From positions 1 through 59,328 of the forward strand of contig CALVNS010000015.1 of assembly GCA_944349855.1 (NCBI GenBank): a stretch of 59,328 nt of DNA. Reading direction: 5' to 3'. The number at the start of each line of letters is the position of its first letter. The first letter of the stretch is position 1. Below, in pieces: positions 1 to 59,328 of the stretch. The DNA is from an uncultured Eubacteriales bacterium (GTDB taxonomy: Bacteria; Bacillota; Clostridia; Christensenellales; Aristaeellaceae). The notes beneath the pieces are model-generated. The model was not told the origin of the DNA. It searched no databases and saw only the letters and a list, made by a program, of their open reading frames with translations. The position numbers were made by a program, and so were the translations under genes.

Positions 1-808
1 CGGTCCCGTCCTCCAGCTTCCAGGGCGGCACGCCCGGCGCCAGACACAGCGGCGCGGGCGGCGTCTCCTCCTCCGGCGGCTGCGCGGGCAGCGCCTCCCC
101 GGGCCGCAGCTGCGCCAGCTGCGCCGCGCTCAGCCGCGCCACGCCGACCGTATCCAGCAGCTCGCCGCGCGAGGCCGTCAGCGCACACCGTCCCGCGTGC
201 AAAAACGTCACGCTGTCGGCGATCTTGTCCAGGTCGCCGGTGATGTGGGTCGAAAAGAGCACGGCGTTTCGCTCATCCTCCACGAACTGCTGCAAGAGGT
301 CCAGCAGGTCGTCGCGCGCCACGGGATCCAGACCGCCGGTCGGTTCGTCCAGGATCAGCAGGCGCGGCTCCCGCGCGAGCGCGCAGGCGATGGACAGCTT
401 CATGCGCATGCCCTTGGAGTAATCCTTGACGGGCTTGCGCGCCTCCAGGTCAAAGCGTTTCAGCAGCGCGTCAAAGCGTTCGTCCCGCCAGTCCGGGCAC
501 AGCCCGCGCATCATGCGCGCGACATCCCGGGCGCACAGCACGGTGGGAAAGCAGCAGTCGTCGGGCACGTAGGCCACGTGCACGCGCGCGCGCCAGTCAT
601 CCCAGCTCACCGGACGGCCCAGCAGGGTCACGCTGCCCGCATCCGGGCGGATCAGCCCCAGCATCGCCTTGATCGTCGTGGTCTTGCCCGCGCCGTTCTC
701 GCCTACGAGGCCCGCAATGGTCCCCGCCTCCACCGAAAAGCCGACGTTCTCCAGCTCAAAGGCGTCGTAGCGCTTGCACAGCCCCTCGACGCGCACCGCT
801 TCCGTCAT
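1..808 (-). CDS. ABC transporter ATP-binding protein (C-terminus cut by window edge)
   Basis: Reads leftward and runs off position 1, so the C-terminus is missing. About 269 residues are visible: Walker A GENGAGKTTT near residue 36, signature YSKGMRMKLS near 130, Walker B LLILDEPTGGLDP near 150, and an H-loop in FSTHI. This is the CcmA/YtrB-like class of ATPase that pairs with separate membrane subunits, which would lie to the left. The start ATG (806-808) sits 3 bases after the stop of the GntR gene, with its ribosome-binding site GGAGGAGG inside that gene's 3' end, so the two are co-transcribed and probably coupled. Known YtrA-type operons encode exporters linked to envelope stress or antibiotics. 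The substrate here is unknown. Confidence 0.9.
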   Translation of the reverse strand, partial: MTEAVRVEGLCKRYDAFELENVGFSVEAGTIAGLVGENGAGKTTTIKAMLGLIRPDAGSVTLLGRPVSWDDWRARVHVAYVPDDCCFPTVLCARDVARMMRGLCPDWRDERFDALLKRFDLEARKPVKDYSKGMRMKLSIACALAREPRLLILDEPTGGLDPVARDDLLDLLQQFVEDERNAVLFSTHITGDLDKIADSVTFLHAGRCALTASRGELLDTVGVARLSAAQLAQLRPGEALPAQPPEEETPPAPLCLAPGVPPWKLEDGT

Positions 809-811
809 GAA

Positions 812-1186
812 TCATTCCTCCTCCAACAAGATGTTCAGCAGTTCGCGCACCTCCGCGGCCTCGACGCCGCCCTGGCGCGCTGCTTCGACCGCGCGCGAGA
901 GGTGCTCCTCCACCAGGCGCAGGTGCTCCTCGCGGATGAGCGCCGCGTTCCGCCCGGAGACAAAACAGCCCTTGCCCGCGACGGTCTCGATGAAGCCGTC
1001 GCGCTCCAGCTCCTGGTAGGCGCGCTTGGTCGTGATCACGCTGATGCGCAGGTCCCGCGCGAGCGTGCGCATGCTGGGCAGCAGCTCGCCCGGCGCGAGC
1101 GCGCCCGTGGCGATCAGCCGCTTCACCTGAGAGGTGATCTGCTCATAGATCGGCTTGTCGCTCGCGTGGGAAAGGATGATGTCCAC
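812..1186 (-). CDS. GntR-family regulator, YtrA subfamily
   Basis: 124 residues, the usual size for YtrA-type GntR regulators: an N-terminal winged helix (PIYEQITSQVKRLI, then LPSMRTLARDLRIS and the recognition region TTKRAYQELERDGFI) and a short helical dimerisation tail instead of a large effector domain. The start is GTG (1184-1186), preceded by AAGGAGG at good spacing. It is the first gene of a leftward operon with the ABC ATPase, so autoregulation of that transporter is the likely role. The promoter just upstream carries repeated GTATAT elements that could be its operator. The family is clear; the inducer is not. Confidence 0.92.
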   Translation of the reverse strand: MDIILSHASDKPIYEQITSQVKRLIATGALAPGELLPSMRTLARDLRISVITTKRAYQELERDGFIETVAGKGCFVSGRNAALIREEHLRLVEEHLSRAVEAARQGGVEAAEVRELLNILLEEE

Positions 1187-1210
1187 GTGCGCATCCCTCC
1201 TTCCGGGTCT

Positions 1211-1261
1211 TCTGTATATATCGTATATGCACAGTATATATTATCAGACGCTCTCTGTCAA
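1211..1261 (-). promoter_or_regulatory. Promoter and probable operator of the GntR/ABC operon
   Basis: On the minus strand, -35 TTGACA (1256-1261), a 17-base spacer and -10 TATACT (1233-1238). Three GTATAT elements (1214-1240 on the plus strand) overlap and follow the -10 box, where a YtrA-type repressor would block polymerase. The promoter match is direct; the operator is inferred. Confidence 0.7.
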
Positions 1262-1672
1262 GAGGGGGAACGCATCTTTTGTTGTGCAAAACTCAAACCA
1301 AACCGGTGATTTTCCAGGGAAATCAAGGGTGAATTCCTCCCAGTTGGATGTACTTTTATAGATTTTTGTCCAATCACCACAGCTTTTCGGTTGGTTATCT
1401 GAAATAAAGTGCATAGATAATCTTGATTTTTTTGACCCATTGTGCTAAGATCAATATATCCAAAATACGTGCGCCTGATGGGCGCCGAGAAAAGGAGGGT
1501 TTGGAGCTCCACTCGCCGCACAGGCTCCGCGGCCCGCCGCCATGCAACGGACGCTCCCCAGGAAGCGACAGCGCCTCCCTCAAGGACGGAACGCCCGGGC
1601 GAAACGCACGGACTCTGTGCCGACCCCGTGCTCAACGGAGCGTAATCCAGCGAAAAAGAAGGAGGTAACCCT
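1262..1672 (+). promoter_or_regulatory. Gene-free region with promoter and long leader of the importer operon
   Basis: About 410 bases without a convincing gene. A plausible promoter is TTGACC (1432-1437), 17 bases, TATATC (1455-1460); a second reading is TTGATT (1423-1428), 17 bases, TAAGAT (1446-1451). Either leaves a GC-rich leader of about 200 bases before the binding-protein ATG. The leader holds a short GCGCC/GGCGC hairpin near 1471-1485 and an unused AAAGGAGGG at 1491-1499. An open frame from TTG 1501 to 1668 would give an Arg-rich peptide, but its spacing to that site is only two bases. I recognise no riboswitch class. Confidence 0.45.
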
Positions 1673-3553
1673 ATGCGCAAGATCCTGTCCCTGGCCCTCG
1701 CGCTGATGATGGTGCTCTCTCTGGGCTCCATCGCTCAGGCCGAAGAACTCGTCCCTGAAACCGGCACGCCGCGCCGTGAGACGCTCATCGTCGAGATGCA
1801 GTCTCCCACGGACACGCCCGGCCAGTTCAACCCCTACATGATGGGCACCCAGATGGGCTCCGGCATCCACCAGATGCTGATGAGCCACCTGTGGGAGATG
1901 GACACCGTCAAGGGCGAGCAGTTCGGCGAAGTGGCCGACGGCATGCCCGTTTCCAACGAGGACTTCACCGAGCACACCGTGAAGATCCGCCAGGGCATCA
2001 AGTGGTCCGACGGCGAAGATCTGAACGCGGACGACGTGGTCTTCACCTTCAACATGATCATGAACAACCCGGCCATCGCCGCGAGCACCTACTGCAACAG
2101 CGTGTTCTCGTCGGTGGAAAAGGTTGACGACTACACCGTCAAGTTCGTGACGAAGGATTCCTTCCCCCGTCTGGCGCTGCGCTTTGGCGTCACGATCTGG
2201 GGCTGCGACTACCGCATCGTGCCCGAGCACATCTACTCCCAGGTGGAGGATGTGACCCAGTTTAAGGATGAGAACCCCGTCGTGGCCGGTCCTTACACGG
2301 TTCACTCCTATGACCCGCTGGGCAGCTGGATCCTCTTTGAGAAGCGCGAGGACTGGCAGAGCAGCACGCTGGGCGTCGTGGCCGGCGAGGAGCCCGTGGC
2401 GAAGTACGTGCTCTTCCGCGCCCTGGGCGACGACACCTCCCGCCAGATGATGTTCATCAACAACGAAGTGGACATCCTCTGTGAAGTCACGCCCGAGATC
2501 CTCGAGGTCATGACCAGCGCGAACGACAAGATTGCCTGCTGGTATGAGGATTTCCCGTACGCGACCTCCGACGACCCGTGCTCCAAGGGCCTGTCCTTCT
2601 CCATCGGCCAGGGCGCGCCGTATGACAGCGCGGACTTCCGCTGGGGCATCACGCTGGCTCTGAACTTCGACGAAATCTCCATGAACATCTTCGACGGCGT
2701 CGGCCGCGCGAGCTGCCTGCCGATCCTGACGGCCACCAGCGCCATGCAGGAGCTGTACTACATCCCGCTGCAGCCGTGGCTCGAGGAGTTCGAGCTCGAC
2801 CTGGGCGATGGCACGACGATCAAGCCCTTCGACAGCGGCTACGCGGCCCGCATGGCCGAGCGCCTGGGCGTCGAGGGCACTGAAGAGGAACTGATCGACA
2901 TGTTCGGCATCGGCTGCTGGAAGTATGATCCGGAAGCCGCCGAGAAGCTGCTGATCAAGGCCGGCCTGGAGAAGCGCGACGATGGCTGGTACTTCAACGG
3001 CGAGCCCTTCGTCATCGAGATGTCCTACATCGCCGACTCCGAGGCGCAGGCCGGCCGCGGCACCGAGGCCGCCTACAACCAGCTGGTCGCCTTCGGCCTG
3101 AACTGCACGCTGTCCAGCAAGAGCTCCGCCACTTGGAGCGCCGACGGTGAAACCGGTAACTACGACATCGCCGGCTACTGGCCGACGGGCGGCATCACCA
3201 AGGACATCTACTCTCAGATCAACGGTTGGGATGCCGACCTGATCGTCCCGCTGGGCGAGCGTGGCTCCGGCCAGGGCACCCGCTGGAACAACCAGGTTGC
3301 CACCGACGCGATCCAGGAGATGGCCACCCTGTCTCCGGACGACGAGCGCAGCTACGAGCTGGCCATGGTCTTCCTGAAGGAAGCGGTCAAGGATATGCCG
3401 TTCATCGGCTTCCACTCCGGCGTCAAGTTCGTGCCCACCAACAGCACCTACTGGGAGGGCTACCCCTGCGCCGAGAATCCCTACAATGGTCCGTGGTGGT
3501 GGTGGAGCTGCTTCAAGTACATGCTGCCGCACATCACCCCCGTGGCGGAATGA
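1673..3553 (+). CDS. Family 5 extracellular solute-binding protein (Opp/Dpp type)
   Basis: 626 residues, the substrate-capturing component of the importer encoded downstream. A signal peptide covers residues 1-23 (basic MRK, hydrophobic core, then AQA before EEL). It is followed by the SBP_bac_5 fold, recognisable by segments such as VVFTFNMIMNNP, the DDYTVKF strand and AGPYTV. The tail is rich in aromatic residues (four Trp in a row near residue 611). There is no cysteine at the cleavage site, so it is not an evident lipoprotein, unlike most such proteins in monoderm Firmicutes. The start ATG is 5 bases after AAGGAGGTAA. Family 5 proteins bind peptides, but some bind oligosaccharides. The mannosidase and epimerase genes downstream favour a glycan ligand, which is inference. 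Confidence 0.9.
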   Translation: MRKILSLALALMMVLSLGSIAQAEELVPETGTPRRETLIVEMQSPTDTPGQFNPYMMGTQMGSGIHQMLMSHLWEMDTVKGEQFGEVADGMPVSNEDFTEHTVKIRQGIKWSDGEDLNADDVVFTFNMIMNNPAIAASTYCNSVFSSVEKVDDYTVKFVTKDSFPRLALRFGVTIWGCDYRIVPEHIYSQVEDVTQFKDENPVVAGPYTVHSYDPLGSWILFEKREDWQSSTLGVVAGEEPVAKYVLFRALGDDTSRQMMFINNEVDILCEVTPEILEVMTSANDKIACWYEDFPYATSDDPCSKGLSFSIGQGAPYDSADFRWGITLALNFDEISMNIFDGVGRASCLPILTATSAMQELYYIPLQPWLEEFELDLGDGTTIKPFDSGYAARMAERLGVEGTEEELIDMFGIGCWKYDPEAAEKLLIKAGLEKRDDGWYFNGEPFVIEMSYIADSEAQAGRGTEAAYNQLVAFGLNCTLSSKSSATWSADGETGNYDIAGYWPTGGITKDIYSQINGWDADLIVPLGERGSGQGTRWNNQVATDAIQEMATLSPDDERSYELAMVFLKEAVKDMPFIGFHSGVKFVPTNSTYWEGYPCAENPYNGPWWWWSCFKYMLPHITPVAE

Positions 3554-3588
3554 TGGCTTGAAGTCCATCGTCTGATTGACTCCTGACG

Positions 3589-3624
3589 GCACGCGCCGCC
3601 CGACGCGGCGGCGCGTGCTTCTTT
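3589..3624 (+). terminator. Hairpin between binding protein and permease genes
   Basis: A perfect 12-bp GC stem (3589-3600 with 3607-3618) and 6-base loop, followed by TTCTTTACT. It is probably a partial terminator or mRNA-stabilising stem that keeps the binding protein in excess over the membrane genes. Confidence 0.7.
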
Positions 3625-3750
3625 ACTACCCTCCTTCCCCCGCACCCGTTCGGGGGCGCAACGCTTCCTTCCCTTCGGAGTCCATGCGCTGCCCGCACGG
3701 CAGCCGTCGCGAGAACCGCTTGATTTCATGATATTGAAGGGGTGTCACCC

Positions 3751-4749
3751 GTGAAATTCTGGAAGTATTTGGGCCTTCGTTTGATGACATGGGCGCTGAC
3801 GATCTGGATCGGCGTCACATTCATCTTCTTTATCCCGCGCATGTTCCCATCCGACCCGGTCGAAAACATGATCGGCCAGATGCAGTCCCGTTCCGGCCAG
3901 ATGGACCCCGCGCAGAAAGAGGCGCTGCGCAAGCAGCTGCGCATACAGTTCGGCCTGGAGGGTTCGCTGCTGGAGCAGTATACGTCCTTCCTGTGGAATG
4001 GCCTGTTCCACTTTAACTTCGGCCCCTCGCTGATGAGCTATCCGACGCCAGCGGGCGAGATCATCGCGCGCTATCTGCCCTATACGGTCGGACTCTCATT
4101 GACGTCCACCGTACTGGCGTGGACGATCGGCAACATCATCGGCCTGTTGGCAGGCTTCAGAAAGAACAAACGCTCTTCCAAGATCCTGGAGGGCATTGCG
4201 ATCTGCATCTACCCCATCCCGTACTTCATCATTGCGCTGGTGTTGCAGATCATATTCGCCTTTGTGCTCCGATGGTTCCCGATCCAGGCCAACATCGCCG
4301 TGAACGCGGACTTCGGGCGCTACATCTCCTCGCTGATCCGCGCCTCGACGCTGCCGGCGATCTCCCTGCTGCTGGTAGGAACCGGCTGGTGGATCATCTC
4401 CATGAAGTCGCTGTCGAGCACCACCGCAGAGGAGGACTTCGTGCTCTACGCGCGCTACCGCGGCCTGTCTGAGGGCAAGATCGCCCGCAGCTACGTCTTC
4501 CGCAACTCGATCCTCACGCAGATCACGGCGCTGGCCATGAGCCTGGGCGGCGTGTTCAACGGCTCGATCATGACGGAGATCATCTTCGGCTATCCGGGCG
4601 TCGGCGAGCTGATCCAGAACGCGATCCTGCAGTCGGACTACAACATGATCCTGGGCTGTATCACCATCTCGATCCTGGCCATCTCCACGGCCACACTGAT
4701 CGCCGACCTGATCTATCCCTTCATCGACCCGCGCATTCGCTATAGCTGA
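3751..4749 (+). CDS. ABC transporter permease, OppB/DppB type
   Basis: 332 residues with about six membrane segments. The first is the N-terminal LMTWALTIWIGVTFIFF helix typical of the OppB class. The cytoplasmic coupling loop carries the EAA-type sequence YARYRGLSEGKIARSYVFRN in the last third, followed by GYPGVGEL as in other OppB proteins. I place the start at GTG 3751, which has AAGGGG eight bases upstream; an in-frame GTG at 3742 lies on top of that site. It forms the transmembrane channel with the next gene. Confidence 0.9.
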   Translation: MKFWKYLGLRLMTWALTIWIGVTFIFFIPRMFPSDPVENMIGQMQSRSGQMDPAQKEALRKQLRIQFGLEGSLLEQYTSFLWNGLFHFNFGPSLMSYPTPAGEIIARYLPYTVGLSLTSTVLAWTIGNIIGLLAGFRKNKRSSKILEGIAICIYPIPYFIIALVLQIIFAFVLRWFPIQANIAVNADFGRYISSLIRASTLPAISLLLVGTGWWIISMKSLSSTTAEEDFVLYARYRGLSEGKIARSYVFRNSILTQITALAMSLGGVFNGSIMTEIIFGYPGVGELIQNAILQSDYNMILGCITISILAISTATLIADLIYPFIDPRIRYS

Positions 4750-4769
4750 GAAAGGAGGAACGGTGCATC

Positions 4770-5606
4770 ATGAAAAAGTTCTGGAAAAATGCCAACGGCC
4801 GCCTGAAGACCGGCATCATCATGACCGCGTTCTTCTTCTTTGTCGGCTTTGTCATCTACTACATTCCGCATATCAATCCCTTTACGTTCAACACCTACGA
4901 CAAGAACCTGCCGCCCAGTTGGGAGCACTGGCTGGGCACGACCGCCGTCGGCCAGGACGTGCTCTGGCTGCTGATTGAGGCCATCCACAACTCGCTGTCC
5001 ATCGGTCTGATCGTCGCCTTCCTGGGCACGGTGGTCGGCGTGTTCGTCGGCCTGGTGTCCGGCTTCTCGGGCGGCGCTGTCGACCGCGCGCTGATGGTCG
5101 TCACCGACACGTTCGTCGTCATCCCCTCGCTGCCGATTCTGATCCTGATGACCGCGCTGATGAAGGGCTCGTCCACCGTCATCCTCATGGCGCTGGTGCT
5201 GGCGATGTTTGCATGGGCCTGGCCCAGCCGCCAGATCCGCTCCATGGCGCTGACGCTCAAGGAGCGCGACTTCATTCACACCGCGCGGTTTTCGGGCGAG
5301 GGCACGATCCAGATCGTCGTGACCGAGATCCTGCCCTACGCGCTGAGCTGGTCGCTGTCCAACTTCATGAACGCGACGCTGTCCGCCATCGCCTCCGAGT
5401 CCAGCCTGGCGGTTCTGGGCCTGTCGCCCGCGAACCTGATCTCCCTGGGCAACATGATCCAATGGGCGCGCGCACGCAACGCGATCATGGCGCAGCGCTG
5501 GTTCTGGATCGGTTCGCCGATCCTGGCGACCATGCTGCTGTTCATCGGCCTGTTCCTGCTGATCACCGGCTACAACGACTACATGTCCATGAAGAGAGGT
5601 AGATAA
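4770..5606 (+). CDS. ABC transporter permease, OppC/DppC type
   Basis: 278 residues and about six membrane helices, with an N-terminal extracytoplasmic segment after helix 1. The typical OppC element GTTAVGQDVLWLLIEA (family form GTDxxGRD) appears near residues 52-67, and the EAA loop SMALTLKERDFIHTARFSG near residue 155. GAGAAAGGAGGAACGG precedes the ATG at 4770, 20 bases after the stop of the partner permease. It is co-transcribed with the other importer genes. OppC proteins usually bring the PAVLFL-like helix for dimerisation with OppB; only overall similarity is claimed here. Confidence 0.9.
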   Translation: MKKFWKNANGRLKTGIIMTAFFFFVGFVIYYIPHINPFTFNTYDKNLPPSWEHWLGTTAVGQDVLWLLIEAIHNSLSIGLIVAFLGTVVGVFVGLVSGFSGGAVDRALMVVTDTFVVIPSLPILILMTALMKGSSTVILMALVLAMFAWAWPSRQIRSMALTLKERDFIHTARFSGEGTIQIVVTEILPYALSWSLSNFMNATLSAIASESSLAVLGLSPANLISLGNMIQWARARNAIMAQRWFWIGSPILATMLLFIGLFLLITGYNDYMSMKRGR

Positions 5607-5608
5607 AG

Positions 5609-6580
5609 ATGCTAAAAATTGATCATCTTTCCGCCTCCTATAAGACCATCGACGGCAACGTTCACGTCGTAAAGGATGTCAACTTCGAAATTTACGACAA
5701 CGAAATTTTCGGCATCGCCGGCGAATCCGGATGCGGCAAGTCCACACTGCTCAAGACGCTGTATGACATCATTGAGTTCCCGCTGGAGATCGACTCGGGC
5801 AAGGTGGTTCTCAGCGGCGAGAAGAACGGAAAGCCCTTCTCCTACGAATCGGGCGAGATCCGCAAGAGCTGGTGGAACCACATTTCCTACGTTCCTCAGG
5901 CTGCGCAGAGCGTTCTGAACCCGATCGTGCGCCTCAAGAGCCAGTTCCTCGATTCGATCCCCAAGGAGGACCGCCACAACGAGACCGAGCAGCAGACGCT
6001 TCAGCGTGTGGCCAAGTATCTGGAGGAGCTGGGCCTCTCGCCCGACATCCTCGACGCCTTTCCCTTCCAGCTGTCCGGCGGCATGCGCCAGCGCGCCATC
6101 ATCGCGCTTGCCACGTTCATGTCCCCCAACGTCGTGCTCGCCGACGAGCCGACAACCGCTCTGGACGTCGTCGTGCAGCGCGGCATTCTGATGATGCTCA
6201 TGCGCCTGCAGCGTCAGTTTAAAAACACCCTGGTGCTCGTCAGCCACGACATGGGCGTACACTACCAGATCACCAACCGGATGGGCATCATGTACTCGGG
6301 CAGCTTTGTCGAGCTGGGCAAGACCGAGGACATCTTCAACGATCCAATCCATCCCTACACGCAGATGCTCATCGGCGCGCTGCCGCGCGTGGGCGACAAG
6401 AGCCAGAAGGTGGGCATTCCGGGCCGTCCGCCGGCACTGACCAATCCGCCGCCCGGATGCCGCTTCGCCCCTCGCTGCCCCAAGGCGACGGACAAGTGCC
6501 GCTCGGTCGTGCCCGAGTTTTGCGAAATCAAGCCCGGCCGCTATGCGGCCTGCCATCTGCTCAAACCGGAGGTGAAGTGA
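5609..6580 (+). CDS. ABC transporter ATP-binding protein, OppD/DppD type
   Basis: 323 residues. Walker A GESGCGKST at 38-46, signature LSGGMRQR near 154, Walker B VVLADEPTTALD near 175, and H-loop VSHDM. The C-terminal oligo_HPY extension has the cysteine pattern CRFAPRCPKATDKC, followed later by C and ACH. In DppD homologues these cysteines hold an Fe-S cluster. The ATG begins 2 bases after the permease stop, behind AGAGAGG. It powers uptake together with the next ATPase as a heterodimer. Confidence 0.93.
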   Translation: MLKIDHLSASYKTIDGNVHVVKDVNFEIYDNEIFGIAGESGCGKSTLLKTLYDIIEFPLEIDSGKVVLSGEKNGKPFSYESGEIRKSWWNHISYVPQAAQSVLNPIVRLKSQFLDSIPKEDRHNETEQQTLQRVAKYLEELGLSPDILDAFPFQLSGGMRQRAIIALATFMSPNVVLADEPTTALDVVVQRGILMMLMRLQRQFKNTLVLVSHDMGVHYQITNRMGIMYSGSFVELGKTEDIFNDPIHPYTQMLIGALPRVGDKSQKVGIPGRPPALTNPPPGCRFAPRCPKATDKCRSVVPEFCEIKPGRYAACHLLKPEVK

Positions 6581-6581
6581 C

Positions 6582-7568
6582 ATGGCCGAAAAGCTGCTCG
6601 AAATCAAGGGCGTCAGCAAGATCTTCCGCATCGGCGGCATGCTGATGGGCAAAAAGCTCGTCGCTGTCGACGATGTATCGCTGGACATCGACGCGGGCAA
6701 GCCGGTCATCCTCTCCATCGTCGGCGAGTCCGGCTGCGGCAAGTCCACACTCTGTAAGATGATCCTTCGCCTGTATCAACCAGACAAGGGCTCCATCGTG
6801 CTGCTGGGGCACGACTATGCCGACAAAAGAAGTTACGATCCCAAGCAGTTCAAGCTGGACGTGCAGCCCATCTTCCAGAACCCCTTTGAAACCTTCTCCG
6901 CGCGCAAGACGGTCGACACGTACCTGTTTAACACCGCGCTGCGCCTTAAAATCTCTAAGAACCGCGACGAGGCGGAAAAGCTGGTGGACGAAGTGCTGCG
7001 CAGCGTCGGCATGTCCCTGTCCGTCGTCAAGGGCAAGTACCCGACGCAGTTCTCCGGCGGCGAGCTGCAGCGCGTGTCCATCGCGCGCGCGCTCATCACC
7101 CGTCCCAAGCTCATCATCGCCGATGAGCCCGTCGCGGCCATCGACGCGTCGATGAAGATGAACATCGTCAACCTGTTCAAGGAGCTCAAGGACAAGTACA
7201 ACGTCTCGTTCATCTACATCACGCACGACCTGTCGACCGCTTACTATGTGTCGGACTACATCGCCACACTCTACCGCGGCGGCCTGATTGAATATGGTCC
7301 CGCCCGCGAGATCATGGACAATCCCGCGCACCCGTACACGGAACTGCTGATGAGCGCCGTGCCGCGCGTAGGCGACAAGTGGGACCACGAGGTCGTCATG
7401 CCCGACATGGAGGACAAGGAATACGCGATCACCTACTGCAAATTCGCGCCCCGTTGTCCCTATGCGACGGACGAATGCCGCAAGAAGCGGCCGGGCATGG
7501 TGCAACTCAATGCGCGCCGCAAGGTGCTGTGCTTCCACCCGCTGCTCAAGACGAGTCAGGAGTCCTGA
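6582..7568 (+). CDS. ABC transporter ATP-binding protein, OppF/DppF type
   Basis: 328 residues. Walker A GESGCGKST near 48, signature FSGGELQR near 157, Walker B LIIADEPVAAID near 177 (Val-Ala-Ala replaces the common Thr/Val-Ser-Ala), and H-loop ITHDLS. An oligo_HPY C-terminal region carries CKFAPRCPYATDEC. The ATG is one base after the stop of the OppD-like gene, with GGAGGTGA inside that gene. It completes a five-gene importer, and a strong terminator follows, so the isomerase and mannosidase are probably expressed separately or by read-through. Confidence 0.93.
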   Translation: MAEKLLEIKGVSKIFRIGGMLMGKKLVAVDDVSLDIDAGKPVILSIVGESGCGKSTLCKMILRLYQPDKGSIVLLGHDYADKRSYDPKQFKLDVQPIFQNPFETFSARKTVDTYLFNTALRLKISKNRDEAEKLVDEVLRSVGMSLSVVKGKYPTQFSGGELQRVSIARALITRPKLIIADEPVAAIDASMKMNIVNLFKELKDKYNVSFIYITHDLSTAYYVSDYIATLYRGGLIEYGPAREIMDNPAHPYTELLMSAVPRVGDKWDHEVVMPDMEDKEYAITYCKFAPRCPYATDECRKKRPGMVQLNARRKVLCFHPLLKTSQES

Positions 7569-7619
7569 TGCGGCCATGGGCCGTCCGCTCTGCCCCAAAG
7601 GCCTCGTCGGCCTGCAAAT

Positions 7620-7660
7620 GGGAACAGGCCGCCGTGCAGGCGTGTCTGTTCCCGTTTTTT
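7620..7660 (+). terminator. Rho-independent terminator after the importer genes
   Basis: An 8-bp stem GGGAACAG/CTGTTCCC (7620-7627, 7646-7653) with an 18-base loop is followed by G and six T. Confidence 0.8.
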
Positions 7661-7785
7661 GAGGCATTTTCCTGCGCGCGAAGGAAAAACGCACCTGCAG
7701 GGCGAACTTCTAGTATCGGTTACGCGAAGCGTTCCCATGCAGAACGCATCGCCCGTCACCCACGAAGAGAAAGGATGGTTGAATC

Positions 7786-8688
7786 GTGCTTCCGCATTAC
7801 GACATCTCTCAGATCCGCATCGGCACCTGCCTGCCCGGCCAATTTGCCGAGCAGTGGGGTCCGCACATGGCCGACATCGGCTTTGAAACGCTGTCCGTCA
7901 ACTTCCACATGGAGTACTATGGCGTCAACATCGAGGAGCAGGGCCCGCGCATGAAGGCGATGGCCGAGGAAAAGGGTGTGGAGATCACCACGCTGGGCTA
8001 CTACTGCAACGCCATCCAGTACGAAGACCACAAGAAGGCGCTCGAGCGAGCAATTGACGCCGCGCATCTGTACGGCGCCAAGATCGTCTCCACGTTTGCA
8101 GGCGCTTATGAGGACAAGCCCGTGGACGAGTCTTTCAAGCGCTTTGGCGAAGTCTTCCGCGATCTGGCCAAGCGCGCCGAGGACCGTGGCGTGCGCCTGG
8201 CCATCGAAAACTGCCCGATGGGCGGCACCTGGGACCGCCCCACCTGCAACATCGGCTTCAACCCGCGCGCATGGGAGCGCATGTTCGACGAGGTGCCCAG
8301 CGATGCCCTCGGCCTGGAGTGGGAACCCGCACATCAGATGATCCAGCTGATCGATCCCATCGCCCAGCTGCGCAAGTGGGTGAAGAAGGTCTACCACGTC
8401 CACGGCAAGGACGCCACCGTCGACCATCGCGCGGTTGCCGACTATGGCGTGCTGTGCAACACCGACTGGTATGCGCCCGAGCGCACGCCGGGCTTTGGCG
8501 ACAGCAACTGGCGCGATATCATCTACATCCTGCACGAGGGCGGCTACACCGGCGACATCTGCGTAGAGGGCTATCACGACCCGATCTACAAGAAGGATTG
8601 GGAGATGACCGCCCAGAAGCACGCGCTCGCCTACCTGAAGTGGTGCCGCGGCGGCGACTTCACGCCCAATCCGTGGGAGCAGAAGTAA
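7786..8688 (+). CDS. Sugar phosphate isomerase/epimerase family TIM-barrel protein
   Basis: 300 residues of the AP-endonuclease-2/xylose-isomerase-like barrel. Likely metal ligands are Glu in AIENCPMGG, Glu/His in GLEWEPAHQ, His in YHVHGKD, and Glu in ICVEGYHDP near the C-terminus; this is the usual E-E/D-H-E arrangement. The start is GTG 7786 with GAAAGGATGG ten bases upstream; the nearby ATG at 7774 is out of frame. The family includes epimerases, isomerases and dehydratases, so the substrate cannot be named. Its position between a carbohydrate-like importer and alpha-mannosidase suggests processing of a mannose-derived or related sugar. Confidence 0.85.
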   Translation: MLPHYDISQIRIGTCLPGQFAEQWGPHMADIGFETLSVNFHMEYYGVNIEEQGPRMKAMAEEKGVEITTLGYYCNAIQYEDHKKALERAIDAAHLYGAKIVSTFAGAYEDKPVDESFKRFGEVFRDLAKRAEDRGVRLAIENCPMGGTWDRPTCNIGFNPRAWERMFDEVPSDALGLEWEPAHQMIQLIDPIAQLRKWVKKVYHVHGKDATVDHRAVADYGVLCNTDWYAPERTPGFGDSNWRDIIYILHEGGYTGDICVEGYHDPIYKKDWEMTAQKHALAYLKWCRGGDFTPNPWEQK

Positions 8689-8725
8689 TCCCCGCCGTCT
8701 TGCGTCCTTCCGCTCTTCCTCAACA

Positions 8726-8760
8726 GGGCCGGGCCCTTTCCCCCGGCCCCGTTTGTTCGC
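8726..8760 (+). terminator. Weak terminator-like hairpin
   Basis: A 7-bp stem GGGCCGG/CCGGCCC (8726-8732, 8743-8749) is followed by CGTTTGTT. The T run is interrupted, so termination would be partial. Confidence 0.45.
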
Positions 8761-8810
8761 AGGGAGAAATTTCCTTATTATTCCAATTTTGTGTGTACAC
8801 TTTTGGAGCA

Positions 8811-8855
8811 CCTGAAGCGCTCAGGACGTAACGTCCAAAGCGCCTGAGAAAGGAG
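8811..8855 (+). promoter_or_regulatory. Leader with mutually exclusive hairpins before alpha-mannosidase
   Basis: CCTGA/TCAGG (8811-8815 with 8821-8825) and GGACG/CGTCC (8824-8828 with 8832-8836) compete with CTCAGG/CCTGAG (8820-8825 with 8843-8848). The last stem ends directly beside the ribosome-binding site AAAGGAG (8849-8855). It could be a translational control element or a protein-binding inverted repeat; no ligand is suggested. Confidence 0.35.
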
Positions 8856-8865
8856 ATCTTCCCGG

Positions 8866-11800
8866 ATGAAGTACATGCACTCCGAATGGAAGGCCCGCCT
8901 TCGACACTGGATGGAGACGCTCCGCCAGGACATCTACCTGCCGCTGAGCCCCATCGAGGTCGAAGCCTTCCTGACGATGGATCACCTGACGCCTGCAGAG
9001 GCGGCCAAGGGCGCCTTTGTACCCATGCCCCACGGCGCGAAGTGGGGACACACCTATGAATACTGCTGGATGCACAGCCGCATCACGCTGCCCGCCGAGG
9101 CACAGGGCAAGCGCGTGGTCATGAACCTGGTGACCGGCGGCGAGACGACCGTCTTCGTGGACGGGCGCTCGTTCGGCACCTACCGTGCGGATTGGGTAGC
9201 CAACCCGATGCACTTTCTGGTCGACAACGCCCTCACGGCCTGCGGCGAGGCGGGACGCACGTATGACCTGCTGCTGGAGGCCTATGCCGGCCACTTCTGG
9301 CCGCAGAGCCCGCTGGGCGGCTGCGCCACCGGCCCGGTGCTGCCCGGCAGCTACCAAGATCCCAAGGTCGAGGGCGAGCGCGCCACGCTGGGCGAGCTGA
9401 CCTACGGCATCTGGAACGAGGACGCCTATCACCTGTATCTGGATGTGGACACCCTGCAGCAGCTCGTGGAACAGCTCGACCCGGAGAGCCTGCGGGCGGA
9501 CAAAATCGCACATGCGCTGGAGCAGTTCACGCTCATCGCCGACTTTGAGCAGCCGCTCGAGGCTCGTATCGCCAGCTACAGGGCCGCGCGCGAGGCCCTG
9601 CGCCCCGCGCTGGAGGCGCACAACGGCTCCACCGCGCCCGTCTTCTACGCCATCGGCAACGCGCACCTGGACCTGGCCTGGCTGTGGCCCATGGCCGAGA
9701 CGCACCGCAAGACCTCGCGTACATTCGCCGCACAGCTGCGCCTGCTGGAGGAGTACCCGAAGTACAAGTTCCTGCAGAGCCAGCCCGCCAGCTACGTCAT
9801 GTGCCGTGAGCACTATCCGGAGCTGTACGAGCGCGTCAAGCAGGCCATCCGCGAGGGGCGCTGGGTGGCTGAGGGCGCGATGTGGGTCGAGCCCGATACC
9901 AACATGACCAGCGGCGAGTCGCTCGTGCGCCAGGTGCTGCACGGCAAGCGCTTCTTCAAAGATGAATTCGGCATCGACAGCGTCATCCTCTGGCTGCCCG
10001 ATACGTTTGGCTACTCCGCCGCGCTGCCCCAGATTCTCAAGAGCTGCGGCGTCAAATACCTGGTGACGCAGAAGATCTTCTGGTCCTACAACGAGGGCGA
10101 TCAGTTCCCCTATCACTACTTCACCTGGCAGGGTGCGGACGGCTCGAAGATCGACACGTTCCTGCCCACGAGCTACACCTACCGCACCGATCCCAAGGAG
10201 CTATGCGAGACGTGGGGCAAGCGCGTGCAAAAGCGCGGCCTGGATGCCTTCCTGTTGCCCTTCGGCTATGGCGATGGCGGCGGCGGCCCCTGCCGCGACC
10301 ACATCGAGTACGCGCTGCGCGAGAAGGACCTGGAGGGCATGCCCAAGGTGCGCATGGAGACGCCCACCAAGTTCTTCGAGGACATGGAGGCCGACGGCGG
10401 CCCGCAGCATACCTATGTCGGCGAGCTGTACTTCTCCGCGCACCGCGGCGTCTTCACCTCGCAGGCGGCCATCAAGCGCGGTAACCGCAAGGCCGAAATC
10501 GCCCTGCGCGAGGCCGAGATGTGGGGCGCGCTGGCGATGGTCGCCGGCGAGGCATATCCGCTCGCGCGCATGGACGCGGCCTGGAAGCGCCTGCTGCTCA
10601 ACCAGTTCCACGACATTCTGCCCGGCTCCTCCATCGCGCGCGTATACGTCGAGGCGCGCAAGGATCACGTCTGGATCCAGGACGAGGCGGCCGCCGTGCT
10701 CGCGGATGCGCTCAAGGCGCTGGCCAGCGGCGATGGCATCACCGTGTTCAACTCCCTGTCGTTCGCGCGCAGCGGTCTGGTGCGCCTACCCGACGCGTTC
10801 GCAGATGGCGCCCGCAGCGCCGAGGGCGAGGACGTGCCCGTGCAGCGCACGGAGAGCGGCGTGCTGGGCCTCGTGACCGTGCCGCCGTGCGGCAGCGTCT
10901 CGCTGCTCCCTGCAGATGGGCAGAAGGCCGTGCAGGCCGTCACGGCGCGCCTGACGCAGGACGGCGCGGCGATCGAAAACGAGCTGGTGCGCGCCGAGCT
11001 GAACGCGCGTGGCGAGGTCGTCTCCTTCGTGGACAAGCAGACCGGTCGCGAGTTTGCGGCCGGCGCGATGAACCGCCTGCTGATGTACAAGGACGTGCCG
11101 CGCCTGTTCGACGCGTGGGACATCGACTCCAACTACGTGCTCCAGCCCGTGGCGATCGACGAGCCGGTGACGCTGACGGTCAAGGAGGCGGGCGGCCTGC
11201 GCGCCGTGCTGCACCTGGAGCGCCGCGTGCTCAACTCGACGTTTGCGCAGGACATCGTGCTGACGGCCGGCAGCCGCCGCCTCGACTTCGTGACGGATGT
11301 CGAGTGGAACGAGCTGCACCGCCTGCTGAAGGTCGCCTTCCCGGTGAACGTGCAGGCGACGGAGGCGATCAACGAGATCCAGTTCGGCTACATGACGCGC
11401 CCGACGCACCGCTCCCGCCTCTACGACAGCGACCGCTTCGAGGTGTGCAACCAGCGCTACAGCGCCCTGTGCGACCAGAGCCACGGCGCGGCGGTGCTCA
11501 ACGACTGCAAGTACGGCATCAGCCAGATTGGCAACGAGCTGCAGCTGACGCTGCTGCGCGCAGCGGCCTGCCCGGAGATGCGTGCGGACAATGGCCACCA
11601 CACGTTCACCTATGCCTTCACCGGCTGGGAGGGCGGCTTCCTGGAGTCGCCGGTCGTGCAGGAGGCCTACGACCTGAACGTGCCCCTGCAGACGGCTGCG
11701 GGCGCTCGCCCGGCATCCAGCGCCTTCGTGCTGGATGAGCCGAACGTGTTCATCGACACCGTGAAGCCCGCCGAGGACGGCAGCGGCGACGTGATCGTGC

Positions 11801-11979
11801 GCCTGTATGAGGCCAAGCGCGCCGACACCTCCTGCGTGCTGGGCGTGAACCTGCCCGCCGCAAAGGTCTGCGCGTGCGACATGCTGGAGAACGTGACCGG
11901 CGAACTGCCCCTGGAGGACGGCTGCGTGAAGCTGCACTTCCACACCTTTGAGGTCAAGACGCTGCGCATCTCGCGCTGA
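8866..11979 (+). CDS. Alpha-mannosidase, glycoside hydrolase family 38
   Basis: 1037 residues, the normal size for bacterial GH38 enzymes that remove alpha-linked mannose. An N-terminal beta domain (1-260) precedes the catalytic domain, which opens with NAHLDLAWLWP near 265 (the His and Asp bind zinc). The nucleophile Asp lies in LWLPDTFGYSAALPQ near 380, and HRGVFTSQAAIKRGNRK follows. The C-terminal half is the beta-sandwich region with NGHHTFTYAFTGWEGG near 910. There is no signal peptide, so it acts in the cytoplasm on imported oligosaccharide. The ATG has AAAGGAG upstream. A terminator closes the locus. Confidence 0.95.
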   Translation: MKYMHSEWKARLRHWMETLRQDIYLPLSPIEVEAFLTMDHLTPAEAAKGAFVPMPHGAKWGHTYEYCWMHSRITLPAEAQGKRVVMNLVTGGETTVFVDGRSFGTYRADWVANPMHFLVDNALTACGEAGRTYDLLLEAYAGHFWPQSPLGGCATGPVLPGSYQDPKVEGERATLGELTYGIWNEDAYHLYLDVDTLQQLVEQLDPESLRADKIAHALEQFTLIADFEQPLEARIASYRAAREALRPALEAHNGSTAPVFYAIGNAHLDLAWLWPMAETHRKTSRTFAAQLRLLEEYPKYKFLQSQPASYVMCREHYPELYERVKQAIREGRWVAEGAMWVEPDTNMTSGESLVRQVLHGKRFFKDEFGIDSVILWLPDTFGYSAALPQILKSCGVKYLVTQKIFWSYNEGDQFPYHYFTWQGADGSKIDTFLPTSYTYRTDPKELCETWGKRVQKRGLDAFLLPFGYGDGGGGPCRDHIEYALREKDLEGMPKVRMETPTKFFEDMEADGGPQHTYVGELYFSAHRGVFTSQAAIKRGNRKAEIALREAEMWGALAMVAGEAYPLARMDAAWKRLLLNQFHDILPGSSIARVYVEARKDHVWIQDEAAAVLADALKALASGDGITVFNSLSFARSGLVRLPDAFADGARSAEGEDVPVQRTESGVLGLVTVPPCGSVSLLPADGQKAVQAVTARLTQDGAAIENELVRAELNARGEVVSFVDKQTGREFAAGAMNRLLMYKDVPRLFDAWDIDSNYVLQPVAIDEPVTLTVKEAGGLRAVLHLERRVLNSTFAQDIVLTAGSRRLDFVTDVEWNELHRLLKVAFPVNVQATEAINEIQFGYMTRPTHRSRLYDSDRFEVCNQRYSALCDQSHGAAVLNDCKYGISQIGNELQLTLLRAAACPEMRADNGHHTFTYAFTGWEGGFLESPVVQEAYDLNVPLQTAAGARPASSAFVLDEPNVFIDTVKPAEDGSGDVIVRLYEAKRADTSCVLGVNLPAAKVCACDMLENVTGELPLEDGCVKLHFHTFEVKTLRISR

Positions 11980-11995
11980 GTCCATATGGCAAGAG

Positions 11996-12028
11996 GCCAT
12001 ACCGCAAGACGCGGTATGGCTTCTTTTT
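11996..12028 (+). terminator. Rho-independent terminator of alpha-mannosidase
   Basis: A perfect 10-bp stem GCCATACCGC/GCGGTATGGC (11996-12005, 12011-12020) and 5-base loop are followed by TTCTTTTT. Confidence 0.9.
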
Positions 12029-12041
12029 GGGATGCCGTGGA

Positions 12042-12767
12042 TCAGCCGACGCCAAAGAAGAAGCGCCGGATGTCGGATGCGGCCGGATAGTCAAGCCGCG
12101 CAATCTCGTCCAGCACGCGCGCGACGTCGTAATGGACGTCAATGCTGCGCACATCCATGCGCCCATCCGGCGCGATGTCCAGCACAGCCGCGCGGGCGAC
12201 GTCCCGCTGCGCGCCAGGACAGCCCAGCGCGCCGCAGTTGACAAACCACGTCTTCCCGGCCCGGCGGATCGAGCGCGCATGGTCGTGCCCGTACAGGACG
12301 GCATCCTGCGCGTCCGGAAACAGGCGGCGCAGGTCATCCTCGTCGGGATGGGGTGTGAAGGGGCCGAAGCGGCGGTCGCTGTCCATGCCGTAGTGCATGA
12401 CCGCAATGCGCCGGCCGTGCGCCTCAACGTCCGCGCGGTCGGGCAGCGCGCGCAGGAAGGCGATGGAGGCCGCAGACAGGCGGCTGTGCTCCCAGCGGTG
12501 GCAGGCCATCTCCGCCTCGTCCATGCCCTCGTCGTTGGGGCACTTCGCTGGCATGCCCTCCAGCAGGTAGCGCTCGTGATTGCCCCGGACTGCGACCAGG
12601 TTGGGGACCTGCATCAGCCGCTGCACGGTCTCCTCCGGCCACGGACCGATGCCGATGATGTCGCCCGCGCAGACCAGGATGTCACATTTCTCGCCCTCCA
12701 ATGTCCGCAGCACCGCCTCCAGCGCGACGACGTTGTTGTGCACATCTGCAAAGATGCCGATCTTCAT
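12042..12767 (-). CDS. Metallophosphoesterase (calcineurin-like, YfcE/MJ0936-like)
   Basis: 241 residues with the ordered metal motifs of the family: FADVHNN at 6-12, GDIIGIGPWPEE near 38, GNHE near 62, a His in VMHYGMD near 135, and YGHDH near 167. The start is ATG 12765-12767, chosen because the protein then begins MKIGIFADVH like its relatives; longer readings upstream have no support. The ribosome-binding site is weak (GGGGGAATG). It lies downstream of nifJ on the same strand but beyond a terminator-like hairpin. These are usually cytoplasmic phosphodiesterases; the substrate is unknown. Confidence 0.88.
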   Translation of the reverse strand: MKIGIFADVHNNVVALEAVLRTLEGEKCDILVCAGDIIGIGPWPEETVQRLMQVPNLVAVRGNHERYLLEGMPAKCPNDEGMDEAEMACHRWEHSRLSAASIAFLRALPDRADVEAHGRRIAVMHYGMDSDRRFGPFTPHPDEDDLRRLFPDAQDAVLYGHDHARSIRRAGKTWFVNCGALGCPGAQRDVARAAVLDIAPDGRMDVRSIDVHYDVARVLDEIARLDYPAASDIRRFFFGVG

Positions 12768-12780
12768 GTCATTCCCCCTA

Positions 12781-12819
12781 TAAAGAGAGAGCGGAGAGCC
12801 TCCTGAGAGGTTCTCCGCT
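12781..12819 (-). terminator. Terminator of nifJ
   Basis: Read leftward, an 8-bp outer stem AGCGGAGA/TCTCCGCT with an inner 5-bp stem is followed by CTCTCTTTATAG. Confidence 0.7.
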
Positions 12820-12870
12820 CCTTCGATGCCATCAGGTATGGATGCGCTTGCATGCGATCCGGCTGCGCGA

Positions 12871-17066
<4,196 letters not shown>

Positions 17067-17089
17067 GAAGCATTCCTCCCCCGCTGCGC

Positions 17090-19402
17090 TCAGACGCCGT
17101 GCTTGACGCGGTCGCCGACCTCCGCGCGCTTGGCGTCGTTGAAGCGGTCCATCGTGCCGACCAGATAGCCCGTGATGCGGCGGATGCGCTCAAAGTGGAC
17201 CTCCTCCTCCGCGCGGCCGCAGTGGGGGCAGGTGTCGCCGATGATGCCGTTGTAGCCGCACACCGGGTCGCGGTCGACCGGGTGGTTGATCGAGCCGTAG
17301 CCGATGCCCGCGTCGTGCATGCAGCGTACGACGGCCTCGAAGGCGTCCAGGTTCTGCAGCGGGTCGCCGTCCATCTCCACGTAGCTGATGTGCCCGGCGT
17401 TGGTCAATTCGTGATAGGGCGCCTCCAGGCGGATCTTGTCAAACGCGCCAATCGGATAGTACACCGGGATGTGGAAGCTGTTGGTGTAGTATTCGCGGTC
17501 GGTGATGCCGGGGATCACCCCGTAGCGCGCGCGGTCGAGCCGCAGGAAGCGGCCGGACAGGCCTTCGGCGGGCGTGGCGAGCAGGGTGTAGTTCATGCCG
17601 GTCCTGCGGCTCTCCTCATCCATGCGCCGGCGCATGTGCCCGATGATCTCCAGGCCCAGGTTCTGCGCGGCCATGCTCTCGCCGTGGTGCTTGCCGATGA
17701 GCGCCTTGAGCGTCTCGGCCAGGCCGATGAAGCCCACGGACAGCGTGCCGTGCTTGAGCACCTCGCGCACCTCGTCCTCCCAGCCCAGCTTTTCGCTGTC
17801 CAGCCACACGTGCTCGCCCATCAGGAACGGGAAGTTCTTCACGCGCTTGCGCGCCTGGATCTCGAAGCGCTCATTAAGCTGATCGATCACCAGATTCATG
17901 CGCTCGTCGAGCAGCTGGAAGAAGCGCTCCACGTCGCCGTGGGTCTCGATGGCCAGGCGCGGCAGGTTGATCGACGTAAACGACAGGTTGCCGCGGCGGT
18001 TGCAGATCTCGCGCTCGGGGTCGTAGACGTTGCCGATGACGCGCGTGCGGCAGCCCATGTAGGCGATCTCCGTCTCGGGATGGCCGGGCTTGTAGTACTT
18101 GAGGTTGAACGGCGCGTCGACGAACGAGAAGTTCGGGAACAGCCGCTTGGCGCTGGTGCGGATGGCCAGGCGGAACAGGTCGTAGTTGGGATCGCCGGGG
18201 TTGTAGTTGACGCCCTCCTTGACGCGGAAGATCTGGATCGGGAAGATCGGCGTCTCGCCGCCGCCCAGCCCCGCCTCCGTGGCCAGCAGGAGGTTGCGGA
18301 TCGCCATGCGCGCCTCGGGCGAGGTGTCCATGCCGTAGTTGATCGAGGAGAACGGCGTCTGCGCGCCCGCACGCGAGTGCATTGTATTCAGGTTGTGGAT
18401 GAACGCCTCCATCGCCTGGAAGGTGCGCTTGTCCGTATCTGCAAGGGCGCGCCGCTGCGCAAAGTCCGCGATGCGCCGGGCGGTCTGCTCGTCTGTCCGC
18501 TCCAGGAGCAGCGCATGCTCGGCCTCGTCGTACGCCTGCGTGCGCTCCAGCGCGGGCGTCAGGCCCTGGCGCGCCAGCGCGGCGATCAGCTCGCGGGCCG
18601 TGTCGTCTGCGTGCGCGTCGTCCGCCAGCAGCTCCAGCGCGCCGGACAGGCGCGAGCGGTACGTCTTGACGAACGTCTTGGCCACGCCCGGCGCCATGCC
18701 ATAGTCGAAGTTGACGATTGACTGGCCGCCGTGCTGGTCGTTCTGATTGGACTGGATCGCGATGCAGGCCAGCGCGGAGTAGCTCTGGATGTCCTGCGGC
18801 TCGCGCAGCACGCCGTGGCCCGTGGAGAATCCGCCCTTGAACAGCTCCAGGATGTCGATCTGCGTGCAGGTGGTCGTCAGCGTCAGGAAATCCAGGTCAT
18901 GGATGTGGATGTCGCCCTCGCGATGCGCCTTGGAGTGCTCGGGGTTGAGCACGTACATGTCGTAGAACATCTTGGCGCCCTCGGAGCCGTATTTGAGCAT
19001 CGTGCCCATGGCGGTGTCGCCGTTGACGTTGGCGTTCTCGCGCTTGATGTCCGAATCCGCGGCGTCCTTGAACGTGATGTCCTCAAAGATCTTCATCAGG
19101 CGCGTGTTCATCTCGCGCGCCCGGCTGCGCTCCGCGCGGTAGAGGATATATGCCTTGGCCGTGCGCACATAGCCGTTTTCGATGAGCTTCTTCTCGACCA
19201 TGTCCTGCACGTCCTCCACGGTGGGCACGCCGATGTCCTCATCCCGGTCGAGCGCCTCCACGACCTGGCGCGCCAGCTCCTGCGCCGTCTCGCGGCCCTT
19301 GGCGCTGCCCGTGGCCCTGAAGGCCTTGAGGATCGCCTCTTCGATTTTCGTCTCGTCGAAGGGCACCTGCCGCCCGTCGCGCTTTTTGATCGTATCCGTC
19401 AT
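17090..19402 (-). CDS. nrdD: Anaerobic (class III) ribonucleoside-triphosphate reductase
   Basis: 770 residues. It makes deoxyribonucleotides in the absence of oxygen. An ATP-cone covers residues 1-95 (KKRDGRQVPFDETKIEEAI), so allosteric control by ATP/dATP is expected. The catalytic barrel follows, then a C-terminal zinc site (VCGYNG and CPHCG) and the glycyl-radical motif RRITGYLVG with the radical Gly near 745. The start ATG 19400-19402 gives MTDTIKKRDG; upstream frame extends into the promoter and is not coding. Its partner activase nrdG lies next. No aerobic nrdAB gene is in the window. Confidence 0.97.
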   Translation of the reverse strand: MTDTIKKRDGRQVPFDETKIEEAILKAFRATGSAKGRETAQELARQVVEALDRDEDIGVPTVEDVQDMVEKKLIENGYVRTAKAYILYRAERSRAREMNTRLMKIFEDITFKDAADSDIKRENANVNGDTAMGTMLKYGSEGAKMFYDMYVLNPEHSKAHREGDIHIHDLDFLTLTTTCTQIDILELFKGGFSTGHGVLREPQDIQSYSALACIAIQSNQNDQHGGQSIVNFDYGMAPGVAKTFVKTYRSRLSGALELLADDAHADDTARELIAALARQGLTPALERTQAYDEAEHALLLERTDEQTARRIADFAQRRALADTDKRTFQAMEAFIHNLNTMHSRAGAQTPFSSINYGMDTSPEARMAIRNLLLATEAGLGGGETPIFPIQIFRVKEGVNYNPGDPNYDLFRLAIRTSAKRLFPNFSFVDAPFNLKYYKPGHPETEIAYMGCRTRVIGNVYDPEREICNRRGNLSFTSINLPRLAIETHGDVERFFQLLDERMNLVIDQLNERFEIQARKRVKNFPFLMGEHVWLDSEKLGWEDEVREVLKHGTLSVGFIGLAETLKALIGKHHGESMAAQNLGLEIIGHMRRRMDEESRRTGMNYTLLATPAEGLSGRFLRLDRARYGVIPGITDREYYTNSFHIPVYYPIGAFDKIRLEAPYHELTNAGHISYVEMDGDPLQNLDAFEAVVRCMHDAGIGYGSINHPVDRDPVCGYNGIIGDTCPHCGRAEEEVHFERIRRITGYLVGTMDRFNDAKRAEVGDRVKHGV

Positions 19403-19467
19403 TACACGCTCTCCCCTTCCCGTATATCCACCACTTGGGCATAATTTGTGCTCCAAAGAATTTATAG

Positions 19468-19535
19468 ACACAACATCTTGTGTTTCCAATGCCCGAAGCA
19501 AGGCTCATTATACCAGCATGCGTGCGGATATTCAA
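19468..19535 (-). promoter_or_regulatory. Promoter and NrdR-like box of nrdDG
   Basis: On the minus strand, TTGAAT (19530-19535), 17 bases, TATAAT (19507-19512). Just downstream, 19468-19483 reads ACACAACATCTTGTGT, a nearly perfect palindrome close to the NrdR-box consensus. NrdR is the ATP-cone repressor of ribonucleotide reductase genes, and a box over the start site would block transcription. Only one clear box is visible, where pairs are common. Confidence 0.75.
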
Positions 19536-19634
19536 GGGGAACATAGACAGAAACCGCGGAATTTTCCGCCGCATGCGCGCGGTCGTTTCAGGGAACTTTA
19601 GGGAGGAGATGTGAACCTGCGAAGGAGGATGGAC

Positions 19635-20798
19635 GTGGCACAAGGCGGCCTGAGGGGACGGATTGCGGGATACTATGCGGCGGAGTACGCGGCCTCCAGC
19701 GCGTTCAACGGCTTCGTGACGCTCTTCTATGCGGCGCGGGGCATGGACGCCGGGCAGGTGAGCCTGCTGATGGCGGCGGGGCCGCTGGTGGCGCTGTTTG
19801 CGCTGCCCGTCACGGGCACGCTGGCCGACCGGGCGCGCCGCCGGGCGCTGGCGCTGTGCGCAGTCTACGGGCTGTGCGCGCTGTCGAGCCTGTGCTTTCT
19901 CCCCGCGCGCGGCTTCTGGCCGCTGCTTTGCGCGACGGCGCTGTTCTCCTGCTTCTCCACGTGCGTATCTCCGCTTGGCGAGGCGCTGGCGCTCTCGCGC
20001 CTGCACGCGGCGGGGCTTGGCTTTGGACGGCTGCGCATGGCGGGCACGGTCTCCTACGCGCTGGGCAGCCTGCTATTGGGCACATTTCTGGACGGAGGCA
20101 TCGAGCGCTTTGTGCCGGTCGTGTGCGCGCTGTACGCGCTGGGCGGCGCGTGCAGCCTGCTGCTCGCCTCGCGCACCGCGCAGGGCCCCGGCAGCACAAA
20201 AAAACGCCCGCCGTTCCTCTCCCTGCTGCGCAGGCGGGAACTGCGGACGCTGCTGCTCTTCGCGCTGTGCCTACAGGCGGCGCAGGGCGTCTTCTATGCG
20301 CTGTACGGGCTGTTCATGACCCAGTCGCTGCACGGCACGCGCGCCGACGTCGGCCTGGGCGCGCTGGTGGGCACGCTTTCGGAGATCCCGTTTCTGCTCT
20401 TTGCCGACCGGCTGCTGCGCCGTCTGGGCGCGCCGCGCCTGCTGCTGCTGAGCGCTGCGGGCATGGCGCTGCGCCTGCTGCTGACGGGGCTCTCGCGCTC
20501 GCCCGCGGCGGCCATCGCCGCGCAGGCGCTGTGTGTGGGCGGCGTCATCGTGTGCGCGTTTGCAATGGCGCAGTACGTAAGCCTGTCCGTCCCGCAGGAG
20601 CAGGCGGCCTCGGGGCAGATGTTGCTCTACGTCTTCACGTACGCCGCGGCGCGAGCGCTGGGCAGTCTGCTCGCGCTTGGGCTCACACGCCTGCCTTCGC
20701 TGGGCGCGGCCCTGTGCGCCTGCGCGGTGCTGCCCGCCGCGCTGCTGCTGTTTGCACGGCCGCTGCTTCGCCTGCCGCCGCTGCCTACTCGACGGTGA
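19635..20798 (+). CDS. Major facilitator superfamily transporter
   Basis: 387 residues with about 12 hydrophobic helices. MFS signs are the loop 2-3 motif GTLADRARRRAL near residue 60 and a related LFADRLLRRLG in the second half, plus GRLRMAGTVSYALGSLL near helix 5. That last feature resembles the MFS_1-like/NUP-like group that includes nucleoside and sugar carriers. I place the start at GTG 19635, which has AAGGAGG at 6-base spacing; GTG 19611 and ATG 19629 are in-frame alternatives with poorer spacing. The gene ends 14 bases inside the convergent gene. Substrate unknown. Confidence 0.85.
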   Translation: MAQGGLRGRIAGYYAAEYAASSAFNGFVTLFYAARGMDAGQVSLLMAAGPLVALFALPVTGTLADRARRRALALCAVYGLCALSSLCFLPARGFWPLLCATALFSCFSTCVSPLGEALALSRLHAAGLGFGRLRMAGTVSYALGSLLLGTFLDGGIERFVPVVCALYALGGACSLLLASRTAQGPGSTKKRPPFLSLLRRRELRTLLLFALCLQAAQGVFYALYGLFMTQSLHGTRADVGLGALVGTLSEIPFLLFADRLLRRLGAPRLLLLSAAGMALRLLLTGLSRSPAAAIAAQALCVGGVIVCAFAMAQYVSLSVPQEQAASGQMLLYVFTYAAARALGSLLALGLTRLPSLGAALCACAVLPAALLLFARPLLRLPPLPTRR

Positions 20799-21855
20799 TG
20801 TCGCCCGAGACGGTCTGCGCGTCGATCCGGACGGCAGCGTCTCCGCTCTCAGGCAGGCGGCAGCGCGTATCGCCGCTGAGTGTCTTCAGCCTGGCGCACA
20901 CGCCCCGCACGCCGCTCAGGCGGATGCGCACGTCGCCGCTGACGTTCTTGGCGAACACCTTCTTGATCCGCGCGTCCGCCTCCAGCGTCGCGTCGCCGCT
21001 GACCGAGACCAGGGCCGCATGTTGAAACGTGCCCCGCAGGCGGATGTCGCCGCTGACGGTCATCGTCTCGATCCCGTCACACGTCCCCTCCAGCCGCATG
21101 TCGCCGCTCATCGTCTGAAACGACGCCTCGTCCGCGTTCATCGCGGCGTTGATGTCGCCGCTGCCCGTCTTGACGCGCGCGCGTGTGCAGCCCGCCGTCA
21201 GGTTCACATCGCCGCTCACGGTCTGCACCTCGAGCTCCCGCAGCGACAGCCCCTGCACCGACACGTCGCCGCTCTCCGTGCCGACAAATGCGCGCAGCGC
21301 CGCATCCGCCGGCAGTTCCACGCACGCCTCGCAGCCGCCCGGGCCGCCAAACATGCGCGACAGCCAGCCCAGTCCGCCGCGCTCCGCCGCATCCTTTCTG
21401 CTGCATACGACCAGCGCGTCGCCCTGCCGCCGCGCTTCCATGCCGCCGCCCATCAGACGCACGACGGCGACGTCCGCCTCGCCTGCGACGAGTTGCACGT
21501 CCTCATGGCAAAGGTTCACGCGCAGAAGCGAAACGCCCTCCAGGTCAAATCGCAGCTCGGCCTGCGTCTCCTCCTCCGTCTCTTCGGATTCCTCAGGCTC
21601 CTCCGGTTCCTCGGGCGCCTCGGGCGCCTCCGCGCCTGTCTGTGCGCGCGGATAGGCGGCGAGCACCTCCTCCATGCCCCGCAGGCTCTCCATCACCGCG
21701 TCGATGGCCTCGTCCTCGTCCTTGCCCTGCGCACGCTGGTCCTCATAGCGCTCCTGGCAGTTGTTCATGACCTCCTCGCGCAGGGCCCGCACCTCGTCCG
21801 TGAGCTCCACGTCCTGAAAGACGAGCTCCACGATCCGCCTGACGCTCGCATTCAT
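20785..21855 (-). CDS. DUF4097-type beta-solenoid protein with DUF1700-like N-terminus
   Basis: 356 residues in three parts. Residues 1-70 are helical and resemble the HAAS/DUF1700 domain (EVRALREEVMNNCQERYEDQ, DEDEAIDAVMESLRG). Residues 75-100 are an acidic Pro/Glu linker. From about 100 on, beta-strand repeats carry an SGD motif ten times (195, 214, 232, 250, 268, 286, 306, 327, 337, 350), mostly 18-21 residues apart, as in DUF4097/LiaG-like proteins. No membrane segment or signal peptide is visible. The start ATG 21853-21855 overlaps the PadR stop (ATGA), so translation is coupled. Such PadR-linked genes often belong to envelope-stress modules; the function is unproven. Confidence 0.85.
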   Translation of the reverse strand: MNASVRRIVELVFQDVELTDEVRALREEVMNNCQERYEDQRAQGKDEDEAIDAVMESLRGMEEVLAAYPRAQTGAEAPEAPEEPEEPEESEETEEETQAELRFDLEGVSLLRVNLCHEDVQLVAGEADVAVVRLMGGGMEARRQGDALVVCSRKDAAERGGLGWLSRMFGGPGGCEACVELPADAALRAFVGTESGDVSVQGLSLRELEVQTVSGDVNLTAGCTRARVKTGSGDINAAMNADEASFQTMSGDMRLEGTCDGIETMTVSGDIRLRGTFQHAALVSVSGDATLEADARIKKVFAKNVSGDVRIRLSGVRGVCARLKTLSGDTRCRLPESGDAAVRIDAQTVSGDITVE

Positions 21856-22205
21856 CTCCACCCCTCCGTTTCGTTCGCTTCATTCTCCAACAGCCTGTCC
21901 AACAGCGCGCGCGTCTCACGCCACTGGGCGCGGTCGCGCCCAAGCCGTTCCCTGCCCGCCTGCGTCAGCGCGTAATACCGCCGCCTGGCGCCGCTCTGCT
22001 CGTCGCCCCAGTAGGAGCGGATGAGCCCCGCCGTCTCCAACCGGCGAAACGCCGTGTAGAGCGTCGCCTCCTTGAGCTCAAACGCCCCGCCGCTGAGCGA
22101 CGACACGCGCTTGTTGAGCCGGTAGCCATAGCTGTCCCCCTGCGCCAGCTGGCACAGCAGAATCGAATCCGTATACCCGCGCAGAATGTCCGCCGTCAAC
22201 GCCAT
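21852..22205 (-). CDS. PadR-family transcriptional regulator
   Basis: 117 residues. The winged helix is of PadR form: LRGYTDSILLCQLAQGDSYGY at 9-29 (family pattern with GYR), then LKEATLYTAFRRLETAGLIRSYW and the wing RRRYYALTQAGRERL, followed by a short C-terminal helix. The start ATG 22203-22205 has GGAGGTGATC before it. It is first in a two-gene operon with the DUF4097 protein, and likely represses its own promoter, which overlaps inverted ATACAT/ATGTAT elements. Confidence 0.93.
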   Translation of the reverse strand: MALTADILRGYTDSILLCQLAQGDSYGYRLNKRVSSLSGGAFELKEATLYTAFRRLETAGLIRSYWGDEQSGARRRYYALTQAGRERLGRDRAQWRETRALLDRLLENEANETEGWR

Positions 22206-22220
22206 GCGATCACCTCCGAG

Positions 22221-22260
22221 ATACATTATATCGATTGATACATCATCTGTCAATGTATAT
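22221..22260 (-). promoter_or_regulatory. Consensus promoter and possible PadR operator
   Basis: On the minus strand, TTGACA (22248-22253), 17 bases, TATAAT (22225-22230). ATACAT and ATGTAT flank the -35 box as an inverted repeat with a 9-base centre, and further ATGTATC and GATATA elements surround the -10 box. The promoter is clear; the operator is inferred. Confidence 0.8.
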
Positions 22261-22265
22261 CCGAA

Positions 22266-22291
22266 ATAAAAAAATCCCCGCCGGAGCGGGG
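22266..22291 (-). terminator. Terminator of the PRPP synthetase gene
   Basis: Read leftward, a CCCCGC/GCGGGG stem (22286-22291 with 22276-22281) and 4-base loop are followed by ATTTTTTTA. Confidence 0.88.
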
Positions 22292-22298
22292 AGCGGAT

Positions 22299-23510
22299 TC
22301 AGACCAGGCGGATGCCACTCTGGGCCTGCTCGTTGCGGTAGCGCTCGAGCAGCGCCTTGATGCGGTTCCAGGGGTTGAGCAGGCCGGAGAGCGTGCGGTC
22401 GTGGTTGAGGGTAGCGATGATGTAGGCAATGTACTTGGACATATCCGCCTCTGCAAACCAGGGAGCTGCGAGCAGCTCGGGCGTGCGGTAGGTGAGGTTG
22501 GTGGCGATGATCTTGGTGATGATCCCGTCGGCATAGGCCTTGTGGAAGGCGTCCAGGCCGTTGGTAAAGAGCGCGAATGTGCCGGCGGCATAGATGCGGC
22601 GGGCCTTGCGGGCCTTGAGCTCGCGGGCCAGGTCGAGCACGGACTCGCCGCTGGAGATGATGTCGTCGGCGACGAAGACATCCTTGCCCTCGACGGACTC
22701 GCCCAGGTACTCGTGGGCGATGATGGGGTTACGGCCGTCGACGACGCGGGTGTAGTCGCGGCGCTTGTAGAACATGCCCAGGTTCAGGCCCAGGGCGGAG
22801 GCATAGTAGATGTTGCGCTGGATGGCGCCCTCGTCCGGGGAGATGACGATCATGTGGTCCTTGTCCAGCTGCAGGTCCTTTTCGCTGCGCAGGAGCGCCT
22901 TGAGCATCTGGTAGGTGGGCATGAAGTTCTCAAATCCGGAGAGGGGGATGGGGGTTTGCCCGCGCGGATCGTGCGCGTCGAAGGTGATGATGTTCTCCAC
23001 GCCCATGCGCGTGAGCTCCTGGAGCATCAGGGCGCAGTCCATGGACTCGCGGGAGACGCGCCGATGCTGGCGGGCCTCGTAGAGCATCGGCATGATGACG
23101 GTGATGCGCTTGGCCTTGCCGCCGGCCGCGGCGATGATGCGCTTGAGGTCGGCGTAGTGCTCGTCGGGCGTCATGGGCACCTCGCGGCCGTACATCTTGT
23201 AGGTGCAGTTATAGGCGCCCATGTCCAGCAGGATGTACAGGTCATAGCCGCGCACGCTGCTCTTGAGCATGCCCTTGCCCTCGCCCGTGCCGAAGCGCGG
23301 GCAGTGCGCGTCGATCAGGAAGCCATTGTCTTCGTAGCCGGGGAAGCTGTGCAGCCATTCGCTCTCGTCGTCGGCATGCTGCCAGCGCATCAGGTAATCG
23401 TTAACGACGGCGCCCATGTGCTCGGTGCCGCGCATGGAGATGATGCCCAGCGGCGCAATCGGGCGGGTAGGGAAGCGTTCGGTTGCGACGTCGCGCAGGG
23501 ATTCTGTCAT
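22299..23510 (-). CDS. prs: Ribose-phosphate pyrophosphokinase (divergent long form)
   Basis: 403 residues, longer than the usual 310-330. It makes PRPP from ribose-5-phosphate and ATP. Visible Prs features are the tandem phosphoribosyltransferase folds, the catalytic region ITVIMPMLYEARQHRR (compare the PYARQDR of classical enzymes), TFDAHD, SPDEGAIQR, and the PRPP loop VFVADDIISSGES. These motifs differ from classical ones in several positions, and an N-terminal extension with MRGTEHMG is present. The start ATG 23508-23510 has AGGAAGGA upstream. It is probably monocistronic. The divergent long form is known from clostridial genomes; regulation by ADP cannot be judged from sequence. Confidence 0.88.
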   Translation of the reverse strand: MTESLRDVATERFPTRPIAPLGIISMRGTEHMGAVVNDYLMRWQHADDESEWLHSFPGYEDNGFLIDAHCPRFGTGEGKGMLKSSVRGYDLYILLDMGAYNCTYKMYGREVPMTPDEHYADLKRIIAAAGGKAKRITVIMPMLYEARQHRRVSRESMDCALMLQELTRMGVENIITFDAHDPRGQTPIPLSGFENFMPTYQMLKALLRSEKDLQLDKDHMIVISPDEGAIQRNIYYASALGLNLGMFYKRRDYTRVVDGRNPIIAHEYLGESVEGKDVFVADDIISSGESVLDLARELKARKARRIYAAGTFALFTNGLDAFHKAYADGIITKIIATNLTYRTPELLAAPWFAEADMSKYIAYIIATLNHDRTLSGLLNPWNRIKALLERYRNEQAQSGIRLV

Positions 23511-23530
23511 GCTGGTATTCCTTCCTCTCG

Positions 23531-23585
23531 GCGCCGAAAGACACGGCGCGATCCGTCTTTTTGGTACCATACCCGATTTATTATA
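23531..23585 (-). promoter_or_regulatory. Probable promoter and leader hairpin of prs
   Basis: A TATAAT at 23580-23585 on the minus strand has only a weak -35 (TTTTCA). The leader then holds a GCGCCG/CGGCGC stem (23531-23536, 23544-23549) just before the ribosome-binding site. Confidence 0.5.
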
Positions 23586-23741
23586 GCGCATCTTCCATGC
23601 TTTGAAAATGGGTTTTCCACGCAAATCGACACATTATTGCAATCCTCACCGTTTTTGGCAGATCCCTTGGGCCGGCTGCACGAAGCTTTCGTACGCGCGC
23701 ACGGTTTTTTTCAGAAATTCCGTCAACCTTACCCCCGACCA

Positions 23742-23750
23742 TGGTATAAT
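23742..23750 (+). promoter_or_regulatory. Extended -10 promoter of murG
   Basis: TGGTATAAT is an extended -10 element; the -35 region (GTCAAC) is weak, which is common for this promoter class. It lies about 50 bases before the murG start. Confidence 0.65.
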
Positions 23751-23802
23751 AAGGGTGCTATGACATGCGCGCGGCCCGCCGCGCCGCGAAGGAGGGCTTT
23801 CC

Positions 23803-24873
23803 TTGAAACGCATCGTGCTCACCGGCGGAGGGACCGCCGGCCACGTGACGCCCAATCTGGCGCTCATCCCCCGCCTGCAGCGGGACGGATGGGACGTTCA
23901 CTACATCGGCACGCACGCGGGCATCGAGCGCTCGCTCGTGCAGCCGCTGCCCGGCGTGACCTATCATGCGATCCAGAGCGGCAAGCTGCGCCGCTACTTC
24001 GACCTCAAGAATTTCACCGATCCCTTCCGCGTGCTGGCGGGCGCGTTTCAGGCGCAATCGCTGCTGGGGCGGCTGCGGCCGGCCGTGGTGTTCGCCAAGG
24101 GCGGCTTTGTGAGCGTGCCGGTGGTCTACGGCGCGGCGCTGCACCGCATCCCCGTGCTCGTGCACGAGAGCGACATCACGCCGGGGCTGGCCAACAAGCT
24201 CTCCGCGCCCTTTGCCAGCGCCGTGCTGACCACGTTTCCCGAGGCGGCCAAGGCCATGGGCCGCAAGGGCGTATGCACCGGCACGCCGCTGCGGCCCGAG
24301 CTGTTCGCGGGCGACCGCGCGCGCGGGCTTGCGCTGTGCGGCTTTGACGGTTCAAAGCCCGTGCTGATGATGATCGGCGGCAGCCTGGGCGCGCAGAGCG
24401 TCAACAAGGTGCTGCGCGAGGCGCTGCCGCGGCTGCTGAAGCGCTTTGACGTGCTGCACGTGTGCGGGCGGGGCAATCTCGACCCCTCTCTGGAGGGCAA
24501 GACAGGCTACCGCCAGTTCGAATACCTGCAAGAGGAGCTGCCCGACGCCTTCGCCTGCGCAGACCTGCTGCTCTCGCGCGCGGGCTCCAACACGCTCTCG
24601 GAGATCCTGGCGCTGCAAAAGCCGGCGCTGCTCGTGCCCTACCCCGCCTCCGCCAGCCGCGGCGACCAGATCCTCAACGCGCGCTCGCTCCAGTCGCGCG
24701 GCCTGGCGCACGTGCTGATGCAGGAGGACCTCAATCCGCAGAGCCTGGAGCGCGCGCTGGACGCGCTGTGGCAGGCTCGCGGCGCGCTCGCAGACGCCAT
24801 GCGCGCGCTGCCGGATGCCGACGGCACGTCGCAGGTCGTCGCCCAGATCGAGCGGTTTGCAAAGGACACTTGA
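23803..24873 (+). CDS. murG: UDP-N-acetylglucosamine--N-acetylmuramyl-(pentapeptide) pyrophosphoryl-undecaprenol N-acetylglucosamine transferase
   Basis: 356 residues. It converts lipid I to lipid II on the inner face of the membrane. N-terminal TGGGTAGHVTP at 7-17, the acceptor-side HESDITPGLANK near 124, the donor-binding GGSLGAQSVN near 193, and SRAGSNTLSE near 265 are MurG hallmarks. The start is TTG 23803, with AGGAGG seven bases upstream and the protein then beginning MKRIVLTGGG; no ATG fits. Unlike many bacteria, it is not in a division/cell-wall cluster here but is followed at 20 bases by a hydrolase gene. Confidence 0.95.
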   Translation: MKRIVLTGGGTAGHVTPNLALIPRLQRDGWDVHYIGTHAGIERSLVQPLPGVTYHAIQSGKLRRYFDLKNFTDPFRVLAGAFQAQSLLGRLRPAVVFAKGGFVSVPVVYGAALHRIPVLVHESDITPGLANKLSAPFASAVLTTFPEAAKAMGRKGVCTGTPLRPELFAGDRARGLALCGFDGSKPVLMMIGGSLGAQSVNKVLREALPRLLKRFDVLHVCGRGNLDPSLEGKTGYRQFEYLQEELPDAFACADLLLSRAGSNTLSEILALQKPALLVPYPASASRGDQILNARSLQSRGLAHVLMQEDLNPQSLERALDALWQARGALADAMRALPDADGTSQVVAQIERFAKDT

Positions 24874-24893
24874 ACACGAAAGGAGATCCGCCC

Positions 24894-25832
24894 ATGGCGA
24901 CCAGGACCGAATGGCGCCTCCCCTCTTCCGACGGCAAGACGCAGCTGCACGCCGTCACGTGGACGCCGGCCCCGGACGAAGCGCCCGTGCGCGCCGTGCT
25001 GATCCTCGCACACGGCATGGTCGAATATGTCGATCGCTACGACGGCCTTGCCCGCGCCCTGACCGCGCGTGGATTTGCGGTCAGCGGACACGACCACCTC
25101 GGCCATGGGCTCAGCGTCGCCTCGGCGCAGGACCTGGGCTACTTTGCCGGGTGCGACGGCTTTGACCGACTGGTCGAGGACGTGCACCGCCATCGCGAGC
25201 GCATCCATGCCCAGTACCCGGGCGCGCCCGTGTTCGTCCTGGGCCACTCGATGGGCTCGTTTATCGTACGCAACTACATCCAGCTGCACGCGCAGGGGCT
25301 TTCGGGCGCCGTCATCGTCGGCACGGGCCATCAGCCGCGCGCAGCCGCGCTGGCGGGGCGTGCGCTCGCCTCACTGCTCATGCGCACGCGCGGCCCGCGC
25401 TACCGCAGCGCGCTGGTCAACCAGCTGGCGCTGGGCGGACTGAACCGGGCGTTCAGGCCCGCGCGCACCAAGAACGACTTCATCAGCCGGGATGAGCGGG
25501 TCGTCGATCGCTATTGCGCCGACCCCCTGTGCTCGTTCGTCTTCACGGTCAGCGCCTATCGCGACCTGTTCACGGGCATGCTGCGCCTGAGCGACGCGCG
25601 CCGCCTGGCGGCGATGCCGCGCGCGCTGCCGCTGCTGCTCGCCTCCGGCGAGCGCGACCCGCTGGGCGGCATGGGCAAGGGCGTGACGCGCCTGTACGCG
25701 TCCTACCGGCGCATGGGCATGCAGGACGTCACCCTGCGCCTGTATCCGCAGGACCGGCACGAAGTTCTCAACGAGCCGGACCGCGAGACGGTCTATGCGG
25801 ACATCGCCGCGTGGATGGAGCGGCGGCTCTGA
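24894..25832 (+). CDS. Alpha/beta hydrolase, monoacylglycerol-lipase-like
   Basis: 312 residues with the Hydrolase_4 pattern: oxyanion region ILAHGMVEYVDRY near 40, GHDHLGHG near 66, nucleophile elbow GHSMGS near 118 (Ser), Asp in LLLASGERDPLGG near 255, and His in PQDRHEVLNE near 288. There is no signal peptide, so it is cytoplasmic or membrane-peripheral. The ATG is preceded by AAAGGAGATCC. It is probably co-transcribed with murG. Homologues act on monoglycerides or lysophospholipids; the substrate is inferred only from the family. Confidence 0.9.
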   Translation: MATRTEWRLPSSDGKTQLHAVTWTPAPDEAPVRAVLILAHGMVEYVDRYDGLARALTARGFAVSGHDHLGHGLSVASAQDLGYFAGCDGFDRLVEDVHRHRERIHAQYPGAPVFVLGHSMGSFIVRNYIQLHAQGLSGAVIVGTGHQPRAAALAGRALASLLMRTRGPRYRSALVNQLALGGLNRAFRPARTKNDFISRDERVVDRYCADPLCSFVFTVSAYRDLFTGMLRLSDARRLAAMPRALPLLLASGERDPLGGMGKGVTRLYASYRRMGMQDVTLRLYPQDRHEVLNEPDRETVYADIAAWMERRL

Positions 25833-25841
25833 GAAGCACAA

Positions 25842-25873
25842 GGGGGCGGCATGGCTTTGGCCATGCCGCCCCC
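25842..25873. terminator. Bidirectional hairpin between convergent genes
   Basis: A perfect 14-bp stem GGGGGCGGCATGGC/GCCATGCCGCCCCC with TTTG loop lies between the hydrolase (plus) and nucleosidase (minus) genes. T runs on both sides are poor. Confidence 0.75.
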
Positions 25874-25881
25874 GCTGTCTG

Positions 25882-26586
25882 TCATGCCATGCGCGCGGCC
25901 ATCTCCTCGACGATGGCTGCGCAGCGCGCGGCCGCCGCGCGCTCGAACGTCGGATAGTCCATGTGCGCGCTGTCGTCGGCCTTGTCCGAGATCGCGCGCA
26001 GGATGACGAAGGGCAGCCCGTTCACCGACGCCGCGTGCGCCACAGCCGCGCCCTCCATCTCCGTGCACAGGCCGCCAAACTCCCGCGCGAGCACGTCCTT
26101 GCGCGCGCCCTGCGCGACGAACTGGTCGCCGCTGACCACGCGCCCCACCCGTGCGCGCACGTCCGGCGCGACGGCCGCGCAGGCGGCCTGCGCCCGCGCG
26201 ATCAGGTCCGCATCCGCGGGGAAGGCCGCGGGCATGCCCGGCATCTGTCCGGCCGGATAGCCCAGCGCCGTCACGTCCACGTCGTGATACGCCGCGTCCG
26301 ACGACACGACGATGTCGCCAATGTCCAGCTGCGCAGACAGCGATCCGGCCACGCCCGTGTTGAGCACATGCGTCACGCCGAACAGATCGCGCAGCAACTG
26401 CACGCACAGCGCAGCGTTCACCTTGCCGATGCCGCAGCGCACCACCACGCACGGCAGGCCGCGCAGTGCCCCCTCATAGAACGTCATCGACGCGCGCTGC
26501 GCGCTGCGCGCACCTACGAGCGCCGCGCGCAGCGCCTCCACTTCCAGTTCCATCGCGCCCATCACGCCCAGCTTGACTTCGTTCAT
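25882..26586 (-). CDS. mtnN: 5'-methylthioadenosine/S-adenosylhomocysteine nucleosidase
   Basis: 234 residues. It removes adenine from MTA and SAH, recycling the by-products of SAM use, including those of radical-SAM enzymes. Motifs are GVMGAMELEVEAL at 7-19, GIGKVNAA near 52, NTGVAGSL near 76, SGDQFV near 151, the ribose-binding CTEMEGAAVAH near 172 (Glu), and the catalytic Asp in ISDKADD near 198. The start ATG 26584-26586 overlaps the stop of the upstream exporter gene as ATGA, so translation is coupled. Confidence 0.95.
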   Translation of the reverse strand: MNEVKLGVMGAMELEVEALRAALVGARSAQRASMTFYEGALRGLPCVVVRCGIGKVNAALCVQLLRDLFGVTHVLNTGVAGSLSAQLDIGDIVVSSDAAYHDVDVTALGYPAGQMPGMPAAFPADADLIARAQAACAAVAPDVRARVGRVVSGDQFVAQGARKDVLAREFGGLCTEMEGAAVAHAASVNGLPFVILRAISDKADDSAHMDYPTFERAAAARCAAIVEEMAARMA

Positions 26587-27815
26587 CGCCGCTCTCCTCC
26601 CTTGTGCGTCTGTGCGCGCTCCATTCCGTGCCGGTTCTTCCAGATCTTGGACGGTGCGATCCGCCGCTGCCGCAGGCGCGCGTACATGGACCGCTTGACC
26701 AGCGTATAGACGACGGACGTCGTGGGCACTGCCACCAGCATGCCCAGCACGCCCATCAGGCTGCCGCCGACCGTCACCGCCAGCAGCACCCAGATGGCGG
26801 GCAGGCCGATGGGCGAGGCGGAGACGACGCGCGGATAGATCAGGTTGCTCTCGATCTGCTGAAGCACGATGATGAACAGCACAAACCACAGCGCCTGGAT
26901 CGGATTGATCACCAGGATCAAAAACGCGCCCAGAATCGTAGACAACAGCGCGCCAAAGATCGGGATGAGCGCGGTGATCCACAGCATCACGGTGATGGGC
27001 AGCGCATGCGGGAAGCGGAAGATCGTCATGCCGATGAAGCACAGCGCGCCCAGGATCGTCGCCTCCGTGCACTGTACGGTCACAAAGCTGAAAAACGTAT
27101 CATGCGTCAGGCGCGCCACCTCGATGGTCTTGTCCACCCAGTGTTCGGGCAAAAACGCGTACAGCAGCTGCTTGCACTGGCGCGCCAGCCGCTCCTTCTG
27201 CACCGATACATAGACCGCGAACACGATCGTCAGGAAGGTATCGAACACGCCGTTGAAGATCGTCGTCGCCGCGCCCACGGAGGAGCTCAGCGCCGTGCCG
27301 GCCAGGCCCGTCAGCCAGGAGGCGACGGTGTTGACGATGTTCTTCCAGCTGGGCACGAGGTCGCGCACCATCTCCTGGTACTCGGGGTAGTCCGCCAGGT
27401 ACAGGTCCAGCTGGCCGAGCCATTCCTGCGTCTTGGGCAGGTAGGCGATGATCGCGTCGGCCAGCAGGCGCACGGTGTCGATCAGCTGCGGGATGACCAT
27501 CAACAGCACGAAGACGACCAGCGCGACGACGAACGCGCCGGAGAGCAGCAGGCTCACCGGGCGCAGCCAGCGCGTGCCCGGCTTGCACAGGGGTTTGCCG
27601 TTTCTTCGCGGGCGCGTAAACGCGCGCTCGATCAGCTCAATGGGCACGCTGAGCACGAACGCGACGGCCAGACCGATCAGAAACGGCGAGGCCAGGTTCA
27701 GCACATAGCGGCCCACGGCGATGACCTGCGGCAGGTTCTGCACCGCCCAAAACAGCACGATGGCAAACGTCGAGAGCAGCAGGATCTTCTTGATGTTCTT
27801 CGCGTTCAGTTCCAT
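26583..27815 (-). CDS. AI-2E family transporter (TqsA/YdiK-like membrane protein)
   Basis: 410 residues with about eight hydrophobic helices. The family features are two N-terminal helices, a central soluble segment (QEWLGQLDLYLADYPEYQEM), and the conserved C-terminal block with LWITALIPIFGALLS, QQIESNLIYPRVV and GLPAIWVLLAV. Family members have been assigned roles from autoinducer-2 export to sodium/proton exchange, so the substrate is open. The start ATG 27813-27815 has AAGGGGGA upstream and lies 11 bases after the patatin stop. It is coupled to mtnN downstream. Confidence 0.9.
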   Translation of the reverse strand: MELNAKNIKKILLLSTFAIVLFWAVQNLPQVIAVGRYVLNLASPFLIGLAVAFVLSVPIELIERAFTRPRRNGKPLCKPGTRWLRPVSLLLSGAFVVALVVFVLLMVIPQLIDTVRLLADAIIAYLPKTQEWLGQLDLYLADYPEYQEMVRDLVPSWKNIVNTVASWLTGLAGTALSSSVGAATTIFNGVFDTFLTIVFAVYVSVQKERLARQCKQLLYAFLPEHWVDKTIEVARLTHDTFFSFVTVQCTEATILGALCFIGMTIFRFPHALPITVMLWITALIPIFGALLSTILGAFLILVINPIQALWFVLFIIVLQQIESNLIYPRVVSASPIGLPAIWVLLAVTVGGSLMGVLGMLVAVPTTSVVYTLVKRSMYARLRQRRIAPSKIWKNRHGMERAQTHKGGERR

Positions 27816-27826
27816 GTTCGTCCCCC

Positions 27827-28687
27827 TTATGCGAGCATGCCCCAATCCCGCAGCGTTTCGCGCCGGCCCTGCATCAGGCGGCGGGCGTCGAGCACCCCTT
27901 CCTCATAGGCTGCCCGCAATTTGCCCTTGTCCTTTTCAAAGCGGTCCAGCGCAAGCGGGGTCGACGGCGCCACGACCAGCGCCACGCCCGCCGCCTCCAG
28001 CTCGAACAGCCGCCTGCGCTGGGCGTTGTAGACCTCGCTGCGCCGGTCGAGCGCATCGATCATCGCCGGCGTGGAGGCGAGCATCCGCCTGTACGCTCCG
28101 CGCAGGGGTTCGGGCTTCTTTTCGTAGCCGCGGTCGCGCGTGAGCACGGCGATGAAATGTTCGCATCCATCCTCCATGGCCTTTTCAAAGGGGATGGGAT
28201 CGGTCGTGCCCCCGTCGAGGTACACGCCGCCCAAAAAGCGCACTGCCGGCGAAAACAGCGGAATGGACGAGGAGGCGCGCAGGACCGTCGAGTCGTGATT
28301 GATGTACGACTTGTTAAAGTAGACGGGCCGGCCGGTCTTCACATCCGTCACGCCGGCGACGAACTCCATCGGAGAGGCCAAAAACGCCTCGTAGTCGAAG
28401 GGATCCAAGCGGTTGGCAATGTCTTCGAACACAAACTTCATGCCGAACAGCGACCGTTCGCGCACGAGATTTTTCACGCTCAGGTAACGGCTGTCGCCGA
28501 TATAGTTCAGATTGATGCGGATGGAGCGCCCCCGCTGGCCGGATACGAACGATACGCCGTTGTTCGCGCCCGCCGAAACGCCGATCACGTAGTCCGCGCG
28601 AAGGCCGGCGTCCATCATCGCGTCCAGCACGCCGCTGGTGTACACGCCGCGCATGCCGCCGCCTTCAAGCACAAGCCCCGTCTTCAT
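27827..28687 (-). CDS. Patatin-like phospholipase
   Basis: 286 residues. The catalytic Ser-Asp dyad motifs are GVSAG at 36-40 (Ser38) and YLDGGTTDP near 155; the oxyanion loop is EGGGMRG at 8-14. There is no signal peptide, so it is an intracellular acyl hydrolase of the YjjU/RssA-like type. The start is ATG 28685-28687 with AAGGAGGAAGC upstream. It is first in a three-gene leftward operon with the AI-2E-family protein and mtnN. Confidence 0.92.
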   Translation of the reverse strand: MKTGLVLEGGGMRGVYTSGVLDAMMDAGLRADYVIGVSAGANNGVSFVSGQRGRSIRINLNYIGDSRYLSVKNLVRERSLFGMKFVFEDIANRLDPFDYEAFLASPMEFVAGVTDVKTGRPVYFNKSYINHDSTVLRASSSIPLFSPAVRFLGGVYLDGGTTDPIPFEKAMEDGCEHFIAVLTRDRGYEKKPEPLRGAYRRMLASTPAMIDALDRRSEVYNAQRRRLFELEAAGVALVVAPSTPLALDRFEKDKGKLRAAYEEGVLDARRLMQGRRETLRDWGMLA

Positions 28688-28732
28688 GTTGCTTCCTCCT
28701 TATAGGGCTCCCGCCATGGGAGCACACCTGTT

Positions 28733-28738
28733 ATTATA
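28733..28738 (-). promoter_or_regulatory. Probable -10 box of the patatin operon
   Basis: TATAAT on the minus strand, about 45 bases before the patatin ATG. No good -35 is seen. Confidence 0.45.
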
Positions 28739-28882
28739 CACGCAACCGGCGGGAAAATGCGAGGGGTATTGCGCAAAAAGTCGCCCATGCCGTCCAGAAA
28801 ATACGAGGTTGATTCGCGCGCGCGCATGCGGTATCATGAATGCGTCAAAAAAAGACGAATGACTCGTCTGGGAGGGATTGCC

Positions 28883-29722
28883 ATGCGGGAAATCGACATT
28901 GGCCGCATCGAAGAGACCGTATACGCCCTGTGCCGCAGCGCCTGCTGCGAGATCGGCGGGGACGTGCTGGGGCTGCTGGAGCAGGGCCTTGCGCGCGAGC
29001 GCTCGCCCTTTGGGCGTGAGATTCTGCGCCAGCTCATTGAGAACGACCGCCTCGCCTGCGCGCGCCACATGCCCATCTGCCAGGACACGGGCATGGCCGT
29101 GGTGTTCATGGACGTGGGTCAGGACGTGCACCTGTCGGGCGGCGACCTGACGCAGGCGGTAGACCGGGCCGTGCGCCGCGCCTACCGGGACGGATGCTTT
29201 CGCAGCTCCGTGCTCGACCCGCTCACGCGCCAGAATACCGGCGACAACACGCCCGCCGTGCTCTATACGCGCATCGTGCCCGGCGAGCAGGTGGAGATCG
29301 CCGTCGCGCCCAAGGGCTTTGGCAGTGAGAACATGAGCCGCCTGGGCATGCTCACGCCCTCGCAGGGCCTGGAGGGCGTGCTGGACTTCGTCGTAGAGAC
29401 GGTGCGCCTGGCCGGCGCCAACCCGTGCCCGCCCGTGGTGGTGGGCGTGGGCATCGGCGGCACGGCCGAAGGCTGCATGCTGCTGGCCAAGCGGCAGCTG
29501 TTGCGCGAGGTGGGCGCACCCTCGCCCGACCCGGCGCTTGCACAGATCGAGCGAGAGCTGCTCGAGCGCATCAACCGCCTGGGCATCGGCCCACAGGGGC
29601 TGGGCGGCGACGTGACGGCCCTGGCGGTGCATGCGGCCAAGACGCCCACGCACCTGGCCGGACTGCCGGTCGCGGTCAACATGCAGTGCCACGCCGCGCG
29701 CCACAAGCGCGCCGTGCTGTGA
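28883..29722 (+). CDS. Class I fumarate hydratase (or related hydro-lyase), alpha subunit
   Basis: 279 residues, the catalytic alpha domain of the oxygen-sensitive [4Fe-4S] fumarase/tartrate dehydratase family. Cluster cysteines are expected in MPICQDTGMA near 63, GGTAEGCMLL near 198 and MQCHAARHKRAV at the C-terminus. The start ATG 28883 gives MREIDIGRIEETV with GGGAGGGATT upstream; the longer upstream frame has no ribosome-binding site. The beta subunit follows at 21 bases. Fumarase is the more frequent role in anaerobes, but tartrate dehydratase cannot be excluded by sequence alone. Confidence 0.92.
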   Translation: MREIDIGRIEETVYALCRSACCEIGGDVLGLLEQGLARERSPFGREILRQLIENDRLACARHMPICQDTGMAVVFMDVGQDVHLSGGDLTQAVDRAVRRAYRDGCFRSSVLDPLTRQNTGDNTPAVLYTRIVPGEQVEIAVAPKGFGSENMSRLGMLTPSQGLEGVLDFVVETVRLAGANPCPPVVVGVGIGGTAEGCMLLAKRQLLREVGAPSPDPALAQIERELLERINRLGIGPQGLGGDVTALAVHAAKTPTHLAGLPVAVNMQCHAARHKRAVL

Positions 29723-29743
29723 CGGATGAAAGGAGAGATTCGC

Positions 29744-30295
29744 ATGTCCATTCGCATCACCGCCCCGTTTGACCGTCAGGCGCTGTCCCGGCTGCGCGCG
29801 GGCGACAGCGTGCTGCTCTCGGGCACGGTGCTCACCGGGCGCGACGCGGCGCACAAGCGCCTGTGCGCGCTGCTGGACGAGGGGCGTCCCCTGCCCATCT
29901 CCCTGCAGGACCAGGCGATCTACTACGTCGGCCCATGCCCGCCGCTGCCGGGCGACGTGATCGGCTCGTGCGGGCCGACGACCAGCGGCCGCATGGACGC
30001 CTACGCCCCGCGGCTGATGGATCTGGGACTGGCCGCGATGATCGGCAAGGGCTTTCGCAAGCCGTCGGTCGTCGAGTCGATCCGGCGAAACGGCGCGGTA
30101 TACTTCGCGGCCACGGGCGGCGCGGGCGCGCTGATCGCCCGCTGCGTCAAGGCAGCTCGCGTGCTGGCGTTTGAGGATCTGGGCACGGAGGCCATCCGCG
30201 AGCTGACGGTGGAGGACCTGCCGCTGATCGTGGCGGTGGACAGCCTGGGCAACGATCTGTACGTTCAGGGGCCGGCGCGTTACGCCCGCGCCTGA
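29744..30295 (+). CDS. Class I fumarate hydratase (or related hydro-lyase), beta subunit
   Basis: 183 residues, the C-terminal swivelling domain of class I fumarase as a separate chain. Recognisable blocks are GDSVLLSGTVLTGRDAAHKR near 20-40, IYYVGPCP, GSCGPTTSGRMD near 74, GKGFRK and FAATGGAGAL near 125. The start ATG 29744 has AAAGGAGA at good spacing; an ATG at 29726 lies upstream of that site. It forms an alpha2-beta2 enzyme with the preceding gene. Confidence 0.93.
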   Translation: MSIRITAPFDRQALSRLRAGDSVLLSGTVLTGRDAAHKRLCALLDEGRPLPISLQDQAIYYVGPCPPLPGDVIGSCGPTTSGRMDAYAPRLMDLGLAAMIGKGFRKPSVVESIRRNGAVYFAATGGAGALIARCVKAARVLAFEDLGTEAIRELTVEDLPLIVAVDSLGNDLYVQGPARYARA

Positions 30296-30381
30296 GCGCC
30301 ATTTCGCCGCCTTTTCTTCAAATTTATATAGGCCGGATCTGCGCCTTCCAAATCTCCCCTTGTTTATTTTTCTTTATGTGC

Positions 30382-30410
30382 TTGACGAGGCCGCAAGCCG
30401 GCAGTACAAT
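30382..30410 (+). promoter_or_regulatory. Promoter of the Mrp-like operon
   Basis: TTGACG (30382-30387), 17 bases, TACAAT (30405-30410), 30 bases before the first gene. Confidence 0.8.
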
Positions 30411-30440
30411 AACTTCGACAATCATAAAGGAGGCGTCGTC

Positions 30441-30905
30441 ATGTTCGTTGTGTTCTTTATGATGTGGGTGATCTTTAACGGACAGTGGACCACCGAAATT
30501 GCCCTGCTGGGGCTTTTTCTTTGCGCCGCGCTGTACCTGTTCGCCTGGAAGTTCATGGGGTACGGGCCCGCTCAGGACCTGCACGCGCTGCAGCGCCTGC
30601 CGCGTGCGCTCGCGTATCTGTGGACGCTCCTGGTGGAGATTTTCAAGGCCAACATCCACGTCATGCGCCTGATCCTCTCGCCTGAGTACGAGGTGGAGCC
30701 GGAACTGATCGAGTTCCACACAAAGCTCCGGACCGACCCCGCGCGCGCGGTGCTGGCCGACTCCATCACGCTCACGCCTGGCACGATCACCGTGCTGGTG
30801 GAGGGCGACCGTTTTCTCGTGCACGCCCTGGACAAGACGCTGGGCGACGGGGTCGATGATTCCGACTTCGAGCACCGCCTGCTGAAGATGGAGGGGAAGC
30901 GTTGA
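30441..30905 (+). CDS. mrpE: Mrp/Mnh antiporter subunit E (MbhA-like)
   Basis: 154 residues. An N-terminal membrane pair (FFMMWVIFNG, ALLGLFLCAALYLFAW) precedes the MNHE soluble part with FHTKLRTDPARAVLADSITLTPGTITV, the family's most conserved stretch (usually LTPGTvtv). The start ATG 30441 has AAAGGAGG ten bases upstream. MrpE is a small, structurally required subunit of the multi-subunit cation/proton antiporter. It is first in a ten-gene operon; the next ATG overlaps its stop (TGATG). Confidence 0.93.
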   Translation: MFVVFFMMWVIFNGQWTTEIALLGLFLCAALYLFAWKFMGYGPAQDLHALQRLPRALAYLWTLLVEIFKANIHVMRLILSPEYEVEPELIEFHTKLRTDPARAVLADSITLTPGTITVLVEGDRFLVHALDKTLGDGVDDSDFEHRLLKMEGKR

Positions 30906-31222
30906 TGGAAAACTATTATCAGGCGATGTTCAGCGTCGCTCTCGTGGTGTTGGGCATTCTGCTCTTCGCGTGCCTGATCCGCTCCATCCGCGGCCCGCGC
31001 ATCGCGGACCGGATCGTGGCGGTCAACATGGTCAGCACGATCGTGACGACCACCATCTGTGTGCTCGCCCTGGCGATGGGCGAGGGCTACCTGGTCGACA
31101 TCTCGCTGATCTACACGATGCTCGGCTTCCTGGCCGTGGTGTTGCTCACAAAGGTCTACATGGGCGTATACCTGGAGCGCAAGCAGAAGGAAGCGGAAAA
31201 GGGGGCGAAGACCGATGCTTGA
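30905..31222 (+). CDS. mrpF: Mrp/Mnh antiporter subunit F (MbhB-like)
   Basis: 105 residues with three membrane helices. The conserved core is IRGPRIADRIVAVNMVSTI at 28-46, where the Asp of the ADRI element is typical of MrpF, then DISLIYTMLGFLAVVLLTK. The start ATG 30905 shares a base with the mrpE stop; TTG 30902 is an in-frame alternative that would overlap further. A charged Lys/Glu tail closes the protein. The gene end overlaps mrpG by 8 bases. Confidence 0.93.
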   Translation: MENYYQAMFSVALVVLGILLFACLIRSIRGPRIADRIVAVNMVSTIVTTTICVLALAMGEGYLVDISLIYTMLGFLAVVLLTKVYMGVYLERKQKEAEKGAKTDA

Positions 31223-31535
31223 GTATCTGCGCTTTGCGCTGTCCGCCGCGCTGATGGCCTGCGGCCTGTTCGTGCTGATGGTCGGCGTCGTGGGCGTGTA
31301 CCGCTTCCGCTACGTCCTCAACCGCATGCATGCCGCGGCCATGAACGACACGCTGGGCATCCTCTTCGTGCTGCTCTCGCTCATCGTGGCCGAGGGCGCG
31401 ACATTCACCTCGCTCAAGCTGGTGCTGGTCATCCTGATGCTGTGGATCACCAGCCCCGTGTCCAGCCACCTGGTCTGCCGGCTGGAGATCACGACCAACG
31501 AGCACATCGAGCGCGAAATGGAGGTGCACAAGTAA
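31215..31535 (+). CDS. mrpG: Mrp/Mnh antiporter subunit G (MbhC-like)
   Basis: 106 residues and three helices. The family signature GVVGVYRFRYVLNRMHAAAMND sits between helices 1 and 2 at about residues 24-45 (the usual form is G-x-x-R-x-P-D-x-x-x-R-x-H), followed by LKLVLVILMLWITSPVSSHL. The start ATG 31215 lies within the 3' end of mrpF. The stop TAA overlaps the next ATG (TAATG), a sign of coupled translation of stoichiometric subunits. Confidence 0.92.
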   Translation: MLEYLRFALSAALMACGLFVLMVGVVGVYRFRYVLNRMHAAAMNDTLGILFVLLSLIVAEGATFTSLKLVLVILMLWITSPVSSHLVCRLEITTNEHIEREMEVHK

Positions 31536-31819
31536 TGGAATTTCTCAACGTGCTGCTGCTCCTGTTCATCCTCGTGTGCGCCGTCTCGGTGAGCCTGACC
31601 AAGAACCTGCTCACTTCGCTCATCATCTTCATGTCCCAGAGCCTGGCCATGTCGATCATCTGGATTCTGCTGCAATCGCCGGATCTGGCGATCACGGAGG
31701 CCGCGGTCGGCGCGGGCGTGACCAGCCTGCTCATGTTCGTCACGCTCAAGAAGATCCACGCGATCGACATACAAAAGGACGCGCAGGGAGGCAAGCAAAA
31801 TGGCAAAGCTGAGGAATGA
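31535..31819 (+). CDS. MbhD-like subunit (DUF4040; equals part of MrpA C-terminal region)
   Basis: 94 residues and three helices. The conserved segment DLAITEAAVGAGVTSLLMFVTLKK at about 50-73 contains the Glu typical of MbhD/DUF4040. In bacterial Mrp antiporters this segment is fused inside MrpA; here it is a stand-alone gene, as in archaeal membrane-bound hydrogenase and related complexes. The gene end overlaps the next ATG by 20 bases. Confidence 0.88.
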   Translation: MEFLNVLLLLFILVCAVSVSLTKNLLTSLIIFMSQSLAMSIIWILLQSPDLAITEAAVGAGVTSLLMFVTLKKIHAIDIQKDAQGGKQNGKAEE

Positions 31820-32822
31820 TTACGAAAACAGCTTCTTCGGCCGCCTGGACCGCTGGATCCGCGGCGGCGGCTCGCGCCTGGAGCAGGAGATGGAGCGCGA
31901 CCTGACCGAGCCCGCGCCGGAAAGCCCGCTACTCTCCAGCGAGAGCATCGGCGAGCGCGAGGACGCCATGTACGCCCGTCACGCAGAGGCGCACGCCAAG
32001 GAGCAGGCCATGTTCGACCGCCTCCACAACTGGTCGCGCACGCGCGGGCGCAAGCTGATGAACGCGCTGTATGCCCTGCTGTCCGTGGTGATCTGCCTTT
32101 CGGTGATCCTGGTGCTGCTGGAGACGGTCTCGGACCTGCCGCATTTCGGCGATGAGGAGAACCCGATCAACAACGAGGTGTCCGAGCGCTACATCGAAAA
32201 GGGTCTGCAGGAGACCGGCGCGGTCAACATCGTGACGGGCATGATCCTGGACTACCGTGCGTTCGATACCCTGGGCGAGAGCCACGTGCTGTTCATTGCC
32301 GCGTGCAGCGTGCTGATCCTGCTGCGCGTCTCGCAGGAACGGCAGGGCGGCGCGGCCTCGCAGGAAAAGCTCGACGCCGAGGCCAACGACCGCATCTACG
32401 AGCCCAAGAACGACATCATCCTGCAGGCATCCGCGCGCATCCTGGTACCGCTGATCCTGCTGTTCGGCATCTACATCATCCTCAATGGCCATCTATCGCC
32501 GGGCGGCGGCTTCTCGGGCGGCGCCGTGATGGGCGCGGGCCTGATCCTGTATCTGAATGCATTTGGCTTCAAGAAGACGGAGCGCTTCTTCACGTACAAG
32601 ACATTCAAGGTCATCTCCTTCTGCGCGCTGGCATTCTACGCGCTGTCCAAGAGTTACTCGTTCTTCACCGGCGCCAATCATCTGGAAAGCGGCATCCCGC
32701 TGGGCACGCCCGGCGCGATCCTCTCCTCCGGTCTGATCCTGCCGCTCAACATCGCGGTGGGCATGGTCGTGTGCTGCACGATGTACGCGTTCTATACGCT
32801 CTTCCGGAAGGGGGATATGTGA
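31800..32822 (+). CDS. Fused MbhE-like and MrpB/MnhB subunit
   Basis: 340 residues. Residues 1-85 are hydrophilic and charged with no recognised domain. Residues 86-180 match the MbhE/MrpA-tail pattern: a membrane helix, then an external loop ending VNIVTGMILDYRAFDTLGES, where the DYRAFDTLGE block is highly conserved. From about 200 on comes the MnhB domain (ILVPLILLFGIYIILNGHLS, GGGFSGGAVMGAGLIL). In most systems these are two chains or parts of different chains. The ATG 31800 lies inside the 3' end of the MbhD-like gene, and the stop overlaps mrpC (TGATG). Confidence 0.88.
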   Translation: MAKLRNDYENSFFGRLDRWIRGGGSRLEQEMERDLTEPAPESPLLSSESIGEREDAMYARHAEAHAKEQAMFDRLHNWSRTRGRKLMNALYALLSVVICLSVILVLLETVSDLPHFGDEENPINNEVSERYIEKGLQETGAVNIVTGMILDYRAFDTLGESHVLFIAACSVLILLRVSQERQGGAASQEKLDAEANDRIYEPKNDIILQASARILVPLILLFGIYIILNGHLSPGGGFSGGAVMGAGLILYLNAFGFKKTERFFTYKTFKVISFCALAFYALSKSYSFFTGANHLESGIPLGTPGAILSSGLILPLNIAVGMVVCCTMYAFYTLFRKGDM

Positions 32823-33196
32823 TGTTTGCGAACCTCCTGACCAACTATGAAGAGGCCGCGGCGATCATCCTGTTCGGCATCGGCTTTACGACGCTGCTGT
32901 TGCAGCGCAACATGATCAAGAAGATCATCGGCTTTTCGATGATGGACAGCGCCATCTACCTGTTTCTGGCGGCCAAGGGCTACATCGAGGGCCGCGGCGC
33001 GCCCATCGTGGTCAACGGCGTGCAGTCCGTCGAGGCCTACATCAACCCCATCCCCAGCGGTCTGGTGCTCACGGGCATCGTCGTGTCCGTCAGCGTGTCG
33101 GCGCTCATGCTGGCGCTGACGGTGCGTCTGTACCGGCGCTACCATTCGCTGGACATCGACGAGATCGCCACGATGGTGCGAAAGGAGGAACCGTAA
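32822..33196 (+). CDS. mrpC: Mrp/Mnh antiporter subunit C (NuoK-like)
   Basis: 124 residues and three helices, the NuoK/MnhC family. Features are the helix-1 block AAAIILFGIGFTTLLLQRNMIKKIIGFSMMDSAIYLF, split by the basic loop, and NPIPSGLVLTGIVVSVSVSALMLALTVRLYRRY. The dibasic and acidic residues around helix 3 (DIDEIATM) are typical. The start ATG 32822 overlaps the preceding stop. MrpC bridges the small subunits and the MrpD antiporter module. Confidence 0.93.
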   Translation: MFANLLTNYEEAAAIILFGIGFTTLLLQRNMIKKIIGFSMMDSAIYLFLAAKGYIEGRGAPIVVNGVQSVEAYINPIPSGLVLTGIVVSVSVSALMLALTVRLYRRYHSLDIDEIATMVRKEEP

Positions 33197-33197
33197 G

Positions 33198-34694
33198 GTG
33201 GAGCTGTGGCAGAACATACCGTTCTTTTCCATTCTGCTCTCGCTGGCGTCGGCATCCTTCACGTCGATCATGCCCGCCAGGGCGGCACGCCGCACGGCCA
33301 TCGTGGTCACGTCGGCCGTGCTGTGCATGTCGGCCGCGCTGATCGGCTTTACGACGGCCTACGGCGGCAGCTACACGTTCATGATGGGCCACTTCCCCGC
33401 GCCGTGGGGCAATGAGATCCGCGCGGGCGTGCTGGAGGCCGTGACGGCCTTCGCGTTCTCGCTGATCATGCTCATCTCCCTGCTCGGCGGCCTGACGAAG
33501 ATCGAGGAGCACGTGGAAGAAGGCAAGCAGAATCTGTACTTCATCATGTGCGAGCTGCTGCTCACGGCGCTGCTGGCGCAGGTCTACACCAACGACCTGT
33601 TCACCGCCTACGTATTCGTCGAAATCATGACCATTGCGGCCTGCTCGCTGATCACCTCGCGCATCAAGGGGCGCACGCTGTTCGCGGCCACGCGCTACAT
33701 GATCATGAACCTGCTGGGCAGCGGTCTGTTCCTGCTGGGTCTGACGCTGCTGTACGACCTGACGGGCCACCTGCTGATGGAGGACATCCGCGAGCAGGTG
33801 CGCATGCTCGCGCAGACGGGCCTGTACCATCAGCCGCTGACGGTCGTCATCGCGCTGATGTGCATCGGCCTGGCGATCAAGAGCGCGCTGTTCCCGTTCC
33901 ACACGTGGCTGCCGGACGCCTACGGCTATTCGACGCCGGCCTCCAGCGCGATGCTCTCCAGCCTGGTGAGCAAGGGCTACATCTTCCTGCTGATCAAGAT
34001 CATCTATCGCGTGATCGGGCTGGACGTCATCCGCGACTCGGGCATCGACAACGTGCTGCTGATCTTCGCGCTGGTCGGCATCGTGATGGGTTCGGTCTCG
34101 GCCATTCGCGAGCGCGACATCCGGCGCATGGTGTCCTACTCGTCCGTGGCGCAGATCGGCTACATCTTCATGGGCATCGGCCTGGGCACGGAGGCGGGCC
34201 TGGTGGCGGCGCTGTTCCACATCATCGCGCACGCGGCGGCCAAGTCCATGCTCTTCCTGTCCACCAGCGGCCTGTGCGAGGTCTCCGGCGAGCGCCGGCT
34301 GTTCCGCGACCTGCGCGGCAGCGCGTACCGCAACCCCATCGCGGGCATTGCGTTCGTGGTGGGCGCATTCTCGATGGTCGGCATCCCGTTCATGGGCGGA
34401 TTCATGTCCAAGCTGTGCTTTGCCTCCGCCGCGATGGAGACGGGCGGCGCGCGCATGTTGCTCGTGCTGCTGGTGCTGGCCATCAGCACGGCGCTGAACA
34501 CGCTGTACTTCCTGCGCACGGTCATCACGATCTACCGTCCGACCATCCGCGAATACCCGGAAGCGGCCAGCTTCCGCCCGCATGCGTCCTTCGTCGTGGC
34601 GATGGTCGCGGCCATTGCGGTGAATGTGGCGCTGGGCGTGTGCTCTCAGCCCGTGCTGAATGCGATCGCCGCGGGTCTCACGTGCTTCGGTTGA
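33198..34694 (+). CDS. mrpD: Mrp/Mnh antiporter subunit D (MbhH-like antiporter module)
   Basis: 498 residues and about 14 helices of the Proton_antipo_M family. Essential ion-path residues are visible: Glu in VFVEIMTIAACSLI near 142 (helix 5), Lys in IGLAIKSALFPFHTWLPDAY near 230 (helix 7), and a Lys/His-rich helix 8 and 12. It begins at GTG 33198, two bases after mrpC, with AAAGGAGGAACC upstream. By gene order it corresponds to MrpD/MbhH, the antiporter-like module contacting MrpC. Confidence 0.92.
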   Translation: MELWQNIPFFSILLSLASASFTSIMPARAARRTAIVVTSAVLCMSAALIGFTTAYGGSYTFMMGHFPAPWGNEIRAGVLEAVTAFAFSLIMLISLLGGLTKIEEHVEEGKQNLYFIMCELLLTALLAQVYTNDLFTAYVFVEIMTIAACSLITSRIKGRTLFAATRYMIMNLLGSGLFLLGLTLLYDLTGHLLMEDIREQVRMLAQTGLYHQPLTVVIALMCIGLAIKSALFPFHTWLPDAYGYSTPASSAMLSSLVSKGYIFLLIKIIYRVIGLDVIRDSGIDNVLLIFALVGIVMGSVSAIRERDIRRMVSYSSVAQIGYIFMGIGLGTEAGLVAALFHIIAHAAAKSMLFLSTSGLCEVSGERRLFRDLRGSAYRNPIAGIAFVVGAFSMVGIPFMGGFMSKLCFASAAMETGGARMLLVLLVLAISTALNTLYFLRTVITIYRPTIREYPEAASFRPHASFVVAMVAAIAVNVALGVCSQPVLNAIAAGLTCFG

Positions 34695-34719
34695 CCGGTG
34701 AGGAAGGAGTGTTGAATCC

Positions 34720-36198
34720 ATGCAAGGCGACCTTTCGCTGCTGCTGCCCGTGGCGGCGCCGCTTGCCGCCGGGCTGCTCGTGCTGTTTGTAAGGGCGTTT
34801 GACGAGCGCCGCACGCGCAACCTGTTCACGGGCGCCGCGCTGGCGCTGACGGTGCTATTTACGCTGCCGGCGCTGCTGCGCGGCCAGACGCAGCTCACGC
34901 TGTTCCATCTGACGGATACCATCCCCGTGGTGTTTCGCACGGACGGCGTGGCGCGCCTGTTCCTCGTGCTGATCGCCTTCGTCTGGGCGATGGTGGGTTT
35001 CTACTCGTTTGAGTACATGGCGCACGAACAGCATGAGCGGCGCTTCTACGGCTTTTATCTGCTGACGCTTGCGGCGCTGATGGGCCTGTCGCTGTCGGGC
35101 ACGCTCGTGACGCTGTACATGTTCTACGAGGCGATGACGCTGCTCTCGCTGCCGCTCGTGCTGCACACGCAGACGCGCGAGGCCGTGGCGGCCGGCGTCA
35201 AGTACCTGCTCTACTCGGTGTTCGGCGCGTCGCTGGCGCTGCTGGGCATCTTCTTCCTGCAGTTCTACTGCACGAGCCTGTCCTTCACGCCCGGCGGCAC
35301 GCTGGACGCGCTGAAGGTGGCCGGCCATGAGCCGCTGCTGCTGGGCATCGTGGCGCTTTCGCTGCTGGGCTTTGGCGTCAAGGCGGGCATGTTCCCGCTG
35401 CACGCCTGGCTGCCCACGGCGCACCCGGTGGCGCCCTCCCCCGCCAGCGCAGTGCTGTCTGGCATCATCACCAAGGCGGGCGTGCTGGGCATCGTGCGCG
35501 TGCTGTTCTTCCTGGTGGGGCCGGACTTCCTGCGCGGCACATGGGTGCAGGCGCTGTTCCTGGGCCTGACGGTGCTGACGGTGTTCCTGGGCTCGATGCT
35601 GGCGTTCAAGGAGACGCTGCTCAAAAAGCGCCTGGCCTACTCCACGGTCAGCCAGGTGTCCTATGTGCTCTTCGGCCTGTTCACGCTCACGCCGGTGGGC
35701 TTCGTGGGCGCGCTGCTGCACGTGGTGTGCCACGCGCTGATCAAGAACACGCTGTTCATGGGCGCGGGCGCGATCATCGAAAAGACGGGCAAGACGCGCG
35801 TGGACGAGCTCGTCGGCATCGGCAAGCGGATGCCCACCGTCATGTGGTGCTTCACGCTGTGCGCGGTCGCGCTGATCGGCATTCCGCCCACGGGCGGCTT
35901 TGTGAGCAAGTGGTTCCTGGCCGAGGGCGCGCTCTCCATGGGCGAGACCGTCTATGCCTGGCTGGGGCCGGTGGTGCTGCTGGTGAGCGCGCTGCTCACG
36001 GCGGGCTACCTGCTGCCCATCTCGACGCGCGGCTTCTTCCCCGGCGAGCACGCCGACCTGGCGGCGCTTTCCAAGGCCGAACCCACGGCGCTGATGACCG
36101 TGCCGATGCTCGTGCTGGCGGCGCTGTGCGTGCTGCTGGGCATGTTCCCGGGTGCGCTGACGTCCTTCCTGCAGGCCATTGCAGGCGGCGTCCTGTGA
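34720..36198 (+). CDS. Additional antiporter-like subunit 1 (NuoL/NuoM/HyfB family)
   Basis: 492 residues, about 14 helices, Proton_antipo_M family. Helix-5 Glu in MFYEAMTLLSLPLV near 138, helix-7 Lys in FGVKAGMFPLHAWLPTAHP near 218, PASAVLSGIITKAG with helix-8 Lys, and a C-terminal Lys in VSKWFLAEGA near 390. All channel residues expected of an active module are present. ATG 34720 follows mrpD by 25 bases behind AAGGAGTG. It may take the place of the MrpA N-terminal antiporter domain, which has no separate gene here; this is inference. Confidence 0.88.
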   Translation: MQGDLSLLLPVAAPLAAGLLVLFVRAFDERRTRNLFTGAALALTVLFTLPALLRGQTQLTLFHLTDTIPVVFRTDGVARLFLVLIAFVWAMVGFYSFEYMAHEQHERRFYGFYLLTLAALMGLSLSGTLVTLYMFYEAMTLLSLPLVLHTQTREAVAAGVKYLLYSVFGASLALLGIFFLQFYCTSLSFTPGGTLDALKVAGHEPLLLGIVALSLLGFGVKAGMFPLHAWLPTAHPVAPSPASAVLSGIITKAGVLGIVRVLFFLVGPDFLRGTWVQALFLGLTVLTVFLGSMLAFKETLLKKRLAYSTVSQVSYVLFGLFTLTPVGFVGALLHVVCHALIKNTLFMGAGAIIEKTGKTRVDELVGIGKRMPTVMWCFTLCAVALIGIPPTGGFVSKWFLAEGALSMGETVYAWLGPVVLLVSALLTAGYLLPISTRGFFPGEHADLAALSKAEPTALMTVPMLVLAALCVLLGMFPGALTSFLQAIAGGVL

Positions 36199-36220
36199 GC
36201 GAAAGAGAGGAGGCATACGC

Positions 36221-37696
36221 ATGACATTGATGCTCTTGACATTCCTGCTCCCGCTCGCGGGCGGCGCGGCGCTGCCGCTGCTGAAGCTGGACGACCGGCG
36301 CCGGCGCTCGATCTACGTACAGGTGGTGACGACGGCCACGTCCGTGCTGGCGCTCTGCCTGCTCATCGCGCGTCCGACGGAGTCGCTGACGCTGCTGCAC
36401 ATGACGGACAGCCTGGCGCTGACGCTGCGCCTGGACGGCGCGGGCAGCATCTTCATGGGTCTGATCGCGTTCCTGTGGCCGCTGGCCACGCTCTATGCGT
36501 TTGAGTACATGGCTCACGAGGAGCACGAGACGCCCTTCTTCACCTTTTACACGATGACCTACGGCGTGACGCTGCTCATCACGATGGCGGGCAATCTGTT
36601 CACGCTCTACGTCTTCTTCGAGTGCCTGACGCTGATCACCCTGCCGCTGGTCACGCACAAGATGGACGCCAAGTCCGCGCTGGCGGGCCGCCGCTACCTG
36701 GTCTATTCGATCAGCGGCGCGGCGCTGGCCTTCATCGGCCTGGTGTTCATCATGACGTTCGGCCAGAGCGACACGGCCTTCCGCTTCGGCGGGGTGCTGG
36801 CGCAGGAGGCGATCGCCGGGCGCGAGAACCTGCTGCTGCTGGTGTTCGTGCTCTCGTTCATCGGCTTTGCCACGAAGGCTGCGATGTTCCCCATGCACGG
36901 CTGGCTGCCGCTGGCCTCCGTGGCCCCCACGCCCGTGACGGCGCTGCTGCACGCGGTGGCGGTGGTCAACACCGGTGCGTTCGCCTGCATCCGCCTGATC
37001 TACTACAGCTTCGGCACGGATCTGCTTGCCGGCACCTGGGCGCAGGCGATTGCGGTGCTGCTGCCGGCGCTGACGATCGTCTACGGTTCGGTGATGGCCG
37101 TGCGCGAGCAGCACTTCAAGCGCCGCCTGGCCTACTCGACGGTGAGCAACCTGAGCTACATCCTGCTGGGCGCGGCGCTGATGACGCCCGCCGGCCTGAC
37201 GGGCAGCCTGTCGCACCTGGTCTTCCATGGCCTGATGAAGATCGTGCTGTTCTACTGCGCGGGCGCTGTGCTCGTGCGCACGGGCGAGGAGTACGTGCAG
37301 GATCTGCGCGGTTCGTTCCGCGTGATGCCCTTCACGATGGGCGTGTATACGCTCTCCGCGCTGGCGCTGGTGGGCGTGCCGCCGCTGGCGGGCTTCATCA
37401 GCAAGTGGAACCTGCTGACTGCGGCGGTGGAGAGCGGCTTCACGCCGGGATATCTGGGCGCGGCGGCGCTGATCGTCTCCGCGATCCTGACGGCGGTATA
37501 CCTGCTCTACGTCGTGGTGATGGCGGCGTTCTCCCCGCTGTCCGACGGCGGCATGGCCGCCTTCCGGGAGAATCGCGACCCGAGCTGGCTGATGAAGGCG
37601 CCGCTCGTCGTGCTGTGCGCGGCGATCGTGCTGCTGGGCCTGTGCTCGACGCCGCTCGTCCATTACTTTCAGGCCGTCGCCGGCGGCCTGCTGTGA
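36221..37696 (+). CDS. Additional antiporter-like subunit 2 (NuoL/NuoM/HyfB family)
   Basis: 491 residues, about 14 helices. It parallels the previous subunit: helix-5 Glu in VFFECLTLITLPLV near 138, helix-7 Lys in FATKAAMFPMHGWLPLA near 222, then PTPVTALLHAVAVVNTGAF, where the usual helix-8 Lys is replaced by Asn (VVNTG), as in some HyfB/MrpA members, and Lys in ISKWNLLTAA near 403. The start ATG 36221 has GAGAGGAGG nine bases upstream; the upstream in-frame ATG (36179) is inside the preceding gene. High similarity in layout suggests gene duplication. Confidence 0.88.
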   Translation: MTLMLLTFLLPLAGGAALPLLKLDDRRRRSIYVQVVTTATSVLALCLLIARPTESLTLLHMTDSLALTLRLDGAGSIFMGLIAFLWPLATLYAFEYMAHEEHETPFFTFYTMTYGVTLLITMAGNLFTLYVFFECLTLITLPLVTHKMDAKSALAGRRYLVYSISGAALAFIGLVFIMTFGQSDTAFRFGGVLAQEAIAGRENLLLLVFVLSFIGFATKAAMFPMHGWLPLASVAPTPVTALLHAVAVVNTGAFACIRLIYYSFGTDLLAGTWAQAIAVLLPALTIVYGSVMAVREQHFKRRLAYSTVSNLSYILLGAALMTPAGLTGSLSHLVFHGLMKIVLFYCAGAVLVRTGEEYVQDLRGSFRVMPFTMGVYTLSALALVGVPPLAGFISKWNLLTAAVESGFTPGYLGAAALIVSAILTAVYLLYVVVMAAFSPLSDGGMAAFRENRDPSWLMKAPLVVLCAAIVLLGLCSTPLVHYFQAVAGGLL

Positions 37697-37711
37697 GGAG
37701 GGGGTCTGACC

Positions 37712-39784
37712 GTGAATCTGTTGCTTCCCGTGCTCGTCTTCTTCCCGATGGCGGGCGCCGTCGCCTCCTACCTGTGCGGACGGCGCGATAAGCGGCTGCG
37801 CGACACGCTGTGCTGCGCGCTGACGGCCGTTGAATTCGCGCTGAGCGCGGCGCTGCTGCTGGCCGTCGTGCGCGGCGGCGAACGCGCCTTCGCGCTGGAG
37901 GGCTTCTGTGCGATGGGCCTGACGCTGCGTGCGGACGGCCTGCGCGCGCTGTACACGGCGATCGCGTCGTTCATGTTCCTGATGACGACGCTCTTCTCGC
38001 CGGAGTACTTCCGCCACTATCACAACCGCAACCGCTACTACCTGTTCACCCTGCTGACGCTGGGCGCGACGGTGGGCGTGTTCCTCTCCGACGACCTGTT
38101 CACGACGTTCGTCTTCTTTGAGGTGATGTCGCTCGCGTCCTATCCCTGGGTCGCGCACGATGAGCGCGCCGAGTCCCTGCGCGCCGCGGAGACGTACCTG
38201 TACATCGCGGTCATCGGCGGCCTGGTGACGCTGATGGGCCTGTTCCTGCTCTACGCGCAGCTGGGCACGCTGTCCTTTGCGGGCATGCGCGCGGCCGCCG
38301 CGGCGATGGAAAGCCCCGCTGCCCTGTACCTGCCCGGCGCGCTGACGCTCTTCGGCTTTGGCGTGAAGGCCGGCATGTTCCCGGCGCACGTGTGGCTGCC
38401 CAAGGCGCACGCGGTAGCCCCGGCCCCGGCGAGCGCGCTGCTGTCGGGCATCCTGACCAAGACGGGCGTGTTCGGCATCCTGGTCGTCTCGTCCAACCTG
38501 TTCCTGCACGATGCGAACTTTGGCGACGTGATCCTCTTCTTCGGCTGCGTGACGATGGTGCTGGGCGCGGTGCTGGCGCTGTTCTCCACGAACCTCAAGC
38601 GCACGCTGGCCTGCTCTTCGATGTCGCAGATCGGCTTCATCCTGGTGGGCGTGGGCCTGCAGGGACTGCTGGGCGCGCACAACGCCCTGGCGGTGCAGGG
38701 CACGGCGCTGCACATGGTGAACCACTCGCTGATCAAGCTGACGCTCTTCCTGTGCGCCGGCGTGGTCTACATGAACGCGCACAAGCTCAACCTCAACGAG
38801 ATCCGCGGCTTCGGGCGCGGCAAGCCCCTGCTGCACTTTGCGTTCCTGATGGGCGCGCTGAGCATCGCGGGCGTGCCGCTCTTTGGCGGATACATCAGCA
38901 AGTCGCTGCTGCATGAGGGCATCGTCGAGTACATCGCGCTGCTGGGCGAGGCCGGACAGCCTGCGGGCCTGTACCGCTTCGTGGAGATCCTGTTCCTGAC
39001 CAGCGGCGGCATGACGCTGGCGTACATGACCAAGCTGTACATCGCGCTCTTCTGGGAGAAGAACGCGGCCTGCCAGGCCGAGTACGACGCGCTCAACGGT
39101 CGGTACATGAACCGCCTGTCCGCCTTCGCGCTGGTCGGCGCGGCGGTGCTGCTGCCGCTGCTGGGCGTGCAGCCGAACGTGTTCATGACGCGCATCGCCT
39201 CGGTGATGCAGGGCTTCATGTACGGCCAGTCGCCCGAGCACGCCGTGGCCTACTTCTCCGCCGCCAACCTGACCGGTGCGGCGCAGTCGCTGTGCATTGG
39301 CGCCGTGCTCTATGCGCTCATCCGCTGGCTGCTCATGCAGCGGGAAGGCGGCGTGCGCGTCTACGCGGACCGCTGGCCGGCCAAGCTCGACCTGGAGGAG
39401 GGCCTCTATCGCCCGCTGCTGCTGCGCTGGCTGCCCAATCCCCTGGTGATCGCGCTCACGCGTGCGCTGGACGAGCTGACCGACTCGATCGTCATCGCCC
39501 TGCGCCACACGCTGCTGGGCCAGACGAAGAAGCACGGCCCCGTGCCCGTCGGCACGCATTTGACCTATGCGCTGGGCACCGTGCTCAACGCGATCGTGGT
39601 GCTGCTCAACCACACGTTCTACCACCGCCGGCCGATCAAGACGGACTTCACCGTCGCGCTGGCCGCCGGCCTGGACGAGCTGCGCAGCAGCGGACGGCTC
39701 ATCAGCGGCAGCATGTCGTTTGGCCTGTTGCTGCTGTGCATCGGCATGTACCTGACGTTCGTGTACCTGATGACGCTCTCCTGA
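37712..39784 (+). CDS. Additional antiporter-like subunit 3, long form (NuoL/HyfB-like)
   Basis: 690 residues: the antiporter core plus a C-terminal extension of about 200 residues. The core has helix-5 Glu in VFFEVMSLASYPWV, helix-7 Lys in FGVKAGMFPAHVWLPKAHA near 224, PASALLSGILTKTG with helix-8 Lys, and YISKSLLHEG near 396. The extension holds more membrane helices separated by basic and amphipathic stretches, and ends FGLLLLCIGMYLTFVYLMTL. It could act like the lateral helix of NuoL. It starts at GTG 37712 behind GGAGGGGG, 15 bases after the previous stop. Last gene of the operon. Confidence 0.88.
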   Translation: MNLLLPVLVFFPMAGAVASYLCGRRDKRLRDTLCCALTAVEFALSAALLLAVVRGGERAFALEGFCAMGLTLRADGLRALYTAIASFMFLMTTLFSPEYFRHYHNRNRYYLFTLLTLGATVGVFLSDDLFTTFVFFEVMSLASYPWVAHDERAESLRAAETYLYIAVIGGLVTLMGLFLLYAQLGTLSFAGMRAAAAAMESPAALYLPGALTLFGFGVKAGMFPAHVWLPKAHAVAPAPASALLSGILTKTGVFGILVVSSNLFLHDANFGDVILFFGCVTMVLGAVLALFSTNLKRTLACSSMSQIGFILVGVGLQGLLGAHNALAVQGTALHMVNHSLIKLTLFLCAGVVYMNAHKLNLNEIRGFGRGKPLLHFAFLMGALSIAGVPLFGGYISKSLLHEGIVEYIALLGEAGQPAGLYRFVEILFLTSGGMTLAYMTKLYIALFWEKNAACQAEYDALNGRYMNRLSAFALVGAAVLLPLLGVQPNVFMTRIASVMQGFMYGQSPEHAVAYFSAANLTGAAQSLCIGAVLYALIRWLLMQREGGVRVYADRWPAKLDLEEGLYRPLLLRWLPNPLVIALTRALDELTDSIVIALRHTLLGQTKKHGPVPVGTHLTYALGTVLNAIVVLLNHTFYHRRPIKTDFTVALAAGLDELRSSGRLISGSMSFGLLLLCIGMYLTFVYLMTLS

Positions 39785-39797
39785 CGGCGTTCTGATG

Positions 39798-39848
39798 CGG
39801 TCCCGCTCCCCGGCACGACCGGGCGGCGGGGCCGCCTTCATTTTGCTC
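39798..39848 (+). terminator. Terminator-like hairpin after the Mrp-like operon
   Basis: Outer stem CGGTCCCGC/GCGGGGCCG (39798-39806, 39826-39834, one G-U pair) with an inner CCCGG/CCGGG stem, then CCTTCATTTT. An A8T8 tract follows just before the ATP synthase promoter and may bend the DNA. Confidence 0.65.
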
Positions 39849-39883
39849 CAAAAAAAATTTTTTTATTTTGTATAAGCGTTTCC

Positions 39884-39912
39884 TTGCAAACCATCGCAAC
39901 CGGCGCTATAAT
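39884..39912 (+). promoter_or_regulatory. Promoter of the ATP synthase operon
   Basis: TTGCAA (39884-39889), 17 bases, TATAAT (39907-39912). The -10 contains the ATG of a longer atpB frame, which argues for the downstream start. Confidence 0.8.
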
Positions 39913-39955
39913 GAGGGATGATTCCAAAGCCACCCGGAAAAGAGGGATATTTGTC

Positions 39956-40798
39956 ATGAAGGGAAAAAAGAGGGCGGTCGGCGTCGCGGCGCTGTTGTTG
40001 GCGGCGTGCCTGGCGCTGATCTTCCTGACCGGCGGCGGAGGCGGACAGGAAGAGTCCATCCAGGCGGTCATGCGCGACGCCGTGCTGCACGAGGAAAACC
40101 ACGTCGCCCTGTTGGGCATGGAGGTCAATCCCTCGGTCGCCTCCGGTCTGACGGTGACGGGTCTGCTGCTGCTTGTGGCCGCGCTGATCCGCATCTTCGC
40201 CATTCCGCGCTTTCGGTACGTGCCGGGCAGGTTTCAGCTCGTGGTGGAGGAGCTGGTCTCATTCTTTCGCAACCTGGCCAAAAGCAACAGCCCCCACCGC
40301 AACGGCTTCCTGGGCGCGTACATCTTCGGCGCAGGCGTGTACATCTTCTTCGGCACGCTCTTTGAGCTCTTTGGCGTGCAGGCGATGACGACGCACGGCA
40401 CGTCCATCGCGCTGCCCGCGCCGCTGTCGGACATCAATGCGGCGATCGCGATGGGCTTTCTGAGCTACTTCGTCATCCTCTCCGGCGGATTGACGAGCAA
40501 TGGCCTGCGCGGCGTCGGGAAGACGCTCAAGGACTTCTCGTTGCCCATCTCGATGAGCTTCCGCCTGTTCGGCGCGCTGCTCAGCGGCCTGCTGGTGACG
40601 GAGCTGGTCTACTACTCGCTGGCGCTCAGCTTCGTGCTGCCGGTGATCGTCGCCGTGCTGTTCACGCTGTTGCACGCGCTGATTCAGACGTACGTTCTGA
40701 CGATGCTGACCTCGGTCTTCTATGGAGAGGTCACCGAACCGCACGCACCCAAGCCCCCCAAAAACGCCAACAAGGCCGCGCATGCGGCCGCAAAATGA
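39956..40798 (+). CDS. atpB: F1Fo-ATP synthase subunit a
   Basis: 280 residues. The stator membrane subunit that forms the ion half-channels against the c-ring. An N-terminal hydrophobic segment with a Gly-rich loop precedes the fold. The essential Arg is in ISMSFRLFGALLSGLLVTELVYY near residue 200 (Ala replaces the Asn of the common RLFGN), and the last helix region is LHALIQTYVLTMLTSVF. I take ATG 39956, since the earlier in-frame ATG overlaps the promoter. The C-terminus carries an unusual Pro/Lys/Ala tail. First gene of the order a, c, b, alpha, gamma, beta, epsilon. Confidence 0.95.
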   Translation: MKGKKRAVGVAALLLAACLALIFLTGGGGGQEESIQAVMRDAVLHEENHVALLGMEVNPSVASGLTVTGLLLLVAALIRIFAIPRFRYVPGRFQLVVEELVSFFRNLAKSNSPHRNGFLGAYIFGAGVYIFFGTLFELFGVQAMTTHGTSIALPAPLSDINAAIAMGFLSYFVILSGGLTSNGLRGVGKTLKDFSLPISMSFRLFGALLSGLLVTELVYYSLALSFVLPVIVAVLFTLLHALIQTYVLTMLTSVFYGEVTEPHAPKPPKNANKAAHAAAK

Positions 40799-40818
40799 TC
40801 GGACGGAGGAGTCACACG

Positions 40819-41172
40819 ATGAAAAAGTTCACGAAACGGTTTACCGCCCTGCTGCTTGTATGCCTGACCGCCACGCTGTTGATGAGCGCCTTTGCCTGCC
40901 CCGCCCTCGCCGAAGAGGTGCAGGAGGCGGCCCCCGCCGCTGAGATGACCACGTCCGCCAAGGCGCTGAGCGCCGCCATTGCCATCGGCCTGGCCGCCGG
41001 CCTGGGCGCGCTCGCCATGGGCACGGCCATCGCCAAGTCCGCCGAGGCCATCTCGCGCCAGCCTGAGGCCGAGGGCAGCATCCGCACGACGCTGATGCTC
41101 GGCCTGGTCTTCGTCGAAACCGCAATCATCTACGCTTTGATCGTCGCAATCCTGGTCATCTTCGTGCTGTAA
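40819..41172 (+). CDS. atpE: F1Fo-ATP synthase subunit c with N-terminal extension
   Basis: 117 residues, against about 70-90 in most bacteria. Residues 1-32 look like a cleavable signal peptide (MKKFTKRF, hydrophobic stretch, PALA before EEV). The mature part is the hairpin: helix 1 from about 48, polar loop SRQPEAEG, helix 2 with the ion-binding Glu in VFVETAIIYALI. Glu is followed by Thr, with Tyr five residues later, as in sodium-type rings, but the helix-1 Gln of the sodium signature is Met here. The coupling ion is therefore ambiguous. The start has GGAGGAG nine bases upstream. Confidence 0.93.
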   Translation: MKKFTKRFTALLLVCLTATLLMSAFACPALAEEVQEAAPAAEMTTSAKALSAAIAIGLAAGLGALAMGTAIAKSAEAISRQPEAEGSIRTTLMLGLVFVETAIIYALIVAILVIFVL

Positions 41173-41223
41173 TTCATCCCCGACGGGAGAAAGGGGGCGG
41201 GCGCACGCCCGCCAGGTGAAGTT

Positions 41224-41727
41224 ATGCCCTTGAACATCGACTTTCAACAGATCTTTCTGCATCTGTTCAACTTCATCATCCTCGCGCTGGGCCTCTACCT
41301 GCTGCTCTACCGCCCGGTCGTTGCGTTCATGGACAAGCGCCAAGCGCACTACGAGGAGCTGGACCGCCAGGCGGCCGAGAAGGACGCGGCTGCGCAACAG
41401 AAGCTGGACGCGTATGACGCGCGCCTGAAGGCTGCGGACGAGGAGATTCAGCGTCGGAACGCCGACGCCAACCGCCAACTCGAGGCCAAGCGGCAGGAGC
41501 GCCTGCAGCGCGCCCAGGAGCAGGCCGACAAGCTGGTCGAGGAGGCCCGCAAGGCCGCGGAGCGCGAGCGCGCCGCCATGCTGGAGGGCGCCAAAAAGGA
41601 CATCGCCGAGATGGTCGTCAGCGCGGCCGGCAAGCTCGCCGACAAGGAGATCGATCCCGCAGCGGACCGCGCGCTGTATGACCGCTTCCTGGAGGAAGCG
41701 CAGGCGGCGCAGGAGGACAGGCCATGA
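41224..41727 (+). CDS. atpF: F1Fo-ATP synthase subunit b
   Basis: 167 residues. One N-terminal helix ([18 protein letters not shown] at 12-29) anchors a long charged coiled coil (about 35-145, rich in Ala, Glu, Lys, Arg), the peripheral stalk. Length and layout are ordinary, with no fused delta domain as in mycobacterial b-delta. Its stop overlaps the alpha ATG (ATGA, 41724-41727), so there is no room for atpH between b and alpha, where it normally sits. Confidence 0.95.
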
Positions 41728-43493
41728 GCGACATGCGCAAAGCGGTCACGGCGGCGCGCCTTGTGTGCGTGACGCCGCCCGATCCCGGTCAGGAGGCGCG
41801 CATCCGCGCGTTCCTGGCAAGCAAGTACGCCGAGCCGGTGTCTTTGGAGATCGCCGTCGATCCCTCGTTGCGCAGCGGCTTTCGCCTGAGCGTGGGCAGC
41901 GACGTATACGACTGGAGCGCCGACGGGCGCCTGGAGCAACTGCGCGAGCAGGTCGAGAGGGTGGCCGGAGCTGCCCGCGGCGAAGACAATCTCATTCCGC
42001 TGCTGCGCGCCGGCATTTCGGAGTTCCGGCTGCTGGCCGAGCGCAGCGAGGTCGGCACGGTGCTGTCCGTGGGCGACGGCATCGCCGTCGTCGAGGGGCT
42101 CGAACATGCCGCCTATGGCGAGATCCTGCTCTTTGAGTGCGGCGTAAAGGGCATGGTGCAGGACCTGCGCCGCGGCGAGACGGGCTGCATCCTCTTTGGC
42201 GACGACGCGCAGATCGAGGCCGGCAGCCGCGTGGCGCGCACCGGCAAGACCGCCGGCGTGCCCGTGGGCGACGGATTTCTCGGCCGCGTGGTGGATGCGC
42301 TGGGCGCGCCCATCGACGGCGGCCCGGACATCGCGCCGGAGGGATTCCGGCCCATCGAAGAGCCCGCGCCCGGCATCATCGACCGCCAGAGCGTGAACGA
42401 GCCGCTGGAGACGGGCCTGCTGGCCATCGACTCGATGTTCCCCATCGGCCGCGGCCAGCGCGAGCTCATCATCGGCGACCGGCAGACGGGCAAGACGGCC
42501 ATCGCGCTGGACACGATCCTCAACCAGAAGGGCAAAAACGTCGTGTGCGTGTATGTGGCCATCGGCCAGAAGGCCAGCTCCGTGGCCCAGCTGGTGGAGA
42601 CGCTGCGCCGCCGCGAGGCGCTGCCCTACTGTGTCGTCGTCAGTGCAACGGCAGGCGAGCCGGACACGCTGCAATATATCGCGCCCTATGCGGGCTGCGC
42701 GATCGCCGAGCACTTCATGCACAAGGGGCGCGACGTGCTGATCGTCTATGACGACCTGTCCAAGCACGCCATCGCCTACCGCGCCATGAGCCTGCTACTG
42801 GAGCGCGCGCCGGGCCGCGAGGCGTACCCCGGCGACGTGTTCTACCTCCACTCCCGCCTGCTGGAGCGCTCCGCACACCTGAGCGACGCGCTGGGCGGCG
42901 GCAGCATGACCGCGCTGCCCATCGTCGAGACGCAGGCGGGCGACGTATCCGCCTACATCCCCACGAACATCATCTCCATCACGGACGGCCAGATCTTCCT
43001 GGAGAGCGACCTGTTCTTCGCCGGCCAGCGCCCTGCGGTCAACGTGGGCCTGTCCGTCTCGCGCGTGGGCGGCGCGGCGCAGACCAAGGCGATGAAGCGC
43101 GCCGCCGGCACGCTGCGCCTGGACCTGGCGCAGTACCGCGAGATGGAGGTCTTCACGCAGTTCTCCAGCGACCTGGACGAGGGCACGCGGGCCCAGCTGC
43201 GCTACGGCCAGGCGCTGATGCGCATGCTGCGCCAGCGCCAGTATGCCCCGCTGAGCATGCACCAGCAGGTGATCGTGCTCGTGTGCGCGATGGACCGCCT
43301 GCTCTGCCGCGTGCCGGAGCAGCAGGTGCCCGCGCTGCGCGACGCGCTGCTGGAGCACTTTGAGCAGGCGCATGCGGACGTGTGCGCGCAGCTGGAGGAG
43401 GAGCGGGCGCTGCCGGATGACCTGCGGGCGCGGATTCTCGACATCGCCCGCGCGTTCACCGACGCGAACGCCGCCCGCTTTGGGGGGAAATGA
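41724..43493 (+). CDS. atpA: F1Fo-ATP synthase alpha subunit with fused delta (OSCP) C-terminal-like domain
   Basis: 589 residues, about 85-90 longer than a usual alpha. Residues about 5-80 match the C-terminal domain of delta/OSCP: a first strand and helix ([20 protein letters not shown]), then [21 protein letters not shown], then [17 protein letters not shown], equivalent to the conserved delta ending with a Gly-rich strand, a D-x-S motif and R-L-E-x-L. The six-helix N-terminal half of delta is absent. Alpha proper starts near residue 90 ([24 protein letters not shown]) and has P-loop [10 protein letters not shown] near 252, [12 protein letters not shown] and [12 protein letters not shown]. 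Alpha occurs three times in F1 while delta occurs once, so the fusion raises a stoichiometry question. Confidence 0.93.
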
Positions 43494-43496
43494 CGC

Positions 43497-45781
<2,285 letters not shown>

Positions 45782-45785
45782 GCGC

Positions 45786-46202
45786 ATGGAGAGCTTTCAG
45801 GTGGACATCCTGGCCGCGGACCACACGTTCTACTCCGGTCCGTGCGTGTCGCTGATCGTGCCCACGCCGCACGGCATGTACGGCGTGATGGCGCGCCACT
45901 CGAACATGATCGCCTCCGTCGCGCCGGGCGAGCTCAAGTATACGCTGCCTGGCGAGGCGCCGCGCATCGCCGCGGTATCCTCCGGGCTGATCAAGGTCGA
46001 GGACGGGCGGGCGCTCATCCTGGTGGAGACGGCCGAGCGGCCGGAGGAGATCGACCGCAACCGCGCCCAGCGCACGGCGGATGCCGCGCGCGAGGCGATG
46101 CTGCAAAAGATGAGCCGGCGCGAATACCTCCAGACCCAGGCGCAGCTGGCGCGCACGATCATTCGCCTGCGCGTCAAGAGCCACGCCGAGCGGCTGGACT
46201 GA
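45786..46202 (+). CDS. atpC: F1Fo-ATP synthase epsilon subunit
   Basis: 138 residues. N-terminal beta-sandwich (SFQVDILAADHTFYSGPC, PTPHGMYGVMARHSNMIASV) and a C-terminal helical hairpin (RNRAQRTADAAREAM, then RREYLQTQAQLARTIIRLRV) that can inhibit rotation. ATG 45786 is 4 bases after the beta stop, and the ribosome-binding site is GAGGGGGCG inside beta. Last gene of the operon, followed by a strong hairpin. Confidence 0.95.
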   Translation: MESFQVDILAADHTFYSGPCVSLIVPTPHGMYGVMARHSNMIASVAPGELKYTLPGEAPRIAAVSSGLIKVEDGRALILVETAERPEEIDRNRAQRTADAAREAMLQKMSRREYLQTQAQLARTIIRLRVKSHAERLD

Positions 46203-46218
46203 CAGCCAATCCATTGAT

Positions 46219-46252
46219 AAAGTCCGCACCCTGTTCAGGGTGCGGACTTTTC
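46219..46252. terminator. Terminator between atpC and HAD gene (both directions)
   Basis: A perfect 15-bp stem AAAGTCCGCACCCTG with TT loop; TTT runs flank it on both strands. It serves the ATP synthase operon and the convergent leftward gene. Confidence 0.92.
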
Positions 46253-46284
46253 GTTGTGGGCACTACGCCGCGGAGCGGCAGGTT

Positions 46285-46908
46285 TTAGAGGATCTCCTTC
46301 AGCTCCAGCAGATGCCGGACGACGGCATCCGCCCGCTCTTCGACGCATCGGGGCGCCTGATAGACCGCCAGCCCCTGCCGGATCCAGACGGTGGCCATGC
46401 CCAGCCGCTTGGCGGGGGCCACGTCGTTGTCCAGCCGGTCTCCGATCATGACGGCCTCCTGCGGCCCGCACCGCGCCATCTCCAGCGCGCGATCAAAGAT
46501 CGCCCGGTCCGGTTTGGCCACGCCCAGCTCCGCGGAGGCCGCCACGACGTCGATGTATGGCAGCAACCCCCAGCCGCGCAGGCGCTCGGCGCTGCCCGGG
46601 GATTGATTGGCGATCACGCCGACCCCATATCCCCTGCCGCGCAAGTACGCCAGGATCGCTTCGGCCTGCGGATAGGGAACCTCGTCCTCCTTGGGCCAGG
46701 GCGTCTTGGTCAGCCCGAAAAAGCGGATGGCCTCCGCGTCGCCGTTGAGGTTCTGCCTTGCAAAGGCTATCCGCTTTTCATGGAATTGCTCAAACGAAAT
46801 GCCGGTCCCCGCGAGCATGTCGCGGGTGCGGTGGCGATGGGCCCGCGTCTCGTCAATCAGCGTCGTGCCCATGTCCAGAAACACCCATTGGATCCGCCGC
46901 TTCAGCAT
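46285..46908 (-). CDS. HAD-superfamily hydrolase
   Basis: 207 residues with a helical cap inserted after motif I. Motif I is VFLDMGTTLID near 9-19: the first Asp (nucleophile) is present, but the second, the acid/base Asp of the usual D-x-D, is Gly. Motif II is VGVIANQS near 97 (Asn in place of Ser/Thr), motif III Lys in GVAKPDRAIFDRAL near 130, motif IV MIGDRLDNDVAPAKRLG near 155. The layout is that of haloacid-dehalogenase-type phosphatases. ATG 46906-46908 has GGAGGAGG. It lies 33 bases after the secreted repeat protein and may be co-transcribed with it. Loss of the second Asp may reduce phosphatase activity. Confidence 0.88.
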   Translation of the reverse strand: MLKRRIQWVFLDMGTTLIDETRAHRHRTRDMLAGTGISFEQFHEKRIAFARQNLNGDAEAIRFFGLTKTPWPKEDEVPYPQAEAILAYLRGRGYGVGVIANQSPGSAERLRGWGLLPYIDVVAASAELGVAKPDRAIFDRALEMARCGPQEAVMIGDRLDNDVAPAKRLGMATVWIRQGLAVYQAPRCVEERADAVVRHLLELKEIL

Positions 46909-46941
46909 GCCGCGCCTCCTCCGATCCGGTCTCTCAAGACC

Positions 46942-47682
46942 TCACTTGCAGCAGGTCTCGCAGGGCGTCAGGCGGTTGAAGGGCTCGGAGCCGCGCAGCA
47001 GTCCGGGCAGCACGCTCAGCGGCAGGTAGGCGGCGTCCACGGTCGCGCAGTTCGGGTCTTCATGGTAGTGCGCGCCGCCCGCGGGATTGAAGTAGGCCGG
47101 CGCAAGCGCCATGCCCTGGTCGCGCTGGACGCAGGCGTCGCAGGCCTCCAGGCCGCTGGCCGGCAGGTCCCGCACGTCTATCTCCTGCAGCGGCAGGTAG
47201 TCCGCATCGACCGTGTAGCACGTCGGGCTGCTGTGATAGCGCCTGCCGCCGTCCTCGTTATAATAGACATACACCTGCGTCTCCCGCGTGCAGCGCTCGC
47301 AGGGGATCAGCGAGGCGTACGGGGCCTGGCCCAGCTGCGAGGCCGGGAAGGCCGTCAGCGGCAGGTATTCGTCATCCACGACGGCGCAGTTGGCCATAGT
47401 GTGGTAATACGAGCCGCCCTCCGCGTTGTAGTAGAGCGTCGGCACGCGCGCCTCCAGCACGCACACTGCGCAGGGCGCGAGCAGCGCATAGGGCGCCTCG
47501 TCCAGCTGTGACGCGCCAAAGGGATCCAACGGCAGGTAGTCCTCGTGCACCGTCTCACAGTATGCGTCGGCATGATAGTAGGCGCCTCCGTCAGGATTGT
47601 AGTACAGCGTCAACTCTGCCTGGGCGCACGTAGCGCACGACAGCGCGACCGCCAGTCCCACGGCGAGCAGCTTCTTTCTCAT
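46942..47682 (-). CDS. Secreted protein with four HX4C...CX2C repeats, putative metal-binding
   Basis: 246 residues. A signal peptide is clear (1-22, ending AQA before ELT). The rest is four tandem repeats of about 47-57 residues starting near 27, 84, 140 and 197. Each begins YYN-x-x-GG-x-x-Y/H-YH and contains His-X4-Cys (His37/Cys42, His94/Cys99, His150/Cys155, His207/Cys212), then T/V-V-D/E-x-x-YLPL, then CX2C after 25-28 residues (71/74, 128/131, 181/184, 241/244). The spacing suggests one HCCC zinc-like site per repeat, similar to short modules found beside secreted nucleases. No named family was recognised. ATG 47680-47682 has GGAGG nine bases upstream. Confidence 0.85.
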   Translation of the reverse strand: MRKKLLAVGLAVALSCATCAQAELTLYYNPDGGAYYHADAYCETVHEDYLPLDPFGASQLDEAPYALLAPCAVCVLEARVPTLYYNAEGGSYYHTMANCAVVDDEYLPLTAFPASQLGQAPYASLIPCERCTRETQVYVYYNEDGGRRYHSSPTCYTVDADYLPLQEIDVRDLPASGLEACDACVQRDQGMALAPAYFNPAGGAHYHEDPNCATVDAAYLPLSVLPGLLRGSEPFNRLTPCETCCK

Positions 47683-47752
47683 TGGGGCATTCCTCCGTTC
47701 AGGATCATTGTATATCAGACGAACCGGCGCGGCCGTTTCTTCCCATGGCGCG

Positions 47753-47782
47753 CAAAAAGCGGGAAGGGACGTCCCTTCCCGC
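47753..47782 (-). terminator. Terminator of the glutaminase-like gene
   Basis: Read leftward, a perfect palindromic stem GCGGGAAGGGAC/GTCCCTTCCCGC is followed by TTTTT. Confidence 0.88.
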
Positions 47783-47795
47783 AGGCGGCTTCATG

Positions 47796-49748
47796 TTACG
47801 CCAGCCATTTATCCTTGAGCAACGGCATGAAGATGCCGCCCTGCACGGAGCGCGCGATGAACGCGCAGTAGCGGCCGGTCTTCGTATCATACCAGTCGCT
47901 GAAGGGCACGCGCGTGGGCGTCTCCTTCATGTAGCGCACGATCGGCTCGCTGAGCGCCTGAACGGTCGTCGCATCCTCGCCCATCGCCGCCGCCCAGAGG
48001 ATCCAGTCGGACTTGGTGTAGTCCGCGCGCGAATCCAGCGGCACGCCATAGCGGTTCTGCTCCTTGCGGTAGCGGGCGATCTCGCCGCGATAGAACGCCT
48101 GATCGAACAGCCCGAAGCCGAACAGCAGATCCCACACGGCGTTGTACTTGAGGCTCCAGCCCTTGCCGTCCAGCGTCAGGGCCGTGCCCTCGTCCGTCTT
48201 GGCGCGCGCGAGCACGCTCTGCGCCATCTCGCGGCTGGCCTTGACGGCCTCCTGCGCCTTGGCCGTCTCGCCCATGCGCTCCATCATCCAGCCGTAGGCC
48301 GCCAGGCCGCACACGGCCTTCAGCGCCAGGTTGACGTTGTGCGCCAGGTGACCGGCGAAGTCGTCGGTGCACAGCTGCTCGCCCGGGTCTGCACCGTAGC
48401 GCTCCAGATAGCGCACCCACTTCTCCAGCGTGGGCATATAGGCGCGCACGAGGCTGTCGTCGCCGTCGGCGCGCATGGCCGCGGCCAGCATGAGGATCAT
48501 GTTGCCACACTCCTCGACCGGCATCTGGTAGCGCAGGTCGTACAGGTTCTCCTCGCCCTCGTCCAGATACAGCGGCGGGTAGGCGTCGCCGTTCTGGATG
48601 GCGTCGGTCAGGCCCATGCCGAACGCGTCGCGCTTGAGGCCATAGACCTGGCCCGTCGCGTGCGGGTAGCGGCCCACGTCATGCGGGGCAAAGTCGTCCT
48701 TCCAGGCGGGCATGTTGGCAAAGCGCAGGATGGGGCGGCACATGGCGCGCACCAGTTCCGGCGCGTAGAGCAGGTACAGCGGGATGGAGGGATAGCTCAC
48801 ATCCGCGGTGCCGATGCAGCCGTTGGAGTCGTTCTCCTTGGACAGGAAGATCGCGTTGCCGTCGCGGTCGGCGATCAGCTTGTGCGCCGCGATGGAATGG
48901 CGGTAGGAGGCCGCCACCAGCGTGGCATACGCCTCGCCGCCCACGCGGCGCGCGTCCGCCATCAGCTGCGCGTCCAGCGCGTCGCAGCGCGCGGCGATCG
49001 CCTCGCGGCCGGCCGCGCACTCGTGCAGCGCCTGCATGATCGTCTTGCCGGCGCGCGCATACCAGGCCTTGGCCGTCAGGTCGAAGTAGCGGATGGCGTC
49101 CACATCATCGTAGGCGAGCAGCAGGTGCGCCGGCACGCCGGCCTGCAGCGCGCGCGTGAACGTCAGCGCCCAGTGGCCGCCCTCGCGCGCGAAGGCGGTG
49201 TCCGCATCCGCGGCCAGGTACGCATAGCCCCAGTCGATGGTGATGTGGTCGCCCGTATGGCACAGCGTGTTCTGGCGCTTCTTGCCCATCCAGGCGACAT
49301 GCAGCTCGCCGCTCTGATAGTCCTTGCCGACCATCGGCGCGGGGTTCAGGCCGTCGTAGCAGATGTCGTCATGCAGCGCAAAGCGCAGCTCCGCCGCGCG
49401 GTCGGCCTCAAAGTCGATGAACGTGATGGGCGTGCTCATCAGGTCAAAGTCGTCCAGCAGCAGCGGCGCGCGGAACGACACGCATACCTTGGCGTCGCCC
49501 GCGCGGAAGGCGTAGCGGGTGCAGGTGGGCGTCACGTCGACGGAGAGCACCTCCGCCTCCTTCGCGTCCTGACGGCCGATGAGCGCGTAGCGCTCGCCAT
49601 CCACGCAGGCGCTGAGCGTGATGCGCTTGCGCTCGCCCGCCCAGTGGCGCGTATCCTGCTGCGCCGGACGGTCCGTGCAGCTCCAGATGGACACATACGG
49701 GTCGCTCGTCACCAGCGGATAAGCGGCCAAATGCGTACCTTCATGCAT
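47796..49748 (-). CDS. GtaA-like glutaminase family protein (DUF4965/DUF5127/DUF1793)
   Basis: 650 residues. The N-terminal part (AAYPLVTSDPYVSIWSC) is the beta-rich DUF5127-like region, and the C-terminal part is an alpha/alpha six-barrel with blocks SKENDSNGCIGTADVSYPSI near 315, PHDVGRYPHATGQVYG near 370, NMILMLAAAM near 425 and the DUF1793-like SLKYNAVWDLLFGF near 535. No signal peptide is visible, whereas the fungal founder is secreted. Founders hydrolyse glutamine, but many bacterial members are uncharacterised and the fold is glycosidase-like, so the reaction is uncertain. ATG 49746-49748 has AAGGAGGTC at ideal spacing. Confidence 0.8.
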   Translation of the reverse strand: MHEGTHLAAYPLVTSDPYVSIWSCTDRPAQQDTRHWAGERKRITLSACVDGERYALIGRQDAKEAEVLSVDVTPTCTRYAFRAGDAKVCVSFRAPLLLDDFDLMSTPITFIDFEADRAAELRFALHDDICYDGLNPAPMVGKDYQSGELHVAWMGKKRQNTLCHTGDHITIDWGYAYLAADADTAFAREGGHWALTFTRALQAGVPAHLLLAYDDVDAIRYFDLTAKAWYARAGKTIMQALHECAAGREAIAARCDALDAQLMADARRVGGEAYATLVAASYRHSIAAHKLIADRDGNAIFLSKENDSNGCIGTADVSYPSIPLYLLYAPELVRAMCRPILRFANMPAWKDDFAPHDVGRYPHATGQVYGLKRDAFGMGLTDAIQNGDAYPPLYLDEGEENLYDLRYQMPVEECGNMILMLAAAMRADGDDSLVRAYMPTLEKWVRYLERYGADPGEQLCTDDFAGHLAHNVNLALKAVCGLAAYGWMMERMGETAKAQEAVKASREMAQSVLARAKTDEGTALTLDGKGWSLKYNAVWDLLFGFGLFDQAFYRGEIARYRKEQNRYGVPLDSRADYTKSDWILWAAAMGEDATTVQALSEPIVRYMKETPTRVPFSDWYDTKTGRYCAFIARSVQGGIFMPLLKDKWLA

Positions 49749-49814
49749 AAAGCGATGACCTCCTTGATTCTCTCGTGCTCGCAGTCTGCGCGGCGGCGCC
49801 ACGCATCTGTCTCT

Positions 49815-49843
49815 ATTGTAATCGCTTCCGCCGCAAGATGCAA
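49815..49843 (-). promoter_or_regulatory. Promoter with cre-like site for the glutaminase-like gene
   Basis: On the minus strand, TTGCAT (49838-49843), 17 bases, TACAAT (49815-49820). The bases 49816-49831 on the minus strand (GCGGAAGCGATTACAA) match the CcpA catabolite-repression site except at the first two positions, and overlap the -10. Carbon-source control is plausible, not shown. Confidence 0.55.
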
Positions 49844-49949
49844 TTCCAAAATTCCACGATTGCGCACCAAAAGACAACTTTCGCCCGTGCAAAGGAATCC
49901 GCCCGCGCCGCGGCGAATCATACGTCATTTCGGCAAGGGAGGGACGGTC

Positions 49950-52430
<2,481 letters not shown>

Positions 52431-52481
52431 TCCCCTTCGGTATTGAGGATTGCCTCAGAACGCAATTTGCGGAGGAACACC

Positions 52482-52958
52482 ATGGACATCACTTATGTTG
52501 CGGGAAGGGAAAAGTTTAATTACCGGGTCTGCGCCGTCATCATCTCCGGCGGCAAGATTCTGGCCATGCGCGACGAGCGTTCCCCTTACTTTTATCTGCC
52601 CGGAGGCCGGGTGCAGCTGGGCGAAACCGCCGAACGCGCGGTGATCCGGGAAGTTGAGGAGGAGCTGTGCGTCACGCCCACGATCCTCCGCCCGCTGTGG
52701 CTCAATCAGGGCTTTTTCACCGAGGATGTCGATCAGCTCCGCTATCACGAGCTGTGCATCTATTTTTTGATGGATGTCTCTGGAACGGGGCTGTTGGACA
52801 GGGGAGAGCGGTTTACGCTTCACGAGGGCAGCCACAGACATGATTTTGAATGGCTCGCGTTCGAGCGCCTGCAGGACGAGTATTTCTATCCCCTATTTCT
52901 GAAGACCAGCATTTTCGATCTCCCCGAACAATTCACCCTCAAGACGGAATATGAGTAA
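52482..52958 (+). CDS. Nudix hydrolase
   Basis: 158 residues. The Nudix box is at 42-64: G, five residues, Glu48, seven residues, RE, then EE (GRVQLGE, VIREVEEEL). The N-terminus FNYRVCAVIISGGKILAMRD is the usual first strand pair, and FEWLAFERLQ near 125 the conserved WL element. The enzyme would cleave a nucleoside-diphosphate-linked compound; which one cannot be told. The start ATG 52482 has GGAGGAAC. The gene appears more AT-rich than its neighbours, which could mean recent acquisition. It ends at a hairpin shared with the convergent gene. Confidence 0.92.
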   Translation: MDITYVAGREKFNYRVCAVIISGGKILAMRDERSPYFYLPGGRVQLGETAERAVIREVEEELCVTPTILRPLWLNQGFFTEDVDQLRYHELCIYFLMDVSGTGLLDRGERFTLHEGSHRHDFEWLAFERLQDEYFYPLFLKTSIFDLPEQFTLKTEYE

Positions 52959-52983
52959 TCGCGTCTTTTCCATGCGCCTGCAT

Positions 52984-53026
52984 GAAAGATGCCATGCAAT
53001 CGGATGATTTGCATGGCGTCTTTCAT
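52984..53026. terminator. Terminator hairpin between convergent genes
   Basis: A 16-bp stem GAAAGATGCCATGCAA with its complement (52984-52999, 53009-53024; one mismatch or G-U pair) is followed by ATTT. It faces both the Nudix and the phosphoesterase gene. Confidence 0.85.
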
Positions 53027-53089
53027 TTCCATTGATCTGGGCAGGCCGCATCGCCCCTCTCCAGGCGCGCGCCTTCAGCCCGGCCCCGT

Positions 53090-53935
53090 TCAGCCAAATA
53101 CGTCCACGATCACGAGCTCCAGCGGATTGCCCAGACGCGGCAGGCAGGCGGTGTTGGCAAGGCCGCGGCTGACGACCAGCCGGCCGTGATGCACGCCGTC
53201 TGCATAGCGCGGAAACAGCCCCTGCCCTGGCGCAAAGACGGGCCTGCCCAGCAGGCGCCACTGGCCGCCGTGGGCATGGCCGGAGAGGACGACATCGCCC
53301 GGCAGGTCGAACCTGTCGTAGTACTCCGGCCTATGGCACAGCAGCACGCGCACCACAGGCGCGTCCGACTCCCCCTCCGCCCGTGCAAAGGCATCCAGCC
53401 AGCCTGCGTTCATCCGCGACGTCAGCCCGCCGACGATCGCCTCGCAGGTGCCCACGCGCAGGCGGATGAACGAGCCGTCGAGCAGCGATGCGCCCGTGTG
53501 CAGGACCTGCACGCGCTGCGCGGGCGTGATGCCGCGCTCGTGGTTGCCCAACGCATAGCAGACCGGCGCGATGCGGACAGCCTCGCGCAGAAAGACGAGC
53601 GCCCTGTCGTTGCCCGGCCGCTGGGGGCGCAAGCGGGAGACGGCGTCGCTGGCGGCGGTCGCCACGCGCAGCGCGGCGCGCACCAGCGGGTTACCGCCGG
53701 CATACCAGTCGTCCGGGTCCTTGGGCGCGTCCGGTGGCGGCGGGCACTCCATCAGGTCCCCCGCAATGGCGATGAGGTCGGGCTGCGCATCCCGCACGGC
53801 CTGTGCCAGGCCGCGGCAGGGACGGTCGTGCAGATCGGCCACCAGCGCAATGCGCAGCAGGCGCCGTTCGGCCCGGCCGCCGGGCAGGTCGATGCGGCGC
53901 ACGTTGCACTGGAAATGCGTTCGTGTCTTCTTCAT
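53090..53935 (-). CDS. Metallophosphoesterase, YkuE/TMEM62-like
   Basis: 281 residues. Ordered metal motifs: IALVADLHDRP near 30, AIAGDLMECP near 53, YALGNHERG near 120, and LLCHRPEYYDRFDLPGDVVLSGHAHGG, split by the loop near 205-231, with His pairs as ligands. The end LVVSRGLANTACLPRLGNPLELVIVDV matches YkuE-type proteins, which act on phospholipid headgroup or similar phosphodiesters; many have an N-terminal membrane helix, lacking here. The start ATG 53933-53935 gives MKKTRTHFQC with a weak ribosome-binding site. It is last in the leftward housekeeping run but beyond a terminator-like stem. Confidence 0.88.
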   Translation of the reverse strand: MKKTRTHFQCNVRRIDLPGGRAERRLLRIALVADLHDRPCRGLAQAVRDAQPDLIAIAGDLMECPPPPDAPKDPDDWYAGGNPLVRAALRVATAASDAVSRLRPQRPGNDRALVFLREAVRIAPVCYALGNHERGITPAQRVQVLHTGASLLDGSFIRLRVGTCEAIVGGLTSRMNAGWLDAFARAEGESDAPVVRVLLCHRPEYYDRFDLPGDVVLSGHAHGGQWRLLGRPVFAPGQGLFPRYADGVHHGRLVVSRGLANTACLPRLGNPLELVIVDVFG

Positions 53936-53957
53936 GGCCTTTCTCTTTCCGGCCCGC

Positions 53958-53992
53958 GACGAAGAAACCCGGCGCAGTCTGCCCGCGCCGGG
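53958..53992 (-). terminator. Terminator after the coiled-coil gene
   Basis: Read leftward, a CCCGGCGC/GCGCCGGG stem with 9-base loop is followed by TTTCTTCGTC. Confidence 0.6.
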
Positions 53993-53999
53993 CGCCCTG

Positions 54000-54662
54000 T
54001 CAAGAGCCTCTGTACTGGCTGAGTTTGACGCGATAGTTATACAGGTCGCTGGAATGGCGGGCGAAGCACTCGTCCAGGTCCTTGAGCATCTTCTCCGCCT
54101 CGTCAAGCGTGTTGAGGAACATGTCGCGCGCCTGCGCATCCGCGCGCTCCACAGTCTCCCGCGCGCGCTGGTTGGCCTGGCGCATGACCTCAGTCTGCTC
54201 TACCAGTTCGCGCGCATGCTGCTCGGCCTCGGCGATGCGGGCGCTGGCCTCCTGCTCGGAGTTGGCGCGCACCTGCGCCGCATAGGCCTCAGCGTTCGCG
54301 CGCGTCTGTTGGGCGTAGTCGTCCGCCTCGGCGCGCACGCGCTCGTCGTAGCGGTCGGCCTTTTCGCTCTTCTGGCGGGCCGATTCCTCCGCATCCGCCA
54401 GGCGCGTATGCGCCTTGTTCTCGGCCTCGGTCACGATGTTGTTCGCCTTGCGGTTGGCCTCGGTGACGATGCGCTGCTCCTCGCGCAGCAGGTTCTGACA
54501 GTTCTTGATGTCCTCGGGCACGTCCGCGCGGATCTTCGCGCACAGCTCCAGGATGTACTCCTTGTCCACCAGGAACAGGTTGGACAGGAGGCCCTTTTTG
54601 CTGGCGGCGATCTCCTGCTCCAGTTCGTCGATCGCGTCGTAGATTTTCAGTTCAGCGTCCAT
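54000..54662 (-). CDS. Coiled-coil protein of the coaD operon, function unknown
   Basis: 220 residues, highly charged and helical. An N-terminal segment (1-50, DAIDELEQEIAASKKGLLSN) is followed by an Ala/Glu/Arg/Lys coiled coil from about 55 to 175 with heptad spacing, then FLNTLDEAEKMLKDLDECFARHS. No membrane segment or catalytic motif is visible. Similar proteins next to coaD in clostridial genomes are often named ATPase or subunit H only because of the coiled coil; I would not trust that. The N-terminal part and length are reminiscent of DivIVA-like scaffold proteins. ATG 54660-54662 overlaps the 3' end of coaD by 11 bases. Confidence 0.8.
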   Translation of the reverse strand: MDAELKIYDAIDELEQEIAASKKGLLSNLFLVDKEYILELCAKIRADVPEDIKNCQNLLREEQRIVTEANRKANNIVTEAENKAHTRLADAEESARQKSEKADRYDERVRAEADDYAQQTRANAEAYAAQVRANSEQEASARIAEAEQHARELVEQTEVMRQANQRARETVERADAQARDMFLNTLDEAEKMLKDLDECFARHSSDLYNYRVKLSQYRGS

Positions 54663-55155
54663 GGGCGTTCCTCCTCCCCGCGTCCAGCGCGGCTTGCACG
54701 TCGTTCAGGATACACGGCGGAACGAACGCGCTCACGTCGCCGCCGAACGTCGCGATTTCGCGCACACCGCTCGAGCTGATGTACGCATGCTCCGGCCGGG
54801 TCATCATGAAGAGCGTCTCCACGCCGGGGCACAGCCTTCGGTTCATCTGCGCCATCTGAAACTCGTATTCAAAGTCGCTCACCGCGCGCAGCCCGCGCAG
54901 CACGACCGATGCGCCGGCCTGGCGCGCATAGTCGACCAGCAACCCCTCAAAGCGCTCGGCGCGCACATTCGGCAGGTGCGCACAGGCGCGCTCGATGAAC
55001 GCCAGGCGGGTCTGCACGGGGAACGCGCCCTGCTTGTTCGGATTGTGCAGCACCGCGACGATGACGGCGTCATACAACCGGGCCGCGCGCTCGATGATGT
55101 CCAGGTGTCCGACCGTGATCGGGTCAAAGCTGCCCGGATACAGCGCGATGTTCAT
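54652..55155 (-). CDS. coaD: Phosphopantetheine adenylyltransferase
   Basis: 167 residues, the usual size. It joins ATP and 4'-phosphopantetheine in coenzyme A synthesis. N-terminal YPGSFDPITVGHLDIIERA at 6-24 has the T/H-x-GH nucleotide motif, and ISSSGVREIATFGGDVSAFVP near 125 holds the conserved ISS-x-x-x-R-E. LRGLRAVSDFEYEFQMAQMNR near 88 is also diagnostic. The ATG overlaps the rsmD stop as ATGA. It is in the common rsmD-coaD pair. Confidence 0.97.
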   Translation of the reverse strand: MNIALYPGSFDPITVGHLDIIERAARLYDAVIVAVLHNPNKQGAFPVQTRLAFIERACAHLPNVRAERFEGLLVDYARQAGASVVLRGLRAVSDFEYEFQMAQMNRRLCPGVETLFMMTRPEHAYISSSGVREIATFGGDVSAFVPPCILNDVQAALDAGRRNAHGR

Positions 55156-55709
55156 GGCGTCTCCTCCTGACGGATGCGGACGAACGTGATCTCCGTATCC
55201 CCATAGCGTCGGGTCTGCAGCGTTTCAAACCGCTCGTCCACATCGGGCAGGCGGCCGCGCCTGTGCTCGACCACCAGCAGGCAGGCAGCCGCCAGCGCGC
55301 CCGCATCCAGCAGCGCCGCGCACATCTCACCGGTGTTCTCCATGCGGTAGGGCGGGTCGATGAACACCAGGTCAAACCCGCCGCCGGCCAGCCGCTGCGC
55401 CGCCGCGCGCCAGTCGCAGGCGAGCACCTGGCAGCGCGCATCCATGTGCAGCGTCTCGACGTTGCGGCGCACGCAGGCGACGGCCGCGCGCGCGCTGTCG
55501 ACGAAGACGGCGCGCTCCGCGCCGCGGCTGAGCGCCTCCAGCCCCAGCGCGCCCGAGCCTGCAAACAGATCCAGGACGTGCGCGCCGGGCACGTCCGCGC
55601 GCAGGATGTTGAACAGCGATTCGCGCACATAGTCCTGCGTGGGGCGCGTGTCCATGCCCTGCGGGGCGACGATCGTGCGTCCGCGCGCGCTGCCGCTGAT
55701 GATCCGCAA
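55152..55709 (-). CDS. rsmD: 16S rRNA (guanine-966-N2)-methyltransferase
   Basis: 185 residues. The start is TTG 55707-55709: the protein then reads MRIISGSARGR as in its family, and GGAGGG lies six bases before; an upstream ATG without such a site would add residues not seen in relatives. The SAM site is VLDLFAGSGALGLEALSRGA near 45, and the catalytic FIDPPYRME near 115. It methylates G966 of 16S rRNA in the 30S subunit. A 66-base gap before it carries its own promoter. Confidence 0.93.
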   Translation of the reverse strand: MRIISGSARGRTIVAPQGMDTRPTQDYVRESLFNILRADVPGAHVLDLFAGSGALGLEALSRGAERAVFVDSARAAVACVRRNVETLHMDARCQVLACDWRAAAQRLAGGGFDLVFIDPPYRMENTGEMCAALLDAGALAAACLLVVEHRRGRLPDVDERFETLQTRRYGDTEITFVRIRQEETP

Positions 55710-55744
55710 GGCATTCCCTCCGCTTCTCATTGGTTTCACCGGCT

Positions 55745-55773
55745 ATTATACCAAATTTCCGGAGATTTCACAA
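55745..55773 (-). promoter_or_regulatory. Promoter of rsmD-coaD
   Basis: On the minus strand, TTGTGA (55768-55773), 17 bases, TATAAT (55745-55750) with an extended TGG directly before. It lies partly at the end of the upstream membrane-protein gene. Confidence 0.75.
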
Positions 55774-55775
55774 CG

Positions 55776-56573
55776 TCAGATCAGCTGTTCGGGGCCCTTG
55801 CGCTCCTTTTCCCGCTGGCGGCGCGCGGCCTGTTCGCGCTTCTTCTTGCGCTTGATCTTCTTGAGCGTAGCCGCCTTGGCCTGCTCGTTGTAGGCCAGGC
55901 GTTTCACGTGCAGCGCATGCCCGCGCAGATAGCCCAGCGCATAGCCCAGCGGCAGAATCAGCAGCAGCACGGGGCCCAGCCGGTCAATCTGGAAGGCGTA
56001 ATACATCACGTTGTTGCCGAAGGGCAGCAGGTAGATCATGTTGCACGCGCGCACGACGATGCGCAGGTAATCCGGCAGCGTTGCGCCGCTCAATTCGCCG
56101 TAGTAGCTCAGCGGCGCGTACACATCCGCGCGGTAGGCATACGCGCTCATCCACGAGGGCATGTCCTGCAGCGTGTAGGTATAGGGCTGCGCCACCGCCG
56201 CCACCACCAGCGCGCACAGCACAAAGGGCAGCGCACCCAGCAGCGCGCCCGCCAGCGCGCGCAACGGCGCATAGCACTTGGCGCGCTCCTCCGGCGACGG
56301 CGTATACCCGTCTGCCATGCGCTTTTGCAGCATGGAACCAAACGTCACATCGCGCTCGCCCTGCTCGCCGCCGCTGACCAGCTGCATCCAGAAGCATGCC
56401 ACAATGACCGCGCATGCAATCACCGCGCGCACAAACAGATTGCCGATCGTCGCAAATGTCTGCAGCAGCAGCCCCAGCACCGCCACGAGCACGATCGTGC
56501 CCACCGTCCGCCCAGCGATGGCCAGCATGGGCTTGCCCAGGATCTTCCCGCGAATCCTCTGTTTTTCGTTCAC
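55776..56573 (-). CDS. Membrane protein of unknown function with basic C-terminal tail
   Basis: 265 residues. Four clear hydrophobic helices: MLAIAGRTVGTIVLVAVLGL near 15, VIACAVIVACFWMQLV near 50, ALPFVLCALVVAAVA near 115, and VLLLILPLGYALGYL near 210. A loop rich in Tyr (QPYTYTLQDMPSWMSAYAYR) lies between helices 3 and 4, and the tail is dominated by Lys and Arg (KKIKRKKKREQAARRQREK), likely cytoplasmic. No family recognised. Start at GTG 56571-56573 with GGAGGAACC; 19 bases after the formyl-THF cyclo-ligase stop. Confidence 0.8.
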   Translation of the reverse strand: MNEKQRIRGKILGKPMLAIAGRTVGTIVLVAVLGLLLQTFATIGNLFVRAVIACAVIVACFWMQLVSGGEQGERDVTFGSMLQKRMADGYTPSPEERAKCYAPLRALAGALLGALPFVLCALVVAAVAQPYTYTLQDMPSWMSAYAYRADVYAPLSYYGELSGATLPDYLRIVVRACNMIYLLPFGNNVMYYAFQIDRLGPVLLLILPLGYALGYLRGHALHVKRLAYNEQAKAATLKKIKRKKKREQAARRQREKERKGPEQLI

Positions 56574-56592
56574 CTTTGGTTCCTCCGTTATC

Positions 56593-57159
56593 TTATTCTT
56601 TCCGGCAGCGGATGATGCCGCCGGGCGTCGCCACGAAAGCGACCGGGACGTCGTGCGCCGATGCCTGCAGGCCGTCCATGATCTGAAAGTCATAGCCAAT
56701 CCCCGCGATCACGCCGCGCATGTCCGGCAGGTAGCGGTCGTAGTATCCGCCGCCCTGTCCGATGCGAACGCCGTCCCTGCCAAACGCCACGCCCGGCACA
56801 AGCGCCAGATCGATCCGCTCCGGCGCGCACACGGGCGCGTCCGTCCCCGGCTCGCGAAGTCCCCATGTGCCGGGCACGAGCTCGTCCAGCGTCTGCACGC
56901 AGCGGGCCGTCATTTCGCCGTCCGCCTCGCATCGCGGGAGGAGCAGCGTCTTGCCCGACGCAAGCGCGTCGCAGAGGACCGGCTCCAAGTCCAGCTCTCC
57001 GCGCGCGGCGACATAGGCGAAGACCGTCTGCGCCGTCCGATAGGCGGGCCAGGCCAGGAGGCGCGCGGCGACATCCCGCATGGCCTGCGCGCGTTCGTCC
57101 GCATCCAGCGCCATGCGCCGGGCCCGCATTGCGCGCCGGATCGTTCGCTTGTCCGTCAT
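56593..57159 (-). CDS. 5-formyltetrahydrofolate cyclo-ligase
   Basis: 188 residues, the normal length. It uses ATP to turn 5-formyl-THF into 5,10-methenyl-THF, recovering folate. The N-terminal RRAMRARRMAL basic helix, LALVPGVAFGRDGVRIGQGGGYYDRYLP near 120-147 (the GQGGGYYDR block is diagnostic) and GIGYDFQI near 153 identify it. The ATG 57157-57159 overlaps the alr stop (ATGA), so the genes are translationally coupled. Confidence 0.95.
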   Translation of the reverse strand: MTDKRTIRRAMRARRMALDADERAQAMRDVAARLLAWPAYRTAQTVFAYVAARGELDLEPVLCDALASGKTLLLPRCEADGEMTARCVQTLDELVPGTWGLREPGTDAPVCAPERIDLALVPGVAFGRDGVRIGQGGGYYDRYLPDMRGVIAGIGYDFQIMDGLQASAHDVPVAFVATPGGIIRCRKE

Positions 57160-58262
57160 CGGTAGGTGCGCGGCACGCGCGCGCTCGGGGCGAGCAGGAT
57201 CTCATAGCTGATCGTATCCGCCCAGGCCGCCATCTCGTCCGCGCTGATCGCCTCGCCGCCCTGCGCGCCCAGGAGCACGACCTCGTCGCCCGCCGCGCAG
57301 CCCGGCACGTCCGTCACATCCACCATCATCTGGTCCATGCACACGCGGCCCACGACCGGCGCGCGCCGCCCGCGCACGAGCACCTGCGCACGGCCCGAAA
57401 ACGCGCGCCTGTAACCATCCGCATAGCCCACAGGCACCGTCATCACGCGCATGTCGTGCGCCGCGGTGTACGTGCCGCCATAGCTGATGCGCTCGCCGGC
57501 CGGCAAGTCCTTGACGAACGTTGCGCGCGTGGTCCAGCGCATCGCGGGCCGCAGGCCGCCGATGCCCGGCGCCGGCGCGCAGCCGTAGAGCGCGATGCCG
57601 CCGCGCACCATGTCGTAGTGCGCCTGCGGATAGCGGTAGATGCCCGCGCTGTTGCAGGCATGCCGCAGCAGCGGCGCGCCGTGCACGGCCTCGACGGCGC
57701 GCAGCATGTCCTCAAAGCGTGCGATCTGCAGCAGCGTCTGCGACGCATCCGCCTCGTCCGCCGACGCGAAGTGCGTAAACGCGCCCACCAGATGCACCCC
57801 GGGCGCCTCATCCGCAGTCCGCGCCAGCTCCGCAGCCTGTACAGCCGTGCGCACGCCGATGCGCGACATACCCGTGTCCAGCTTGAGATGTACCCGCGCC
57901 GGCCGGTTCAGCCGCTGCGCCGCCTGCGACAGCGCCGCGACTGCGCGCGCGTCAAAGACCGTCTGCGTCAGGCCGCAGCGCACGACGGCCTCTGCGGCGT
58001 CCGGCTCGATGCCACCCAGCACCAGGATCGGTGCGGCGATGCCGGCCGCGCGCAGGCATTCGCCCTCCTCCGGGATGGCCACGGCCAACGCCGAAGCGCC
58101 GGCCTCCAGCGCCGCCCGCGCGACTTGCACGGCTCCATGGCCGTACGCGTCCGCCTTGACGACGGCCATCAGGCGCGTGCCATTTGAGAGCCTGGCGAGC
58201 ATCTGGCGCGCGTTGTGCCGCACGGCCTCCAGGTCGATCTCCACGTAGTTCGTTCTATACAT
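57156..58262 (-). CDS. alr: Alanine racemase
   Basis: 368 residues. It makes D-alanine for peptidoglycan, with pyridoxal phosphate. The Schiff-base Lys is in AVVKADAYGHGA near 35, and the catalytic Tyr in ISYGGTYTA near 262; MSRIGVR near 133, HACNSAGI, DMVRGGIALYG and GRVCMDQMMVDVT are family blocks. I choose ATG 58260-58262 (MYRTNYVEIDL), which matches relatives; ATG 58283 has no ribosome-binding site and lies at the promoter. Confidence 0.95.
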   Translation of the reverse strand: MYRTNYVEIDLEAVRHNARQMLARLSNGTRLMAVVKADAYGHGAVQVARAALEAGASALAVAIPEEGECLRAAGIAAPILVLGGIEPDAAEAVVRCGLTQTVFDARAVAALSQAAQRLNRPARVHLKLDTGMSRIGVRTAVQAAELARTADEAPGVHLVGAFTHFASADEADASQTLLQIARFEDMLRAVEAVHGAPLLRHACNSAGIYRYPQAHYDMVRGGIALYGCAPAPGIGGLRPAMRWTTRATFVKDLPAGERISYGGTYTAAHDMRVMTVPVGYADGYRRAFSGRAQVLVRGRRAPVVGRVCMDQMMVDVTDVPGCAAGDEVVLLGAQGGEAISADEMAAWADTISYEILLAPSARVPRTYR

Positions 58263-58297
58263 CCGTCCAGCGCCTCTGTCCATATGGTTTGCATCTT

Positions 58298-58303
58298 ATT
58301 ATA
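58298..58303 (-). promoter_or_regulatory. Possible -10 box of alr
   Basis: TATAAT on the minus strand overlapping the stop of the upstream gene; -35 (TTTTCA) is weak. Confidence 0.45.
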
Positions 58304-59328
58304 CCCGATCGAGGCGAGATTGAAAAGGCCCGCTTTCCGATTCCGCGCCCGGCACGCGCATCCTTTCCCGCCGGTCAGTCAGCAGGCGGATGCACAGCGC
58401 GAGCAGCAGCGCCGCGCAGGCGCAGCCCAGCAGCGGATAAAACCGACCGACCAGGCGCTCAAAGCCCAGCGCTCCGCACACGGCGCAGCAGACTGCGCAC
58501 AACGCGTCACCCACGCCCTGCGACAGCGCCAGCGTCGAGCGCAGCGCGCGCAGGCTTGCCGCCAATGTGGAGAGCACCGACAGCGCCAGCGCCGCCGCAC
58601 ACAGTGCGTATCCCGGCATCCCCAAGCGCATGGACAGGGCGATCAGCGGCAGCGCGCTGCGCTCGACCGAATCGCCATGGCGCAGCAGCGCCCCATGTGC
58701 GAGCGCCAGTAGCGCCAGCAGCATTGCGCATAGCCACGCCGCCTCCCGCGCGCTCTCGCGCGCCGTCATCCGCGCGCCCGCCTCGCACAGCAGCCCGGAG
58801 ATCATGCCCAGGTTCATCGCCGCGTACAGCGCGCCAAAGGCCGGCGCATAGGCCTGCGCCGTCCCCGTGAGGCGCACGCGGGGCTCGCCCCCTCCCTCCA
58901 GCGGGAGGAGCAGCACGAGCAGCGCCAGCAGCAGCGGCAGCAGCGCCCTGCCCAGGCCGGACAGCAGCGCAAGATCGCGCCGCGAGCAGACGACGCCCAG
59001 CAGGATCGCCAGCGCAAAGCCAGCAGCGTATGCGTCCCGGATGGGCAGCGTCAGCGCCGCCAGCTCCGCAAATGCGGCCGTCATCGCCCCCGCGCTCATC
59101 GCCATCAGCGCGCCGTAGAGCACGGCTGCGGCGCGCGCAAGCCACGGACCGCACGCCGCGCGGTACAGCGCCGGGAAGGACGCAGCGCCCCGCACCCCCG
59201 CCGCACGCATCATCACGTACGCGCAGGCGCCCATCAGCGCGCAGGCCGTCAATACGCCCAGCCAGCCGGCTGCGCCGAACCGAGAAAAAAAACAGAGCAC
59301 CTCGCTCCCCGATGCAAAGCCTGCCCCG
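58299..59328 (-). CDS. YkvI-like integral membrane protein (N-terminus cut by window edge)
   Basis: Reads leftward and enters from the right edge; about 343 residues are visible. Near the edge the frame reads GAGFASGSEVLCFFSRFG, matching the GxGFASGQE-type first helix of the YkvI family, a relative of amino-acid transporters. About ten hydrophobic helices follow, with conserved-looking pieces ALYAAMNLGMISGLL and LPLIALS. It ends with a short basic tail. The very start is missing, probably only a few residues. The product is uncharacterised; transport of an amino-acid-like or other small molecule is a guess. Confidence 0.85.
   Translation of the reverse strand, partial: GAGFASGSEVLCFFSRFGAAGWLGVLTACALMGACAYVMMRAAGVRGAASFPALYRAACGPWLARAAAVLYGALMAMSAGAMTAAFAELAALTLPIRDAYAAGFALAILLGVVCSRRDLALLSGLGRALLPLLLALLVLLLPLEGGGEPRVRLTGTAQAYAPAFGALYAAMNLGMISGLLCEAGARMTARESAREAAWLCAMLLALLALAHGALLRHGDSVERSALPLIALSMRLGMPGYALCAAALALSVLSTLAASLRALRSTLALSQGVGDALCAVCCAVCGALGFERLVGRFYPLLGCACAALLLALCIRLLTDRRERMRVPGAESESGPFQSRLDRV

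What the first reader, a model, noticed from the sequence alone, without database searches (positions are those of the whole stretch)
41724..43493. ATP synthase alpha subunit fused to a delta/OSCP C-terminal-like domain; separate delta gene absent
The operon runs a, c, b, alpha, gamma, beta, epsilon, with b and alpha overlapping by 4 bases, so atpH is missing from its normal place. Alpha carries about 85-90 extra N-terminal residues whose order of elements (strand-helix, then V-D-P-S-L-x-x-G-F, G-S-D, Y-D-W-S, G-R-L-E-Q-L) matches the C-terminal half of delta. In known enzymes, delta's N-terminal half caps the alpha N-termini and its C-terminal half binds subunit b. Here the cap is gone and the b-binding part is tied directly to alpha. 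F1 has three alphas but normally one delta, so three b-binding domains would surround the crown. This suggests a differently built peripheral stalk.
Basis: partly seen in the sequence, partly recalled or inferred. Interest (0 to 1): 0.87.

Follow-up and report, generated by a model that had tools for sequence, protein, structure and literature searches.

The report
Delta tail fused to ATP-synthase alpha
In this bacterium the part of the ATP synthase that ties the motor head to its outer stalk is built into the alpha subunit, of which each enzyme has three, instead of being one separate protein, an arrangement that engineers have shown can give the enzyme up to three stalks and let it make ATP from a weaker ion gradient.

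Summary
Confirmed. The only F-type alpha gene found in the genome (41724-43493, 589 aa) starts with the C-terminal, b-binding half of delta (Pfam OSCP positions 99-171; 39-44 bits, cut-off 22.3). No other OSCP match exists in the 92.8% complete assembly. The gene begins behind AGGAGG, its tail is under purifying selection, and no conserved internal start would free a plain alpha. The domain order, delta's N-terminal cap missing, is that of an engineered Bacillus PS3 fusion (PDB 9JC1; [quoted passage not shown] Those authors already noted natural fusions in Acidaminococcus fermentans and two UniProt entries, so the window is a new member of a known kind. New here is the scale: of 297 genomes drawn from the window's order, 84 have OSCP tails in alpha-sized frames, 24 a full-length delta. 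The fused state is not one clade (AU p 3.6e-57). Relatives show whole-delta-alpha, free tails, tandem tails (with duplicated b ends) and a membrane b-tail-alpha triple fusion. Most likely each alpha is a stalk dock and more than one stalk is carried. Stalk number is inferred, not shown; a single-stalk enzyme with idle docks stays possible.

The parts
41724..43493 (+). delta-C-terminal-domain/alpha fusion, 589 aa, the only F-type alpha found in the genome
   Evidence: (TIGR00962 722 bits, cut-off 484.45)
41736..41951 (+). delta/OSCP C-terminal (b-binding) domain, residues 5-76
   Evidence: PF00213 positions 99-171; dN/dS 0.34 and 0.24 for residues 1-80
41952..42038 (+). linker and the kept alpha N-terminal helix (about residues 77-105); such helices are where delta's cap domain binds in ordinary enzymes
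   Evidence: binding from PMC12229609 section 6
41711..41716 (+). Shine-Dalgarno AGGAGG of the fusion gene, inside the end of b
   Evidence: sequence
41224..41727 (+). subunit b, 167 aa, ordinary length, ends in a YDRFL-type helix motif; no OSCP match
40819..41172 (+). subunit c with a signal-peptide-like N-terminal extension (start inferred)
39956..40798 (+). subunit a
43497..44390 (+). subunit gamma
44384..45781 (+). subunit beta
45786..46202 (+). subunit epsilon

Best explanation
The gene encodes a natural delta-deltaN/alpha fusion of an F1Fo ATP synthase. Shown by sequence: the b-binding C-terminal domain of delta is joined to the N-terminus of the only F-type alpha found, the delta cap domain is gone, b keeps a C-terminal end of the delta-binding type, and no separate delta or plain F-type alpha is encoded in the assembly. 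Inferred: since F1 holds three alphas, it carries three identical docks for the b2 stalk, and the missing cap leaves the three-fold axis free. Inferred by analogy with the engineered Bacillus PS3 enzyme: more than one b2 stalk, each with its own a subunit, is built in, so more ions pass per ATP and ATP can be made at a weaker ion gradient.
For: OSCP match to residues 5-76 above the curated cut-off. One OSCP match and one F-type alpha in the genome; the other PF00006 matches are beta, a V/A-type pair and Rho, so all three alphas should be fused. Shine-Dalgarno before 41724, and dN/dS 0.34 and 0.24 for the delta part against L002 and L066. No conserved internal start: a start codon with at least 4 Shine-Dalgarno bases lies in the junction of 9 of 45 tail-alpha, 0 of 2 double-tail, 0 of 4 whole-delta-alpha and 1 of 3 b-tail-alpha genes, against 21 of 28 free-tail and 27 of 33 canonical alphas; the window's own weak GTG is absent from its near relative L002. 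The fusion chain of 9JC1 aligns from window 32-564 to chain 27-560, without a gap at the junction (structure assigned to the paper). Ueno et al. built that arrangement and report up to three stalks and a subunits, a and b 2.2 and 1.8 times the wild type by SDS-PAGE, and H+/ATP 5.8 against 3.0. The b end motif is found in 48 of 62 tail-alpha b subunits, 12.5 expected by shuffling. In 21 of 22 genomes of the window clade the tail-alpha is the only OSCP protein at E<=0.001. In b-tail-alpha relatives each alpha chain carries its own membrane helix, and in two double-tail relatives the b end is duplicated too.
Against: Nothing measured shows more than one stalk in a natural enzyme. L118 and L119 have a duplicated b end but one tail. 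The b motif was worded after seeing some sequences and is found in only 14 of 30 free-tail, 1 of 4 whole-delta-alpha and 0 of 2 b-tail-alpha separate b subunits. The linker and helix (residues 80-110) are less constrained against L066 (dN/dS 0.68). A plain alpha could lie in the missing part of the assembly or arise by proteolysis. In the engineered enzyme cryo-EM found 1.26 stalks per molecule.
Confidence: 0.6

Rival explanations
1. Single-stalk enzyme: all three alphas carry a dock, but only one b2 and one a are incorporated, because a, c-ring geometry or supply limits them; two docks stay idle or only shield the crown. The fusion is then a way of tethering delta, with no change of ion/ATP ratio.
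For: The operon has one a and one b gene, as in ordinary operons. Whole-delta-alpha fusions exist that keep the cap. The engineered enzyme in cryo-EM showed 1.26 stalks per molecule on average, which its authors put down to loss on the grid (PMC12229609, passage).
Against: In the engineered PS3 enzyme the fusion with cap loss, in an epsilon-truncated background, was enough for two stalks on average by SDS-PAGE and a doubled H+/ATP ratio. b-tail-alpha relatives carry a membrane helix on every alpha chain.
Confidence: 0.3
2. Mixed alpha: internal translation start or proteolysis gives some plain alpha, so that F1 holds one fused and two plain alphas, a covalent version of the ordinary one-delta enzyme.
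For: The window has an in-frame GTG 31 residues before the alpha anchor with AGGT upstream; 9 of 45 tail-alpha genes have some start codon with at least 4 Shine-Dalgarno bases in the junction.
Against: The signal is absent in L002, whose alpha core agrees with the window's at 477 of 479 residues, and is far rarer than at the alpha starts of unfused operons (21 of 28 and 27 of 33).
Confidence: 0.08
3. Chance similarity or assembly artefact joining two genes.
For: The OSCP match alone is of moderate strength (39-44 bits).
Against: The same fusion stands in L002 and G025 and in dozens of other assemblies, some of 1-3 contigs, with purifying selection on the tail.
Confidence: 0.01

Closest known systems
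Engineered delta-deltaN/alpha fusion FoF1 of Bacillus PS3 (Ueno et al. 2025, PMC12229609; PDB 9JC1)
   Same: delta C-terminal domain joined to the alpha N-terminus, delta N-terminal domain missing, no separate delta; alignment of 533 window residues with no gap at the junction (one single-residue gap, in the delta part)
   Different: natural; epsilon keeps its C-terminal domain (PF00401 hit), which the engineered enzyme lacks; stalk number unknown
Natural fusion noted by the same authors in Acidaminococcus fermentans and UniProt G4Q3K6, A0A1I2C5T3 (Discussion section read; sequences not fetched)
   Same: delta-alpha fusion; the delta N-terminal domain is said to be missing in A. fermentans, with similar features in the two others
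   Different: no sequence comparison made here; the Discussion names only these cases
N-ATPase (alternate F1F0, TIGR03321/03324)
   Same: separate delta absent (PMC5706428 passage); a delta-like C-terminal domain sits on another subunit: TIGR03321 positions 190-246 match the window tail
   Different: there the domain sits on b, not alpha; the window alpha scores 614 against a TIGR03324 cut-off of 750.5, and the gene order differs from the beta-epsilon-a-c-b-alpha-gamma given in PMC5709465
b-delta fusion of Mycobacterium and Gordonia (PMC5709465 passages; PDB 7jg5 chain d)
   Same: delta joined to a neighbour subunit; best PDB match of the tail together with PS3 delta
   Different: delta joined to b, not to alpha

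Membership tests
F-type ATP synthase alpha (TIGR00962) | score above the curated cut-off | tested here: met
   722 bits, cut-off 484.45, residues 89-580
F-type ATP synthase alpha (TIGR00962) | operon with a, c, b, gamma, beta, epsilon | tested here: met
Canonical delta/OSCP (PF00213) | C-terminal b-binding domain | tested here: met
   positions 99-171, 39.1 bits, cut-off 22.3
Canonical delta/OSCP (PF00213) | N-terminal cap domain, free-standing protein | tested here: not met
   the only OSCP match in the genome at E up to 10 covers positions 95-171, inside the alpha frame
delta-deltaN/alpha fused FoF1 (Ueno type) | delta C-terminal domain fused to the alpha N-terminus, delta N-terminal domain missing | tested here: met
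delta-deltaN/alpha fused FoF1 (Ueno type) | more than one peripheral stalk and a subunit | not testable with these tools
   needs the purified complex
delta-deltaN/alpha fused FoF1 (Ueno type) | raised H+/ATP ratio | not testable with these tools
   needs a proteoliposome assay
N-ATPase | alpha above the TIGR03324 cut-off and delta-like domain on b | tested here: not met
   614 bits against cut-off 750.5; b is 167 aa without OSCP match
b-delta fusion (mycobacterial type) | delta joined to b | tested here: not met
   b carries no OSCP match; ATP-synt_B is its only match over a cut-off

The most novel reading that the evidence does not exclude
Natural multi-stalk, multi-a ATP synthases are not a curiosity but the commonest F-type enzyme of a large order of Clostridia, reached independently several times by joining delta's tail to alpha, and in one family taken so far (b-tail-alpha in one chain) that three membrane-anchored stalks are obligatory. 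These organisms would then run ATP synthesis at a pmf at which ordinary enzymes cannot.
Probability: 0.45. Interest if true: 0.9.

Novelty: new member of a known kind. Interest (0 to 1): 0.72.

Why it matters
The rule that an F-type ATP synthase has one delta, one stalk and one a subunit ties its ion/ATP ratio to the c-ring size. A gene that puts a stalk dock on every alpha removes the structural reason for that rule, and an engineered copy of the arrangement doubled the ratio. Finding it in many genomes, apparently reached along more than one route and with further variants, makes the open question of whether nature uses several stalks directly testable, and offers natural sequences for ATP synthesis at low gradients.

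Tried and rejected
Glycomyces and Verrucomicrobia hits (15 of 16 loci; 14 of these 15 match both the delta part and alpha, L016 the alpha side only): rejected as fusions, because their delta part and alpha lie in separate reading frames; tblastn had joined neighbours. OSCP matches that run through a stop codon looked like cap remnants; in the fetched cases the match to a delta profile of my own, inside alpha or the free frame, covers the tail only, and no b frame matched. Idea that b and tail copy numbers are strictly coupled: not upheld (L118, L119 have two b ends and one tail). Idea that the cap is always lost with fusion: not upheld (L132, L133, L134, L140). Search for b-tail-alpha relatives in viral contigs: nothing. 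Literature: the searches showed me no other report of natural delta-alpha fusions than PMC12229609. They cover the open PMC library only, with listings cut at 10-20 papers, and I saw only titles and abstract starts of the listed papers, except PMC12229609 (outline, sections 6, 7, 13, 29, passages), PMC5709465 and PMC5706428 (passages).

Selection and dropped rows: the 123 loci typed and the 20 were chosen by me for variety, so their proportions are not frequencies. L130 and L137 gave no alpha and were left out. L020 and L069 are one operon counted twice among the 33 canonical, L036 is masked at its alpha start, and L044 is cut by a contig end; of the 14 Glycomyces loci only L004 entered the typing. 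The start-codon scan used the stretch from the end of the tail in fused genes and a fixed stretch of about 28 codons in unfused ones. Trees: 107 rows and 125 of 143; near-copies, short rows and, in the second, the N-ATPase and L002 were taken out by hand. Both are quick IQ-TREE runs with SH-aLRT support only; a FastTree run of 122 rows came first.

Full report
What is there. The window holds an F1Fo operon a, c, b, alpha, gamma, beta, epsilon between 39956 and 46202. The alpha frame, 41724-43493, is 589 aa long. Its residues 89-580 are an ordinary alpha (TIGR00962, 722 bits, cut-off 484.45). Residues 5-76 match the C-terminal half of delta/OSCP (PF00213 positions 99-171 of 172; 39.1 bits, 43.7 for residues 1-95 alone, cut-off 22.3). 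The alpha N-terminal helix is kept behind a short linker. The start codon overlaps the stop of b and has AGGAGG seven bases upstream. The delta part (residues 1-80) evolves under constraint: dN/dS 0.34 against L002 and 0.24 against L066. The linker with the helix (80-110) gives 0.12 and 0.68.

No delta elsewhere. A search of the own genome (completeness 92.76) with OSCP at E up to 10 gives this match only. ATP-synt_ab matches are the fused alpha, its beta, a V/A-type pair on another contig and Rho. All three alphas of F1 should therefore carry the tail, unless a plain alpha lies in the missing few percent.

Internal start. I asked whether a plain alpha could be made from the same gene. Start codons with at least four Shine-Dalgarno bases occur in the junction of 9 of 45 tail-alpha genes, 0 of 2 double-tail, 0 of 4 whole-delta-alpha and 1 of 3 b-tail-alpha genes, against 21 of 28 alphas next to a free tail and 27 of 33 canonical ones (one canonical operon is in twice, one is masked there). 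The window has a weak GTG candidate; its near relative L002 has none.

How widespread. In a draw of 297 genomes of the same order, 145 have an OSCP match at E<=0.001. Sorted from that listing, the window's own genome included (recount): 24 have a full-length delta; 84 have tail-only matches inside frames of at least 550 aa; 38 have tail-only matches in short frames (35 of 71-136 aa, and 3 listed as 236-249 aa because the match was read through a stop, their own frames being 72, 80 and 72 aa); and one is N-ATPase-like (G339, L127). Two genomes (G025, G322) have both a full delta and a tail-alpha. One of the short ones (G305) stands near the end of a short contig and could be cut. I read 39 of the 84; in all 39 the tail lies inside the alpha frame. 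In the family draw (60 genomes) full-length delta is commoner: 27 full-length and one split by contig ends, against 17 tail-only (own genome and G025 included). In the class draw (171 of 291 genomes with a match) and the phylum draw (247 of 299) the listed matches are mostly full-length; both listings were cut, so I make no count there. Of 40 genomes picked for weak scores, 20 were fetched: 18 tail-alpha and 2 free tail. The fusion is thus not confined to the order. The nearest named relative is Candidatus Onthenecus intestinigallinarum (Clostridia); the GTDB order name Christensenellales is recalled, not tested.

Variants. Typing of 123 chosen loci: 45 tail-alpha, 2 double-tail-alpha (L071, L072), 3 b-tail-alpha (L075-L077), 4 whole-delta-alpha (L132, L133, L140, L134), 28 free tails, 33 canonical, 4 long delta, 3 with the tail in 231-302 aa frames, 1 N-ATPase. 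In b-tail-alpha an N-terminal hydrophobic helix with b-like sequence precedes the tail: ATP-synt_B 33.9 bits in L075 (cut-off 28), only 15.0 in L076, none listed in L077; profile comparison of the three with b subunits gives probability 94.6, E 7e-8 over 43 columns. Tail-only matches in frames of 741-791 aa occur in 7 of 61 genomes searched around that family; three of the seven were read, the others are judged by frame length. In L071 and L072 the b end is duplicated alongside the double tail; in L118 and L119 b is duplicated but the tail is single.

History. On trees of the alpha core, with the tail columns left out, fused and separate states need 14 changes among 107 rows and 17 among 125. 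Well supported branches alone force at least 7 and 6 changes of the tail-alpha label. Holding all 50 fused rows of the first tree together is rejected (lnL 739 worse, p 3.6e-57). Gains and losses cannot be told apart by these counts. The window belongs to a set of 22 rows, all fused, from 13 families (support 95). Its nearest relative outside is L134, which fuses a whole delta to alpha (support 90, 98). That suggests fusion first and cap loss later in this line. Elsewhere free tails and tail-alphas are mixed, which suggests cap loss first and fusion later. In 21 of the 22 genomes the tail-alpha is the only OSCP protein at E<=0.001; G025, of the window's genus, also has a canonical operon (L069).

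Mechanism. Ueno et al. (PMC12229609; sections 6, 7, 13 and 29 and passages read) argued that delta's N-terminal domain on the three-fold axis limits the enzyme to one stalk. They deleted delta residues 2-104 and fused the rest to alpha in Bacillus PS3. They report up to three stalks and three a subunits, two on average by SDS-PAGE, H+/ATP 5.8 against 3.0, and an equilibrium pmf of 68 against 133 mV. The fusion chain of their entry 9JC1 aligns with the window protein from 32-564 to 27-560, without a gap at the junction. The b subunits of tail-alpha operons keep a C-terminal motif of the type seen at canonical b ends (48 of 62, 12.5 expected; canonical 30 of 32, 8.7 expected). The motif was worded after seeing part of the data, and it is weaker in free-tail operons (14 of 30, 6.5 expected) and whole-delta-alpha operons (1 of 4). 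I conclude that each alpha is a dock for b (well supported, not measured), and that more than one stalk is carried (inferred by analogy).

What speaks against. No measurement on a natural enzyme exists here. Whole-delta-alpha fusions show that fusion does not need cap loss, and it is unclear how three caps would fit. In the engineered enzyme cryo-EM found 1.26 stalks on average. A single-stalk enzyme with idle docks is therefore a serious rival.

Prior knowledge. The Discussion of PMC12229609 already names a natural fusion without the delta N-terminal domain in Acidaminococcus fermentans and two UniProt entries with similar features. The window is thus a new member of a known, uncharacterised kind. 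I found no mention of order-wide spread, free tails, double tails or b-tail-alpha in what my searches showed, which cover the open PMC library only.

Noticed in passing
window 30360-39784: A Mrp-type Na+/H+ antiporter cluster (MrpE, MrpF, MrpG, MrpB/MbhE-like and four MrpD/NuoL/M-like frames) lies directly upstream of the ATP synthase operon; NuoL/M-like frames are also upstream in the same-genus genome G025 (L066).
   Followed up: partly
window 40819-41172: Subunit c has a signal-peptide-like N-terminal extension; many window-clade loci also have long c frames (110-180 aa, stop to stop), against 89 aa in the canonical operon L069.
   Followed up: no
window 41224-43490 against L002: Synonymous divergence is 0.26 in b and in the delta part but 0.07 in the alpha core, which hints at recombination with a breakpoint near the junction.
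   Followed up: no
L075 3430-5667, L076 3095-5401, L077 2843-5215: Single frames of 746-791 aa that join a b-like membrane helix, the delta tail and alpha, with a second b gene upstream; tail matches in frames of 741-791 aa in 7 of 61 genomes searched.
   Followed up: partly
L132 3656-5692, L133 2146-4182, L140 3809-5845, L134 3771-5843: Whole delta, cap included, fused to alpha; predicts three caps per F1, which is hard to place.
   Followed up: partly
L071 5557-6360, L072 5348-6049, L118 3020-3796, L119 4226-5017: b subunits with a duplicated C-terminal end (two YDxFL-type motifs).
   Followed up: partly
L145 (frame of 270 aa): A free delta with the cap and two C-terminal domains in tandem.
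   Followed up: no
G000 contig C35 (L049, L050): The genome also encodes V/A-type ATP synthase subunits A and B, so it probably has two rotary ATPases.
   Followed up: no
L003 4797-5204: A Verrucomicrobia MAG has a delta frame of only 136 aa matching the tail part, perhaps another cap loss outside the phylum.
   Followed up: no
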